Source: a virus
Length of the DNA stretch: 48,621 nucleotides
Reading direction: 5' to 3' (one strand)
Virus record (IMG/VR): IMGVR_UViG_3300040801_000306
Span: 1-48,621 of that record
This document shows, piece by piece, positions 1-48,621 of the stretch (its first letter is position 1; every line of letters starts with the position of its first letter). Made by a program: the position numbers and the translations under genes. The notes beneath the pieces were generated by a model, which saw only the letters and a list, made by a program, of their open reading frames with translations, had not been told where the DNA came from and did not search any database.

Positions 1-378
1 ATGATTGAACATCCAGAGGAATATAATCCAGAGGTAGGTACATATGACCCAAACGGTGTTGACCAACACTCACCCGGCGCAAAGGTGGATGGAGGTAAGA
101 TTCAGCCAGAACTCATCTTCCGAGGATTTAGTAGAGCTTTGCGAGAGGTTGCTGAAGTTGGCACGTATGGAGCTAATAAATACACGAGGGACGGATGGGA
201 ACAAGTACCTGAGGCTATCCGAAGATACTCTGATGCATTTCACCGTCACCAGCTACAGAGGTATGCAGGAGAGGAATGTGATGCTGAATCTAAGCTACGA
301 CACCTAGCCCATGAAGCATGGAACATCCTAGCTGTATTGGAACTGACACTACGAGAGGAAGAGAATGCTAATAGATGA
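1..378 (+). CDS. dATP/dGTP pyrophosphohydrolase-like protein (DUF5664 type)
   Basis: This 125-residue protein matches the pattern of the phage dATP/dGTP diphosphohydrolase N-terminal family (all-alpha, MazG-like fold), which is thought to act on free nucleotides. The conserved block begins KVDGGKIQPELI, continues through GANKYTRDGWEQ, and ends with SKLRHLAHEAWNILAVLEL, whose H/E residues fit the metal-binding helices. It overlaps the nrdA start by 14 bases and is itself overlapped (ATGA) by the MazG-like gene that runs in across the window ends, so it sits in a nucleotide-pool operon with NrdA/NrdB. The ATG at base 1 is the first base of the window; the closure of the ends makes it a genuine start. 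The family is assigned from memory of motifs. Confidence 0.75.
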   Translation: MIEHPEEYNPEVGTYDPNGVDQHSPGAKVDGGKIQPELIFRGFSRALREVAEVGTYGANKYTRDGWEQVPEAIRRYSDAFHRHQLQRYAGEECDAESKLRHLAHEAWNILAVLELTLREEENANR

Positions 379-2188
379 ATCCTTAACAGACAACCTTACG
401 GATTTTAGTAAAGCTACATTAACAGAGAGGTATGTGTATGAGGGGGAGAGTATTCAGGAGGCATTCGCAAGGGCAGCTACAGCGTTCTCGGACACGGACT
501 CAATGGCACAGCGAGTCTACGGGTACGTCTCAAGACAGTGGCTTAGCCTTGCCTCTCCGATTCTCTCCAATGCGCCAGAAAGGATCGAATGGGCGCACGA
601 AGACGAAGATTGGGACATAAACTTTGAGCCAGAGAAGTATGGCAAGGCTCGTGGTCTCCCTATCTCTTGTTTCCTGAACTACGTACCAGACTCAAGGGAG
701 GGTTTAGGTGAACATTATGTCGAGAATATTTGGCTCGCTTCTGCTGGGGGTGGTATCGGTGGGTACTGGGGTCATGTCCGTTCTAGCGGTACAAAGACAT
801 CCAATGGCTCTGCTTCTACTGGCAGTGTCCCTTTTATGCATGTGGTTGACAGTCAGATGCTGGCGTTCAATCAAGGTGTAACCAGACGAGGAAGCTATGC
901 AATCTGGACAGATATCGGACATCCAGAGATTTTGGAAGTCCTTGAAATCAGAAAGCCCACGGGTGGCGACGTTAATCGCAAGTGTCTCAATCTTCATCAT
1001 GGGATCGTTATTCCTGATAAGTTTATGCGCCTCATTGTTGGTGCTGTTAATAACCCCAATGCTAATACTGACTGGGAACTAAAAGACCCACACACAGGTA
1101 AGGTTGTTGAGACTGTAGATGCACGAATGCTGTGGGAAGTGATCCACCGTAGTCGTATGGAGACTGGTGAACCTTTCGTTATGTTCAAGGATACAGTGAA
1201 CGCTGACCTCCCTGAAGCACTGAAAGAGAAAGGACTGATTGTACACCACTCCAACCTCTGTAGTGAGATTACGCTACCTACTGCTGATGACCGTACTGCT
1301 GTATGTTGTCTCAGTAGTTTGAACTTGGAGAAGTGGGATGAATGGAAAGATGACGAGAACTTCATCTATGATGTTGTTCGATTCCTTGACAATGTACTTG
1401 AGTACTTTATTATTAATGCACCCGATGGGATGGAACGAGCAGTACGATCTGCTAAAGCTGAACGCTCAATCGGTTTGGGAGCACTGGGTTGGCACTATCT
1501 CCTCCAGTCTAAGAACATTCCGTTCGAGAACCCAATGGCTGTGGGTCTTAACAGAAAGATATTCAAGCATATTAAAGATCGAGCTTCCGAAGCTACTGAA
1601 CTACTTGCTCAGGAAAGGGGAGAACCTAGCGACCTTAGTGGTAGTGGTGTCCGTAATGCTCACCTTATCGCTATCGCTCCTAACGCTTCAAGCAGCATCA
1701 TTCTGGGTACTTCACCATCTGTTGAGCCAGTTGTAGCCAATGTCTTCACACACAAGACCCTCAGCGGTTCGTATCCCGTCAGGAATAAGCATCTGGATAG
1801 AATTATCAGGGAGCGACATCCCGACGAAGATGTGGAACCAATATGGAAGGACATACTTCTTCACGAAGGATCAGTCCAGCATGTTGACTTCCTTGACGAT
1901 TGGGAAAAAGAGGTATTTAGGACTGCGTATGAAATCGACCAGAGATGGATTGTCGATCACGCAGCGGATAGACAGCCTTATGTATGCCAAGCTCAGTCCA
2001 TCAATCTATTCCTCCCTCCCGAAACCCACATCTCGATACCACATATACTGGTATTACGAGCATGGGAGAAAGGGCTTAAGACGTTATATTACCAACGTAC
2101 TACAGCGAAGAGGAGGGCTGAGAAGATTAGCCAGAAGGTGGAAAGAATGCACCTAGAACAAGAGGAGTGTTTATCATGTCAGGCTTAA
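365..2188 (+). CDS. nrdA: Ribonucleotide reductase class I, large subunit
   Basis: Reduces ribonucleoside diphosphates to deoxy forms for phage DNA synthesis. Visible catalytic features: Cys102 in LPISCFLNY, the NLCSEI active-site loop (Asn297, Cys299, Glu301), a partner cysteine at 314/315, a C-terminal Tyr575-Tyr576 pair on the expected radical-transfer path, and a redox tail CLSC (Cys602, Cys605). At 607 residues it is much shorter than E. coli NrdA (about 760), and no N-terminal ATP-cone precedes the catalytic barrel, so dATP feedback through that domain is absent. The start codon lies inside the upstream gene and the stop overlaps nrdB by 13 bases, indicating translational coupling. Confidence 0.95.
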   Translation: MLIDESLTDNLTDFSKATLTERYVYEGESIQEAFARAATAFSDTDSMAQRVYGYVSRQWLSLASPILSNAPERIEWAHEDEDWDINFEPEKYGKARGLPISCFLNYVPDSREGLGEHYVENIWLASAGGGIGGYWGHVRSSGTKTSNGSASTGSVPFMHVVDSQMLAFNQGVTRRGSYAIWTDIGHPEILEVLEIRKPTGGDVNRKCLNLHHGIVIPDKFMRLIVGAVNNPNANTDWELKDPHTGKVVETVDARMLWEVIHRSRMETGEPFVMFKDTVNADLPEALKEKGLIVHHSNLCSEITLPTADDRTAVCCLSSLNLEKWDEWKDDENFIYDVVRFLDNVLEYFIINAPDGMERAVRSAKAERSIGLGALGWHYLLQSKNIPFENPMAVGLNRKIFKHIKDRASEATELLAQERGEPSDLSGSGVRNAHLIAIAPNASSSIILGTSPSVEPVVANVFTHKTLSGSYPVRNKHLDRIIRERHPDEDVEPIWKDILLHEGSVQHVDFLDDWEKEVFRTAYEIDQRWIVDHAADRQPYVCQAQSINLFLPPETHISIPHILVLRAWEKGLKTLYYQRTTAKRRAEKISQKVERMHLEQEECLSCQA

Positions 2189-3156
2189 TGGGTACTCGTG
2201 AGTACTACAAACCCTTTGATTATGATTGGGCCTTTGAGTTTTACAAGGCTCAACAGGATTCTCATTGGGGCCCCAGAGAGATAGCTCTGCATGAAGATGT
2301 AAGAGACTGGAAGAATGCTGGCAAGGAGGAACGGAACCTGATCACTCAGCTCTTCCGTTTCTTCACTCAAGGTGATGTGGATGTGGCAGCAGGATACTAC
2401 GATAAGTTTATCCCGCTATTCCAGAAGCCTGAACTTCGTATGATGATGGGTGCTTTCGCTAATATGGAGAGCATCCATCAGGAAGCTTACTCACTACTAC
2501 TAGACACCATTGGTATGCCAGAGGTAGAGTATCAAGCTTTTTACAAGTATGAAGAGATGGCTGCTAAGCACGACTACATCTACCAGTTTGAAACTGAGCA
2601 GACAGAAGCTAATAAACACTTTACGAAGAAAGTGGCTAAAGCACTAGCTGTCTACCCTGCATTTACTGAGGGTCTACAACTCTTTTCAAGCTTTGCTATC
2701 CTCCTGAACTTCAGTAGGTTTGGCAAGTATAAGGGTATGAGTCAGATCGTAACATGGTCTGTGAGAGATGAGTCCCTCCATGTAGAAGGTATGCTTAAAC
2801 TCTTCAGAGCTTTCATTCAAGAAAATAAGGAAGTATGGACAGATGACTTCAAGAAAGAAATCTACGACATCGCTCGTGAAATGGTATCTCTGGAGGATGC
2901 ATTCATTGATCTGGTGTTTGAGCTTGGTGGCGTCGAAGGTCTGGAGCCTGACGAAGTTAAGTCATACATCAGGTACATCGGTGACCGTAGACTGCTTCAG
3001 CTTGGGCTCAAGCCAAACTGGGGAATCAAGGATAATCCTCTCCCTTGGCTTGACGAAATACTAAATGGAGTAGAACACAGTAACTTCTTTGAAACCCGTG
3101 CAACTGAATATAGCAAAGCCTCACTAGTAGGCGATTGGAGTGAAATATGGAACTAA
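2176..3156 (+). CDS. nrdB: Ribonucleotide reductase class I, small (radical) subunit
   Basis: Ferritin-like beta subunit that makes the tyrosyl radical used by NrdA. With the start at 2176 (326 residues) the six metal ligands can be read as Asp67, Glu98, His101, Glu165, Glu199 and His202, and the radical tyrosine as Tyr105 in ESIHQEAY, so a classical di-metal/tyrosyl enzyme is expected. The open frame extends to a GTG at 2167, but the ATG at 2176 is preferred because a GAGG ribosome-binding site at 2162-2165 is well spaced from it and the product then begins MSGLMGTREYY. It overlaps nrdA upstream and the next small gene downstream. Confidence 0.95.
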   Translation: MSGLMGTREYYKPFDYDWAFEFYKAQQDSHWGPREIALHEDVRDWKNAGKEERNLITQLFRFFTQGDVDVAAGYYDKFIPLFQKPELRMMMGAFANMESIHQEAYSLLLDTIGMPEVEYQAFYKYEEMAAKHDYIYQFETEQTEANKHFTKKVAKALAVYPAFTEGLQLFSSFAILLNFSRFGKYKGMSQIVTWSVRDESLHVEGMLKLFRAFIQENKEVWTDDFKKEIYDIAREMVSLEDAFIDLVFELGGVEGLEPDEVKSYIRYIGDRRLLQLGLKPNWGIKDNPLPWLDEILNGVEHSNFFETRATEYSKASLVGDWSEIWN

Positions 3157-3422
3157 AAGACTTACAAGAAATTGAAGATAAGCTGATTGAAAAGATTCCA
3201 TCAGCAGATAGGGATGGCCGTACCAAGGAACAACTGGTAGGTATGATTGGACTGAAGATTGACGGTGATCCAGCAGCCCCTGACGTTACATATCTGTGGG
3301 GTCAGGAGCCACTGGCTAAGTACCGACTTCATATGGACGGTGTTACGGTTACTAAGATGGAAGAGATTACTCTTTCAGAGTCGCCCCATACTGCTTCAGA
3401 AGCTTCGGAGCCTGCTCCCTAA
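3147..3422 (+). CDS. Hypothetical protein, last gene of the rightward block
   Basis: A 91-residue acidic protein that I do not recognise. Its ATG lies 10 bases inside nrdB with a GGAG site six bases upstream, so it is probably co-translated with the reductase genes. The N-terminal part (MELKDLQEIEDKLIEKIP) is helix-forming, and the middle contains a WGQEPLAKYRLHMDG stretch. Its last 56 bases overlap the 3' end of the convergent late block, and no clear terminator separates the two. Confidence 0.7.
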   Translation: MELKDLQEIEDKLIEKIPSADRDGRTKEQLVGMIGLKIDGDPAAPDVTYLWGQEPLAKYRLHMDGVTVTKMEEITLSESPHTASEASEPAP

Positions 3423-4614
3423 ACTCTTCTACAGTATCCCATGACAACTGGGCAGGGAGGTCTGTTCTCTTCGAGAGTGGTTCATCAGCAGCCGCTTTAG
3501 CCCTGAACATCTTCTCTCTGCCGTGTTCAACAGTTCCCTCCTTTGGAAGTGGAGCCCCTACATCTTGCAGATATTTCTTCTGTACGAGACGGGCCTCCAT
3601 TTCTCCCTTCTTCAGAGCATACAACATATACACCGCTGCATCCAACTGCTCAGGGGTCATAGTTTTGATCTCATCCTTAAAGATAATATTAACAGAATCC
3701 CTTACAGCGTCTGCCGTAGCACCACCAGAGAATCCTTCGATACTCTGAATACCATGTTGGAGTTCATGGATTGTGGTAGAGAGCTGCCCTTTCGCATCGC
3801 CCTTGAACCGACTATTGAGTTCAATTCTCTTCTTCGATGGGTAGTGCACACCCCTTGTACTTTCACCCAAATCCCTAAAAGCTACATGATATTCCTTTAA
3901 TCCGGGGTAGGTGGCGAACAATGCGGGATGATCTAACAACTCTGTTACACCTATAGGAGTTTTACCGATAAGTTTCGGATCAACCTTCCACTTCATATCC
4001 TTATCAGATACTTCAAACTTTAGTTTACCATCCAGACCGGGACGGATACCTGTCTGTGCAAATATCTCTTCTTTACTATAGATACCTGCATCTTGCATCC
4101 TACGAGCTTCAGCCATCTGGTGCTTGATAGGATGACCAGCGGGGAGGGCCATTGCAGCTTTCTCACCACCGAGGAAACCACCCTGCTTGCTGAATGGAGT
4201 CTTAGCTGTGGGGCCTTGACGACCCATCTGCTTGAACAACCATGCACCAGCAGTAGCACCAACAGCAGCAATCTTACCAGCGGGGCCAAGAGCCTCTAGT
4301 CCTGCCTCAACAGCCTGACCTCCAGTGGGCTGTCTCTTCTCAGATACAGCTTGTAGAAAGCCACCACCACCAAAGAACGTATCTCCAATTACTTTACCAC
4401 CACGATCAATAGTACGCTTTAGAGCACTCTCAGTTTCCTCTTGGGCTGAGAAGAGACTCCCAGTAAGGAAGTCCCCCACAGCTCCGTAGGCTTCCCGTAC
4501 CGAGCCCTCACGCTCCACAGGCACCAAGGTAGCAGGCTTGTCCATAGAGCCCGCCTGAGGCTCTGACAGAAGCTCCTGGGCCTTGTCACTGAGTACCTTT
4601 GTACGATCTACCAT
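3367..4614 (-). CDS. Internal virion protein with zincin-like LPD23-type domain
   Basis: Last gene of the late block, 415 residues from the ATG at 4614. The frame can be read back to a TTG at 4629, but GGAG spacing favours the ATG. The N-terminal half is low-complexity and glycine/alanine rich, with a hydrophobic stretch near residues 107-128. The C-terminal half resembles large polyvalent-protein-associated domain 23: DGKLKFEVSDKD, then LLDHPALFATYP, then an HELQH metal site (His283, Glu284, His287) and a GEMEAR motif near residue 340 as a possible third ligand. These make a metallopeptidase plausible. Its place next to the other internal virion proteins suggests it is packaged and ejected into the host. 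The family assignment comes from motif recall; activity is inferred. Confidence 0.7.
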   Translation of the reverse strand: MVDRTKVLSDKAQELLSEPQAGSMDKPATLVPVEREGSVREAYGAVGDFLTGSLFSAQEETESALKRTIDRGGKVIGDTFFGGGGFLQAVSEKRQPTGGQAVEAGLEALGPAGKIAAVGATAGAWLFKQMGRQGPTAKTPFSKQGGFLGGEKAAMALPAGHPIKHQMAEARRMQDAGIYSKEEIFAQTGIRPGLDGKLKFEVSDKDMKWKVDPKLIGKTPIGVTELLDHPALFATYPGLKEYHVAFRDLGESTRGVHYPSKKRIELNSRFKGDAKGQLSTTIHELQHGIQSIEGFSGGATADAVRDSVNIIFKDEIKTMTPEQLDAAVYMLYALKKGEMEARLVQKKYLQDVGAPLPKEGTVEHGREKMFRAKAAADEPLSKRTDLPAQLSWDTVEEFREQAPKLLKQYGATLKE

Positions 4615-4618
4615 GTTA

Positions 4619-6715
4619 TTACTCTCCAATAAAGATATTCAAGAAGTCCAGTGCCTCTGGATCATCTCCCCACTGCTCAAGCAAGAAGTCTGGGCCTGCT
4701 CCGTTATTCATCTGATCAAGAATGAGTCGATTCTTAGGAGTATCTTGTGCATCAAACACTGAGAAGATTTCCTCATATGTCTGAGGCTTCATACCCATGT
4801 CATCCAGTTTAGCCATACGTTCCTGTGGAGTACCCAGTCCTTCTACTACAGACTTGATACCACTACGTACACCATTCTCAGGTTTCTGGAACTGAGGGTC
4901 TGGAAGCTGATACAGGTTATGACGATCAATCAATTCCTGAGAAGCTTTAGCATAGTCCTGATGACCTGAAGCATGAGCCCAAGCCTTGGTAGCCTTGTTG
5001 TATCGACCAGCAAAGTTCTTGTTCAGCATAGAGACCTTGGCCTGTACATCAGCTACAGCCTTAGCATCCTTAACCTGATCCAGTACAGCGTGGTTAACAG
5101 AGAAGCTCATCTGACCTTGATCATCAAAACCTACTGCAATAATCTCTCTAAGTTCATAGTTACGATCCAGAACACCACGATCAGGGTTGATAAGTGCAGT
5201 GGGGACATCTAGCTCTCCCTGTAGTGCAGTCATGAGCTGGTCATTCATATCACCTACGAACCTACCAACACTATGTTGCATTGCCATACGAGAACCATTG
5301 AACTCTGGGCTCTTCATTGTAGTCTCGTAGTAAGCATTACTTGAACCCAGATCAAGCAGAGAATCAGCTTCTTCAGTACCGTACTCTGGGCGAGTATCAC
5401 CAAGGATAGCAGACTGAGCAGTTACCATTTTAACCAGATCATTCTGCATCTGTGGATCATAGCTATCCCAATCACCATTCAGGAGACCTACGTTCTGAGT
5501 AGTCAGAGCCTTCAGTGCCTTGCCATAGGAAGGGTCACCAAGAGGCATCTCTGGAGGAACAGACCCACCGTGGAGAATGGTAGAGGACAGATCAGTAAAC
5601 AGATCAGTACCCATTGGGTCTTTCATGATTACACCAGCAACCTCACGAGAAATCTCAGGAGGCAGTTCCTTGAACATAGTAACAGCACGACCAATGGTAG
5701 GCTTGGACAAGAACTGATTCTTGTAGATAGCCTCGATCTGAGCGTTACGGTTGTTCAATTGATCCAGTGACATCTTACCAGACTGTACCATATTGATGTC
5801 AGTAATATGAGACTCAAGTACCTTACGAGTATTCTCATACATTGAATCTGATACGGTGTTACCGAACTGAGACTTAGCCTTAACAATATAACTGTCTGCC
5901 AGACCCATACCAAACTGCATAACTTCTTCTGGTGATGGTTCCTTACCAGTACGCTGTATTGATTCCGCAATGAAGTTAGTTACATTGGTCTTGAAGTCCG
6001 TTACACGACCAAGCTCTGAACGCTGATAACCTTCTGCGCCAGCTTCCTTAGCCTTAGCCCTGTCATTCATATACAGGGTATGGTAGGTCTTAGAACCATT
6101 AACAGCAGTTGTCTGCTGAATCAGTTCATCTAAGGGAGCATTCCAAGCAGTAGGAATACCAAGGTTATGAGCATCCTTTCTAATGAACATTTCCATTTGC
6201 GACTGCGCTGTAGCAGCTTGTTTTTCTTGAGACTCAACCAATCCCAAACGCACTTTATTGTCACTGAGCACATCTCCGTATACTTTCCTAAACTCTTGTG
6301 CATATCCGGGGAACTGCTGGATACGCTCACGCTTACGTGTTTCGAGATGTAGCATAAGTTCACTAGTTGAGATAGCACCAGACTCTGAAGCCCTCGCCAG
6401 TTTAAGAGCATCCTGCTGGGCATTCCTAACTAGAGGGTCATCGGCAGCAACTAAACCTTCTGCTGCTGCCTCCTGAAAGAACTCGGCTTCGCCACGAGCA
6501 TCAAAGAACTCATCAACAGCTCTCTCATCCTCTGCTGTAGCTTTACCAGTCTGGATACCTTTGTGGGCAGCGAGAGCTTCGCCACCCACCATAGATACGA
6601 GACCAGCAGTAGCAGCACCTTTTGTAGCAGCACTCTTATCCTCTATGGGAGAACCTGTATAACCAAGACTCCCAGAGGACTGGGTGATGTCAGATGTATA
6701 GATACCTTTTGCCAT
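4619..6715 (-). CDS. Internal virion / ejection protein (medium)
   Basis: A 698-residue protein without a family I can name. It begins MAKGIYTSDITQSSGSLGYTG, followed by an alanine/glycine-rich segment and then long, mostly helical, charged sequence. It lies between the 1538-residue and the zincin-containing proteins, where T7-like phages encode proteins of the inner core that leave the capsid during infection. Its start overlaps the previous stop by one base (TAATG). The function is inferred from position and size only. Confidence 0.7.
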   Translation of the reverse strand: MAKGIYTSDITQSSGSLGYTGSPIEDKSAATKGAATAGLVSMVGGEALAAHKGIQTGKATAEDERAVDEFFDARGEAEFFQEAAAEGLVAADDPLVRNAQQDALKLARASESGAISTSELMLHLETRKRERIQQFPGYAQEFRKVYGDVLSDNKVRLGLVESQEKQAATAQSQMEMFIRKDAHNLGIPTAWNAPLDELIQQTTAVNGSKTYHTLYMNDRAKAKEAGAEGYQRSELGRVTDFKTNVTNFIAESIQRTGKEPSPEEVMQFGMGLADSYIVKAKSQFGNTVSDSMYENTRKVLESHITDINMVQSGKMSLDQLNNRNAQIEAIYKNQFLSKPTIGRAVTMFKELPPEISREVAGVIMKDPMGTDLFTDLSSTILHGGSVPPEMPLGDPSYGKALKALTTQNVGLLNGDWDSYDPQMQNDLVKMVTAQSAILGDTRPEYGTEEADSLLDLGSSNAYYETTMKSPEFNGSRMAMQHSVGRFVGDMNDQLMTALQGELDVPTALINPDRGVLDRNYELREIIAVGFDDQGQMSFSVNHAVLDQVKDAKAVADVQAKVSMLNKNFAGRYNKATKAWAHASGHQDYAKASQELIDRHNLYQLPDPQFQKPENGVRSGIKSVVEGLGTPQERMAKLDDMGMKPQTYEEIFSVFDAQDTPKNRLILDQMNNGAGPDFLLEQWGDDPEALDFLNIFIGE

Positions 6716-9700
6716 TACTGGCCTCCTTTCTCAACTTTCTCCATCGCATCCAAAGTATACTTCAGATTTTCAGGAGCATTTAGATATTGTGTAAATTTAC
6801 GAAGCTCTTCACTCTCAGGTGAGGTGTAAGCGTAACGGATAACATCAGTCCAGAAGTTGTCCTCCCCACGGTCTCTCATCTTACGAGCAAGACCATTGAT
6901 CTCCCTCATAGCAATACCGATTTCTGATGGCTTATCATACATCAGTAGCAGAGAACGGCTAAACATAGCTGCCTTCTCGTGAGTAGTGAGAGGAGATGTC
7001 TTCATGATCCGATTGTACTTAGTGAACAGATCATTCACTTCACCACGAATCTCTCCTTCCCTTCCTTTACCATAACTCTTACCACCACCTGAACCACTCT
7101 TCAGTTCAAAGAACTTATCCCTTGCTGAGTAGTAGTCTACTTCAACACCAGTCTGGAAACCAGTCAGCTTCCACAGTGCCTCAACAGTATTGACTTCACC
7201 AACCTCATTACCAAACTTAGAGTTCAGCTTACCAGTCTTCATAGCCATAGTAGCCTGAGTGATGTGACTGATGGTTGGGGCTATCTCTGCCATAGTGTGT
7301 AGAGTACGGAGGTAGATGTCCTTATTAGTAAAGACCTCATCATCCATCTTCCAAGCAGTAGTCATAATATCCATTGTATCCAGTACCACACCCATAGTAG
7401 CTATAGGAGCAGAGATATATGGACGATACTCAGGACTCATAGTAACCACATCATAGAAGGTGGTCAGAGTCTGCTCAATGTTACCCATTGGAGCCAGTGA
7501 CTTCTGTGGACGTACATCTACATCCTGACCTGTAGCAACACTCAAAGCCTGTGATACCAAGTAGTCCACCATACCAGTCTTGATCATCTGAGCTTTCTCA
7601 GGTGGCATTTCTGGATCAACAGCAGCAATGATATCATCTACCATGTTACTTACGAAAGGCCATACACCCAGACCAAAGACAATGGAGTTACCTAAAGCCA
7701 GTTTAGTCTTCTCAGCACCAGTAAAGGCACGAGAACCACCAGCAATCTCAGGCAGCATACTCATCAGCATCTTGTGAGAGTGGCTGAAGAACTGAAGCAG
7801 CATAGAGCTACCAGCTCCAATCCAAGTACCCCAATCCTGATAACCCATCTTACCAGCAGGAGAGAAGTTCAGTGAGATATCACGAGCATCAGCTTGAATC
7901 TGAGCACCAGCGGTCTTAGTCTTCCAACTCTTACCGGGGTTCTTCTGAATCCAACGATGACGAGCAATCAACCAATGACCAGCAATGTTGATGTTCTCAC
8001 CAGCCTCAAAGCCCTTACGAGGGACACTGACAGCTTTACCAGCTACGTTCTTAGCCTTACCTTTCACATCAGCGAACTGAGGTGCTAGGGGGCTATGGAG
8101 AGCCTCTGAGCCGGGATTCAAGAATACGTGCTTCTGCACAGCATCAAGTAGACCAGACTTCTCAAACTCTTTAGCCAGTTCCTTACCGTGCTTCGTACCG
8201 AACTTACCCTTAGACATAATAGCAGCAGCCATGTCTGTCAGCTCAGGGACAAGCTTAGTAGTAGTATACACAGGATGCAGGATAGTCATCTGCAACATCT
8301 GTGTTGGCTGTAGGATCAAATGCTTGATAGGGTTCCATGCAATGAACAGGTTAAATGCCAACTTCTTAGCAGCATTCAGTGGCTGTGACTCATGAGCCAT
8401 AGCAGCCATCTTCTTCAGAAGAGAACCACCAGTTGGGAACACCTCATCCAGAATCTCAGCAATAGATCGCATGTTAGCTTTCCATGCCTGAGTAGCTACT
8501 GAAGGCATACCCCTGACCATATTGATATACTGCCAGTGAGCACGAGCCTTAGTCTTATCTGCCATGCTTAGATCAGAGTGCTTCAGCAGATCGGACAGAG
8601 CAGTTTCATCTGAAGGGAAACCCTTAGCTCCAGCCTTCTCACCGAAGGTCTTCATCCATGCAGTCATCTGAGTATCGAAGAACGGCTTAACAGCAGTCCT
8701 ATGAGACATGGCACTAATGGTACGGCCAACAGACTCCAGAGGATTCTCAATCTTAGCATGGGAACCAGTAGCATCAATCAGTCGATCACGACGACGTTTC
8801 TGGACAGACATATATCCACCAGTGATACGCTCATAGTCCAGCTCTTCTCTAGCCATACCTTCAGTGATGTTCTTACGATGAAGAACAGTCAGCTCACCAG
8901 AATCAAACTTGGAAGCAAACTTAGACAGGAACAACTCAGCTTCAGCTTTAGAGCTAACTACACCAACAGTCTCCACATTGTTTTTATCAGGACGACCATT
9001 ACGGGTAGCCTTCTTATTACCCTTCAACTGGATAAAGTACTCGTTATCTTTGTAGATACGAGAGATATGTCCATGACGATACTTCAGTGGGGTGTCTGTC
9101 AGACGACCAAGACGAGTGTTCTGGTTCGGAGTAACGATGGCATAGTCAAATACATCATCACCCTTCCTCATAGATTTATGCAGACGGACAACAGTGTTAC
9201 CCTTAGCATACAGGTTCTGAATGGTATCCTTACCTGAGATTTTCTCAAAGGTCTTCTTAGTCATATTGTATACAACTACAGGGCCTTCTTTAATAATCCC
9301 TAAAGCCTCACCCTCTTCAAAAGGTTTGACTGGATGGTCTACGATGTTTCCTTTCTTGTCAAAGACAGATACCCAACCTTCACGTTTCATCAGGCTACGA
9401 GTATCAGAGTTAGCCATAGCCCACAGTTCATCCTGAATAGCTCGGAACTCATAGTAAGCTCTCTGTGAACCACCGTTAATAGGTAGACCAAACAACTCAC
9501 TCAGTTCATCAGGAGACCAGAAGCGTTCTTGTTCATCACCAGCTTTCAGAGCATCAATGACAGAGTTAAACTCCTTAGTCTTAGGGATACGCTTCATAGC
9601 TTGCTGAACCAGCTTCTGAGCCTTAGCTTCAAAAGCAGCAGCCTTGTCACGACCTACAGTAGCAGGAGCAGTGATCTCTTTGTTAAACATACCGTGAGGG

Positions 9701-11331
9701 CCGAAGATATACTTGTGAGCCCTACCAGCGAAAGCACGTACATAGTCAGAGCCAAGTGCCTGCTTCCACAAGGGATCATCATCAACCTTCAGGTTCAGGC
9801 TATAAGCCCACTCACCTTCACGCTGTTCCTTAATCTTAGGCATCTTGCCATCCAGCTTCTCAAACTTAGAGGAGCCAGCAGGTTTGAACCAGAGATCAAT
9901 ATCTTCTAACTCTGCACCTTTAATCTTAGCCATGATGTCGTTAACCATAGCTGTCTTGTTGATCCAACCCTTACCAGATTCTGGCTGGAACATAGCATTA
10001 ATCTTAAAGCCATCATCTGTAACTTCAATAGGAGAAGCTGGGATGTTAGCCTTCGTGAACTGTGGATCAGTATTAGGTACAACCTTACCAAGAGTCTTAG
10101 AGATCGTAGCCAGCTTAGACTCAGCAGCAGCAGTAACCTCAGCAGCATCTACCAACAGACGGCTAGGCAGTCCAGAAATATCTGACAGCATCTTCATCTG
10201 ACGGTGTACAAAGTTCACACCTTCAGCAGTCTTAGCTGGCAGAGTATCCATATAGCGAGTAGTGTCTACAGATACGGCTGGTTTAGGGTAAGTAGCTGCA
10301 CGAGCTTCTTCTACCGTAGCACCCAGAGCAGCGAGTTCTTTATCACCTTCTTTCGTAATACCACGAATGTAGATGTTCTCAGCCAACTCAGGATTAATTA
10401 CAGTGATGTTCTGAAGAGGTGAGCCAGACTTAACAGGAGTCAGTGACTTAGCTGTACGCTGAATACCTTTAGCACCAAGCTTAGCCACGCCTGCAAAGTC
10501 GATCAGACCGATTACGTTATCCATCATTTCGAGGAATAGGTTGGGGTCTGGGTTCTCAATGAATGCATCAGCATAGAAATATGCCAGAGCAGCATTATCA
10601 CCAGAGAAGCCTGAGCTAGTCTGGAGATACTCTTTAACTCGATAAGCTACCTCAGCCTTACGATCAGGAGACAGAGAACGCATATGGTTCTGAATCTTTT
10701 TAGACAGAGTACCATACAGAGCGTAATCTGTCAGGTCGGTCTCCAAACCAATCTCTTTAGCTACACCTACTACAGTCTTGGACTCAGCAAAAGGAAGCAG
10801 AATCTCAAGGAAGTCTACACCCCACTGAAGAGGTGTAGCAGTTTCTTCCTGAGCAAAGGTTTCCCATGCTTCCAGTTTAGCATCGTTACGCTGTTCCCAG
10901 AGAATATCTTCGACACTGCGAGCACGAAGCTCAGCAATCTCCTCATCACGTTCTTGGGAAGCAAAGTCATAGGCTGCATCAGTAGCTAGATCAGTACCAT
11001 ACTTAACTTCAGCATCGTACTGCATCAGAGCCTGCTGGAGAGCAAGAGGAGACGCACCCGGATCGTTAACAACTGCATCCAGTTTCTCACGACTCCTCTG
11101 CTGATGCTTAATATTGGCATTTACTTTAGCACTGGAAATTTCAGCAGACTCACCTTCACGATCTAGTTCCGCTTCCAGAGTAGCAGCATGTGGAGCAACC
11201 TCCTTCCTACCACCAAGCATAGCTGTATACGCAGCATCTTCTTTTGCTTGAGGCTTATAGACCGCAGGAACCTTCTCTTCCATAGCGGTCAGATCGCCTT
11301 GTAATCCACCATTACCAGTTAGTAAATCCAT
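6715..11331 (-). CDS. Large internal virion protein (T7 gp16-like position)
   Basis: At 1538 residues this is the largest product in the genome, comparable in size to T7 gp16 (about 1300 residues). It lies downstream of the tail tubular genes, as expected for an ejectosome component that spans the periplasm and inner membrane to guide DNA entry. The sequence is largely helical and charged, with a few hydrophobic stretches in the middle and C-terminal thirds (for example LAFNLFIAWNPIKHLILQP and IVFGLGVWPFVSNMVDDII). I could not identify a lytic transglycosylase motif by eye. It is translationally coupled to the next gene by a TAATG overlap. The role is from gene order and length. Confidence 0.75.
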   Translation of the reverse strand: MDLLTGNGGLQGDLTAMEEKVPAVYKPQAKEDAAYTAMLGGRKEVAPHAATLEAELDREGESAEISSAKVNANIKHQQRSREKLDAVVNDPGASPLALQQALMQYDAEVKYGTDLATDAAYDFASQERDEEIAELRARSVEDILWEQRNDAKLEAWETFAQEETATPLQWGVDFLEILLPFAESKTVVGVAKEIGLETDLTDYALYGTLSKKIQNHMRSLSPDRKAEVAYRVKEYLQTSSGFSGDNAALAYFYADAFIENPDPNLFLEMMDNVIGLIDFAGVAKLGAKGIQRTAKSLTPVKSGSPLQNITVINPELAENIYIRGITKEGDKELAALGATVEEARAATYPKPAVSVDTTRYMDTLPAKTAEGVNFVHRQMKMLSDISGLPSRLLVDAAEVTAAAESKLATISKTLGKVVPNTDPQFTKANIPASPIEVTDDGFKINAMFQPESGKGWINKTAMVNDIMAKIKGAELEDIDLWFKPAGSSKFEKLDGKMPKIKEQREGEWAYSLNLKVDDDPLWKQALGSDYVRAFAGRAHKYIFGPHGMFNKEITAPATVGRDKAAAFEAKAQKLVQQAMKRIPKTKEFNSVIDALKAGDEQERFWSPDELSELFGLPINGGSQRAYYEFRAIQDELWAMANSDTRSLMKREGWVSVFDKKGNIVDHPVKPFEEGEALGIIKEGPVVVYNMTKKTFEKISGKDTIQNLYAKGNTVVRLHKSMRKGDDVFDYAIVTPNQNTRLGRLTDTPLKYRHGHISRIYKDNEYFIQLKGNKKATRNGRPDKNNVETVGVVSSKAEAELFLSKFASKFDSGELTVLHRKNITEGMAREELDYERITGGYMSVQKRRRDRLIDATGSHAKIENPLESVGRTISAMSHRTAVKPFFDTQMTAWMKTFGEKAGAKGFPSDETALSDLLKHSDLSMADKTKARAHWQYINMVRGMPSVATQAWKANMRSIAEILDEVFPTGGSLLKKMAAMAHESQPLNAAKKLAFNLFIAWNPIKHLILQPTQMLQMTILHPVYTTTKLVPELTDMAAAIMSKGKFGTKHGKELAKEFEKSGLLDAVQKHVFLNPGSEALHSPLAPQFADVKGKAKNVAGKAVSVPRKGFEAGENINIAGHWLIARHRWIQKNPGKSWKTKTAGAQIQADARDISLNFSPAGKMGYQDWGTWIGAGSSMLLQFFSHSHKMLMSMLPEIAGGSRAFTGAEKTKLALGNSIVFGLGVWPFVSNMVDDIIAAVDPEMPPEKAQMIKTGMVDYLVSQALSVATGQDVDVRPQKSLAPMGNIEQTLTTFYDVVTMSPEYRPYISAPIATMGVVLDTMDIMTTAWKMDDEVFTNKDIYLRTLHTMAEIAPTISHITQATMAMKTGKLNSKFGNEVGEVNTVEALWKLTGFQTGVEVDYYSARDKFFELKSGSGGGKSYGKGREGEIRGEVNDLFTKYNRIMKTSPLTTHEKAAMFSRSLLLMYDKPSEIGIAMREINGLARKMRDRGEDNFWTDVIRYAYTSPESEELRKFTQYLNAPENLKYTLDAMEKVEKGGQ

Positions 11332-11332
11332 A

Positions 11333-11815
11333 TCAATTTCCCATCATTTTACCGACTTGATTCCAACCACCACCAGCACTGAACATACCCTTACCGACAC
11401 CACCTACCGCACCCCAAAGGGCAGAGTTAGCACCAGCCTTAGCGATGTCTACGTTATATCCAGAGATAGCTTGGTTAGAAGCAAAGATTTTCTGCCCAGC
11501 GGCTTGACCCATAAGGTTAAAGCCAATCTCACCAGCAGCTCGTGTCTGTAGAGAACCAGTAGCCCCTGCCAGAGCAGAACCACCAGCACCACCAGTAGCC
11601 TCAGCCTGAGAGACCATAGTAGCACGTTTGATACGACTTTCACGTACAGTACGAGCCCTATCACGAGCAGCCTTAACATCAGCCATTCGTCTCTGAATCT
11701 CCTGTTGCTTTTTATTCTCTTCAGCAATCCGAGTTTGAGCCTTAGCCTGATCTTGAGCAGCCTTGTATTGCATAGCCCCCGCAAATGCGGAGATAATTAG
11801 ACCTGCTAAAAACAT
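11333..11815 (-). CDS. Small internal virion protein (T7 gp14-like position)
   Basis: A 160-residue protein with an N-terminal hydrophobic segment (MFLAGLIISAFAGAMQY), then a charged coiled-coil-like helix rich in Lys, Gln and Arg up to about residue 65, and a glycine/alanine-rich C-terminal half. The same architecture (short membrane-active N-terminus, helix, Gly/Ala tail) is typical of the small ejection protein that precedes the larger internal virion proteins in T7-like phages. It directly precedes the 1538-residue gene with a one-base gap. Assignment is from architecture and position. Confidence 0.7.
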   Translation of the reverse strand: MFLAGLIISAFAGAMQYKAAQDQAKAQTRIAEENKKQQEIQRRMADVKAARDRARTVRESRIKRATMVSQAEATGGAGGSALAGATGSLQTRAAGEIGFNLMGQAAGQKIFASNQAISGYNVDIAKAGANSALWGAVGGVGKGMFSAGGGWNQVGKMMGN

Positions 11816-11827
11816 TTAATATTCTCC

Positions 11828-14443
11828 TTAAGGTTTCTGCATTCCAGTGGCTACAATACTCCAGCCTAGTAGTTTCATATCCTTTCCAGCTTCTGATTCA
11901 ATGTACAGAGAAAGGCTCCTGCCTCGTCCCCGTAATTTACTCTTACTAACTAGGACATCTGCCCCGTAGTCATATCCATCAAAAGGTTCGGCTGAGTACC
12001 AGTGTCTAGGAATCCTATAGGCTTGGAACAACGTTCCCCACTTACCAGAGTTAGCTGAAGTGGCCCAATCCCACTGGGCCCTAACAAAACAACTCGACGC
12101 TTGATCAGCCTCCCCTCCAACAATATTACCCTCAGTCCTCTTAAAGTACGCCAAGAGATAATGAGATTGCTTCTTGTTAGATTGAGAGCCCATCAAATCG
12201 TAACCAGTAATTAGGTAGCTCTTATAATTGTGACCAATACCATCGTATTTCTCCCAATCCCTAAAGCTGTAGTTGTTGAACTCAGCAAAGGTCATGTACC
12301 ATGCAAACAACCCAGTACTCTGAATCGGCTGGTAACCAAGAGCCAGATACTTAGTCTGTGTCAAACCAGTTCTGTCATATTTAGAAGATACAATTACGTT
12401 ATTGGTAGTCTGTGAGACAACATTGTTGGCCCCAGCGACTACATTAGTAGCCACCTCTCTACTCAACACATCTGAAGTCCTAAACACACCAGCAATAAAT
12501 GTACCAGATGTATTATCAGTGTTGGTTGGAAGTGTATACTTGTACCATGCATTCAGAACCAAATCAAACTTAAGAATCTCATTATAATTATAAGGAGTTA
12601 CTAGTCGATCTGCCATATCCCTTGCATAATCACCATCAGTCATAATCAGCCATTCAATAGTCTTGGCTGCCGGATCATAGTGACCCTTAACATATGGCTT
12701 AGATTCTGCTGGGTAGTTATTAAACAACGTCTGAATAGAGGTCTCACTAATATTCTGAGCACTGTACTCATTAGTTACATCAGATGGAGAAAGACTATAA
12801 ATACCCCCTTTAGCCCAGTAGAAAATCATATTCTCTACAGGAATAATGGTATGTTGCCCCCAAACACCAACAGAGCTTACTTTGTCTACTCGATAAGAAG
12901 TCGCAGTAAAGGTGCCTTCGATACCAGAGACTTTCCACACACCGTTCTCCGCGAAGACAAACAAACTGTTACCCATTGGAACAAGAGCTACACACCTATC
13001 CATCTCAGGGATAACGATAGTGCCTCCATCAGTGTCTACCAGATCACTCTGATGCTCTGAGGTAGGGTCAGCCTCTTGATAACAAAGACCAACCTGATCA
13101 GGACGTTCAACGATCTGTGAGTAGAAGATGTGGTTAGCCCATTCTCCGCCGTTAATACCACCATACCATACACGAGAGGCATATCCAGCAATAGATTGGA
13201 ACCTACGATTCTCAACCTTAGTTTCAATTACATCTGCGGTATCGTATGTTTTAATCTTACCGTTGGTGAACGACAACTGCTTACTCTGCTTTGCATTCCA
13301 CCCAAAGATTCTATTGGAATCATCATCTATATCAGTCTGCCACGTAATAGTAACAGTGCTCGGGGTAGATGATTGAACAGTCCAAGTTTTATTATTCAGA
13401 GTATCGTCTGAAGTGCCATCTACCCGTCTAGTCCGAGAAACAAGAGAACCAGGGGTATCGCTATCATACGCTTCATCCCAAGTAAGGGTGATCTGAACAC
13501 CAGATAATTTGAAAGTATCTCCAGCCGAGAGCCCATGATTCGTTGCAGTGGTGATTACCATCTGACCAGAAGATGCAACATATGAGATACTAGCAATATT
13601 GAACTGAGCATTGTACTCGTAATTCTTATACTCACGGTTGAAAATATTATATGTAAACTTCCCCCTTGGAGCAGGAGTGTTACCAAAGAACTGTTTCTTC
13701 AACCAAGCAGCTACAAAAGTATCAGTAGAATCTTTACCCAGATGCATGATGTCTGAGTTACTTGGATAAACACTCTCAGCCGTAAAGAAAGAAGTTATGT
13801 TTGTTTCGTTCCAACCCTGATTGTACAGATTGTAGAGATGCTCACTAGTGTTGTCACCAGCAGTAGGCCGATGATCGGTTTCCAATCCATCCTGTAAGCC
13901 GATAAAGTCTCTGATACGAATCTCAATCTTCTCGGTAGTCATGGTTTCACTTTCAGGTTCATATGAAACAATGATTGGCTCGATAGCTTCTGAGGTGATA
14001 AGCAGACTACCCTTTACCTGACCTACAGAGATTGGAGCACGAGCAACCTCACTCTCTCCAGTCTCAGGGGCCTTGAAGTCCTCAAGGTCGATAAGGATTG
14101 AAGTCTTGTAACCTTGAGAGATAGAGGCTGTGTACATACCATAAAAGTGTACATACCTACCAGTCTGTACAACAGCGAAATCATGTTCGCCTCGTCCACC
14201 CGCCCCAAGCCACTCATAAGACATAAAAGCTAGGCCAGTGATACCATAGTTCTGCCAAAATAGCTGGTAGTCTTCAAGCTGTTCATAGTCTACACCCAAA
14301 CGACGGATACGTGAACCATCTCGACGCAGTTCAAAATTCTCTTCATCGAGGGACGCATTCTCTGGGTAAGTCAAGGGGCTGGCTTCAGTAATCAGACCTT
14401 GTACAAAAGTATTATAGTCTGCTACTCCACCAGTTTTAGCCAT
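11828..14443 (-). CDS. Tail tubular protein B (tail nozzle)
   Basis: An 871-residue, beta-rich protein expected to form the nozzle of the short tail below the adaptor ring. The N-terminus, with GLITEASPLTYPENASLDEEN followed by a FELRRDGSRIRRLG-type segment, resembles T7 gp12 family N-termini, where a similar region lists the contacts to the adaptor. The rest is full of short beta strands and Gly/Asn turns. It lies two genes downstream of tail tubular A and just before the internal virion proteins, the order seen in T7-like phages. Its start overlaps the preceding small gene by eight bases. Confidence 0.85.
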   Translation of the reverse strand: MAKTGGVADYNTFVQGLITEASPLTYPENASLDEENFELRRDGSRIRRLGVDYEQLEDYQLFWQNYGITGLAFMSYEWLGAGGRGEHDFAVVQTGRYVHFYGMYTASISQGYKTSILIDLEDFKAPETGESEVARAPISVGQVKGSLLITSEAIEPIIVSYEPESETMTTEKIEIRIRDFIGLQDGLETDHRPTAGDNTSEHLYNLYNQGWNETNITSFFTAESVYPSNSDIMHLGKDSTDTFVAAWLKKQFFGNTPAPRGKFTYNIFNREYKNYEYNAQFNIASISYVASSGQMVITTATNHGLSAGDTFKLSGVQITLTWDEAYDSDTPGSLVSRTRRVDGTSDDTLNNKTWTVQSSTPSTVTITWQTDIDDDSNRIFGWNAKQSKQLSFTNGKIKTYDTADVIETKVENRRFQSIAGYASRVWYGGINGGEWANHIFYSQIVERPDQVGLCYQEADPTSEHQSDLVDTDGGTIVIPEMDRCVALVPMGNSLFVFAENGVWKVSGIEGTFTATSYRVDKVSSVGVWGQHTIIPVENMIFYWAKGGIYSLSPSDVTNEYSAQNISETSIQTLFNNYPAESKPYVKGHYDPAAKTIEWLIMTDGDYARDMADRLVTPYNYNEILKFDLVLNAWYKYTLPTNTDNTSGTFIAGVFRTSDVLSREVATNVVAGANNVVSQTTNNVIVSSKYDRTGLTQTKYLALGYQPIQSTGLFAWYMTFAEFNNYSFRDWEKYDGIGHNYKSYLITGYDLMGSQSNKKQSHYLLAYFKRTEGNIVGGEADQASSCFVRAQWDWATSANSGKWGTLFQAYRIPRHWYSAEPFDGYDYGADVLVSKSKLRGRGRSLSLYIESEAGKDMKLLGWSIVATGMQKP

Positions 14444-14729
14444 CTGTCTCTTCCTCTACAGTCTTTGGTTTCTTAGACACCTTAGCATTAGCTCTACGAG
14501 CCCTCTGCTCAGCCCCTACGGAGATATTATGCAGCCAGTTAAGGATTACTGTCTTTGCAGTAGCAGTGTCCGTATAGGTACCCTTTAGCGCCTCTGGGAC
14601 ATTACCACCCTCTGACCATCGGATAGAGTAGTTACCGAATCTGCCATCACCGACAATCTCCAGATTGCCTTTGTATTGACTCTTATTGAAATAATCTTTC
14701 GTGTCGATTACCAGTGCTGGTTCTACCAT
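14436..14729 (-). CDS. Hypothetical protein between tail tubular A and B genes
   Basis: A 97-residue protein, not recognised. It has a folded-looking N-terminal part (MVEPALVIDTKDYFNKSQYKG, then GRFGNYSIRWSEGG) and a lysine-rich C-terminal tail ending EEETDG. The start overlaps the tail tubular A stop by one base and the stop overlaps the nozzle gene by eight bases, so its expression is locked to the tail genes. A minor virion or tail-assembly role is inferred from this position. Confidence 0.75.
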   Translation of the reverse strand: MVEPALVIDTKDYFNKSQYKGNLEIVGDGRFGNYSIRWSEGGNVPEALKGTYTDTATAKTVILNWLHNISVGAEQRARRANAKVSKKPKTVEEETDG

Positions 14730-15520
14730 TATCCTCTCCTAGTTCTTACATAGCCTCGACCCTTACGACCATAGTCTGGAGTCTTAGCAATAGCACCCTT
14801 GTTCTGTGAGCGTTTATTACGAGCCATCCAAGTACGATGCCTACGAGCACGCTGTTCTTCTTTAGGGTTAGCTGCTTGGTTAATTACATTAAACGATACT
14901 GACTTAGACTCAGAAAGCAGATACGGGAAATGCTTACTGGGCAAGTCAGGGGTGAAGTCATCTACAATATTAAATGCAGGTTCAACTACACCATGAGCTA
15001 CAACTTTAGTAGATTGTAATACAGACTCTACATCACTGTTATAACTGTCAAAGATAATATGTTCATCATCGACGATTGTATAGTACTCGGCATTCTTGTC
15101 ATTACGAATCAAGAGTGGCCCAACAGTATCATCATATACTTCAGTGATATTTGATTCCAGAGAGTTGCGTTGAGAGATATCACTAACAAACTGTTCAGGG
15201 TCTTTGTATACAATATCCTGCAACTTTCGCTTAGGGTTAGCAGAAGCAGGGTCAATCATGTCATACTTGATCCACTTAACGTATTGTACGTTCTCAGGAA
15301 TCTTTAAGTAATTTGGTTTAGAAGAATCCGACAAGGACTCTAGTTGAATGAACTTGTTTAGGTGGGGCCAATCTCTTGTAGCAATAAGATCATAGTAGGT
15401 AGTTCTAATAACCTGAGCTACCTGTCGTGCTTCAAGAGTATCGTCAATACTATTGACCTCATCTGAATCCATATCATTCAGAATGTCTTGTACCATCTCC
15501 AGAAGGGTCATCTTAGCCAT
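14729..15520 (-). CDS. Tail tubular protein A (head-tail adaptor)
   Basis: A 263-residue protein whose N-terminus (MTLLEMVQDILNDMDSDEVNSI, then ARQVAQVIRTTYYDLIATRDWPHL) carries the helical pattern seen in T7 gp11-like adaptors, which dock as a ring under the portal and receive the nozzle. The length is somewhat greater than T7 gp11 (196 residues). The C-terminus is very basic (RARRHRTWMARNKRSQNKG and onward), perhaps contacting DNA. It sits between head and nozzle genes, in keeping with the role. Confidence 0.85.
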   Translation of the reverse strand: MAKMTLLEMVQDILNDMDSDEVNSIDDTLEARQVAQVIRTTYYDLIATRDWPHLNKFIQLESLSDSSKPNYLKIPENVQYVKWIKYDMIDPASANPKRKLQDIVYKDPEQFVSDISQRNSLESNITEVYDDTVGPLLIRNDKNAEYYTIVDDEHIIFDSYNSDVESVLQSTKVVAHGVVEPAFNIVDDFTPDLPSKHFPYLLSESKSVSFNVINQAANPKEEQRARRHRTWMARNKRSQNKGAIAKTPDYGRKGRGYVRTRRG

Positions 15521-15521
15521 A

Positions 15522-16124
15522 TTAATTCACCCGCTGCATAGTCATATTGATCGCACGGAACTCCAGTTCACTCACATTACCAGTGTCAGTTGCAACCATC
15601 AAATAAACTTTACTGTTAGAAATAAAAGATGGGAAGCAAGCAAGAGAGACAGCTTCCATCTGGTCAGCAGCTCGTGTAGTTACGTATGACTGAATAACAG
15701 CCGACTGATCTTGAATGGTTCCAATACTATTAGGATCAACACCTATTGTAAATTTGTAATGTCTAGCCTGTGAAGTGGTTCCTCGGACAGACAAAGAGAT
15801 ATTCATCTGGTATACACCACCATCGGCAAAATACAGATATCCTCCGGGTACATCTCCTTGCACATCCCCATGAATATCTTGCACAACACCAGACCAATCA
15901 ATACCAAGGGTTGCAGTATTAATTGGTTGATAAGTCGTAGACATCCCTGAAGATACTTGACTTGCGGTCTTACGAAGACAGCCATACCCCTGTCCCACAG
16001 TAGGAGTCCATACTCCAGTACCTGCACCATTGGCTCGATATACTTCACCGTTGCCAGCGGTGGCGATGCCCTTTGGCTCATGCAGCTCAGGATCAGTTAG
16101 ATTTTTATGTTCAACATCAGCCAT
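15522..16124 (-). CDS. Head-fibre-like or minor structural protein
   Basis: A 200-residue protein beginning MADVEHKNLTDPELHEPKG. An N-terminal HKNLTD...LHEPKG segment is a recurrent start of phage head-fibre and minor virion proteins. The remainder (VYQMNISLSVRGTT, YKFTIGVDPN, EAVSLACFPSFISNSKVYLMV) has the alternating pattern of a C1q/TNF-like jelly roll, so a trimeric surface fibre is plausible. It is the first gene after a strong terminator, so it should be made in smaller amounts than the capsid proteins. The fold is inferred from pattern only. Confidence 0.6.
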   Translation of the reverse strand: MADVEHKNLTDPELHEPKGIATAGNGEVYRANGAGTGVWTPTVGQGYGCLRKTASQVSSGMSTTYQPINTATLGIDWSGVVQDIHGDVQGDVPGGYLYFADGGVYQMNISLSVRGTTSQARHYKFTIGVDPNSIGTIQDQSAVIQSYVTTRAADQMEAVSLACFPSFISNSKVYLMVATDTGNVSELEFRAINMTMQRVN

Positions 16125-16140
16125 AGGGCCTCCTTAAGTT

Positions 16141-16171
16141 AAAAAGAGGGAGAGAGCCGAAGCCCCCTCCC
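16141..16171 (-). terminator. Strong intrinsic terminator with UUCG tetraloop
   Basis: Read on the minus strand, ten consecutive base pairs (arms 16162-16171 and 16148-16157, two of them G-U) close a TTCG loop at 16158-16161 and are followed by TCTTTTT. This is the textbook form of a Rho-independent terminator. It sits directly after the capsid and decoration genes and before the head-fibre and tail genes. Confidence 0.92.
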
Positions 16172-16178
16172 ACACAGT

Positions 16179-16631
16179 TTAGTAAGAGATGTAGTCGTAC
16201 TGAACGACAATCTTACCTTTACCTACGATGGTAGCAGCAGCAGTACCAGCAAAGCTGACATACAGAGAGAGGTCAGCAGATGCGATAGCACCTACGGCAG
16301 CACCCTCAGTACCGTCAAAAGTACCAGCAGCGTCGATAGGAGCAGCAACAATCTCTGCACCTCCGGCTGAAGTACCAAGCTCGATGGTAGGAGCAGTACC
16401 GTCACCAGCAGCTTCCTCTACATATACCAGAACCTTGGTAGGTTTGGCACCAGCAGGGATTTTACCGATGAGGGGATTGTTACCAAGAACATCAAGTGAG
16501 TTCTGGTCGTAAGCAATGGTAATCTCTTTCTCTTTACCATTTTTCTTCATTTCGTGAACAGCAGAGTATTCACGAGTACGTGGGCCGTACCAAGTACGAG
16601 TTCCACGAACTCCACCAGTTTCATAAGCCAT
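16179..16631 (-). CDS. Capsid decoration / accessory head protein candidate
   Basis: A 150-residue protein located 11 bases after the major capsid gene and just before the strong terminator. After a charged N-terminal arm (to about residue 35) it becomes a glycine/alanine/threonine-rich, beta-type domain (GKIPAGAKPTKVLVYVEEAA, IELGTSAGGAEIV) ending GKGKIVVQYDYISY. Position, small size and the expected high dose make a head decoration protein the best guess; a specific family was not recognised. Confidence 0.65.
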   Translation of the reverse strand: MAYETGGVRGTRTWYGPRTREYSAVHEMKKNGKEKEITIAYDQNSLDVLGNNPLIGKIPAGAKPTKVLVYVEEAAGDGTAPTIELGTSAGGAEIVAAPIDAAGTFDGTEGAAVGAIASADLSLYVSFAGTAAATIVGKGKIVVQYDYISY

Positions 16632-16642
16632 TACAGGTCTCC

Positions 16643-17596
16643 TTAGTAGTTAGATGCAGAAGTGATCAGAACACCCAGAGTGTCAACACGCTGAGGGCCG
16701 AAACCGTAACGACAAGTTACGTCATACTCGTCACGCTTCTTCTTGACGTTGCGCTCACCTTCAGCCTTAGGCATCTGACGCCAAGCACCCATTACAGGCT
16801 TGGTGTTATCGTCGAGGATACACATGAAGATGTTAGCGACACCACCAGTTACAGTAGTAGCACCAATGGTTTCAGAAGCAATCTGAGGCAGACGGTTTGA
16901 AGTCCAGATATCCCAGCCGAAGATGTTCATTACGAACTGGTGTTCATTGGCAAAACCGTTTTCCTGAATGGCCTGATAAGTTGGGTTGTTACGGTTAGCG
17001 GTTGATACCTGAGTAACAAGACCGTTAAGGGTAGCTTCAACAACAGGGTCTACCAGCGCAATACGACCACCGCCGGGAACTTTAGCTTTGTCGAAAGACA
17101 GCTTCATCTGGCGGAAATGATCCAGAGAGGCTACAGCGTTGGTTTCAGCAGAAGCGATACGATGTGGAAAACCGTTGATGTTGTTTGCGTCAGCAGCAGT
17201 CTGAGAAGAGTTACACACTTCGAGGAAACGAGTTTCAAAGTATTCCTGAATTGCGCGAGTAGCTTCCTGACCACGAGCAGCGTGCAGTGCTTCGATCTGG
17301 GCACCATCCTGACGCAGAACGTCAGTGATGTACCAACCGTCACCGATATAATCAGTGATCTGGAGGGTTACGTTACCAGTATCAATTGGGTTGTAAACGA
17401 TGTCTTCGTTCTCGGTTACTTCCTGAACGGTAGCAGAACCGATAGACTTGATGTTCAGGGTTTCACCAGAACCGAAGTCAGAGACATCACGGAAGAAGCC
17501 AGAAGGAAGCAGACCGTCCTTCAGGTTTCGCAGGATAAAGTTAGAATACTGTTCCGCTTCGATAAAAGCAGTAGTATTCTGAGTAGTATGAGACAT
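16643..17596 (-). CDS. Major capsid protein (HK97 fold)
   Basis: A 317-residue protein with the sequence character of T7-like/marine podovirus capsid proteins: N-terminal arm MSHTTQNTTAFIEAEQYSNFI, a P-domain helix around IEALHAARGQEATRAIQEYFETRF, and a C-terminal A-domain segment YGFGPQRVDTLGVLITSA. The scaffold gene lies immediately upstream and the portal three genes upstream. Codon usage is visibly biased toward C/G-ending codons relative to neighbours, as expected for a very highly expressed gene. Confidence 0.93.
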   Translation of the reverse strand: MSHTTQNTTAFIEAEQYSNFILRNLKDGLLPSGFFRDVSDFGSGETLNIKSIGSATVQEVTENEDIVYNPIDTGNVTLQITDYIGDGWYITDVLRQDGAQIEALHAARGQEATRAIQEYFETRFLEVCNSSQTAADANNINGFPHRIASAETNAVASLDHFRQMKLSFDKAKVPGGGRIALVDPVVEATLNGLVTQVSTANRNNPTYQAIQENGFANEHQFVMNIFGWDIWTSNRLPQIASETIGATTVTGGVANIFMCILDDNTKPVMGAWRQMPKAEGERNVKKKRDEYDVTCRYGFGPQRVDTLGVLITSASNY

Positions 17597-17615
17597 TTAT
17601 AATACTCCTAGTAAA

Positions 17616-18308
17616 TTAAGATTTAGGAGCAGAGTTTCGCCACTCGTCAATTACGTCTTTAGTGGATGCTCCATACATTACGTTCTTCTTAGGTGCTGGT
17701 TCCCCAACATCTTTCAGAGCAGATGTATTCACATCACTTTCAGACGTACCTTGAGGGTTTCCCTCTGCCTTGGGTACGCCGATAAGGGCAAGTGCGGCTT
17801 CAGGGCTATCTTTAGCGAGAGCTGTCAGAACCTGTGCAGACATATTCAGTCGTGCAGAGGCTTCCTCAAACTTCTCCTTAGCCTTGTCACCGTATACTTC
17901 AACAAGCTTACTTTCGACAGTGCCCAGATTCGCCTTTGCACGGTTAATCTGTTCATCTTGTCTCAAACTAGCTTTTACTTCTTCTACAAGCTTGGCTGGG
18001 TCAATACTCTCAGTCTTGGTTTCGACTGGAAACTGATCCTTGCCTTCAAGCTTGGCGATAGCGTCTTCCAATTTAGCACGTTTCTCAAGTTCAGCACGAG
18101 TCTCAGCAAGCTCTTTCTCCAGAGTTGAAATATGCTGTTGCGCGTGCGGGATTGAACCCAGAGCAGTAGTTACATCGGAATACTTCTTTCCTTCTCCGAT
18201 AAGTCCAGCTACTTCGTCGGGTAGCTCGATTGATGGAGTGGATGGTGCAGCACCCGCTTCTGGTGCTTGTGTTGCAGATTGGTCATCCGCGAATAGTGTG
18301 TCAGACAT
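17616..18308 (-). CDS. Capsid assembly scaffold protein
   Basis: A 230-residue acidic protein with a disordered N-terminus rich in Ala, Pro and Ser, then a predicted coiled coil (HISTLEKELAETRAELEKRA and on to about residue 130), further helices and a short basic C-terminus (DVIDEWRNSAPKS). This architecture, with position just before the major capsid gene, fits the T7 gp9-like scaffold that fills the procapsid and is lost on packaging. A few lines of primary sequence similarity cannot be checked by eye. Confidence 0.85.
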   Translation of the reverse strand: MSDTLFADDQSATQAPEAGAAPSTPSIELPDEVAGLIGEGKKYSDVTTALGSIPHAQQHISTLEKELAETRAELEKRAKLEDAIAKLEGKDQFPVETKTESIDPAKLVEEVKASLRQDEQINRAKANLGTVESKLVEVYGDKAKEKFEEASARLNMSAQVLTALAKDSPEAALALIGVPKAEGNPQGTSESDVNTSALKDVGEPAPKKNVMYGASTKDVIDEWRNSAPKS

Positions 18309-18313
18309 TTGGT

Positions 18314-18550
18314 CTAGTCCTCAAAATATGATAACATTTTCTTTAATGAGGAACGCTGAGCGTGTAGAGCCACCTTCTCAGCATTCCAGTTCAAGTCGTA
18401 CTCGTTTTCCCAGAACTCCTTCTCGATACTTGAGATTTCCTCTCTCAAGAGATATCGGATCACCTCCCATGCAGATTCGTGTGCAACAAGAAAAGCATCT
18501 TTATCCTGTACCTCCTTTAGTGCTCCTTTCAGTTTAGAATTAAGTTTCAT
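18314..18550 (-). CDS. Hypothetical small charged protein
   Basis: A 78-residue, mostly helical protein (MKLNSKLKGALKEVQDKDAFLVAHESAWEVIRYLLREEISSIEKE in outline) of unknown function. The start overlaps the preceding HNH-like gene by four bases (ATGA), and it is followed six bases later by the scaffold gene. It may be a minor head-assembly factor, but nothing beyond position supports this. Confidence 0.7.
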   Translation of the reverse strand: MKLNSKLKGALKEVQDKDAFLVAHESAWEVIRYLLREEISSIEKEFWENEYDLNWNAEKVALHAQRSSLKKMLSYFED

Positions 18551-18822
18551 GATCTCTTCTTCCTTCGGGCTGTCTTCGTCCGAGGTAGTGATCTATTCTT
18601 ACTCCTTGATTGAACACTGAGGTTCTTACGAGAGTTGTTGCGAGTATTATTGTCCTTATGGGCTACGTCTTTTCCATCACCCTTACGGACTTTGCCAGCT
18701 TTCTCCATTTTGCGCCTTGCTGCGTTGTTACGCGCACGTTGCTTCTTGGCTTTCTCTGACTTACCTTGCTTTTTATACTCACGGTCATAGTCTCGTTTAT
18801 AGTTCTTCGAGCTGGGCATCAT
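18547..18822 (-). CDS. Small basic HNH-like protein beside the portal gene
   Basis: A 91-residue, extremely Lys/Arg/Asn-rich protein. The segment RKGDGKDVAHKDNNTRNN followed by SRKNLSVQSRSKNRS corresponds to the conserved core of small phage HNH proteins (first His in AHKD, structural Asn in NNSRKN), which commonly lie between portal and terminase or scaffold genes in podoviruses and may assist DNA packaging. The usual Asp before the His is replaced (DVAH rather than DVDH), so catalytic activity is uncertain. It overlaps the portal gene by 26 bases. Confidence 0.65.
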   Translation of the reverse strand: MMPSSKNYKRDYDREYKKQGKSEKAKKQRARNNAARRKMEKAGKVRKGDGKDVAHKDNNTRNNSRKNLSVQSRSKNRSLPRTKTARRKKRS

Positions 18823-20581
18823 CTGGCTCCTCTGTATCTGTCATACCTTCAGCCATAACTTGATCTTCAGCAGTGTTGGCAAGTGCCTGAGTTTCTTTCT
18901 GCTCAGAGATAGCCACATTCGGACGGAAGAGTTCAAATCTACCAAGACCAAATGTATCTTCAATAAGCTTCGACATCTGTTTAGATGAGGTGTGTGGCGC
19001 AATCATCTGTCCAATCTGCGTATTGAAAACCCCGGTCAGGTTCTGAATAAGCTGTGAACGAGCTGCAAAGTGCCTTGCACCTACAGGACGAATCTTACCG
19101 TCTGCTGTAATATCTTCACGAGTAACTTCAATGAACTGAGTGACTCCGAAATCGTCATCAATAGTCCTAGCTACGTCTGTGGTTACGAGGTTCCTACGAG
19201 CAAGCTCAAGCATTAGGTTGAGCAGTGGTTCAAGGAACTCTGTTTCAAACTGGGTGATCTTATACTGGAAGATACGACTCGCGGCATTCTCAAGCTGACC
19301 AACCTCAAAGGCAGTCTTCTCACCGGGAGTGCGGAAACCAAGCGCCTGTTTAGGAGCACCTGCCATCTCTTCCATCTTGGCTTCGTACATAGCGATCTGG
19401 TTCTCAGCAGTGATTACACCGTTGAGGTTCTTACCCATCTCTTCTACATCGCCATCATCACCGACATCAATCTCTTCGTTAGGCCCCCACTCGAACTCTT
19501 CGACATTACCTCGAATCTTGATAGGTGGGAATACCGCTAGGTCAAGGGCATCTGCCTTAAGATTCTCAAGGTGGTCAATTCGATACTGAAGACCAACAAG
19601 GTTGTCCAGTGGGCCCATAGCGATTAGGTTATCAGGACGAGTCCTCCAACCTACATGGACATAACTGGTATTAGGAATCCAGCTCTTACGAGCTTCGTTT
19701 CGTGCAACATGGAGTCGATCAACAATAGTGATGCTTCGATCTACCTGAAGTTCTCCAGTAACGGGGTCATGTACGTCACCTTCAAACTCTAGTATCTCAA
19801 TGTACGGACTATTGTAATAATCACCGAGACTATTAAAGCCATCTACTTGGAAACCAAGAGCCTTGTCGATATCGCTGTACTCATAGCGGCTGAGGAGTCC
19901 CCTCGTGCTCTCTACGCGCTCAATGATATCTGTGTAATACCCTAGCTCGGGTTTCTCTGTAATGTCCTTCTTGAGCTGTCCCAGCGTCTTTACGACCCTA
20001 CGAATCTTAGGAGTCTTTGCAAAAGATGAGGCAGTCTGGTCGAATACCAAATCCAATGGTGAGACTCGAATAGCTTTAGGGCCAATGTAGCCGGGGATTC
20101 GATCACCAGTTACAGGATCAATCTTAGCTTCATTAACAAATTCGGCAGTAGCGAAGGCATTACCATAATCAATATAGTCAGAAAGACATTTACGAACTGT
20201 ACGTCTAAACTCACTATCCCTAAGCTTAGTGCCCATGTAGGCTTCAATTGCCCTGATCTTCTCCTTGAGTGTTGCATCGACTGTATAACCTTCCCATTTC
20301 AACCAATCATCGTTTGGAAACAATGCCAGCTCATAATTAGCCAACAAATTATCTCTGATCTGAGTCAACTTAGGAAGAACGGTCTTGTTCCTCCAAGGTA
20401 GACCTCCAGCAGATGTCATAGAAGTATCAGTGGCGAACAGGTACTGCCTGATCTCCAGCTTCTCTGATTTCCAATCTTGACGATTGACTTCCCATGAGTT
20501 ATACTGATGTGCAATATTTTGTGCTACATTATCTCGATTAGCGAGTTGCTGTAGCTCCAATACTTTATCGTTACTTGACAT
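18797..20581 (-). CDS. Portal (head-tail connector) protein
   Basis: A 594-residue protein with the typical podovirus portal N-terminus: YNSWEVNRQDWKSEKLEIRQ, PWRNKTVLPKLTQIRDNL, NYELALFPNDDWLKWEG. A helical crown-like C-terminal part ends in an acidic tail (TDTEEPDDAQLEEL). Twelve copies would form the ring through which DNA enters and leaves. It lies directly downstream of the large terminase, with which it forms the packaging motor. Confidence 0.93.
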   Translation of the reverse strand: MSSNDKVLELQQLANRDNVAQNIAHQYNSWEVNRQDWKSEKLEIRQYLFATDTSMTSAGGLPWRNKTVLPKLTQIRDNLLANYELALFPNDDWLKWEGYTVDATLKEKIRAIEAYMGTKLRDSEFRRTVRKCLSDYIDYGNAFATAEFVNEAKIDPVTGDRIPGYIGPKAIRVSPLDLVFDQTASSFAKTPKIRRVVKTLGQLKKDITEKPELGYYTDIIERVESTRGLLSRYEYSDIDKALGFQVDGFNSLGDYYNSPYIEILEFEGDVHDPVTGELQVDRSITIVDRLHVARNEARKSWIPNTSYVHVGWRTRPDNLIAMGPLDNLVGLQYRIDHLENLKADALDLAVFPPIKIRGNVEEFEWGPNEEIDVGDDGDVEEMGKNLNGVITAENQIAMYEAKMEEMAGAPKQALGFRTPGEKTAFEVGQLENAASRIFQYKITQFETEFLEPLLNLMLELARRNLVTTDVARTIDDDFGVTQFIEVTREDITADGKIRPVGARHFAARSQLIQNLTGVFNTQIGQMIAPHTSSKQMSKLIEDTFGLGRFELFRPNVAISEQKETQALANTAEDQVMAEGMTDTEEPDDAQLEEL

Positions 20582-20589
20582 AGTGTCTC

Positions 20590-22134
20590 CTAGTGAGCCG
20601 CACCAAGTCCACCGAAGCGACCATGTGCCTGTAATTGTGATCTACTTGATCTATCCCGTCGTGCCCGTCTTGTTGGTGCCACAGCGACATCAATAGCCGA
20701 TGCCAAAACGTCCTTCACATCATCATGAGCTGGGTTAGCCTGAACCACTTCTTCTTCAAGAGTGTGGCAGTGTCCACCTTTATAGTGGAAAATTGAACCA
20801 TTCTCATAACGAGGCAAGAGGATAGAGTCAACACGTTCTTGTTTCGTACCTTCGTGCCTTGTAGGTTTATAAGTATCAATAGATAAAGCCAGACCATTAG
20901 GACGAATATACTGAAGCTTGAGTTCCTCAACGATAGCTGCCTGTGCAGCAGTGGCCTCAGCACGAATCTTTCTGAAATACCACTTGTTGTGAAGTTTCAA
21001 GATCGAGTCATAGTAATCCCTAATCTTGTCTGTCTTAAACCGATCAATCTCAAGAACATATACGTTATTCTCAGAGTCAACTCCAATAACAATAACAGCA
21101 GTGTAATCCGCCCGTTTGCTTGTAGAGTAAGCAAAGTCAACAGCAGCTACCACATTCAGTCGATTATCTTTATAATACCAAGCACCATCCTCATAAAGTA
21201 CGTGCTTACGCTCGTAATATTGGAAAGTACTGCGATCAACTCGATCCAAAGAGGAATCATTGGGATCATTATAGTATTGAGCATAGAACTGAGTGCGGTC
21301 AACGTATTTAGCTCTCTTTCGAGCCAGCTCTTTTTGATCAAATCCAAAAAACTTACCATCTTTCCTGCGCTCCCGAGGCCAAAGGAATACACCTTCTTCC
21401 TCTACAACACGCTCAAAGACTTCGTACACCCGTTCTGTACCAATCATCTCACCATTATCGTCGAAAATATCTTCTTCCATTTCCAACAGGGTGTCATACA
21501 GGTCTTTGGGGTGGTATCTTGTACCTACAACAGTCTCAGTTGCTCCAGTTGTTTCGATAGAAGCGAGCTGAGAGTACATAGCAGCGACTTTTCTACGACC
21601 TTCTTCGGTATATGCGTTACCGGGAACTACAACATCATCCAGATATACGTCAGTAGCGTGGAATCCAGTGATGTTTGTCGTAAGTCCTGCTGCTTTAATG
21701 GATGGATCACGAACACCCTCTGCTTTTCGTAGAGGATGATCTACGGCAATCTCCGTTTGTGACCAAGTTTCACGTTTACCTTCTTCGCTATTGATCAACT
21801 CAGGCCAGTAACGTCGGTAGACTTCGTTATCCAGCATATTCTTAATTGCGTAAAGCTGTTTCTCTGCCAGATCAGATGTGGCTGATACATAGAGCAGAGT
21901 TTTAGTCGGGTCTTTGGTCAACACCCAAGCTGCCTTAACAGCAGCACAGTGACTCTTCTGATGATCACGAGGCAGCAGGGTAAGTTGGTTATCCATCCTA
22001 CCCGGACGCTGCCACCAATCGAACAGTTCGTCATGAACTGCACCATATACACGATTTGGATTGACTAATCGAGCAAAGACCTTCAGATCAGCTTCAGCAG
22101 CTTTACGAATCTTCTCGATTACATGATCTGACAT
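20590..22134 (-). CDS. Terminase large subunit
   Basis: A 514-residue packaging ATPase-nuclease. The N-terminal ATPase shows a deviant Walker A (LPRDHQKSH, residues 54-62), a Walker B YLDD (164-167) and the coupling motif region ASIETTGATETVVGTRYHP. The C-terminal RNase H-like nuclease has VDFAYSTSKRADYTAV (Asp333, Asp343) and a late acidic site in DDVKDVLASAID. Its start overlaps the small subunit stop by one base. The portal follows nine bases later, so the whole motor is encoded together. Confidence 0.95.
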   Translation of the reverse strand: MSDHVIEKIRKAAEADLKVFARLVNPNRVYGAVHDELFDWWQRPGRMDNQLTLLPRDHQKSHCAAVKAAWVLTKDPTKTLLYVSATSDLAEKQLYAIKNMLDNEVYRRYWPELINSEEGKRETWSQTEIAVDHPLRKAEGVRDPSIKAAGLTTNITGFHATDVYLDDVVVPGNAYTEEGRRKVAAMYSQLASIETTGATETVVGTRYHPKDLYDTLLEMEEDIFDDNGEMIGTERVYEVFERVVEEEGVFLWPRERRKDGKFFGFDQKELARKRAKYVDRTQFYAQYYNDPNDSSLDRVDRSTFQYYERKHVLYEDGAWYYKDNRLNVVAAVDFAYSTSKRADYTAVIVIGVDSENNVYVLEIDRFKTDKIRDYYDSILKLHNKWYFRKIRAEATAAQAAIVEELKLQYIRPNGLALSIDTYKPTRHEGTKQERVDSILLPRYENGSIFHYKGGHCHTLEEEVVQANPAHDDVKDVLASAIDVAVAPTRRARRDRSSRSQLQAHGRFGGLGAAH

Positions 22135-22697
22135 CAGTTCACCTTAATTCCGGCTCGTTCAAGGTCACCCTTAATATCACCGGACAGTTTCAACTCTGCC
22201 TTGGCTGCCTTCTGGATATCTTCCTTCTTCGGGCGTCCTTTCTCTGCCTTAGGTTTGTATTCCTTATTAGCCAGATACTTAGCAGCGTTATAAGCTGTAG
22301 AGCCTTCTCCCTCAGCCAGTGCTCGGAGGTGCTGAATCTCTTCAGCGTGGAGCTTAGCGTCGAGCTCTTCTTTCCACTCTTTAATCAGAGGGCCAGTAGT
22401 CTTACCTTCCTCAAGCATCTGGAAGTGTTTCCAGCTACCCAGTACCTCCATTGCGAAGGTGTAACCAGTTGGATCATTGAACTCAATGAAGAGTTTACGA
22501 GCAGAGACAAACTGAAGTCCGTTCTGGTTAGTGTAGTCACGTTCACGAGTTGTGAAAGGAGGGTTGATATTTGATCTGTGCCGAGTCGTATGACTCAGTT
22601 CATAGAACAAAGCTGCGGTAGAATACCCAGCGTTGGGGTTATCATCCCTCAGGCTTGTAATGAAATCTCGAATCTTATGAATTTCGGTCAAATCCAT
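22134..22697 (-). CDS. Terminase small subunit
   Basis: A 187-residue, helical protein immediately upstream of the large terminase and overlapping it by one base. The C-terminal segment ending in EKGRPKKEDIQKAAKAEL, preceded by a helix containing AEGEGSTAYNAAKYLANKEYK, is the pattern found in T7-like marine phage small terminases, which recognise the packaging site and regulate the motor. No other family fits as well. Confidence 0.85.
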   Translation of the reverse strand: MDLTEIHKIRDFITSLRDDNPNAGYSTAALFYELSHTTRHRSNINPPFTTRERDYTNQNGLQFVSARKLFIEFNDPTGYTFAMEVLGSWKHFQMLEEGKTTGPLIKEWKEELDAKLHAEEIQHLRALAEGEGSTAYNAAKYLANKEYKPKAEKGRPKKEDIQKAAKAELKLSGDIKGDLERAGIKVN

Positions 22698-22797
22698 ATC
22701 AGTCTCCTAGTTAATAAGGCGACCCCTCTGGTGCGCTTGTGTCCTACCCTCGCCAGTCCGTAGAGGGTTCGGGGGAGTCACTAGTAGCGTGAGGAGT
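22698..22797. other. Structured gap between holin and small terminase
   Basis: About 100 bases without a gene. An inner perfect six-pair stem (22746-22751 with 22763-22768, 11-base loop) is enclosed by an outer GACCCC arm (22721-22726) that pairs with 22773-22779 with one bulged A. The ribosome-binding site of the small terminase is inside this gap. Location just upstream of the terminase genes makes it a candidate packaging site or an RNA control element. Confidence 0.45.
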
Positions 22798-23175
22798 CTA
22801 TTTCTTAAAGAAATTAGTTACCCTAATTCCGAATGATGCTAAGATTGCAGCCATCAGTGTATACTGATACCACTCTGGCATTGTAGCTAATACTTCAAAT
22901 CCTGCTCGAACATGAGGAACCATGTCAGGGATAAAGACCAAGATAGCGGGGATAGACAGGATGACAGTCCAATACTCGTCTTTCCACGATCCTCCGCTAT
23001 TCTTGGCCTGAACCATTTCCCAGTCAGCAGTGTTCTGAGCAGCTTGTTTGATGACTTGAATCTCACCCTCAACCTTAGCTTTCTTGATTGCAGCTTTATC
23101 TTTAAAGTGGCCTACAATCCCATCGACTCCCATTTTAGCGAGTTCGATGACACCACTGATTACTGGGATGCTCAT
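22798..23175 (-). CDS. Holin-like membrane protein (3TM type)
   Basis: A 125-residue protein with an N-terminal amphipathic segment, a charged helical middle (KDKAAIKKAKVEGEIQVIK) and two clear membrane segments, roughly residues 68-88 (YWTVILSIPAILVFIPDMV) and 102-123 (WYQYTLMAAILASFGIRVTNF). The central W-K-D-E-Y plus IPAILVFIP pattern is that of the 3TM holin/gene-transfer-release family. It lies with the endolysin and a membrane-anchored coiled coil, so a role in opening the inner membrane at lysis is likely. The start is one base from the end of the preceding gene. Confidence 0.7.
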   Translation of the reverse strand: MSIPVISGVIELAKMGVDGIVGHFKDKAAIKKAKVEGEIQVIKQAAQNTADWEMVQAKNSGGSWKDEYWTVILSIPAILVFIPDMVPHVRAGFEVLATMPEWYQYTLMAAILASFGIRVTNFFKK

Positions 23176-23976
23176 TTATGCTCCTGTTACCGCAGCTTTG
23201 AATCCAGACGGTATGGTAAACTGTGGGGTATCTGGAAGTACATTTGAAAGGTTACTGTATACACCAAGTCCAGCAAAATAAAGGCCACTTGCAGGGATGT
23301 TCACAGTGAATGTTGGATTAAGGCCAGTAGCAGGATCGCCACCGTTGTACCATTCACCATTGAAGCCAAACCAGATATGCCCATTAGTCGGGTGGTAAGC
23401 AACTTTAAGTATGTTTCCGGGCGTTCCACTCCATGTTGTATAAGGCACACTGATCTGTGTTTCGTATGGTGAATACAAAAGCCAAGAAGATGTGCTTGCC
23501 ATCATTCGGAAATATGGCGTGGCTAAATTTATGTTGTTGCCAACATACTTCCCGGTTATAAGGGCAAGGCCATTCCTGCCAGTCACCACCGTCCCTACAG
23601 AAGCATTGATTGTCATTTCAATGTAAACAGGTTCTGTCAATTCTACATCTGTAACGCCCACTCTGGTTGAACTTATTGTTGTCTTAGCAGCTAGGGTCGA
23701 TCCTCCATCTTGGACAACCCAATAAGGATCAGAATCGTTAGAGGCGTCCCAGAGAAGTTGAAGTATCTGGGGGCCGAACTGACCACCATCATCTAGCCAC
23801 TTCTTATACATATCATTGTTCGTGCCAGAGTAGCCAGCACCAAGCAGAAGCTCTTTCCAAGCGTCAGCAGTGGTGTTAGCAGTAGCACCTTGTTCTTTTA
23901 GCCACCTAAGTTCAGCGTCTTGTAGTGTTTCATTAGCTAGTTTGCTATAGCGGGCAGCTTCATCCATATTACTCAT
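23176..23976 (-). CDS. SPRY-domain tail/receptor protein, copy 2
   Basis: A 266-residue paralogue of the neighbouring gene at 24001-24831. Residues 1-65 are nearly the same (MSNMDEAARYSKLANETLQD, then LLLGAGYSG), and the C-terminal domain keeps the SPRY-type pattern WFGFNGEWYNGGDPATGLNP but has otherwise diverged. SPRY domains with this signature occur in phage surface proteins, so the conserved part probably attaches to the virion and the variable part contacts the host. It could also be a non-virion protein. Confidence 0.65.
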   Translation of the reverse strand: MSNMDEAARYSKLANETLQDAELRWLKEQGATANTTADAWKELLLGAGYSGTNNDMYKKWLDDGGQFGPQILQLLWDASNDSDPYWVVQDGGSTLAAKTTISSTRVGVTDVELTEPVYIEMTINASVGTVVTGRNGLALITGKYVGNNINLATPYFRMMASTSSWLLYSPYETQISVPYTTWSGTPGNILKVAYHPTNGHIWFGFNGEWYNGGDPATGLNPTFTVNIPASGLYFAGLGVYSNLSNVLPDTPQFTIPSGFKAAVTGA

Positions 23977-24000
23977 CTTTCACCCAACCTTTAGTTGCTC

Positions 24001-24831
24001 CTAGATCGTGACAAACCCATCTGGTACATTGTAAACCAATTTATCTGGAATAGTAACTTGACCATTAATATACTCAAATCCGGCACCAGCACGAAGAGTC
24101 TCTGTTGGATTATAGTTCACATGACTGAGGGTTGGGTTTGTTCCGGCACCGGGATCACCATTGTTATACCAAACCCCGTTATGACCAGCCCAGCCTTTAT
24201 AAGTGGATTGATCAATAGCCAGCATTATAATATCGCCCGGATCGGCGCTCCACTCAGTAAATGGAATCGTGACGAAGAAGCCGGTGCCGCCATTAGTAAA
24301 ATGGATGCCCCATCGAGACCTGCCATAATCAGCCCTAGCTACCATATAGCCATCTGGATTTACTCCACCATAGGCGAATACACCAAATTCTAGTGGTGTA
24401 GAGGAGGCAAATCCCATCTCTACCGCTGCGCCTGTAGCTGTAGTAGCAGGAGGTAAATAGTCAAGTTGAAACTCAACATAAGTTTTAACACTCTTATCGG
24501 CAACAGAGGTAGACCAAGCTCCCCTCCTGCTTGTGGTACCAAACCCTATACGGGCAGTTCTCAGGCCATTAGAGGTGATGACACCGCCACCAACTAGTTC
24601 ATCAAAAGTGAAATTCTGAGCAACACTAAAAGAACCACCATCGGCTAACCATTTAGCGTACATATCGTCATTAATACCAGAATAACCTGCACCTAGTAGT
24701 AGCTCTCTCCACATATCTGCAAGAGGCTTACCAGCGGTAGCGCCTTGCTCTACAAGCCACCGTTTCTCAGCATCTTGTAGAGTTTCATTAGCCAGCTTGC
24801 CATAGCGGGTGGCTTCATCCATATTACTCAT
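24001..24831 (-). CDS. SPRY-domain tail/receptor protein, copy 1
   Basis: A 276-residue protein with a short helical N-terminal module (MSNMDEATRYGKLANETLQD, LLLGAGYSG, about residues 1-65) and a C-terminal SPRY-like beta domain whose hallmark is GHNGVWYNNGDPGAGTNP. The downstream gene is a tandem duplicate including the ribosome-binding region and start context. It overlaps the endolysin stop by four bases (ATGA). A virion-surface, host-recognition role is inferred from the domain and from being in the fibre/lysis section. Confidence 0.65.
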   Translation of the reverse strand: MSNMDEATRYGKLANETLQDAEKRWLVEQGATAGKPLADMWRELLLGAGYSGINDDMYAKWLADGGSFSVAQNFTFDELVGGGVITSNGLRTARIGFGTTSRRGAWSTSVADKSVKTYVEFQLDYLPPATTATGAAVEMGFASSTPLEFGVFAYGGVNPDGYMVARADYGRSRWGIHFTNGGTGFFVTIPFTEWSADPGDIIMLAIDQSTYKGWAGHNGVWYNNGDPGAGTNPTLSHVNYNPTETLRAGAGFEYINGQVTIPDKLVYNVPDGFVTI

Positions 24832-25184
24832 CTTTCATCCCACCTTGCTTTCTCATCTCTTACATCGACATGCGTCCGGTCTTTGTACATGCCCGCACCA
24901 CCTCTATTCGGGAAGCGAGAGTCAAAGTACTCATATACGAGGGACGGGTCAACTCCCCGCACAACAATGTCAGCCGCTTTTCCCAACGTGTGCTGTGAGC
25001 CTTCCGAGCCTCCCTCAGCGATGTTGTGTTCGCGGCATCGACAGCCAGATGTAATGATGACTGGTGTATCGAAGTGGTATCGGATACTTTCGAGTACGTC
25101 GAGTAGTTCGGCATCCACAACATCAAAGCCGCAACCGCACTTACAAGCAAACTCTTCACGTTTGAATACCTCGCTCTCGATCAT
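24828..25184 (-). CDS. Endolysin, M15-family peptidase
   Basis: A 118-residue single-domain peptidase that should cleave peptidoglycan cross-links at lysis. The M15A signatures are visible: SGCRCREHN, GSQHTLGKAADIV (His and Asp zinc ligands) and the C-terminal HVDVR (His ligand). The start used is the ATG at 25184, which overlaps the preceding stop as ATGA. An upstream in-frame extension reads Cys-rich nonsense that lies within the neighbour gene. There is no signal peptide, so release needs the holin. Confidence 0.88.
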   Translation of the reverse strand: MIESEVFKREEFACKCGCGFDVVDAELLDVLESIRYHFDTPVIITSGCRCREHNIAEGGSEGSQHTLGKAADIVVRGVDPSLVYEYFDSRFPNRGGAGMYKDRTHVDVRDEKARWDER

Positions 25185-25489
25185 TTTGGAATCCACCCTT
25201 TCATATATGCAATTACAGCACCAATAGCAAGACCGACGGCAACAATCCAACGGATCGCTTTACCTACCCATCCCATCACTGTCAATGCTCCCTTACCAGC
25301 TTGGAAGATATGAAGTAATTCATCTATCGAACTCTTCATAGCCTTATGCTCAGAATGAAGAGATTCAACACTATGAGTCAGCTTCTGCACACATTCATGC
25401 AGTTCACTGATCTGCTCACGATTGCTGTCAATCTTAGCATCTACATCATCTTTACAAGCTCGCAATTTATCATCAATAATTTTCTCCAT
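25181..25489 (-). CDS. Membrane-anchored coiled-coil protein in the lysis section
   Basis: A 102-residue protein. Residues 1-65 form a charged heptad-type coiled coil (EQISELHECVQKLTHSVESL is part of it). Residues 70-97 hold a membrane segment (WIVAVGLAIGAVIAYMKGW) followed by a short end. It overlaps the endolysin start by four bases. The layout fits a second holin, an XhlA-type haemolysin/holin partner or an inner-membrane spanin-like factor. I cannot choose between them, and no outer-membrane spanin partner was seen. Confidence 0.6.
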   Translation of the reverse strand: MEKIIDDKLRACKDDVDAKIDSNREQISELHECVQKLTHSVESLHSEHKAMKSSIDELLHIFQAGKGALTVMGWVGKAIRWIVAVGLAIGAVIAYMKGWIPK

Positions 25490-25499
25490 CTCTGACTAC

Positions 25500-26795
25500 C
25501 TATAGTGAAGAATAGGGGATAAAGTAGACTGCCCCCGCATCTTTAGTTAAAGAGTAAGCACCCTTAGCGGATACAAGAACAGCATCGAGGTTCTTACTCA
25601 CTCTAGCACTATAGCCAAAATTACCCCAACTGTATCCCACTGTATCATTATAATCAGGATGGAAAATTGTCTTATCCAGAGTAGCGGTGTCACCAATCAG
25701 GGTAAATGTCCAAGCTCTACCAGCGTAGTTGGTATCTCCTGTTGCTTGGAAGAAGGTAGCATCTATAATGATCTTTGAATCATTATCAAAGAAGTCCATA
25801 CCATACTGCCCAAATCGAGCACCATTATTACCAGTAGGCATATTGATCCAACCGCCGAGAACCCATGTAGAACCATTGTGCTTAAGCATCTGAACACCCT
25901 GAGGGTCATACCCATGCTTAGAGATAATAACTCGATCACCAGCTCCATTCATAGCTACATTGGCACCAACATTATCCCCATCAACCGAGAAAGCATCTAA
26001 ATAGCCATACTCATACGCCCAAGAGGTTCCAGTTCGTTTGAATATATATGCCTTACCATTATCAGTGTAGCCGTCATTGACATTCATATCGCCCATAATG
26101 AAACGTGAACCGTCATCAGAACATGCGATATTATTGCCAAAACCACTCTGATCGCTGGCTTGTGACTTAGCTGGCTCAGGATGATTCAAAGTAGCCTCGA
26201 AGCCATAAGATGAACCATTCCAGAGATACACATGACACTGGCCGAATGCACCAACCCCACCATAGTTCTCTGTGATGAAGATACGAGACATATCTGGAGT
26301 GCCGTTCATCTTCCAACCAAAATAAGTATTAGTGGTTGGAGAGTTGGGGTTCTCAATAGTCTGAGCTAGTGTCCAAGTAGTCCCTGAGCGAGTGTAGACA
26401 TAAACAGCACCTTCACCAGAGTTACCAGAGGTAGGGCCACTACCCCACGGTGCAGCTATAACTAGTCTGTCACCAGAGTCATTCATAACTATGGCCTGAC
26501 CAAACCTACCTTGGATCGCTGTCTGTGGACTTGTAATAGTCTGTTCAATAGTCCATGTTGAACCATCAGAGGTAGTGTTGACAGTTACTTCACCTACAAA
26601 AGTAGTACCACCATTAGCAGCCCAATGATTAGCAATAGCTACACGAGCAGCATCTTGCTGAATCGCAGTTGCATACTGATGGAAATACCCGAAATAGCAT
26701 GGGAAGTTGTCTAATGGATGCACGAAGGTGTTGCTGGAGAATGTTAAGCCACTCTCCGCACCTCCAACAAATCCGGGTTCCATTAAGAAGATCAT
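25500..26795 (-). CDS. Beta-propeller (FG-GAP-like repeat) receptor-binding candidate
   Basis: A 431-residue protein composed of about six repeats with the form FGxxxxxxxDGxRxxIxxxxxx..GxxYVYxRxGxxWxxxxTI, for example AIVMNDSGDRLVIAAPWGSG and GAVYVYTRSGTTWTL. This is the pattern of integrin-like FG-GAP beta-propeller blades. It overlaps the tail-fibre stop by four bases, so fibre and propeller should be made together and the propeller is a good candidate for the tip that binds the cell. No signal peptide is seen. The function is inferred from the repeat and position. Confidence 0.7.
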   Translation of the reverse strand: MIFLMEPGFVGGAESGLTFSSNTFVHPLDNFPCYFGYFHQYATAIQQDAARVAIANHWAANGGTTFVGEVTVNTTSDGSTWTIEQTITSPQTAIQGRFGQAIVMNDSGDRLVIAAPWGSGPTSGNSGEGAVYVYTRSGTTWTLAQTIENPNSPTTNTYFGWKMNGTPDMSRIFITENYGGVGAFGQCHVYLWNGSSYGFEATLNHPEPAKSQASDQSGFGNNIACSDDGSRFIMGDMNVNDGYTDNGKAYIFKRTGTSWAYEYGYLDAFSVDGDNVGANVAMNGAGDRVIISKHGYDPQGVQMLKHNGSTWVLGGWINMPTGNNGARFGQYGMDFFDNDSKIIIDATFFQATGDTNYAGRAWTFTLIGDTATLDKTIFHPDYNDTVGYSWGNFGYSARVSKNLDAVLVSAKGAYSLTKDAGAVYFIPYSSL

Positions 26796-28669
26796 GAGTA
26801 ATCGTTCCTTCCATTGGCTTCAAAGGTAGAGCCAGTGTTGAAGATCGAGATGACTGCATGATCTGTTGAAGCCAAAGTATCTACAGCAGTACCACCAGCC
26901 CAACGGATAGTGTGAGCACCCTGTGTACCCCAAGTAATAGTACCACCAGTACCATACAGAACAATGTTTAGTGTAGTCACATCTGCAATATCTGGCAGGT
27001 TAATAACAGTGTTACCGTTAACCTGAATGATGTAGGTATTGCGATCTGCTGGCAAGTCATGGGTAGCAGCATGAGCACGTTGGTTCGGAGTAGTATTTAC
27101 TCGACCAGTGAATGTACCACCAGCCTTAGGCATAGCCAGAGCATCAGCAGCATCTACGTAGTCCTTGCGGGTAAGATCAGCAGCAATGGCTGGAGCAGCA
27201 GCACCAGTCTCCACATTACCATCTGTTTTAAATTTGGCAACATTACGTACAAATGCACCAGCATCATCTAGCTGCTGTATAAACAGCACACCGTTGTCAA
27301 GGATCATCCTGTAGTTCTGATCTATCGTGTCAGTTTCATAGAAACGCAGATTAGGGGATGCTGTCTCTAATGTAACAATACCAGTTACTGTACCACCAGT
27401 CTTAGGGAATCTTAGATTATCCTGGCCGTCCACATAGTCCTTTCTAGTTACGTGGTTATCGGCTGTTGGAGCACCTTCACAACTAATAATCTGATTCTCA
27501 TTATCTAATTTCCACCTTTCTACACCGGCCCAATAACCAATCACAGAGGCAATATTATTACCAGAATCTACACGATCAAGCTTTATGTAAGCACCACCTC
27601 CAATGCCTGAATCATTCAACGCTTGAATCCAAAGATCACCTGAAGAATCAACAGCAAATCTATATTGACGTGTATCAACAGGGGCACTAGTGCTATTTAA
27701 AAATAATGTGGGTTGAGCTTTAGATATAGTAAGATCACCAGTAACCGTACCACCAGTATTGGGGAAGGCATTGGTCACGTTAGATGGGATACCAGTGATG
27801 GAGGCCCAAGCAGTAGTGTTTGGTACACGATCCCAACCAGTATTAGCTGCATCACGAATCAACCAATCACCAACTTCGTAGTTGATAGTGGAGACAGTAC
27901 CAGCGACAGAAACAATCCAGAGGTCACCAGCAACGTATGGGCCAGCGGGGTAGGTGCCAGTGGAGGCATCCCACAGACCTTTGTAGGTCAGACCAGCAGC
28001 CGCAGCAGCAGCCTTGAGAGACCAGTGGTAGGCAGAGTAACCGGGAGTGTTAACTCCATCATCTACTAGAACATCTTCAGCTTCTGTAGCCCAGAGGTTA
28101 GCGAAACCTTGAGAAGCAGCAGCAGCAGCCTCCGAAGCAGCAGCATTGGTTTCTGAAGAAGCAGCAGCAACAGCACTGGCATTAGCAGCAGTAGCGTTAG
28201 CTTCAGCATTAGCCAGATAAGTAGAGACTGGGGTAGAGGTTACTGTATCCAGATTCTGTTCTACAGTCTGTGTATTGGTCTGAACTGTGTCCAGTCGAGC
28301 ATCTACAGCCAGACGGTCAGCATTAGCTGAGGCAGCGTCAGAGGAAGCTGAAGAGGCAGAAGAAGAGGCAGAGGCAGCACTAGCAGCAGCAGCAGTCTCA
28401 GAGGCTTCAGCAGCGACAGCAGCAGCTTCAGCACGATCAGCTTCGACAGTGATATCTACACCATTGATTGTACCAGACTGAGCTTGGATGTTACCGACGT
28501 TCAATAGGTCATTGTTCGACATATTGAGATCAGTAAGGATATCATTAGGGCCTGTCCCATCACGAGACACTGTATTCTCAATAGCAGTTTCGATTAGACG
28601 ATAATTAGCATTAGCAGCCGAAGCTGACTGGAACTGAGTGAGAACATCTTGTAGAGTCAGTTTAGCCAT
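26792..28669 (-). CDS. Tail fibre protein, first gene of the late block
   Basis: A 625-residue fibre. The first 50 residues (MAKLTLQDVLTQFQSASAAN, YRLIETAIENT) look like a tail-attachment domain. Residues 70-205 are alanine/serine/glutamate-rich with a collagen-like or coiled-coil character (many SAASASSSAS-type runs). The rest contains three copies of a FPxTGGTVTGD-type repeat, each with a nearby TRKDYVDxxDxL unit, as in many phage fibres. The C-terminus resembles short beta-domain tips. The ribosome-binding site is GGAGG at 28678-28682. Confidence 0.85.
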   Translation of the reverse strand: MAKLTLQDVLTQFQSASAANANYRLIETAIENTVSRDGTGPNDILTDLNMSNNDLLNVGNIQAQSGTINGVDITVEADRAEAAAVAAEASETAAAASAASASSSASSASSDAASANADRLAVDARLDTVQTNTQTVEQNLDTVTSTPVSTYLANAEANATAANASAVAAASSETNAAASEAAAAASQGFANLWATEAEDVLVDDGVNTPGYSAYHWSLKAAAAAAGLTYKGLWDASTGTYPAGPYVAGDLWIVSVAGTVSTINYEVGDWLIRDAANTGWDRVPNTTAWASITGIPSNVTNAFPNTGGTVTGDLTISKAQPTLFLNSTSAPVDTRQYRFAVDSSGDLWIQALNDSGIGGGAYIKLDRVDSGNNIASVIGYWAGVERWKLDNENQIISCEGAPTADNHVTRKDYVDGQDNLRFPKTGGTVTGIVTLETASPNLRFYETDTIDQNYRMILDNGVLFIQQLDDAGAFVRNVAKFKTDGNVETGAAAPAIAADLTRKDYVDAADALAMPKAGGTFTGRVNTTPNQRAHAATHDLPADRNTYIIQVNGNTVINLPDIADVTTLNIVLYGTGGTITWGTQGAHTIRWAGGTAVDTLASTDHAVISIFNTGSTFEANGRNDYS

Positions 28670-28699
28670 CCGGCTACCTCCGAGAATATTGGTTCGAAC

Positions 28700-28726
28700 A
28701 AAAAGACAGACCTAAATAAGTAGGTC
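28700..28726 (-). terminator. Possible attenuator in the late leader
   Basis: On the minus strand, GACCTA (28726-28721) pairs perfectly with TAGGTC (28714-28709) across a six-base loop, followed by TGTC and then five T residues (28704-28700). This resembles a modest intrinsic terminator located before the first late gene, where it would stop leftward transcripts unless read through. Confidence 0.5.
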
Positions 28727-28751
28727 AGAACGATACGAGACGACCTAGTTG

Positions 28752-28937
28752 TATTATATAATATAATATTATATATTAGCAGGTCAGTTAATAATAATTA
28801 ATATTAATATTATATACTCTATATACAATATGGGAATATATATGAATATCATATAGGGAGAATATATAATATTTAATATCAATTAATAATATAATAATAA
28901 TAATAATAATTTAATATATCTTATATAATATATTATA
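28752..28937. other. A/T tract, candidate replication origin
   Basis: Nearly every base is A or T over about 185 bases, including alternating TA stretches and a (TAA)n run at about 28885-28910. Such a tract melts easily. It lies between the divergent blocks, next to strong promoters, the usual place for a phage origin. It also offers many TATAAT-like hexamers, so the late promoter cannot be fixed inside it. Confidence 0.45.
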
Positions 28938-29023
28938 CGCCAAATGGAAGAAAATCCCTACCCTTGCCCAGATCAGTATTTTCTATGAGAAATTATCAGG
29001 GTCTATTAAACCATATAATTAGA

Positions 29024-29047
29024 CCCCCCGACCCCCCTGCCCCGCCC
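29024..29047 (-). other. G-quadruplex motif
   Basis: The plus strand shows four C runs of lengths 6, 6, 4 and 3 separated by GA, TG and G. The minus strand therefore has four G runs with one- to two-base loops, an ideal fit to the canonical quadruplex rule. It separates the A/T tract from the early promoters. Confidence 0.75.
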
Positions 29048-29055
29048 ATGTGAAG

Positions 29056-29074
29056 CTGAATGATAATCATTCTC
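29056..29074. promoter_or_regulatory. Fur-box-like operator
   Basis: The perfect palindrome GAATGATAATCATTC (29058-29072) contains the 13 central bases of the classical Fur box. Across 19 positions, 15 agree with the E. coli consensus. It ends 15 bases upstream of the first TTGACA element. Binding is inferred, not shown. Confidence 0.5.
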
Positions 29075-29089
29075 ATTTGGACACACGGG

Positions 29090-29118
29090 TTGACAATTGC
29101 GGTCTAATATGTTATCGC
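29090..29118 (+). promoter_or_regulatory. Early promoter P1 (weak -10)
   Basis: GGGTTGACA carries a perfect -35 hexamer (29090-29095). At 17-base spacing the -10 would be TATCGC (29113-29118), which is only half consensus. It is included because it shares the GGG prefix with P2, P3 and P5. Confidence 0.4.
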
Positions 29119-29233
29119 GTATGTCGATGTGATATAAGGAGTCATACTTTCCCCTTATAAATCAGACACTTACAGACATACTACTATCACCATTCTGTAA
29201 ATCCCTATGTAAATCATACACTTAGCGCAGGGG

Positions 29234-29261
29234 TTGACATCCTCACTAACACCTGTACAAT
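29234..29261 (+). promoter_or_regulatory. Early promoter P2
   Basis: GGGTTGACA with a perfect -35 (29234-29239), 16-base spacer, and TACAAT as -10 (29256-29261). This is a strong sigma70-type promoter directed toward the early genes. Confidence 0.72.
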
Positions 29262-29278
29262 GGGAACCCAGATCGACG

Positions 29279-29303
29279 CAAGGCCCACGCTTCACCGGCC
29301 TTG
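29279..29303 (+). other. Inverted repeat between promoters P2 and P3
   Basis: CAAGGCC (29279-29285) and GGCCTTG (29297-29303) form a perfect seven-pair stem with an 11-base loop. It lies near the 5' end of P2 transcripts and ends two bases before the P3 -35. It has no T run, so it is not an intrinsic terminator. Confidence 0.55.
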
Positions 29304-29305
29304 GG

Positions 29306-29334
29306 TTGACAAGGGCAGATCAGGCTGTTAAGAT
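29306..29334 (+). promoter_or_regulatory. Early promoter P3
   Basis: GGGTTGACA with -35 at 29306-29311, 17-base spacer and TAAGAT as -10 (29329-29334). It is followed at once by GGTCGCCAA, the same sequence that follows P4. Confidence 0.75.
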
Positions 29335-29425
29335 GGTCGCCAAGCTGGATGGAACGGCAAGTATGTTCCCTAATATTGGGGCTGATTGCGTCTAGTGTCA
29401 GGTTGTAGGGCTTATGTCCAGAGAC

Positions 29426-29454
29426 TTGACAGGCACTGACCGATTTGTTAGACT
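29426..29454 (+). promoter_or_regulatory. Early promoter P4
   Basis: TTGACA at 29426-29431, 17-base spacer, TAGACT as -10 (29449-29454), then GGTCGCCAA. It lies exactly 120 bases after P3 and shares its -10 flank and initial transcribed sequence. Confidence 0.72.
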
Positions 29455-29494
29455 GGTCGCCAATGTTTGACGGTTCACCTTCGGATAGGTGGGG

Positions 29495-29523
29495 TTGACA
29501 GGCTACTGTCAGGAGTATAAACT
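29495..29523 (+). promoter_or_regulatory. Early promoter P5
   Basis: GGGGTTGACA with -35 at 29495-29500. At 17-base spacing the -10 is TAAACT (29518-29523); a TATAAA hexamer overlaps it two bases earlier. Confidence 0.7.
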
Positions 29524-29690
29524 GTAGTCGTGGTCACAGGAGGTGGCTCGATCTTTGGACGGGGAAGGTGCGTGCACTGGAACCGAAAGGGGAAGCAAAT
29601 CGCTGGGGTGAAAGGTACTAGCTTATGCTGGGTACTAAGTAACAGTTGGCAAAGGTGCGCTGGTATTAAGTTCGAGGCGTGGAAGTGTAC

Positions 29691-29719
29691 TTGACAGGTA
29701 CGCTCAGGAGAGATACTAC
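29691..29719 (+). promoter_or_regulatory. Early promoter P6 (weak -10)
   Basis: A perfect TTGACA (29691-29696) followed after 17 bases by TACTAC (29714-29719), a poor -10. It may be a decayed member of the tandem series. Confidence 0.4.
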
Positions 29720-30046
29720 CTTAGATTCTCTCGTAGTCTGGCACATGCTAGAGTGTATGTCCTACATGCTTTTACAGGTGGTGGTGCGGTGACGCATATC
29801 TTAAAGGATTGCAAAGGCTCAAATGTGTAGGGATTCTTGCCAAAGTATTGAGGCAATGTAACCTGAATGAAGGTGACTCACCATTATGTTTCATCATCGC
29901 TAGTACAGGGTGTTGATCTAGTCCAAGGGTAGCCGCAAGCTCCACGAGTCGTAGTAATTCAGGCGATGCACTAAGCCAAGAGAAACAGCAAGTTACCATA
30001 ATATCCCGCAGCGGGTACGGTCTCGCAATATAAGACCATCATTTAA

Positions 30047-30072
30047 CATGGGTTCTGGAAACAGAGTCCATG
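30047..30072 (+). other. Eleven-pair hairpin with GAAA tetraloop in the early leader
   Basis: Arms 30047-30057 and 30062-30072 pair throughout (two G-U pairs) around a GAAA loop. It ends 32 bases before the first early start codon. GNRA loops stabilise RNA; the element may protect the message 5' end or be an RNase III site. Confidence 0.65.
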
Positions 30073-30104
30073 CCTAATGATTCATTCAATATAAGGAAAC
30101 TGTT

Positions 30105-30608
30105 ATGACTAACAAGGTCGTGTTTGAACTTACCTCCGATGCTAAGGCTATCAATCGTATGGCTGGTAGTCTGGCTACTCGTGGTAAGAAATGGGATGCT
30201 GATGCACACATCGCCTTGGTCTCTGGTCTGATGCATTACGGTGAACATCACGACTGGACTCCACTGGTGGCTGTACTTGATGCCTTCCCTCGTTCAGCCC
30301 GTCGCAAGGCTGCTATTGCTTGGATTGAAGCGTTCGCTTCTCTGGTATGGCGTGAGAAAGAGAAGAAGTTCTCTCAGCCTAAGCAGGTAGAGAAACGCTT
30401 TGCCAAGGTTGATGAAGCTAATGCTATCCATTTCGGTGACTTCACTGAGGAAAAGAAACCGCAAGAGGTGACTCTTGAGGCTATCATCAAGATGGTCAAG
30501 GCCAAGGTCAAGAAAGGTATGACTGATGAAACCATCAGTGAAGATGATCTTGGTCACCTGATGGGTGACATCCGAGGTGCAGTTGCCGAGGCTGTACTTG
30601 AAGCGTAA
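30105..30608 (+). CDS. Early protein, first gene of the rightward block
   Basis: A 167-residue protein with an AAGGAAA ribosome-binding site. The N-terminal 85 residues (DAHIALVSGLMHYGEHHDWTP, then FPRSARRKAAIAWIEAFASL) resemble a conserved early protein seen in several T7-like phages whose function is unknown. A charged linker (about residues 82-115) joins a C-terminal helical region. As the first product behind six promoters it should be abundant early and may act in host takeover. The function is not known to me. Confidence 0.85.
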   Translation: MTNKVVFELTSDAKAINRMAGSLATRGKKWDADAHIALVSGLMHYGEHHDWTPLVAVLDAFPRSARRKAAIAWIEAFASLVWREKEKKFSQPKQVEKRFAKVDEANAIHFGDFTEEKKPQEVTLEAIIKMVKAKVKKGMTDETISEDDLGHLMGDIRGAVAEAVLEA

Positions 30609-30623
30609 GCTAATCTAATCTAA

Positions 30624-30687
30624 GGGCTTTAACAGGGTGGACTAGTACGATGGTATTAGTCTGCCCGATTAAATCTCTTACAAGCCC
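30624..30687 (+). other. Nested hairpins between the first two early genes
   Basis: An outer GGGCTT/AAGCCC stem (30624-30629 with 30682-30687) encloses a ten-pair hairpin (30635-30644 with 30657-30666, two G-U pairs, 12-base loop). There is no T run. It may be a processing or stability element that sets the dose of the first gene apart from the following ones. Confidence 0.55.
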
Positions 30688-30716
30688 ATACAGGGCCTCT
30701 CATAAGGAGTAATACC

Positions 30717-30938
30717 ATGTTCTTTGCAATGCGTGAGTTCACTGATGAGTTTGATCGTCCATTTCACCGTCGTCTTGGTCGCCCGATGAAAGATATGACT
30801 AAGGCTAATGATATTCTACTCAAGGGAGGCCATGATGGGTTTGTCTGTGAGGGTAGCCTTGATAACATCACTGCTGTTATACGTGACGGTGAAGTTAAGT
30901 CCATTAATAGTATCCTTGGTTTGAAGGAGGCAGTCTAA
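30717..30938 (+). CDS. Early hypothetical protein
   Basis: A 73-residue protein starting MFFAMREFTDEFDRPFHRRLG, with a strong AAGGAGT site upstream. It shows mixed helix and strand with no recognised domain. The stop overlaps the next gene (TAATG). It is an early gene with probable regulatory or takeover role by position only. Confidence 0.7.
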   Translation: MFFAMREFTDEFDRPFHRRLGRPMKDMTKANDILLKGGHDGFVCEGSLDNITAVIRDGEVKSINSILGLKEAV

Positions 30939-31105
30939 TGCGTACAGCTACAAGTGTAATGCGTAATCATGGGGCATCACGTTCTATTCAAGGTGCTGGT
31001 TCTCGTAACAACTGGTATCGTGGTGATCGTTATAAGCATGGCAAGTGTAAGTCTCTCACTCCTGCTCAGATCAAGGCCCTTGGATATGAGGTGACTGAAT
31101 CATGA
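30938..31105 (+). CDS. Early small basic protein
   Basis: A 55-residue protein, very rich in Arg, Lys, Asn, Gly and Ser (MRTATSVMRNHGASRSIQGA, then GSRNNWYRGDRYKHGKCKSL). GGAGG precedes the start with good spacing. It begins in the TAATG overlap and ends in an ATGA overlap with the next gene, which supports real translation. The charge suggests nucleic-acid or polymerase binding; no family was recognised. Confidence 0.7.
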   Translation: MRTATSVMRNHGASRSIQGAGSRNNWYRGDRYKHGKCKSLTPAQIKALGYEVTES

Positions 31106-31290
31106 GTAGGTCAGTAGGTGAGACTGTGTATATTGTGCATCGTGGATATGATATCTATGGTGTATATAGCAACAGCCAAGCTGCACTCAAACAGAAGGGC
31201 AGGATAGTGAGGTCTCTTGCTATGGATGGGACACTGGATACCCGTGTTTCTATTACAATCAAGGTGGTAAAGGATAAGCCTCGTGGATGA
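31102..31290 (+). CDS. Early small hypothetical protein
   Basis: A 62-residue protein (MSRSVGETVYIVHRGYDIYG, ending VVKDKPRG) that looks like a compact alpha-beta domain. It is joined to both neighbours by four-base ATGA overlaps. The function is unknown. Confidence 0.65.
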   Translation: MSRSVGETVYIVHRGYDIYGVYSNSQAALKQKGRIVRSLAMDGTLDTRVSITIKVVKDKPRG

Positions 31291-31535
31291 TGATGACTAT
31301 CTTGGGGATGGGAACTATGCCAGAAAAGAGTCGAAGTGTTGCAAAGTATGATTGGGTACTCGTTCAGCCAAATGAATGTTGGAATGAAGCGTGGCCTGCA
31401 AAGACCCTCAAGGAGTTAACCGAGGTCGTTAGAAAGACTGTCCTTGCACAGGGTGTCAATGGGGAGGAGCTTCTTATAATCAACAAGACACTCATGACTG
31501 TACACAAAATCAAGATGTCTATTAAGGTGGAGTAA
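31287..31535 (+). CDS. Early small hypothetical protein
   Basis: An 82-residue protein if started at the first of three tandem ATG codons; a later in-frame ATG beginning MPEKSRSVAKYDW is an alternative. The middle part, WNEAWPAKTLKELTEVVRKT, is helical. It is not recognised. A 12-codon frame (31534-31572) fills the gap to the next gene. Confidence 0.55.
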   Translation: MMMTILGMGTMPEKSRSVAKYDWVLVQPNECWNEAWPAKTLKELTEVVRKTVLAQGVNGEELLIINKTLMTVHKIKMSIKVE

Positions 31536-31569
31536 TGTATGAGGGTGAGAATATGAAGGAGATTGAATC

Positions 31570-31761
31570 ATGATCTTTGAACTAATTATTTACTTAGTCA
31601 TTGGGTCTGTCGTTTCAGGTATCTACGTTGGTATGGCTCACATCATTGGTGAAGAACGCGAGGCAGTGATCGCTGTCTCTGCCATTGTACTGTGGCCTTT
31701 CATGCTACTGGCTGGGTTTGTCTCCCTGTCCCTGATTAAACTGAATGAGGTGCTGAAATGA
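31570..31761 (+). CDS. Early small membrane protein (two segments)
   Basis: A 63-residue protein with two hydrophobic segments (IYLVIGSVVSGIYVGMAHII, and VSAIVLWPFMLLAGFVSLSL) linked by EEREA. An inner-membrane location is expected. It is first of four tiny membrane proteins in a row; the role may be superinfection exclusion or envelope remodelling. Confidence 0.65.
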   Translation: MIFELIIYLVIGSVVSGIYVGMAHIIGEEREAVIAVSAIVLWPFMLLAGFVSLSLIKLNEVLK

Positions 31762-31979
31762 GTGACAATCTTAACCGTGTACTTGGTCTTATTGATGACA
31801 GTGCTGATGGTAAGCCTGACGATAAGGTAGTAATGGATGCTGGTGACCTGTGGTTACTGGCTCGGGCTGTGCGTAAGTACAAGTTTGTATCTGATCGTTC
31901 GATAAGGTATCTGAATAAGGTACAGGCAGATACTCTATCCACTCTAACTGTATTAGAGAATGAGGTGAATAAGGTATGA
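31758..31979 (+). CDS. Early small hypothetical protein
   Basis: A 73-residue soluble, helical protein (MSDNLNRVLGLIDDSADGKP, then DAGDLWLLARAVRKYKFVSD). Four-base overlaps bind it to the membrane-protein genes on both sides. It has no recognised family. Confidence 0.65.
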   Translation: MSDNLNRVLGLIDDSADGKPDDKVVMDAGDLWLLARAVRKYKFVSDRSIRYLNKVQADTLSTLTVLENEVNKV

Positions 31980-32164
31980 ATATCTTTGTTGAAGCTGCTA
32001 TACCAATAGTCATATCCTGTGCAGGTCTAGCTTTTATCTATGGGTGGGCATGGTCTGTCATTACAGCAGGAGAGAGGTTTGGCTTTATAGGGGGTGCGAT
32101 AGCTTTCATAGTGTGGGTGTATCTCCTCTCCCTATTCTTTACATGGTGGAAGGGGCACGTATGA
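31976..32164 (+). CDS. Early small membrane protein (two segments)
   Basis: A 62-residue protein with segments near residues 7-28 (AIPIVISCAGLAFIYGWAWS) and 38-57 (GGAIAFIVWVYLLSLFFTWW). Its stop overlaps the next start as ATGA. The function is unknown. Confidence 0.65.
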   Translation: MNIFVEAAIPIVISCAGLAFIYGWAWSVITAGERFGFIGGAIAFIVWVYLLSLFFTWWKGHV

Positions 32165-32283
32165 GTACCCGTGCCTTCCATATGTTCGTAGTATTCTACA
32201 CTACTGCTGTACTCCTGTGTGCTATATTTGCAGCATGGGTAGGAATGGTGATAGTAGTAAACGCCACGCAACAACTACCTTAA
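32161..32283 (+). CDS. Early tiny membrane protein
   Basis: A 40-residue product, MSTRAFHMFVVFYTTAVLLC then AIFAAWVGMVIVVNATQ, with one membrane segment. The frame stays open upstream to 32044, but that part is inside the previous gene; the ATG at 32161 with its ATGA overlap is preferred. Confidence 0.55.
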   Translation: MSTRAFHMFVVFYTTAVLLCAIFAAWVGMVIVVNATQQLP

Positions 32284-32297
32284 GCAGAGGATTTAAT

Positions 32298-32390
32298 GTG
32301 AATAAATTAATGGATATTCTGCTACTCTTTCTGGTAGCTAATGCAGTGGGTTGGGTGAATATCTCACTCTATCTTCGATTCTTTGGATAA
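32298..32390 (+). CDS. Tiny membrane peptide with GTG start
   Basis: A 30-residue product (MNKLMDILLLFLVANAVGWV and a short tail) with one membrane segment. AGAGGA lies eight bases before the GTG. The stop abuts the AAGGAG site of the next gene. It is short, so support is from hydrophobicity, ribosome-binding site and tight spacing. Confidence 0.45.
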   Translation: MNKLMDILLLFLVANAVGWVNISLYLRFFG

Positions 32391-32400
32391 GGAGTAGAAA

Positions 32401-32613
32401 ATGCGTGGAACAGTAGCAAAGAAGTTACGTCAACTGGCTCGTCTTGGGTCAACATCTGAAGTACCTGAAGTGGCTTATGCTCGTAAAGAACATGGGTCAA
32501 AACCTGTATTTGTTAACGGTAGAGTTATTGAATCTCCCCGTCATCAGATCAAGGTAGCGGATTCGATTCGCGGTAGGTATCTTCATCTGAAGAAACTCTA
32601 TAAGGATCAATAA
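32401..32613 (+). CDS. Early small basic protein
   Basis: A 70-residue, Lys/Arg-rich protein starting MRGTVAKKLRQLARLGSTSE. This start pattern is common among small phage proteins of unknown role. It has a strong AAGGAG site and a three-base gap to the next gene. RNA or DNA binding is possible from charge. Confidence 0.65.
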   Translation: MRGTVAKKLRQLARLGSTSEVPEVAYARKEHGSKPVFVNGRVIESPRHQIKVADSIRGRYLHLKKLYKDQ

Positions 32614-32616
32614 CTT

Positions 32617-32829
32617 ATGGAAACAAAAGTTCGTAAGAAATATCCTGCGAACAGCAATCATGCGACCAAGGTTCACCGCACTCTCAGGGATGTGATTGAT
32701 GAGGAAAATATCATCTGTCCCAACTGTCGTGGTCTTGGTACTGTTGTTGTTTGTGGGGCTTATCCTCGACCGAATGAGGATAAAGAAATGCCCTGCCCTG
32801 TGTGTGGTGGGGAAGGTGTATTAAACTAA
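32617..32829 (+). CDS. Small zinc-finger protein (DnaJ-type cysteine pairs)
   Basis: A 70-residue protein whose C-terminal half has two CxxCxGxG-type units, CPNCRGLGTV and CPVCGGEG, the form of the DnaJ central zinc-finger repeat. One zinc ion is expected. Phages often carry such small fingers; protein-protein contact or regulation is likely, but no specific role is known. Confidence 0.7.
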   Translation: METKVRKKYPANSNHATKVHRTLRDVIDEENIICPNCRGLGTVVVCGAYPRPNEDKEMPCPVCGGEGVLN

Positions 32830-32850
32830 ACTTGATTGATGATTAGTAGT

Positions 32851-32919
32851 AATATATTTATATATATATATATATTATATATATTATATTATATATTATT
32901 AATAATAATTATTATAATA
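32851..32919. repeat. Second pure A/T tract with (TA)n run
   Basis: Sixty-nine consecutive A/T bases, including an alternating TA run and TATAAT-like hexamers, fill most of the gap before the amidoligase cluster. It could be a second melting site or hold a promoter for the cluster. Confidence 0.55.
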
Positions 32920-32983
32920 CCAATCTCTCTCAGCAATTGATGATAGTAGTAAACGTCATAATCTAAACATTAGGAGATTTCAA

Positions 32984-33928
32984 ATGGCAATTGTTGTTGG
33001 TGTTATTAACTCGAAAGGTCGACTGGTTCATGGTCACAGTGGCTCATGCTTCTCTGGTCTGCCCGGTGCATTGGTACAGGTGGTTAATGATCGTGGTATG
33101 AGTGGCTATAAATGTGTTCGACAGTATCTTCATCACAAAGCCCTGAGTAGTGACCTCAAGAAGCGAGAGGCTAATGCTTATCTTACTGGATTTGGCTATG
33201 CCAATGATGACAAGGTTTTTATGCTTGCTTGTCAGTCGGAACAGGACGTTCAGACTACTTTCGAGATGTTTGAGATGATGGGGTTTGATACCCTGATTGA
33301 GAAGTATAACCGAGAGAAGATTATTTCTCAAGGGTATTTCGATTGGAAGCGTGATATTCCTATGCAGGTATTGGTTGGAGTTGGAAGTTACTTCAGGTTC
33401 TACTCTGACTATCCTCATGCCCCAAAGACTTATCGTAAGCTGATAAAGGATGAACTGCCAAAACTTGAAAAAGCTGTTGGCCCTCGTGCTTACAGTCAGC
33501 ACAAAGATCACTATGACAGGGCTTTCAAACGATTTTTCTCAGTCCTAGCAACCTACCTCAGCAGTGATGGTAATGCTAAGAATGAATACAAAATTCACTC
33601 GGTTGGTTGTCATTCACCTTTCGGTCAGAACTTGGTAAAAGGAGAGAAAGCGTTCAAGAGATTGAATCAGTGGAGGAGTAACATGGATAATCTCCCAACT
33701 ATTGTTGAGCTATTGAAGCGTAAGGTTCGTGGAGTCTCTTATCGTGGACGTAACTTCTTTTTCTCAGGGGTTGATGATTCCTATGGGTTCAGTACTGCTT
33801 CCAGTCCTAAGCTAAAGGCTATAGGTATTGTGGAGAACGCTGAGAACTCCTATGCTACAACTAAGTTCAAGTTCATGGAATCTTACAGAGATTCTGATTT
33901 GGCCCCATTCTTGGAGTTGGCACGATGA
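32984..33928 (+). CDS. Unknown protein at the head of the amidoligase cluster
   Basis: A 314-residue protein I do not recognise. It begins MAIVVGVINSKGRLVHGHSG and appears soluble and mixed alpha-beta, with a Lys/Tyr-rich middle (YDRAFKRFFSVLATYLSSDG). It follows an A/T-rich gap, so it is probably the first gene of a transcription unit. It ends in an ATGA overlap with the COOH-NH2 ligase gene. That coupling suggests it belongs to the same system, as substrate, substrate carrier or regulator. No catalytic motif could be identified. Confidence 0.75.
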   Translation: MAIVVGVINSKGRLVHGHSGSCFSGLPGALVQVVNDRGMSGYKCVRQYLHHKALSSDLKKREANAYLTGFGYANDDKVFMLACQSEQDVQTTFEMFEMMGFDTLIEKYNREKIISQGYFDWKRDIPMQVLVGVGSYFRFYSDYPHAPKTYRKLIKDELPKLEKAVGPRAYSQHKDHYDRAFKRFFSVLATYLSSDGNAKNEYKIHSVGCHSPFGQNLVKGEKAFKRLNQWRSNMDNLPTIVELLKRKVRGVSYRGRNFFFSGVDDSYGFSTASSPKLKAIGIVENAENSYATTKFKFMESYRDSDLAPFLELAR

Positions 33929-34695
33929 TTACTCTTGGCACAGATACAGAAGTACAGATTCAGGATAAAACTGGTGACCTTATCTCAGCAGTTGGCCTGA
34001 TTGGTGGCAGTAAGGAGAATCCACGTTGGTTCGATGGGTTCAACATTCAGGAGGACAATACAAACGTAGAGTTTGCTATCAATCCTGTCTCTACTGTCGA
34101 TGAATGGGTGTCACTGATTGAGAGTGCTATGAGCAAGGTCTCTGAGGTTCTCGGTGAGCTTGGCTATACACCTCGTATCGAAGCTACTGGTCATTACTCA
34201 GATGAACAGCTCTCGTCTCCTGAGAGTCGTCTGTTTGGCTGTGACCCAGACTTCTCAGCATACACCCTTGACGAAAACGAACCACCCAACCCAGAACAGG
34301 TAGGGAGTCTTCGTTCTGCTGGTGGTCATATCCATGTAGGAGTTGAAGATGTCAATGTTACAGAGCTTGTCAAATGGATGGATGTTTATCTCGGTTTGCC
34401 TTCTCTTCTCATGGATGATGATCATGTTCGTCGTCAACTTTATGGCAAAGCTGGTGCTCATCGTGTTAAGCCATATGGTGTTGAGTATCGAGCGCTGTCT
34501 AACTTCTGGATTAAAGACCGTAAGTCTATGGTATGGGCATACGAACAGACCATGAAGGCAGTTAAGATGGCTGGTGAATCTACCATCGAACAGCTTCCAG
34601 ACTGGACTCGTATCCCAATGTCAATCGACACCTATGACCGTAACACGGCAGAGGATGTCCTCAACTGGCTGAATAAGGAGGGATACAATGCCTAG
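33925..34695 (+). CDS. COOH-NH2 ligase type 2 (phage amidoligase, glutamine-synthetase fold)
   Basis: A 256-residue ATP-dependent amide-bond-forming enzyme. Family marks are GTDTEVQ (residues 5-11, metal-binding Glu), DNTNVEFAINP (44-54), GCDPDFSAY (105-113), the strong SAGGHIHVG strand (131-139), and YGVEYRALSNFW (184-195) with metal and phosphate ligands Glu187 and Arg189. It matches the phiEco32-type COOH-NH2 ligase family. The family is predicted to join a carboxylate to an amine through an acyl phosphate. The substrate is unknown. It is overlapped by the next gene by eight bases. Confidence 0.85.
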   Translation: MITLGTDTEVQIQDKTGDLISAVGLIGGSKENPRWFDGFNIQEDNTNVEFAINPVSTVDEWVSLIESAMSKVSEVLGELGYTPRIEATGHYSDEQLSSPESRLFGCDPDFSAYTLDENEPPNPEQVGSLRSAGGHIHVGVEDVNVTELVKWMDVYLGLPSLLMDDDHVRRQLYGKAGAHRVKPYGVEYRALSNFWIKDRKSMVWAYEQTMKAVKMAGESTIEQLPDWTRIPMSIDTYDRNTAEDVLNWLNKEGYNA

Positions 34696-35395
34696 AAACA
34701 ATTGGTCTAGTGATGCACCAAATCACTACAACAATACCTTGTGCCTGTTTGAAGATGATCTGTATCAGGTAAATAATGTCCTGTTAAGTTTGGCTCAAGA
34801 GGAGGATACTAATGAGTATGAACGGATGAGAACTATGTCATACCCAGAGGCTCTCCGAACTTTCAGGTATGACATCTCACCCTTTGGTCATCGTAATGGT
34901 GGACGAGTAAGGGATGCATCTTTTGATGACCTTCGATTTGTATTCCCTGAATCTCATCTGGTAAACATCCAGCACAATGGATTTTCTCGGGTAGATTTTG
35001 TATCTCGGTATGTCATGAAGCAATATCGTAGAGGTATGCGTCCTGATACACTACAGACCATCACCTGTAATCGTCCACTAGCTAACAAGCTACAGCAGAA
35101 CCCTACCACAATGGGGTGTCCATCAGAGGCTGTGATCAGGGAGTTCTTCTTGTCTCAATTCTATACAGTTGAGCAGGCATTAACTCTACTTGATAATCAG
35201 CCCGGAACTGTTGCTATCAGTGACTCGATCTGGTTGGGTACATCAGCCAAACCTGATGAGATATTGGTAGGCTATCAGCAGTATGCAGTAGGGACTCTAA
35301 ATGCAGGGGCTTCAACAGTAGCTCTTGCTGAGGAGGCTGGTGAGCTTCGTCAACACATTCAAGAGGAGACTGAGTTCAATGTCACTATCGCTTAG
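34688..35395 (+). CDS. Unknown protein between the two amidoligases
   Basis: A 235-residue protein without recognised domain. The order is a short polar N-terminus, a helix (YERMRTMSYPEALRTFRYDI), a central segment with SHLVNIQHNGFSRVDFVSRYV, and an acidic C-terminal helix (ALAEEAGELRQHIQEETEF). It overlaps the ligase genes on both sides (8 and 17 bases), the tightest coupling in the cluster, so a stoichiometric partner or the peptide target of the ligases is plausible. This is inference from arrangement. Confidence 0.75.
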   Translation: MPRNNWSSDAPNHYNNTLCLFEDDLYQVNNVLLSLAQEEDTNEYERMRTMSYPEALRTFRYDISPFGHRNGGRVRDASFDDLRFVFPESHLVNIQHNGFSRVDFVSRYVMKQYRRGMRPDTLQTITCNRPLANKLQQNPTTMGCPSEAVIREFFLSQFYTVEQALTLLDNQPGTVAISDSIWLGTSAKPDEILVGYQQYAVGTLNAGASTVALAEEAGELRQHIQEETEFNVTIA

Positions 35396-36359
35396 TGAAG
35401 TAATCGGCTTTAAGAAAGAAGTCAGGTCAGCACCTATTGACCCTAACCTACCACTTCAAGATGAATATATTGGGGTTGAGGTTGAGGTTGAGGGTGCTGC
35501 ATATATCAGCGTCAGTCAGACTTATTGGAAGACGGTTCGGGATGGCAGTCTAAGAGATGAGGGTAAGGAGTTTGTATTCAAAGAACCTCTCTTCAATGGT
35601 GATATCGGTGCTGCTCTTGATGAATTGCAGGAAGCTTTCGATCAACATGCTCCCCGTCTATCTGATCGTTGTAGTGTCCATGTACATATTAACGTATCGA
35701 ACATGAGTACTGTACAGCTTCACCGTATGCTGCTCTTATATCTGATCTTTGAGCGTACCATTGTACGTTATCATTCAGATCGTGAAGATAATATCTTTGC
35801 GGTTCCATTCTATAAAGCTCCGTTCTATGTTCATCAGATTGATGCGCTGTATCGTGAAGATTACGATGACATAGCTGACCTGTTCTCGAACATGAACAAG
35901 TATCAGGCTCTCAACCTGAGAACTGTACGTGAGTATGGTAGCCTTGAGTTCCGACATATGGGAGGTACTGCTGACACTCAGGCTATCTATGAGTGGATTA
36001 AGATCATCATGATGCTGAAGAAGTATGTGATGGAGAACGACTTCAACCCGACTGCCCTACTGCATAATATGTCAGGCATGGGGCCGGAGAACTTCCTCAT
36101 TGATGTGTTTGGTCGTGAGTTGTCAGAGGTCTTGACTAATGAGCACGTTGAACGTGACATCATCAAGGGTGTACGTTTAGCCCAGCTTAGTTCAATCAAT
36201 ACAGACCTAGCAGGAGCAAGCACTCGGTTACTACGTCGTAGGTTTACTACTGGTGTTCTTGAGCGTATTAATCGTGCTATTGGCATAGACGAACCAATTC
36301 GTAATGAGTTTGAAGGTATCAATTTTGATGTGTATGGCCCAGTAGAAGGAGATTTGTAG
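35379..36359 (+). CDS. Amidoligase (Amidoligase_2 type)
   Basis: A 326-residue second glutamine-synthetase-fold ligase. The frame opens at 35325 but the ATG at 35379, with GAGGAG nine bases upstream, is preferred. Family marks: GVEVEVEG (32-39), WKTVRDGSLRD plus GKEFVF (50-67), DRCSVHVHINVSNM (96-109), and ALNLRTVREYGSLEFRHMGG (177-196) with the Glu and Arg expected for metal and phosphate contacts. It should activate a carboxylate with ATP and couple it to an amine, a different substrate step from the first ligase. The GATase gene begins one base after its stop. Confidence 0.85.
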   Translation: MSLSLSEVIGFKKEVRSAPIDPNLPLQDEYIGVEVEVEGAAYISVSQTYWKTVRDGSLRDEGKEFVFKEPLFNGDIGAALDELQEAFDQHAPRLSDRCSVHVHINVSNMSTVQLHRMLLLYLIFERTIVRYHSDREDNIFAVPFYKAPFYVHQIDALYREDYDDIADLFSNMNKYQALNLRTVREYGSLEFRHMGGTADTQAIYEWIKIIMMLKKYVMENDFNPTALLHNMSGMGPENFLIDVFGRELSEVLTNEHVERDIIKGVRLAQLSSINTDLAGASTRLLRRRFTTGVLERINRAIGIDEPIRNEFEGINFDVYGPVEGDL

Positions 36360-36360
36360 T

Positions 36361-37773
36361 ATGTGTGGTATTGTAACATTAATGAGTAGTGCGAAGACTC
36401 GTATATCTATTGATCATAAGAAGTTTCTTATGCAAGGACTAATGATTGATACTTTACGAGGCGATCATTCAACAGGTCTGGCTTTTGTGGACAAGGATGG
36501 TATTGCTGAGACGTACAAGAAAGCTGTACCCGGCTATGACTTTGTTCACTTGAAGACTCCCTCCCGAGTAATCAATAACATTACTGACTTTAATTATATC
36601 ATTGGTCACAATCGTTATGCTACGAAGGGTGCAATCAACTCCCTTAATGCTCACCCATTCCAGCATGGTGCTATCACTGGTGTCCATAATGGTAGTCTGC
36701 GTGAGTATCATAGTCTTGCACCACAGCAGAACTTCGCCACTGACTCAGAGCATGTGATATGGGCTTTGAATCAGGCTGATGATGTTGGTGACGTAATCAA
36801 GAAACTTAAGGGTGCCTTTACTCTGGTATGGCATGATGAACAGGACAATACGATTCATATGATTCGTAATGAAGATCGTCCCTTTCATCTTGCATACATG
36901 GAGAAAGAGGACACAATACTTGGTATCTCTGAGGTTGAGATGTTGAACCTCCTCATTGCTCGTAACAAGATCAAGATAGAGAAGATCGTTGAGCTACCTG
37001 TAGGTGAAGAGTGGGTATTCAGTCAAGATGATCTGAAGAACCCGGCCAAGATTGAAAGGGAGTTCTGGACACCCCCAAAGTTCGACAGCTCCTCACAGCG
37101 ACGAGGGGCGGGATCAGGAAGTTATACAAGTCCTTCTCAGAAGGTACACCCACCAGCAGACTCAAGGCAGAAAAGCGATTGGGAACGTCAGGTAGACGCG
37201 GAACTAAGGATTCTAGGTCTAAAGCGAGACGAGGAAGTTGAGTTCATCATTCAGGATTATAGCATCTATCCGGGTACTGGTAATGGCGGATATATGAAGT
37301 ATGGTGAACTGACAGGATACATGGTCGATGCTCCTTACATGGAGGTTCAAGTAACTGGTCTTGGTGAAGAGACATATAATCGACTTACTGGCTGGAGTGC
37401 TAAGTCACGAGTCATCCGAGCTATTCGTAGTGGTCGTAAGCAACGTATTGTTCTTACAGCTAAGGATATAGACAACGTATCGGAGGAGGAAGATATCCCT
37501 TTTGATCAAATTGCTAAAGCCAACAAAGTAGAAAAGGAGAAGGAGGAGACTGATGGCAATGTAAAAAAGTCTGTAACGGGTGGGCACAACGTCCTGTACC
37601 TAGACTCTTCAGGCAGGTGCTACACTAAGAAACAGGCAGTGGAGCTTCTAAAACATGGGTGTGGTATGTGTAGTAGAGACCTTGAACCGTCAGAAATGAC
37701 TAGCCTTTCTTGGGCAGGTGATTCACCAATCTGTCCTGAGTGTGCTGAACAAATGGAAAAACTTGACAAATAG
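36361..37773 (+). CDS. Class II glutamine amidotransferase with C-terminal zinc finger
   Basis: A 470-residue protein. The N-terminal Ntn-hydrolase domain starts MCGIV, so Cys2 becomes the nucleophile after Met removal. RGDHSTG (33-39), GHNRYATKG (82-90, Arg85), HNGSL (109-113, Asn110) and TDSE (127-130, Asp128) are the glutamine-binding and oxyanion residues. A long middle region follows, then a four-cysteine finger (Cys434, 437, 458, 461). There is no synthase or isomerase domain as in GlmS or PurF, so ammonia or a glutamyl group is presumably passed to the neighbouring ligases. Confidence 0.9.
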   Translation: MCGIVTLMSSAKTRISIDHKKFLMQGLMIDTLRGDHSTGLAFVDKDGIAETYKKAVPGYDFVHLKTPSRVINNITDFNYIIGHNRYATKGAINSLNAHPFQHGAITGVHNGSLREYHSLAPQQNFATDSEHVIWALNQADDVGDVIKKLKGAFTLVWHDEQDNTIHMIRNEDRPFHLAYMEKEDTILGISEVEMLNLLIARNKIKIEKIVELPVGEEWVFSQDDLKNPAKIEREFWTPPKFDSSSQRRGAGSGSYTSPSQKVHPPADSRQKSDWERQVDAELRILGLKRDEEVEFIIQDYSIYPGTGNGGYMKYGELTGYMVDAPYMEVQVTGLGEETYNRLTGWSAKSRVIRAIRSGRKQRIVLTAKDIDNVSEEEDIPFDQIAKANKVEKEKEETDGNVKKSVTGGHNVLYLDSSGRCYTKKQAVELLKHGCGMCSRDLEPSEMTSLSWAGDSPICPECAEQMEKLDK

Positions 37774-37784
37774 GAGTATTAAAA

Positions 37785-38741
37785 ATGCGTGTTGTATTTT
37801 CCCCATATAAAGGTGGTTTAGGTGGTTTGCGTAGGCTTCGTGCTGAACTTAATGCTCAAGGTGTACGTACCAAGGTACTGAAACCAGCGAAATCTCAGCA
37901 TGTGCATCAGGATGGTGATGTGTATATGAACTGGGGGAACTCTAGACCCCCACTTAATGGTAGTATTCCATCGGCTTTACAGATCAATCGTTCTGAATCT
38001 ATTAGTTATGTAACTAATAAATCTTCAGCCTTCGATCACTTTCACGCAAACAGTGTACCAATCCCTGATTTTTATCGTCAGGTAATTACTTGTGTTTCTG
38101 AGAATAACCTACATACTGGAGATAACCAAGATAAGGTGTTTGTTCTTCGACACAAACTGACTGGTCACAGTGCTGAAGGTGTTGAGATTATTAATGGCTC
38201 TGAACTGTGGCAACGTCATCGTGAGTTTGAGAATGTACGTCTCGTTACAGATTATATTCCTAAGAAGCATGAGTATCGTCTGCATGTCTTTCGTGGCAAA
38301 GTACTGTTAATACAACAGAAGAAGCGTCGTACAGATGTACCTGATGAAGATGTAGATTGGAAGATACGTAACTATGACAATGGCTTCATCTACGCCATTG
38401 ACGATATTGTTACTCCTGATCAAAAGGTAATAGACGCTGCTATAAGTGCCTGTAATGCTGTTGCTCTTGATTATGGTGCAGTAGATGTCATCTGGAATCA
38501 GAAACGTGAGAAGGCTTATGTCTTGGAGATTAATACTGCACCGGGAATTGTGAGTGATACCTTAGCGGGAGCCTTAGCTTCAGCCATTGTATCACGAGCA
38601 ACCGTACTTGATAGCCATATGAGTTCGAGTATGCATAGCAAGATCAGGCAGCATCAAGTAGCTAGGGCTGCAAGTGCAACAAGACCTACAACACCAAGGT
38701 ATACTACAAGACCTACTACGGGGTATCGTATCCAACGATAA
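37785..38741 (+). CDS. ATP-grasp ligase (RimK-like)
   Basis: A 318-residue ATP-grasp enzyme. Visible are the glycine-rich ATP loop HKLTGHSAEGVEI (about 123-135), the conserved KHEYRLHVFRG strand (161-171) and the metal-binding end YVLEINTAPG (245-254; Glu248, Asn250) preceded by AVDVIW. This layout is that of RimK-like ligases, which add amino acids to peptides or proteins through an acyl phosphate. The C-terminal 50 residues are Arg/Thr-rich and likely disordered. It follows the GATase by 11 bases. Confidence 0.88.
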   Translation: MRVVFSPYKGGLGGLRRLRAELNAQGVRTKVLKPAKSQHVHQDGDVYMNWGNSRPPLNGSIPSALQINRSESISYVTNKSSAFDHFHANSVPIPDFYRQVITCVSENNLHTGDNQDKVFVLRHKLTGHSAEGVEIINGSELWQRHREFENVRLVTDYIPKKHEYRLHVFRGKVLLIQQKKRRTDVPDEDVDWKIRNYDNGFIYAIDDIVTPDQKVIDAAISACNAVALDYGAVDVIWNQKREKAYVLEINTAPGIVSDTLAGALASAIVSRATVLDSHMSSSMHSKIRQHQVARAASATRPTTPRYTTRPTTGYRIQR

Positions 38742-38750
38742 GGAGATATC

Positions 38751-39161
38751 ATGGTAACATTGAAAACAAAGGTAGCTGTGTATGGCAGTCTACGGAGGGA
38801 CTTCCATAACCACAGAATCATTGAGCATTCAAAATTCTTGGGTATGACACGAACAGACCCAGAGTATACAATGCTCTCACTTGGTTCCTTCCCAGCAGTA
38901 ATTGAGGGAGGGGATACCTCAATCCTTGTTGAGATATACGAGGTTGACCCTGAAACATTCGCCAGTCTGGATATCCTTGAAGGGTACTCACCTGAAAAGA
39001 AAAGTGCATTCTACTCACGTAAGTTGGTAGAGTTCCCAGAGTTTGGGGCTTGTTGGATGTACTATATTGATGGTGGTGCTGAAGGATTCTCTAATACTCG
39101 TGTACCTTCAGGTGATTGGGGTACACATAAGCAAGAGGTAAGATATGGCATCAGGAAATGA
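38751..39161 (+). CDS. Gamma-glutamylcyclotransferase-like (AIG2/GGCT fold) protein
   Basis: A 136-residue protein with the cyclotransferase signature VAVYGSLRR (8-16), the internal GSFPAVIEGG (45-54), and LDILEGY (73-79), whose Glu77 matches the catalytic acid/base of the family. Such enzymes release 5-oxoproline from gamma-glutamyl amides. In a ligase cluster it may trim, edit or recycle gamma-glutamyl products. It overlaps the primase-helicase start by 17 bases, linking the cluster to the replication genes. Confidence 0.82.
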   Translation: MVTLKTKVAVYGSLRRDFHNHRIIEHSKFLGMTRTDPEYTMLSLGSFPAVIEGGDTSILVEIYEVDPETFASLDILEGYSPEKKSAFYSRKLVEFPEFGACWMYYIDGGAEGFSNTRVPSGDWGTHKQEVRYGIRK

Positions 39162-40863
39162 TGATAGTAGTAAAGCCATTGCATACATGCTCCCCTGCAC
39201 TCAGAAAGATTGCGGTAGTTCTGATGCAGTAGTAGCATATGATGATGGTCATCACCACTGTTTCTCATGTGGTAAACACTATCCAGCCGGAGTCTATGAA
39301 GGAGGTGAACCTGTAGTGGAAAAAGCTGTACCCAAGGTAGAGGCCAGCCACACCATAGGTTTGTCAGACGTATCCAAGCTTAAGTCCTCAGCTCTAATCA
39401 CTCGTGGAATTGATGCTGATATTGCAGAAAAATATGGGGTTAAGGTTGAGTTCGATACTACTAATGGTCAGCCATTGAAGTATTACCTACCGTATTACCG
39501 AGATGGTGATCTGACAGGCTACAAGGTGCGTCCTGTTGACCGTAAGGAGTTCTTTGCTATCGGTAGTACACGACAGCCTGAACTGTTTGGTCAGCAACTA
39601 GCAGGAGATGGGGGTAGACTCCTGATCATCACAGAAGGCGAGTTCGATGCTATGGCATCCGCCCAAATGCTGAAAAGTGCTGGGAAAAATTATAAGGTTG
39701 TTAGTCTACCACAAGGGGCGAACTGTAATGCCTTGCGTAATCACCTTGAGTGGTTGGAAAAGTTTGATACCATTGTACTGAACTTTGACAATGACAAGAA
39801 AGGTAAGGAAGCTCGTGACGAAGCTGCGGAACTTTTTACTCCCGGCAAGGTCAAATTTATGGAGCTACCTGAGAAGTTCAAAGATGCTAATGAGATGCTA
39901 CAGGCTGGTGGTAAACCTGCCCAGTATCTACAGGCTATCTTTAACGCAAAGGTCTACCGTCCTGATGGTGTAGTGAGTCTGGCTGATGCATGGGATACTA
40001 TGTTTGAGTCGGACAGTCAGGAGTCTCTACCTTATCCGTGGGCTGGCTTGAATGAGCTAACCTATGGTATCCGTAAGCGAGAGATTGTAACCCTAACCTC
40101 TGGCTCTGGTATGGGTAAGTCAGCAGTAACTCGTGAGCTTTCACACTGGCTGCTCAAGCAGACTGAGGATAACATAGGGGTACTGGCCCTTGAAGAGTCT
40201 GTTAGTAGGACAGCGTGGGGTATTGTATCAGTTGAAGCAAACCTCCCACTATCAATCCGAGAGGAACGTAAAGGTGTTGGAACTGAGGACGTTAAGAAGT
40301 GGTTCGATGCTACTCTGGGAACGGGTCGTATCTTCACCCTTGACCACTTTGGTTCGACCTCTGAGGATTCTCTTCTCAGCCGGGTAAGGTATATGATAAA
40401 GGGGCTTGGCTGTCAATGGGTCATCCTTGATCATCTATCTATTGTAGTCTCAGCTATGGACGAAGGTGGTGATGAACGTCGCACCATCGACTCGATCATG
40501 ACCAAGCTACGACAGTTGGTAGAGGAGACAGGGGCAGGGCTTATCCTCGTAAGTCACCTGAAGCGTACCTCAGGAGATAAGGGCCATGAGCAAGGGCATG
40601 AGGTCAGCTTAGCCCATCTCAGGGGCTCACAGGCCATAGCACAGCTCTCTGATATGGTCATTGCGCTGGAACGTAACCAGCAGGCAACTAACAAGAAGGA
40701 GGCCAACCTGACTAAGATCAGGGTACTGAAGAATAGGTATGCTGGATTGTTGGGTATCGCTACCCATTTGTTTTATAACCGTGATACAGGACGACTTGAG
40801 GAGGTTGAAGATGTGGATGAATTTCTTGGCATTGCTCCAGAAGAAACAGAGGGGAACTTCTAA
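39145..40863 (+). CDS. DNA primase-helicase (T7 gp4-like)
   Basis: A 572-residue replicative protein that should both prime and unwind. The N-terminal zinc motif is Cys18, Cys23, Cys39, Cys42. The TOPRIM core shows LLIITEGEFDAMA and IVLNFDNDKKG. The DnaB-type helicase has Walker A GSGMGKS (320-326), VLALEES (H1a), WVILDHLSIV (Walker B region), LVSHLKR and a GSQAIAQLSDMVIALERNQ motif. The length is as in T7 gp4 (566). The stop overlaps the next gene by one base. Confidence 0.93.
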   Translation: MASGNDDSSKAIAYMLPCTQKDCGSSDAVVAYDDGHHHCFSCGKHYPAGVYEGGEPVVEKAVPKVEASHTIGLSDVSKLKSSALITRGIDADIAEKYGVKVEFDTTNGQPLKYYLPYYRDGDLTGYKVRPVDRKEFFAIGSTRQPELFGQQLAGDGGRLLIITEGEFDAMASAQMLKSAGKNYKVVSLPQGANCNALRNHLEWLEKFDTIVLNFDNDKKGKEARDEAAELFTPGKVKFMELPEKFKDANEMLQAGGKPAQYLQAIFNAKVYRPDGVVSLADAWDTMFESDSQESLPYPWAGLNELTYGIRKREIVTLTSGSGMGKSAVTRELSHWLLKQTEDNIGVLALEESVSRTAWGIVSVEANLPLSIREERKGVGTEDVKKWFDATLGTGRIFTLDHFGSTSEDSLLSRVRYMIKGLGCQWVILDHLSIVVSAMDEGGDERRTIDSIMTKLRQLVEETGAGLILVSHLKRTSGDKGHEQGHEVSLAHLRGSQAIAQLSDMVIALERNQQATNKKEANLTKIRVLKNRYAGLLGIATHLFYNRDTGRLEEVEDVDEFLGIAPEETEGNF

Positions 40864-41297
40864 TGAAATGGATAGCATTATTACTGGCTCTATTCAGTAC
40901 GACAGCGGTTGCTGAGCATAGGTTAGACATTACGCTTGGCTCGTATCATTTTAGTGAGAAGCAGGAGGGCGAATGGAATGAAGTCAACCCCGGACTTATC
41001 TACACCTACTCGCCAGCAGAAGGAATCGGCTTCAGTGTGGGACGGTATCGTAATAGCTTCAGCAACTATAGCAATCTTGCTGGGCTGCGTTTGGAGCTAC
41101 CTGATTATCGTAGTCATACCTTCGGTATTCTTCTAGGTGGGGTTACAGGTTATCAGTTTGATATGAATGGGGCTCCGGCCCCTGTATCTCCTCTGGCAGC
41201 ACCTTACGTTACTCTGTACCAACGAGTCAACGTATCACTTCAATATGCTGGTAGGGAATCCTCTGTTGGTATATCAGCAAGACTAGGAGAATGGTAA
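40863..41297 (+). CDS. Exported protein with beta-barrel character
   Basis: A 144-residue product with a clear signal peptide: MKWIALLLALFSTTAVA, cleavage expected after Ala17 (AVA-EH). The mature part has alternating hydrophobic/polar strands (HRLDITLGSYHF, GLIYTYSPAEGIGFSVGRYR, TFGILLGGVTGYQF, VTLYQRVNVSLQYAG) resembling a small outer-membrane barrel and ends in ...RLGEW. It sits between primase-helicase and polymerase genes, an unusual place for an exported protein. Modification of the host surface or exclusion of other phages is a reasonable guess. Confidence 0.72.
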   Translation: MKWIALLLALFSTTAVAEHRLDITLGSYHFSEKQEGEWNEVNPGLIYTYSPAEGIGFSVGRYRNSFSNYSNLAGLRLELPDYRSHTFGILLGGVTGYQFDMNGAPAPVSPLAAPYVTLYQRVNVSLQYAGRESSVGISARLGEW

Positions 41298-41563
41298 TGA
41301 GTCTTAAATTTAACAGTTCACAGAAGGCTAAAGGCAATGTCATTGATTGGAATCAGGGAGAAGATCAGGAACTTTCCTTCGGTAAGTGGGAGGGCAGTAC
41401 TCTACAGTGGGTATCTGTTTACCATCCTTATTATTTCCTTTGGATGTGTCGTGTGGGAATTGTTATTAACTGTCCTGCGGAAGTACAGGCTGCCATAGAG
41501 GATAGTCTTGATGAGGAATACTGGGACAATCTTCGAGATGTAACAGTAGCCGACATCTACTAA
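41297..41563 (+). CDS. Hypothetical small acidic protein
   Basis: An 88-residue protein, MSLKFNSSQKAKGNVIDWNQ onward. The open frame has an earlier ATG at 41291, but the AGGAG at 41285-41289 spaces correctly to 41297. It is rich in Trp, Tyr and acidic residues. No family was recognised. Confidence 0.6.
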   Translation: MSLKFNSSQKAKGNVIDWNQGEDQELSFGKWEGSTLQWVSVYHPYYFLWMCRVGIVINCPAEVQAAIEDSLDEEYWDNLRDVTVADIY

Positions 41564-41572
41564 GGAGATAGG

Positions 41573-41788
41573 ATGATGATTAATAAATTAAAAAAGTGGG
41601 AATTAAAAAAGAGTCTCCACAAAAAGCGCTGGTTATGGACTCCGTATGCGCTTGTTATGTTGCCCCTTTTGCCCGTATTTCACTTTATTGTTGCGCTATC
41701 GGAATATGACTGGCATAACCTTAATTATGATTATAAGGCAGCGCTTAAACTTCTTTTCCATTGGGTGGATAAGGAGCAGGGACAATGA
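41573..41788 (+). CDS. Small membrane protein
   Basis: A 71-residue protein with a basic N-terminus (MMINKLKKWELKKSLHKKRW) and one hydrophobic stretch (YALVMLPLLPVFHFIVALSE). AAGGAG precedes it. The function is unknown; four-base overlap with the next gene. Confidence 0.6.
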   Translation: MMINKLKKWELKKSLHKKRWLWTPYALVMLPLLPVFHFIVALSEYDWHNLNYDYKAALKLLFHWVDKEQGQ

Positions 41789-41976
41789 GTAAGAAGTGTA
41801 AATATCTCAGGACAATGTATCACTTTCAGTATGTTACTTCCTGTGGAAGTGAAGCTGAACACCCTGAGGATTGTGGAGATTGGGTTTATTGTCCTTATTG
41901 TGGGCGTAAGATTAAGTTCAAAAACAATGCTTCGCAATCCGAAGTAGACCATTGTTTAGAAGAGGCAGGGCAATGA
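41785..41976 (+). CDS. Small zinc-ribbon-like protein
   Basis: A 63-residue Cys-rich protein. CPYCGRKIKF is a zinc-knuckle half; other cysteines (KKCKY, TSCGS, EDCGDW) could complete the site. It starts and ends with ATGA overlaps. Regulatory or nucleic-acid contact is possible. Confidence 0.6.
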   Translation: MSKKCKYLRTMYHFQYVTSCGSEAEHPEDCGDWVYCPYCGRKIKFKNNASQSEVDHCLEEAGQ

Positions 41977-42128
41977 GTGACAAGAAGATTCCAAAGCATT
42001 GTAAAAACTGCGAGGCTTTGTGGACTAAAAGCGTAGTGCCTTGGTGTTGTGCTAAAGGCGACGAAGCAAAGAAATCTATAGGGCACTGTAAGCTTCATAA
42101 TTTAAAGAGGAGCAAGGGCAATGAGTGA
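41973..42128 (+). CDS. Small cysteine-rich protein
   Basis: A 51-residue protein with HCKNCEALW, PWCCAKG and HCKLH motifs, consistent with one bound metal. Overlaps of four and eight bases with its neighbours support translation. No family was recognised. Confidence 0.5.
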   Translation: MSDKKIPKHCKNCEALWTKSVVPWCCAKGDEAKKSIGHCKLHNLKRSKGNE

Positions 42129-42330
42129 CATAGTAAAGCGTATACGCCAGAGATTGGCGAGTGACCAATACATGAGCTCTGAGAATTATTTGTGCCTCAG
42201 TGATGCTGCCGAAACCATCCAGAAGCTAAGGGACGAGTTAAAAGACTATAAGGAGGAGGTTCATCAAGCTCTGGGCTGTACAGATGGGGACGATATAAGG
42301 GCACACTTAGGCTATTGGGAGAATAAATGA
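42121..42330 (+). CDS. Small helical protein before the polymerase
   Basis: A 69-residue helical protein (MSDIVKRIRQRLASDQYMSS, then SDAAETIQKLRDELKDYKEE, coiled-coil-like). Overlaps the DNA polymerase start by four bases (ATGA). A pattern with DAAETIQKLRDEL near the C-terminus is common in small phage proteins of unknown role. Confidence 0.6.
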   Translation: MSDIVKRIRQRLASDQYMSSENYLCLSDAAETIQKLRDELKDYKEEVHQALGCTDGDDIRAHLGYWENK

Positions 42331-44168
42331 ACAGATGTGTATTCGATATAGAAGCGAATGGTCTTCTCGATACCATTACAAGGGTCTGGTCTCTGGTAGT
42401 CAGAGACTTGCAGACAGGTGAGAAGTTCTCATATACACCAGACGAAATACAAACTGGTCTAAAGAAACTGGAGGAGTATGATGTACTTATCGGACATAAT
42501 ATTATTGGTTACGATTTGCCTGCTCTCGCTCGTACTATGGATTGGCATAAGTATGAATCTAAGAGAGTCGTTGATACTTTGGTTATTAGCCGTTATCTTT
42601 GGCCTGAGCGCCCTTGGGGCCATAGTCTTGAAGACTGGGGGGTACGTCTAGGTAACCCTAAGATTCACTTTGATCAGTGGGATCATTGGTCAGAGGAGAT
42701 GCAGACTTATTGTGAGCAGGATGTAGATGTCAACGTCGATATCCTTCACGCTCTTGAGAAAGAGTTTGGAGACATATTGACAGGGTTTGAAGTCTATCAA
42801 CCTAGCTTCGACTATAATGCTGTGGTAGATCGTAGCATCCTAACTGGAATGGAGTGTGAACACCATGTTCAACGTATTATCACAAGGCAAGAAATTAATG
42901 GCGTCGTGTTTAATGAGAGACGAGCCCGCTTCTATGTCTTTGAACTCGAAGCAAGAAAGCTCCAGCTCTACGCCAAGATTCGGCCTTACTTACAACTTGA
43001 GGTCATACGGTCGGGAAGTGTTCCTGTTAATAAACCCTTCCTCAAATCAGGTGACTATAGCAGTCAGGTCACGAAATGGTATCCTGAAGAGCAAGATAGA
43101 AGCAGAGTGGCAGGGCCATTTACTAGGGTCAACTTTGTACAACCTGATCTTGGAAGCCGTAACAAGCTCATTTGGCAGCTACTCAGATTGGGATGGGTTC
43201 CAGAAAACTTTACTAAGAAAGGAAATCCAAAACTTACCGTTGAGGGAGAGCCTTGCCCCAGTCTGCTCAAAATTGGGAGTGAAGTGGGCCAGTGGATTGC
43301 CGACTGGTACATCTATAACCACCGTCAGTCACAGATCAAGGGTTGGATACGGAGGGTTAGGATCGACGGTAGGCTCACAGCAGGGGCTATAACAATAGGT
43401 ACACCTACCTATAGATTCAGGCACAATGTAGTTGTGAATGTTCCCAAAGCTGCTTCCTATGTCCCGTTTGGTTATGAAATGCGTAGTCTGTTTACTGTGC
43501 CTCAGGGTAAGAGGATGGTAGGACATGATGCATCAGGGTTAGAGCTTAGAATGCTGGCAAACTACATCAATGACATAGTATTCACTAGAGAGGTGGTAGA
43601 CGGTGACATCCACACGAAAAACCAAAACGATGCTGGCCTTCCCACAAGGGACGATGCCAAAACTTTTATATACGCTTTCATCTATGGAGCAGGAAATCTC
43701 AAGATTGGAAGAATTATCGGGGGAGCTGAGCAAGACGGGGCTGCCATCAAGAGGAAATTTCTTAAGCAGAATCCGAAACTTGCAAGCCTTATCAAGTCAG
43801 TGCAGAAGGCTGCTGGCAGGGGCTACCTTGTTGGGCTCGATGGACGAAAGATACGACTTAGGAGAGACAAAGAAACAGGGGAAATCCAGACCCACAAAGC
43901 CCTCAACACGCTGTTGCAGTCAGGAGGGGCACTAGTAATGAAGTGGTCGATGATCTTCTTAGATCAGCTTCTCCGAGAGGCTGGGTTACACAGTAAGAAG
44001 GTTATTGATATGCACGATGAGGGCCAGAGTGAAGTCCCTACAGAGGAGGCTACAATCCATGCTGAGCTTGCTGTGGAATCTATCCGTATTGCTGGAAGGT
44101 ATCTTGACCTTAACTGTCCTCTGGATGGTGAGGCTAAGATTGGCCTGAATTGGGCACAAACCCACTAG
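42327..44168 (+). CDS. DNA polymerase, family A (T7 gp5-like)
   Basis: A 613-residue replicative polymerase with 3'-5' exonuclease. The exonuclease has FDIEANG (Asp7, Glu9), IGHNIIGYDLPAL and the late YCEQDVDVN. The polymerase has motif A GHDASGLELRML (Asp401), motif B RDDAKTFIYAFIYGAG and motif C MHDEGQSEV (His563, Asp564, Glu565). It is about 90 residues shorter than T7 gp5 (704), so part of the thumb/thioredoxin-binding region is probably reduced. The host may need to provide a different processivity factor. Confidence 0.95.
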   Translation: MNRCVFDIEANGLLDTITRVWSLVVRDLQTGEKFSYTPDEIQTGLKKLEEYDVLIGHNIIGYDLPALARTMDWHKYESKRVVDTLVISRYLWPERPWGHSLEDWGVRLGNPKIHFDQWDHWSEEMQTYCEQDVDVNVDILHALEKEFGDILTGFEVYQPSFDYNAVVDRSILTGMECEHHVQRIITRQEINGVVFNERRARFYVFELEARKLQLYAKIRPYLQLEVIRSGSVPVNKPFLKSGDYSSQVTKWYPEEQDRSRVAGPFTRVNFVQPDLGSRNKLIWQLLRLGWVPENFTKKGNPKLTVEGEPCPSLLKIGSEVGQWIADWYIYNHRQSQIKGWIRRVRIDGRLTAGAITIGTPTYRFRHNVVVNVPKAASYVPFGYEMRSLFTVPQGKRMVGHDASGLELRMLANYINDIVFTREVVDGDIHTKNQNDAGLPTRDDAKTFIYAFIYGAGNLKIGRIIGGAEQDGAAIKRKFLKQNPKLASLIKSVQKAAGRGYLVGLDGRKIRLRRDKETGEIQTHKALNTLLQSGGALVMKWSMIFLDQLLREAGLHSKKVIDMHDEGQSEVPTEEATIHAELAVESIRIAGRYLDLNCPLDGEAKIGLNWAQTH

Positions 44169-44193
44169 AGTAGGGATTTAGATTAAATTGGCG

Positions 44194-44199
44194 TATAAT
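44194..44199 (+). promoter_or_regulatory. Isolated TATAAT -10 upstream of the sigma gene
   Basis: A perfect TATAAT lies 21 bases before the sigma factor start, in the 51-base gap after the polymerase gene. No good -35 is present at 16-18 bases. It may be a weak or activator-dependent promoter giving the sigma gene its own timing. Confidence 0.3.
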
Positions 44200-44219
44200 A
44201 ACAAATACAAAGGTTATTT

Positions 44220-44963
44220 ATGATTAATAATGAGTTTGTAATTAAATATGAAAACTTAATACGTTCTAATATCTATAGTATGAATATTAGAGATAAGGAT
44301 ACTGTAGATAATTTGTTCGCTGATGTAATAATCAAACTACTTGAGAATGTAGATAAGTTCGACCCAGAACAGGGTGCTGCATCTACATGGGTAGTAACCG
44401 TTACACGACGAAAGGTCATGGATTATATTCGTGACATTAAACGATCTGAGGATGTAATGGATAGTCCGAGGGTGTCTGTCGATGATAAGGTTCCGGGTTC
44501 TACTGTAGCCATTGTCGATAACATCCCAGATGAACAACCTTCTGAAGCATATAAGCAACGAAGGTTGGAAGAGTTTCTGTTCTTGATCTCTGACCTACCA
44601 AGGGTCTGGCAGCAAATATTAAAGCTGCGGCTGGTGTATGGTCACTCTTTGAAAGAGATATCTGATATGCTTGACCTTAAGTATAAGGCAGTAGACAACG
44701 CCCATACTAAGGCTATCAAGCGTCTCAAGAACAGAGTAAGGGTTGAACGTGAACCACGGTGGCATTATGGGCAGGGAGTGACTCTTCAGGATATGTATAA
44801 TCCGCTTCCCCCAATCTACAAGTTCCCGTTCAAATTAAGAGTAGTCGAGGGCAAGACTTGGCAACAAGTCCAGCAATTGATTGACCTTCCGATTCATGTT
44901 CTTGAGGCTCGGGTCAATGTTGCCCGTGATATGATCTTCAAGAAATGGAATGTAGAGGTATGA
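44220..44963 (+). CDS. Phage sigma factor, ECF-like, with repeated region-4-like segment
   Basis: A 247-residue sigma70-family protein. Region 2 covers about residues 8-75 (NLFADVIIKLLENVDKFDPE, then STWVVTVTRRKVMDYIRDI). Region 4 covers about 118-172 (LPRVWQQILKLRLVYGHSLK and DLKYKAVDNAHTKAIKRL). Regions 1, 3 and a full region 2.4 extension are absent, as in ECF factors. Residues 206-242 align without gaps to 136-172 and look like a second region-4-type helix-turn-helix. It should redirect host RNA polymerase to phage genes, most likely the leftward late block, since the phage has no polymerase of its own. Confidence 0.85.
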   Translation: MINNEFVIKYENLIRSNIYSMNIRDKDTVDNLFADVIIKLLENVDKFDPEQGAASTWVVTVTRRKVMDYIRDIKRSEDVMDSPRVSVDDKVPGSTVAIVDNIPDEQPSEAYKQRRLEEFLFLISDLPRVWQQILKLRLVYGHSLKEISDMLDLKYKAVDNAHTKAIKRLKNRVRVEREPRWHYGQGVTLQDMYNPLPPIYKFPFKLRVVEGKTWQQVQQLIDLPIHVLEARVNVARDMIFKKWNVEV

Positions 44964-45109
44964 TGACAGATGATGAAATGAAGCAAGTACTGGGGTATGT
45001 ACCCACCTTCGAGATTGATGATGAAGAGTGGGAGAAAATGAAAGCAAGAAATGAAGCGTCACTTGAGAAAGAAAACAAACAGGAGAATGTAAATGACTCT
45101 AATCCTTAA
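44960..45109 (+). CDS. Small acidic protein between sigma factor and SSB
   Basis: A 49-residue acidic protein (MMTDDEMKQVLGYVPTFEID, then EEWEKMKARNEASLEKE). Four-base overlap with the sigma gene and 17-base overlap with the SSB gene. It could modulate the sigma factor (as small anti-sigma factors do), but this rests on position and size alone. Confidence 0.5.
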   Translation: MMTDDEMKQVLGYVPTFEIDDEEWEKMKARNEASLEKENKQENVNDSNP

Positions 45110-45707
45110 AGATGTAAAAAGTCCACGTAAAGATTATGGTCGTCTTGAAGACGGCACGTACCCTGCTCGTATTGTACAGGTAGTGGATTTCGGTATTCAG
45201 AAGCAGACTGATTGGCAGACTGGTGAAGAGACTGATCCAAAACCACGACTTATGATTACTTGGGAAGTTCCGGGTGAGACTATTACCATCGAAGATAAAG
45301 AAGGTAACTCAGAGGAACGTCCACGTTGGCAGGGTCGTGAGTACACTATCTCAAGCTTTGAACAGGCTGGTCTGATGAAGCTTGTAAGTGCTCTGAAACC
45401 TGACCTTGAGAGCTTTGATGAGCTACTGAACCTCCCATGTATGATTCAGGTTGGTTCTACCTCCGGTGGCAAAGCTAAGATTACTTCAGTCATGTCAATG
45501 CCTAAGGGTGTGCCAGTAGGTGATCTGGCTAACGAGCCCACCATGTTCGACTTCGATAACCCCAACCGAGAGTTGTTCGAGAGCCTTCCAAACTGGCAGC
45601 AGGAGAAGATCAAGTCTGCACTAAACTATGACGGTTTCGCAGATACTTGGACTAAGGAAGCGGTTGAGTCTAGTGACGATGATGAGGGCGAAGACGTTCC
45701 CTTCTAG
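45093..45707 (+). CDS. Single-stranded DNA-binding protein
   Basis: A 204-residue protein with an OB-like beta-rich core (DGTYPARIVQVVDFG, KPRLMITWEVPGETI) and the diagnostic acidic C-terminal tail with a terminal aromatic (SSDDDEGEDVPF). Such tails contact polymerase and helicase in T7 gp2.5-like proteins. Placement between polymerase/sigma and exonuclease genes supports it. Its upstream gene overlaps by 17 bases. Confidence 0.82.
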   Translation: MTLILKDVKSPRKDYGRLEDGTYPARIVQVVDFGIQKQTDWQTGEETDPKPRLMITWEVPGETITIEDKEGNSEERPRWQGREYTISSFEQAGLMKLVSALKPDLESFDELLNLPCMIQVGSTSGGKAKITSVMSMPKGVPVGDLANEPTMFDFDNPNRELFESLPNWQQEKIKSALNYDGFADTWTKEAVESSDDDEGEDVPF

Positions 45708-45721
45708 TCACTGACAGGCTA

Positions 45722-45745
45722 TGGGGAGAGCCTCAAATCTCCCCA
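45722..45745 (+). other. Perfect eight-pair hairpin after the SSB gene
   Basis: TGGGGAGA (45722-45729) and TCTCCCCA (45738-45745) form a perfect stem with an eight-base loop. There is no T run, so it is more likely a 3'-end stabiliser or RNase III site than a full terminator. Confidence 0.65.
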
Positions 45746-45777
45746 ACCAATTCATAATAATTATAAGGTAATAAAAC

Positions 45778-46032
45778 ATGAGCAATACTAAATTCCCTGA
45801 AACAGAGAACTACGTAATTGTAACTGGTGTCAAAGATGTAGACGGCTTTGATGTTTATGGTATTCAAAACAAACAGACTGGTGTGATCGAGTACCGAGAC
45901 CATCTGTATCCACGTATTGTTGTAGCAATTGGTGACCTTCAGGATCGTTACGATGAAATCCTAAATGCTCCACAGGAAGCAGAGAATGTTGTTACTCTAT
46001 CAGCAGTCCCAAACGGAGAATCTGTACAGTAA
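45778..46032 (+). CDS. Hypothetical small protein
   Basis: An 84-residue protein with a compact beta-rich part (NYVIVTGVKDVDGFDVYGIQ) and a polar tail. The stop overlaps the exonuclease start (TAATG). Its function is unknown; a replication accessory role is possible from location. Confidence 0.7.
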   Translation: MSNTKFPETENYVIVTGVKDVDGFDVYGIQNKQTGVIEYRDHLYPRIVVAIGDLQDRYDEILNAPQEAENVVTLSAVPNGESVQ

Positions 46033-46877
46033 TGGAATTTAATGAGATAGGTATAGATGGAGACATCATCCTATACTCAGTAGGGTTTGCGACACAGAGA
46101 AACATTTATATCTTATCAGAGGCGGGACAGCAAGATCGTCCCGTCCTCACCTCTACTGACAAACGGTTGGTGAATAAGTATATTGATCTGATGGATGATT
46201 ACCATCTTGAGACATATACATATGTTCAGGCTCCATTGTCAGCATATATTACCGCTGACTCAATCATTAGAAGCTACAAGGAAAAATATAAAACTGATAA
46301 CATTAAAGTATTCTTAACAGGCAAGACTAATTTCCGTCTCGATGTTGCTACAATACTTCCGTATAAGGGCAACAGAGATGACGAGAAACCACATAACTAC
46401 GCAAAGCTGAAACAGTATCTGATCAAGAAACACAAAGCTATTGTGGTAGAGGGAGAGGAGGCTGATGACGCGCTATCAAAAATGCTTGTTCGTAATCCGA
46501 AAGCACTTCTGGTCAGTGATGATAAAGATTTACTTAACACCGCTGGTTGGCACCTTCGTCCGAGGAAGGGAGATAAACCATTTTATGTTTCTCCTGAAGA
46601 AGCGGATAAGAACTTTTATAAACAACTCTTAACAGGAGATAAGTCAGTTGATAATATACCCGGTCTGAAAGGGATTGGGCCAGCCAAGGCTGAGAAGCTC
46701 TTAGCTGACTGTACTACTGTGGAAGAGATGGAGTGTGTCATTGGTAACTTGTACGCTAAGTATTACAATGACCCAGAAGCTGCGATGATCGAGGTAGGTC
46801 GACTACTCTGGATGCGTAGACAAGACAATGAAATGTGGTATCCAAAATGTTTAGGAGGATGTAAATATGTCGTTTGA
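46032..46877 (+). CDS. 5'-3' exonuclease (FEN/PIN-like, T7 gp6-like role)
   Basis: A 281-residue nuclease. Acidic metal ligands appear in GIDGDIILY (Asp9, Asp11), VEGEEADDALSKM and LLVSDDKDLL. The H3TH DNA-binding motif follows in GDKSVDNIPGLKGIGPAKA with AEKLL. In T7-like phages such an enzyme removes RNA primers and degrades host DNA. It overlaps the next gene by 11 bases. Confidence 0.88.
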   Translation: MEFNEIGIDGDIILYSVGFATQRNIYILSEAGQQDRPVLTSTDKRLVNKYIDLMDDYHLETYTYVQAPLSAYITADSIIRSYKEKYKTDNIKVFLTGKTNFRLDVATILPYKGNRDDEKPHNYAKLKQYLIKKHKAIVVEGEEADDALSKMLVRNPKALLVSDDKDLLNTAGWHLRPRKGDKPFYVSPEEADKNFYKQLLTGDKSVDNIPGLKGIGPAKAEKLLADCTTVEEMECVIGNLYAKYYNDPEAAMIEVGRLLWMRRQDNEMWYPKCLGGCKYVV

Positions 46878-47109
46878 TCTAACAAAGGCACTTGAAAAGA
46901 AACTAGTGGACTCGGCTCTGAAAGAGCTAGATACCGAAGCGGTTAAGAAAGAAGTAGCCACAGCGGTTGAAGCTTATTTTAAGTCTGAGATATTCCACGA
47001 CATGATTGCTGAGGCTCTCTCAGAAGATGGTGTTGGTTGGGACTTGGGTGTTGCAATAGGTAGGCAGATTTCTAAATCAATGAAAGGTATGAAGGTGACC
47101 CTTGGCTAA
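46867..47109 (+). CDS. Hypothetical small protein
   Basis: An 80-residue helical protein (MSFDLTKALEKKLVDSALKE, then EAVKKEVATAVEAYFKS). A GGAGG site precedes it. It lies between the exonuclease and HNH genes and overlaps both. No family was recognised. Confidence 0.65.
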   Translation: MSFDLTKALEKKLVDSALKELDTEAVKKEVATAVEAYFKSEIFHDMIAEALSEDGVGWDLGVAIGRQISKSMKGMKVTLG

Positions 47110-47527
47110 GAAAACTCCACCCTGTCCTGAGTACCCAGAGTGGACTACAGCTAAATACTTTTCACTAATTCGTACTGGTCTAAGGGGAGCCTTCTCACGT
47201 TGGCCCCCTAAGCACGAAGCTCTTAAAGCAGTTAAAGAGGTCGTACCAGTAATGGATGGTGAGGAGCAAGCACGTTATAAGACTGGACAACGAGCAGGCC
47301 AGCTAAAGTACACAACGAGATACCGTTGCGCTGCCTGTGACAACTTGTTTCCAATAAAGGAAGTCGAGACAGACCACATAGTTCCGGCTGGTTCGTTAAA
47401 GACTTATGACGACGTAGTACCATTTATTCAACGAGTCCTGTGCCCAGTAGAGGGTCTACAGGTTCTGTGTAAAACTTGTCACAGAGAGAAAACTAATGCC
47501 GAAAGACGTAAAAACAAAACCACGTAA
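47102..47527 (+). CDS. HNH endonuclease
   Basis: A 141-residue nuclease starting with TTG at 47102. Two zinc cysteine pairs frame the HNH core: CAACDNLFP, then EVETDHIVPAG (catalytic His), and LQVLCKTCHREKTNAE (second His, CxxC). The order matches phage enzymes that replace the T7 gp3 Holliday-junction resolvase in related genomes. Its 3' end overlaps the next gene by 32 bases. Confidence 0.85.
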   Translation: MAKKTPPCPEYPEWTTAKYFSLIRTGLRGAFSRWPPKHEALKAVKEVVPVMDGEEQARYKTGQRAGQLKYTTRYRCAACDNLFPIKEVETDHIVPAGSLKTYDDVVPFIQRVLCPVEGLQVLCKTCHREKTNAERRKNKTT

Positions 47528-48326
47528 TACATTGGGGCGTAAGACCATTGAGCACATTGTAGTACCAGATGCTCAGGTCACACCTGATACATCCACGGAG
47601 CACCTACGCCATGCTGGAGAATATATTGCTACACATCAGCCAGATGTCCTTGTCTGCATTGGTGACTTCGCTGATATGCATAGCCTTAGTTCTTATGATC
47701 GTGGTAAGAAGGGCTTCGAGGGGCGACGTTACAGCGATGACGTTAAGGCTGCAAAGCGAGCGATGTCGGTACTCCTTGCTCCCATGCAAGAGTTACAGAA
47801 ACGACAACGTAAGAATAAGCAGAGGGTATACAAACCACGGATGATCATGACCCTTGGGAATCATGAGAACCGTATTAACAGGGCAGTTAGCAATGATGCG
47901 ATACTCGACGGTACGATATCAACTGACGATCTCGGATACAAAGAAGCAGGTTGGGAGGTATACGATTTCCTCGAAGCAATTGAAGTTGATGGGGTTACCT
48001 ACTCCCACTTCTTCCCGCGATCTGGCAATGGGCGTGTTTTGCAGTCTACTCGTGGGGCACCTACAGCAAGAACTCAGGGTCAACGAGAGATGCGCTCTTG
48101 TACTTCTGGACATCTTCAAGGGTTGGATTTCGATGTACACCAGCTCGGGAATCGACGGATTTACAATATCATTGCCGGATCATGTTATACCCATGAAGAG
48201 GATTACCTCACTCCTCAAGGCACGCAATATTGGAGAGGAATTATACATAAGTTCGACGTTGGTGAGGGGATGTACGATCCACTGTTCGTATCCCTTGACT
48301 ACCTAAAACGGAGGTATGGTAAATGA
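47496..48326 (+). CDS. Calcineurin-like metallophosphoesterase
   Basis: A 276-residue phosphoesterase. Motifs in order: VVPDAQV (Asp25, with Gln27 where His is usual), GDFADMHS (Asp57, Asp60), GNHENR (121-126) and GHLQG (206 onward). The substrate is unknown; the neighbourhood (exonuclease, HNH, MazG, reductase) suggests DNA end or nucleotide processing. It is coupled to the MazG-like gene by an ATGA overlap. Confidence 0.85.
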   Translation: MPKDVKTKPRNTLGRKTIEHIVVPDAQVTPDTSTEHLRHAGEYIATHQPDVLVCIGDFADMHSLSSYDRGKKGFEGRRYSDDVKAAKRAMSVLLAPMQELQKRQRKNKQRVYKPRMIMTLGNHENRINRAVSNDAILDGTISTDDLGYKEAGWEVYDFLEAIEVDGVTYSHFFPRSGNGRVLQSTRGAPTARTQGQREMRSCTSGHLQGLDFDVHQLGNRRIYNIIAGSCYTHEEDYLTPQGTQYWRGIIHKFDVGEGMYDPLFVSLDYLKRRYGK

Positions 48327-48621
48327 GTTTTGAATCACTTAATAAAGCAGTAGTTGAATGGGGTAGGGAACGTGGTATTCTTGAATATAGTACACCGACT
48401 GGGCAGTTCCTTAAAGGTGTTAGTGAAACGGGTGAACTGGCGGATGCATTGGCGAAGGGAGACCGAGCTGCTGTTATCGACGCTCTTGGTGATGAGCTTG
48501 TTACTCGTATACTATTGGCTGAGCTTCTCGATCTTGATCTGGTTGGCTGCCTTGCTGAAGCCTACAATGTGATCTCTTCCCGCAAAGGTAAGATGGTTGG
48601 GGAGGTGTTTGTTAAAGATGA
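48323..48621 (+). CDS. MazG-like nucleotide pyrophosphohydrolase (continues at base 1)
   Basis: Ninety-nine complete codons plus two bases of a 100-residue protein. Joined to base 1 it ends in Glu and TGA at bases 2-4, giving ...FVKDE. The MazG helices are visible: EWGRERGILEYSTPTGQFLK, then SETGELADAL and DALGDELVTRILLAELL, with an ExxE...DE metal arrangement. It should hydrolyse NTPs or dNTPs to monophosphates. Its stop overlaps the start of the gene at base 1 (ATGA) in the closed molecule. It is cut only by the way the window is written. Confidence 0.8.
   Translation, partial: MSFESLNKAVVEWGRERGILEYSTPTGQFLKGVSETGELADALAKGDRAAVIDALGDELVTRILLAELLDLDLVGCLAEAYNVISSRKGKMVGEVFVKD

Follow-up and report, generated by a model that had tools for sequence, protein, structure and literature searches.

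What is built by the compact block of ligases, a glutamine amidotransferase and a gamma-glutamylcyclotransferase that lies in front of a replication gene in the virus IMGVR_UViG_3300040801_000306? We analyzed the whole 48,621-nt stretch of this IMG/VR record (the window), in which seven consecutive genes, designated x, L, u, A, G, R and c in order, occupy plus-strand positions 32984-39161 (Table 1). ORF coordinates confirm the original prediction that these genes overlap or nearly abut: x and L overlap by 4 nt, L and u by 8 nt, and u and A by 17 nt, with spacers of 1 nt between A and G, 11 nt between G and R, and 9 nt between R and c. Gene A is counted from its ATG, the mechanical ORF beginning at TTG 35325. 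Such tight packing probably reflects a translationally coupled block. The 3' end of c overlaps the ORF of a DnaB-type primase/helicase, and this directly following gene bears out the claimed placement in front of replication. A promoter scan returned no more candidates than were found in shuffled sequences. The window also carries a PagP-like envelope gene, which was rejected as a cassette partner because none of the other loci examined has a homologue.

Table 1. Coordinates of the seven cassette genes and the adjoining replication gene, with the matches on which their assignments are based.
Feature	Position	Strand	Length (aa)	Evidence
x (ORF1)	32984..33928	+	314	Divergent cassette-associated family; C22 and R138 invariant
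L, phage COOH-NH2 ligase type 2 (GS-fold)	33925..34695	+	256	PF14395 3.3e-12; phrog_3815 2.3e-68
u	34688..35395	+	235	phrog_11055 weak, 0.0014; family HMM; AF2 model
A, Amidoligase_2 family ligase (GS-fold)	35379..36359	+	326	PF12224 5.3e-9; phrog_7469 4.7e-57
G, class II glutamine amidotransferase	36361..37773	+	470	PF13522 3.7e-12; phrog_4736 7.7e-88
R, ATP-grasp ligase, RimK/MptN-type nearest	37785..38741	+	318	phrog_2599 1.4e-57
c, gamma-glutamylcyclotransferase (GGCT/AIG2)	38751..39161	+	136	PF06094 2.4e-19; phrog_2520 8.1e-24
Toprim + DnaB-type primase/helicase (context)	39145..40863	+		phrog_239 2.3e-181; PF03796 1.4e-20

The family assignments first made for L, A, G, R and c all hold. 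In profile searches, L scored 46.6 bits against PF14395 (cut-off 25), A scored 36.8 bits against PF12224 (cut-off 22), c scored 70.5 bits against PF06094 (cut-off 22.8), and G passed the PF13522 cut-off; R is assigned through phrog_2599. Family alignments indicated that L keeps the invariant residues D44, E49, H135, H137, R180, K182, E187 and R189, and that A keeps E34, E36, E38, H101, H103, E190 and R192; no PDB sequence match to either ligase was found. In G, the N-terminal Cys2 and the NAHPF, HNG and DS motifs are invariant, followed by a phage-specific middle region and a zinc-ribbon-like C-terminal CxxC..CxxC end. R retains the EINTAPG and GAVD motifs. It matched NF040720 (1.2e-6) and TIGR00768 (4.4e-5), both below their cut-offs, and a PDB profile search with R returned RimK and other alpha-L-glutamate ligases. 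RimK-type ligases are its nearest curated and solved relatives, although R lies far below the curated cut-off of the RimK family TIGR00768 (23 bits versus 143.4), and for this reason it is called RimK-like and not RimK. It also fell short of R2K clade family 2 (PF18299, R2K_2), with 22.8 bits against a cut-off of 26.2. The catalytic motifs of the five recognizable enzymes thus appear in these alignments to be intact rather than lost, and the set is complete and probably active.

The two remaining proteins were originally described as unknown. They are not orphans, as each belongs to a recurring cassette family. Protein u, with its own family HMM and the family motif RxPxRQWxRG, yielded a confident structure model (AF2 pLDDT 81.5, pTM 0.79) for which no PDB fold match was found and which matched ten viral models at E 1.5e-5 or better, one of them a CW02 protein. 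We conclude that u is a phage-only family and fold, and a recurring component of the cassette. Comparison across the family revealed no obvious catalytic motif, neither a C-terminal tail nor an acceptor residue is conserved, and u would appear to be a conserved, non-catalytic partner between both ligases. The long amidoligases of u-less cassettes carry an N-terminal extension of ~200 aa; a possible homology of u to it was checked with hhalign, which gave none.

Searched alone, ORF1 had no Pfam, PHROG or phage match, and close relatives were found neither by tblastn in phages nor in an IMG/VR scan. Nevertheless, a profile of family x built without ORF1 scored it at 18.5 bits, as compared with 8.6 for the best of 1,853 scored shuffles, at a whole-database E of only 0.03. 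C22 and R138 align with the invariant Cys and Arg of the family, while H210 aligns with its common His in one alignment and falls in a gap in the profile alignment. The slot of family x is before L or h (a peptidase C26 hydrolase), and ORF1 is syntenic with it. By residues and position, ORF1 is a divergent member of a previously unrecognised cassette family. The model of x was weak and no PDB fold match was found; its conserved residues suggest that it is perhaps a thiol enzyme.

The same families, in conserved order, are common to hundreds of phages (>300 phage records and >570 IMG/VR loci), which excludes the refuting case of a gene order never met in other phages. No DNA-level relatives of the block were found in phages. 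When 216 non-redundant related loci were clustered without supervision, the cassette families came out as the most frequent, beside replication genes. L, u and A are adjacent with median gaps of -4 and -16 nt (179 and 188 cases), and the cassette occurs in two gene orders. At least one gamma-glutamyl-cleaving enzyme, either h or the GGCT c, was present in 113/113 well-flanked, non-redundant loci containing L, u and A, with h only in 62, c only in 25, both in 26 and neither in 0. This make-up changes repeatedly along the tree. When corrected for kinship, the h/c test was not significant, with 4 supported independent pairs. Other phages rarely carry GGCT or C26. The window carries c only.

On balance, we favor a pathway in the cytosol by which a gamma-glutamyl product, with an isopeptide or amide linkage, is assembled and edited, and which operates before the phage replicates or while it does so. 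In this pathway, G would free ammonia and glutamate from glutamine, and the ATP ligases L and A would activate a carboxylate, most likely the glutamate gamma-carboxylate, and join it to ammonia or an amine. RimK-like R would add glutamate or another residue, and c, replaced by h in many relatives, would take off or recycle gamma-glutamyl groups as 5-oxoproline. Protein x may be a thiol enzyme working beside h or L, and u a non-catalytic partner or substrate binder alongside L and A. A cytosolic cell-wall precursor is our single best guess for the acceptor, and a tentative one. The pathway is supported by the family matches, the conserved active sites, the widespread gene order, the constant presence of h or c, the likeness of R to alpha-L-glutamate ligases, the rarity of GGCT and C26 in other phages, and the lack of transmembrane-strength segments (0/7 cassette proteins). 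Expression in relatives also supports it, since PaP3 ORF32-48 belong to the middle class (PMC4707531) and the HP1 cassette is expressed immediately (PMC7082346), in line with the early-middle expression originally proposed. Against it, h and c could belong to a general salvage of glutathione or gamma-glutamyl compounds that has nothing to do with the ligases, R scores under the RimK and R2K curated cut-offs, the h/c test lost significance after kinship correction, and the role of x is read only from residue conservation.

A more specific version of this pathway, which we regard as doubtful, is a phage gamma-glutamylation system in which L, A and R are writers fed by G, c or h is the eraser, x represents a new thiol enzyme family and u a new-fold partner or acceptor, with a specific host or phage macromolecule targeted before or during replication.

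Among rival explanations, peptidoglycan modification is possible but less likely than not. Unusual wall-stem linkages would be made from cytosolic precursors and would hinder superinfection or reshape the wall. Gamma-D-Glu linkages occur in wall peptide stems, and the cassette enzymes are predicted to be cytosolic, as are wall-precursor enzymes. This is the prevailing hypothesis in the literature (PMC5498523, PMC10580990, PMC6256558, PMC11945000), and it is also one choice of acceptor within the favored pathway. The original prediction that no product is established holds, as no product, substrate or activity of any phage version is reported in the literature found; the cassette is less obscure than was implied, however, because a specific peptidoglycan and superinfection exclusion hypothesis has been attached to it (PMC5498523, PMC10580990). 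Muropeptide data were not found in the literature, none of the genes that recur with the cassette in 216 loci is for wall targeting or transport, and the PagP-like gene of the window is not shared by any other of the loci examined.

Protein modification is rather unlikely. Here R and the GS-fold ligases would put glutamate or amide-linked residues on a host or phage protein, c or h would remove them, and u could be the acceptor; RimK acting on ribosomal protein S6 and PafA with Pup serve as models. The likeness of R to RimK, the prediction that R2K-clade phage enzymes modify host proteins (PMC4431377), and the retention between the ligases of a protein with no obvious catalytic motif are in its favor, but u lacks a conserved tail or acceptor residue and, u aside, there is no recurring target.

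A small-molecule product is likewise on the unlikely side. The phage would convert host polyamines, glutathione or amino acids into a gamma-glutamyl amine, an amidated metabolite or a peptide, to be used as a resource or in counter-defence. The h family is C26, to which PuuD of the polyamine pathway also belongs, gamma-glutamyl amines and glutathione are substrates of GGCT, and NAD-related genes lie near some cassettes. No profile match to a PuuD-type C26 gamma-glutamyl hydrolase was found in the window. Against this product, no Puu-type oxidase or dehydrogenase family visibly recurs beside the cassette, and the non-enzyme-like x and u are hard to fit in simple metabolism.

Cyclisation of a small phage-encoded precursor peptide by R and the ligases, as in graspetide-like RiPPs, is very improbable: R is weakly similar (E 0.01, below cut-off) to the ATP-grasp maturase MvdD, but no precursor gene was found in the window cassette, whose gaps are at most 11 nt, nor is any short ORF family widely recurrent near cassettes, apart from a zinc-ribbon protein present at a minority of loci. 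This protein, which follows R and has an acidic tail, was considered as a LysW-like carrier and rejected; its C-terminus is unconserved, and none was seen in the window. Phage early regions often gather unrelated small genes, but a chance gathering of auxiliary genes with no common pathway is practically negligible and already refuted by the conservation of the block, because these families are the commonest in the 216 clustered loci, with L-u-A adjacency and two recurrent orders.

The cassette is among the most widespread unexplained enzyme blocks of tailed phages. New here are the placement of both u and x, by sequence comparison, as cassette components, and the finding that h or c accompanies every well-flanked L-u-A locus examined. 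With two overlooked proteins in the cassette, one of them perhaps a thiol enzyme, and h or c in all well-flanked blocks examined, the chemistry is narrowed to what can be directly assayed on proteins purified from laboratory phages.

On gene content and order, the window set is a member of the known cassette of phiEco32, LUZ24/PaP3, PA11, CW02 and RIO-1 phages: L and A, G and R, u between the ligases, GGCT and the active-site residues are all there. The 'peptidoglycan modification cassette' of RIO-1/HP1 shares GGCT, a glutamine amidotransferase, two amidoligases and an ATP-grasp enzyme, but GGCT and the amidotransferase come first, and wall function is hypothetical there too (PMC5498523). In Zobellviridae (PA11, CW02, CVT22, O4), the families are shared and lie upstream of primase/helicase, sigma factor and DNA polymerase, whereas G precedes L and h is usually present. 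The relation to phiEco32-type sets that had been proposed is upheld, as phiEco32-type phages/Grimontviridae (ECBP2, GAP52, Vp_R1, Salmonella phage 7-11) share the L-u-A-G-R order, an upstream x and GGCT; their R and G are longer, ORFs are inserted between G and R, and GGCT lies some kb downstream. The LUZ24-like cassette (PaP3, LUZ24 and Pseudomonas phage UFV-P2 ORF20-29) differs in its interposed HNH endonuclease and small ORFs, and its proteins are distant from those of the window, every phage match being <60% identity. Its order is nonetheless that of the window, with a COOH-NH2 ligase, a conserved protein of ~186 aa, amidoligase, GATase II, ATP-grasp, AIG2/GGCT and primase/helicase, and a 287-aa unknown protein directly upstream (PMC3890496).

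The seven genes originally read as an amide-bond-forming cluster are present at their predicted positions, and curated profiles recovered the identities proposed for the ligases, the glutaminase and the GGCT: the COOH-NH2 ligase L matched PF14395, the amidoligase A matched PF12224, the class II glutamine amidotransferase G matched PF13522/GATase_7/GATase_4, and the GGCT c matched PF06094. The ATP-grasp ligase R was clear through phrog_2599, although its Pfam R2K_2 score fell below the cut-off, and profile comparison characterized it as RimK-like. A most likely starts at ATG 35379, the position at which its relatives align, rather than TTG 35325. Conserved residues in the alignment indicate that G has the glutamine pocket of a glutaminase. 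G ends in a zinc-ribbon-like CxxC..CxxC segment, and a pattern of this type occurs in the C-terminal part of 126 of 197 non-redundant G proteins. Across all seven proteins, no stretch is hydrophobic enough for a transmembrane segment, and on this basis they are probably cytosolic.

Pfam searches with the 235-aa protein u and the 314-aa ORF1 gave no match for either. A u family HMM seeded with positional equivalents recovered the window protein at 1.9e-28, a partly circular result as the window sequence was among the seeds; its modelled structure gives independent support for its membership. The AlphaFold model of u (pLDDT 81.5, pTM 0.79) had no PDB counterpart (best E 0.23) and matched ten proteins of a viral structure library at E 1.5e-5 or better, with nothing beyond; one is a 190-aa CW02 protein of the same length as the u of that phage. 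The family motif is RxPxRQWxRG. ORF1 occupies the slot of a second family, x, with a 4-nt overlap with L. This family of about 85 non-redundant members unites several unnamed PHROGs (phrog_34254, 27195, 38092) and overlaps either L (-4 nt, 17 cases) or h (median -4 nt, 58 cases), a C26 peptidase found in many relatives of the window cassette. Against an x profile made without it, ORF1 scored 18.5 bits (best shuffle 8.6; 0 of 1,853 scored shuffles as high), and just one of 2,246 other ORFs outscored it, that one also lying in the x slot, ahead of h. C22 and R138 of ORF1 fall on the two invariant x columns in three alignments; H210 matched the common His of x in one alignment and was unmatched when aligned to the profile, leaving this residue uncertain in ORF1. 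That x acts as a thiol enzyme is a hypothesis, because the His is uncertain and the x model, which is mediocre (pLDDT 65, pTM 0.66), found no match in a fold search.

L-u-A forms a rigid core, with median gaps of -4 (179 cases) and -16 nt (188 cases). The position of G varies, being before L (G-L-u-A-R, Zobellviridae-like) or between A and R (L-u-A-G-R, phiEco32/LUZ24-like). The window is of the latter type, and its full order, x-L-u-A-G-R-c, is the pattern of 11 non-redundant loci including the window. A second architecture, c-R-h-L-G-A, lacks u (L084, also L062, L065, L068, L081, L083 and similar); its G is longer (about 610-710 aa) and its amidoligase (560-610 aa) carries a ~200-aa N-terminal extension, which has no detectable similarity to u. 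Some cassettes, a minority (44 in the cluster), have shortly 3' of R a small zinc-ribbon protein whose C-terminal tail is long and acidic; it is similar in shape to LysW-type carriers, but its C-terminal residue is not conserved. Three phages unrelated to one another have nicotinate or nicotinamide phosphoribosyltransferase genes some kb 5' of the cassette, accompanied by a PRPP synthetase gene in L008 and L010.

The commonest cassette carries h, of the class I amidotransferase fold, before L or G. Its motifs are GICRGxQ, SxHHQ and HPE, and Pfam assigns it to Peptidase_C26 (1.9e-17), a family that includes gamma-glutamyl hydrolases, PuuD among them. Among 113 non-redundant loci having L, u and A plus enough flank, 62 contained h only, 25 c only, 26 both and 0 neither, where about 14 lacking both would be expected under independence (Fisher p 3e-11, kinship ignored). 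Short flanks can conceal h or c; in GAP52, GGCT lies about 5 kb downstream of G, beyond the flank in which both seemed absent. On an L+A+R tree, 9 changes are required for h and 13 for c, and in independent pairs c never shifts in the same direction as h, the formal test being underpowered with 4 supported pairs only. Outside the cassette both families are rare among phages: GGCT matched 127 phage records and C26 matched 60; most of the matches listed are cassette phages, and the exceptions include Bacillus phages and bacterial contigs. The h/c pattern, the RimK-like R, the glutaminase G with its glutamine pocket and two GS-fold ligases together point to gamma-glutamyl chemistry performed by the cassette, whose functional steps we infer throughout from gene content.

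Searches of 50,697 phage records gave 309-340 matching records each for L, A, G and R, all at <60% identity, and the L profile confirmed at least 578 loci in IMG/VR. Run on genomes from 84,980 species of bacteria and archaea, the same profile found only 10 contigs, all metagenome-derived, and the block therefore appears essentially viral. Annotated phages of Citrobacter, Salinivibrio, Cronobacter, Alcaligenes, Leptolyngbya, Sinorhizobium, Pseudoalteromonas, Pseudomonas, Vibrio and Escherichia carry the same families, mostly ahead of primase/helicase or DNA polymerase. Unlabelled clustering of all genes >=80 aa in 216 non-redundant loci returned A (213), R (198), G (192), L (180), u (170), h (138) and c (72) among the commonest families, together with a 542-aa family in 172 loci, probably primase/helicase judging from size and position, and a 606-aa family in 154, probably DNA polymerase; after c came further unlabelled families of 53-69 loci and x in two clusters (49 + 9). 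The families were defined with HMMs and thresholds of our own, genes in the loci were called mechanically, and the loci are related by descent.

Besides the cassette, the 48.6-kb viral contig has genes for a class Ia ribonucleotide reductase, major head protein, terminase, DNA polymerase and sigma factor. The terminase shares 56-59% identity with its counterparts in Methylophilales phages MEP401/402, Lentibacter and Celeribacter phages, Vibrio phage ICP2 and a Manatee Spring contig. The phrog_3600 match of its PagP-like protein is a lipid A acylation family; this protein had no Pfam match and no homologue in the other examined loci.

Positions of features in the window and in related cassette loci
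Locus	Positions	Feature	Match or remark
Window	365-3156	Two ribonucleotide reductase subunits, large and small	phrog_84, phrog_86
Window	32617-32829	70-aa protein with DnaJ-type CxxCxGxG zinc motif	Just upstream of cassette
Window	32984-39161	Seven-gene cassette, + strand	
Window	37600-37773	C-terminal segment of G	
Window	40863-41297	PagP-like 144-aa protein, signal-peptide-like start	phrog_3600, 4.7e-20; immediately 3' of primase/helicase
Window	44220-44963	Sigma-factor-like protein	phrog_1740; after DNA polymerase
Window	47496-48326	Metallophosphoesterase	phrog_221
L084	9791-13437	Cassette c-R-h-L-G-A	
L025	13702-13881	Zinc-ribbon small protein	
L031	6352-6525	Zinc-ribbon small protein	
L052	4680-4886	Zinc-ribbon small protein	
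L006	1-1280	Phosphoribosyltransferase region	
L008	4736-8945	Phosphoribosyltransferase region	
L010	1-1755	Phosphoribosyltransferase region	

The early-middle expression guessed for the cassette agrees with two published studies: in PaP3 its equivalents fall into the middle class of genes (ORF32-48, peak 10-30 min; PMC4707531), with ORF numbering matched via PMC3890496 and the record of PA11, and in HP1 expression of the cassette is immediate (PMC7082346). In the literature it is named the peptidoglycan modification cassette, with superinfection exclusion suggested and with reference to Iyer et al. and Hardies et al. (PMC5498523, PMC6256558, PMC11945000, PMC10580990). No publication with an assay of the cassette product was found, in line with the original remark that no established product is known. 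Family-level statements on x, u and the h/c rule were not found in print; some points given here, the C26 and GGCT links among them, may already stand in Iyer 2009, because that work lay outside our literature comparison. The window cassette adds to an already known phage cassette, and its gene order is shared by UFV-P2, where a 287-aa protein without assigned function occupies the x slot (PMC3890496).
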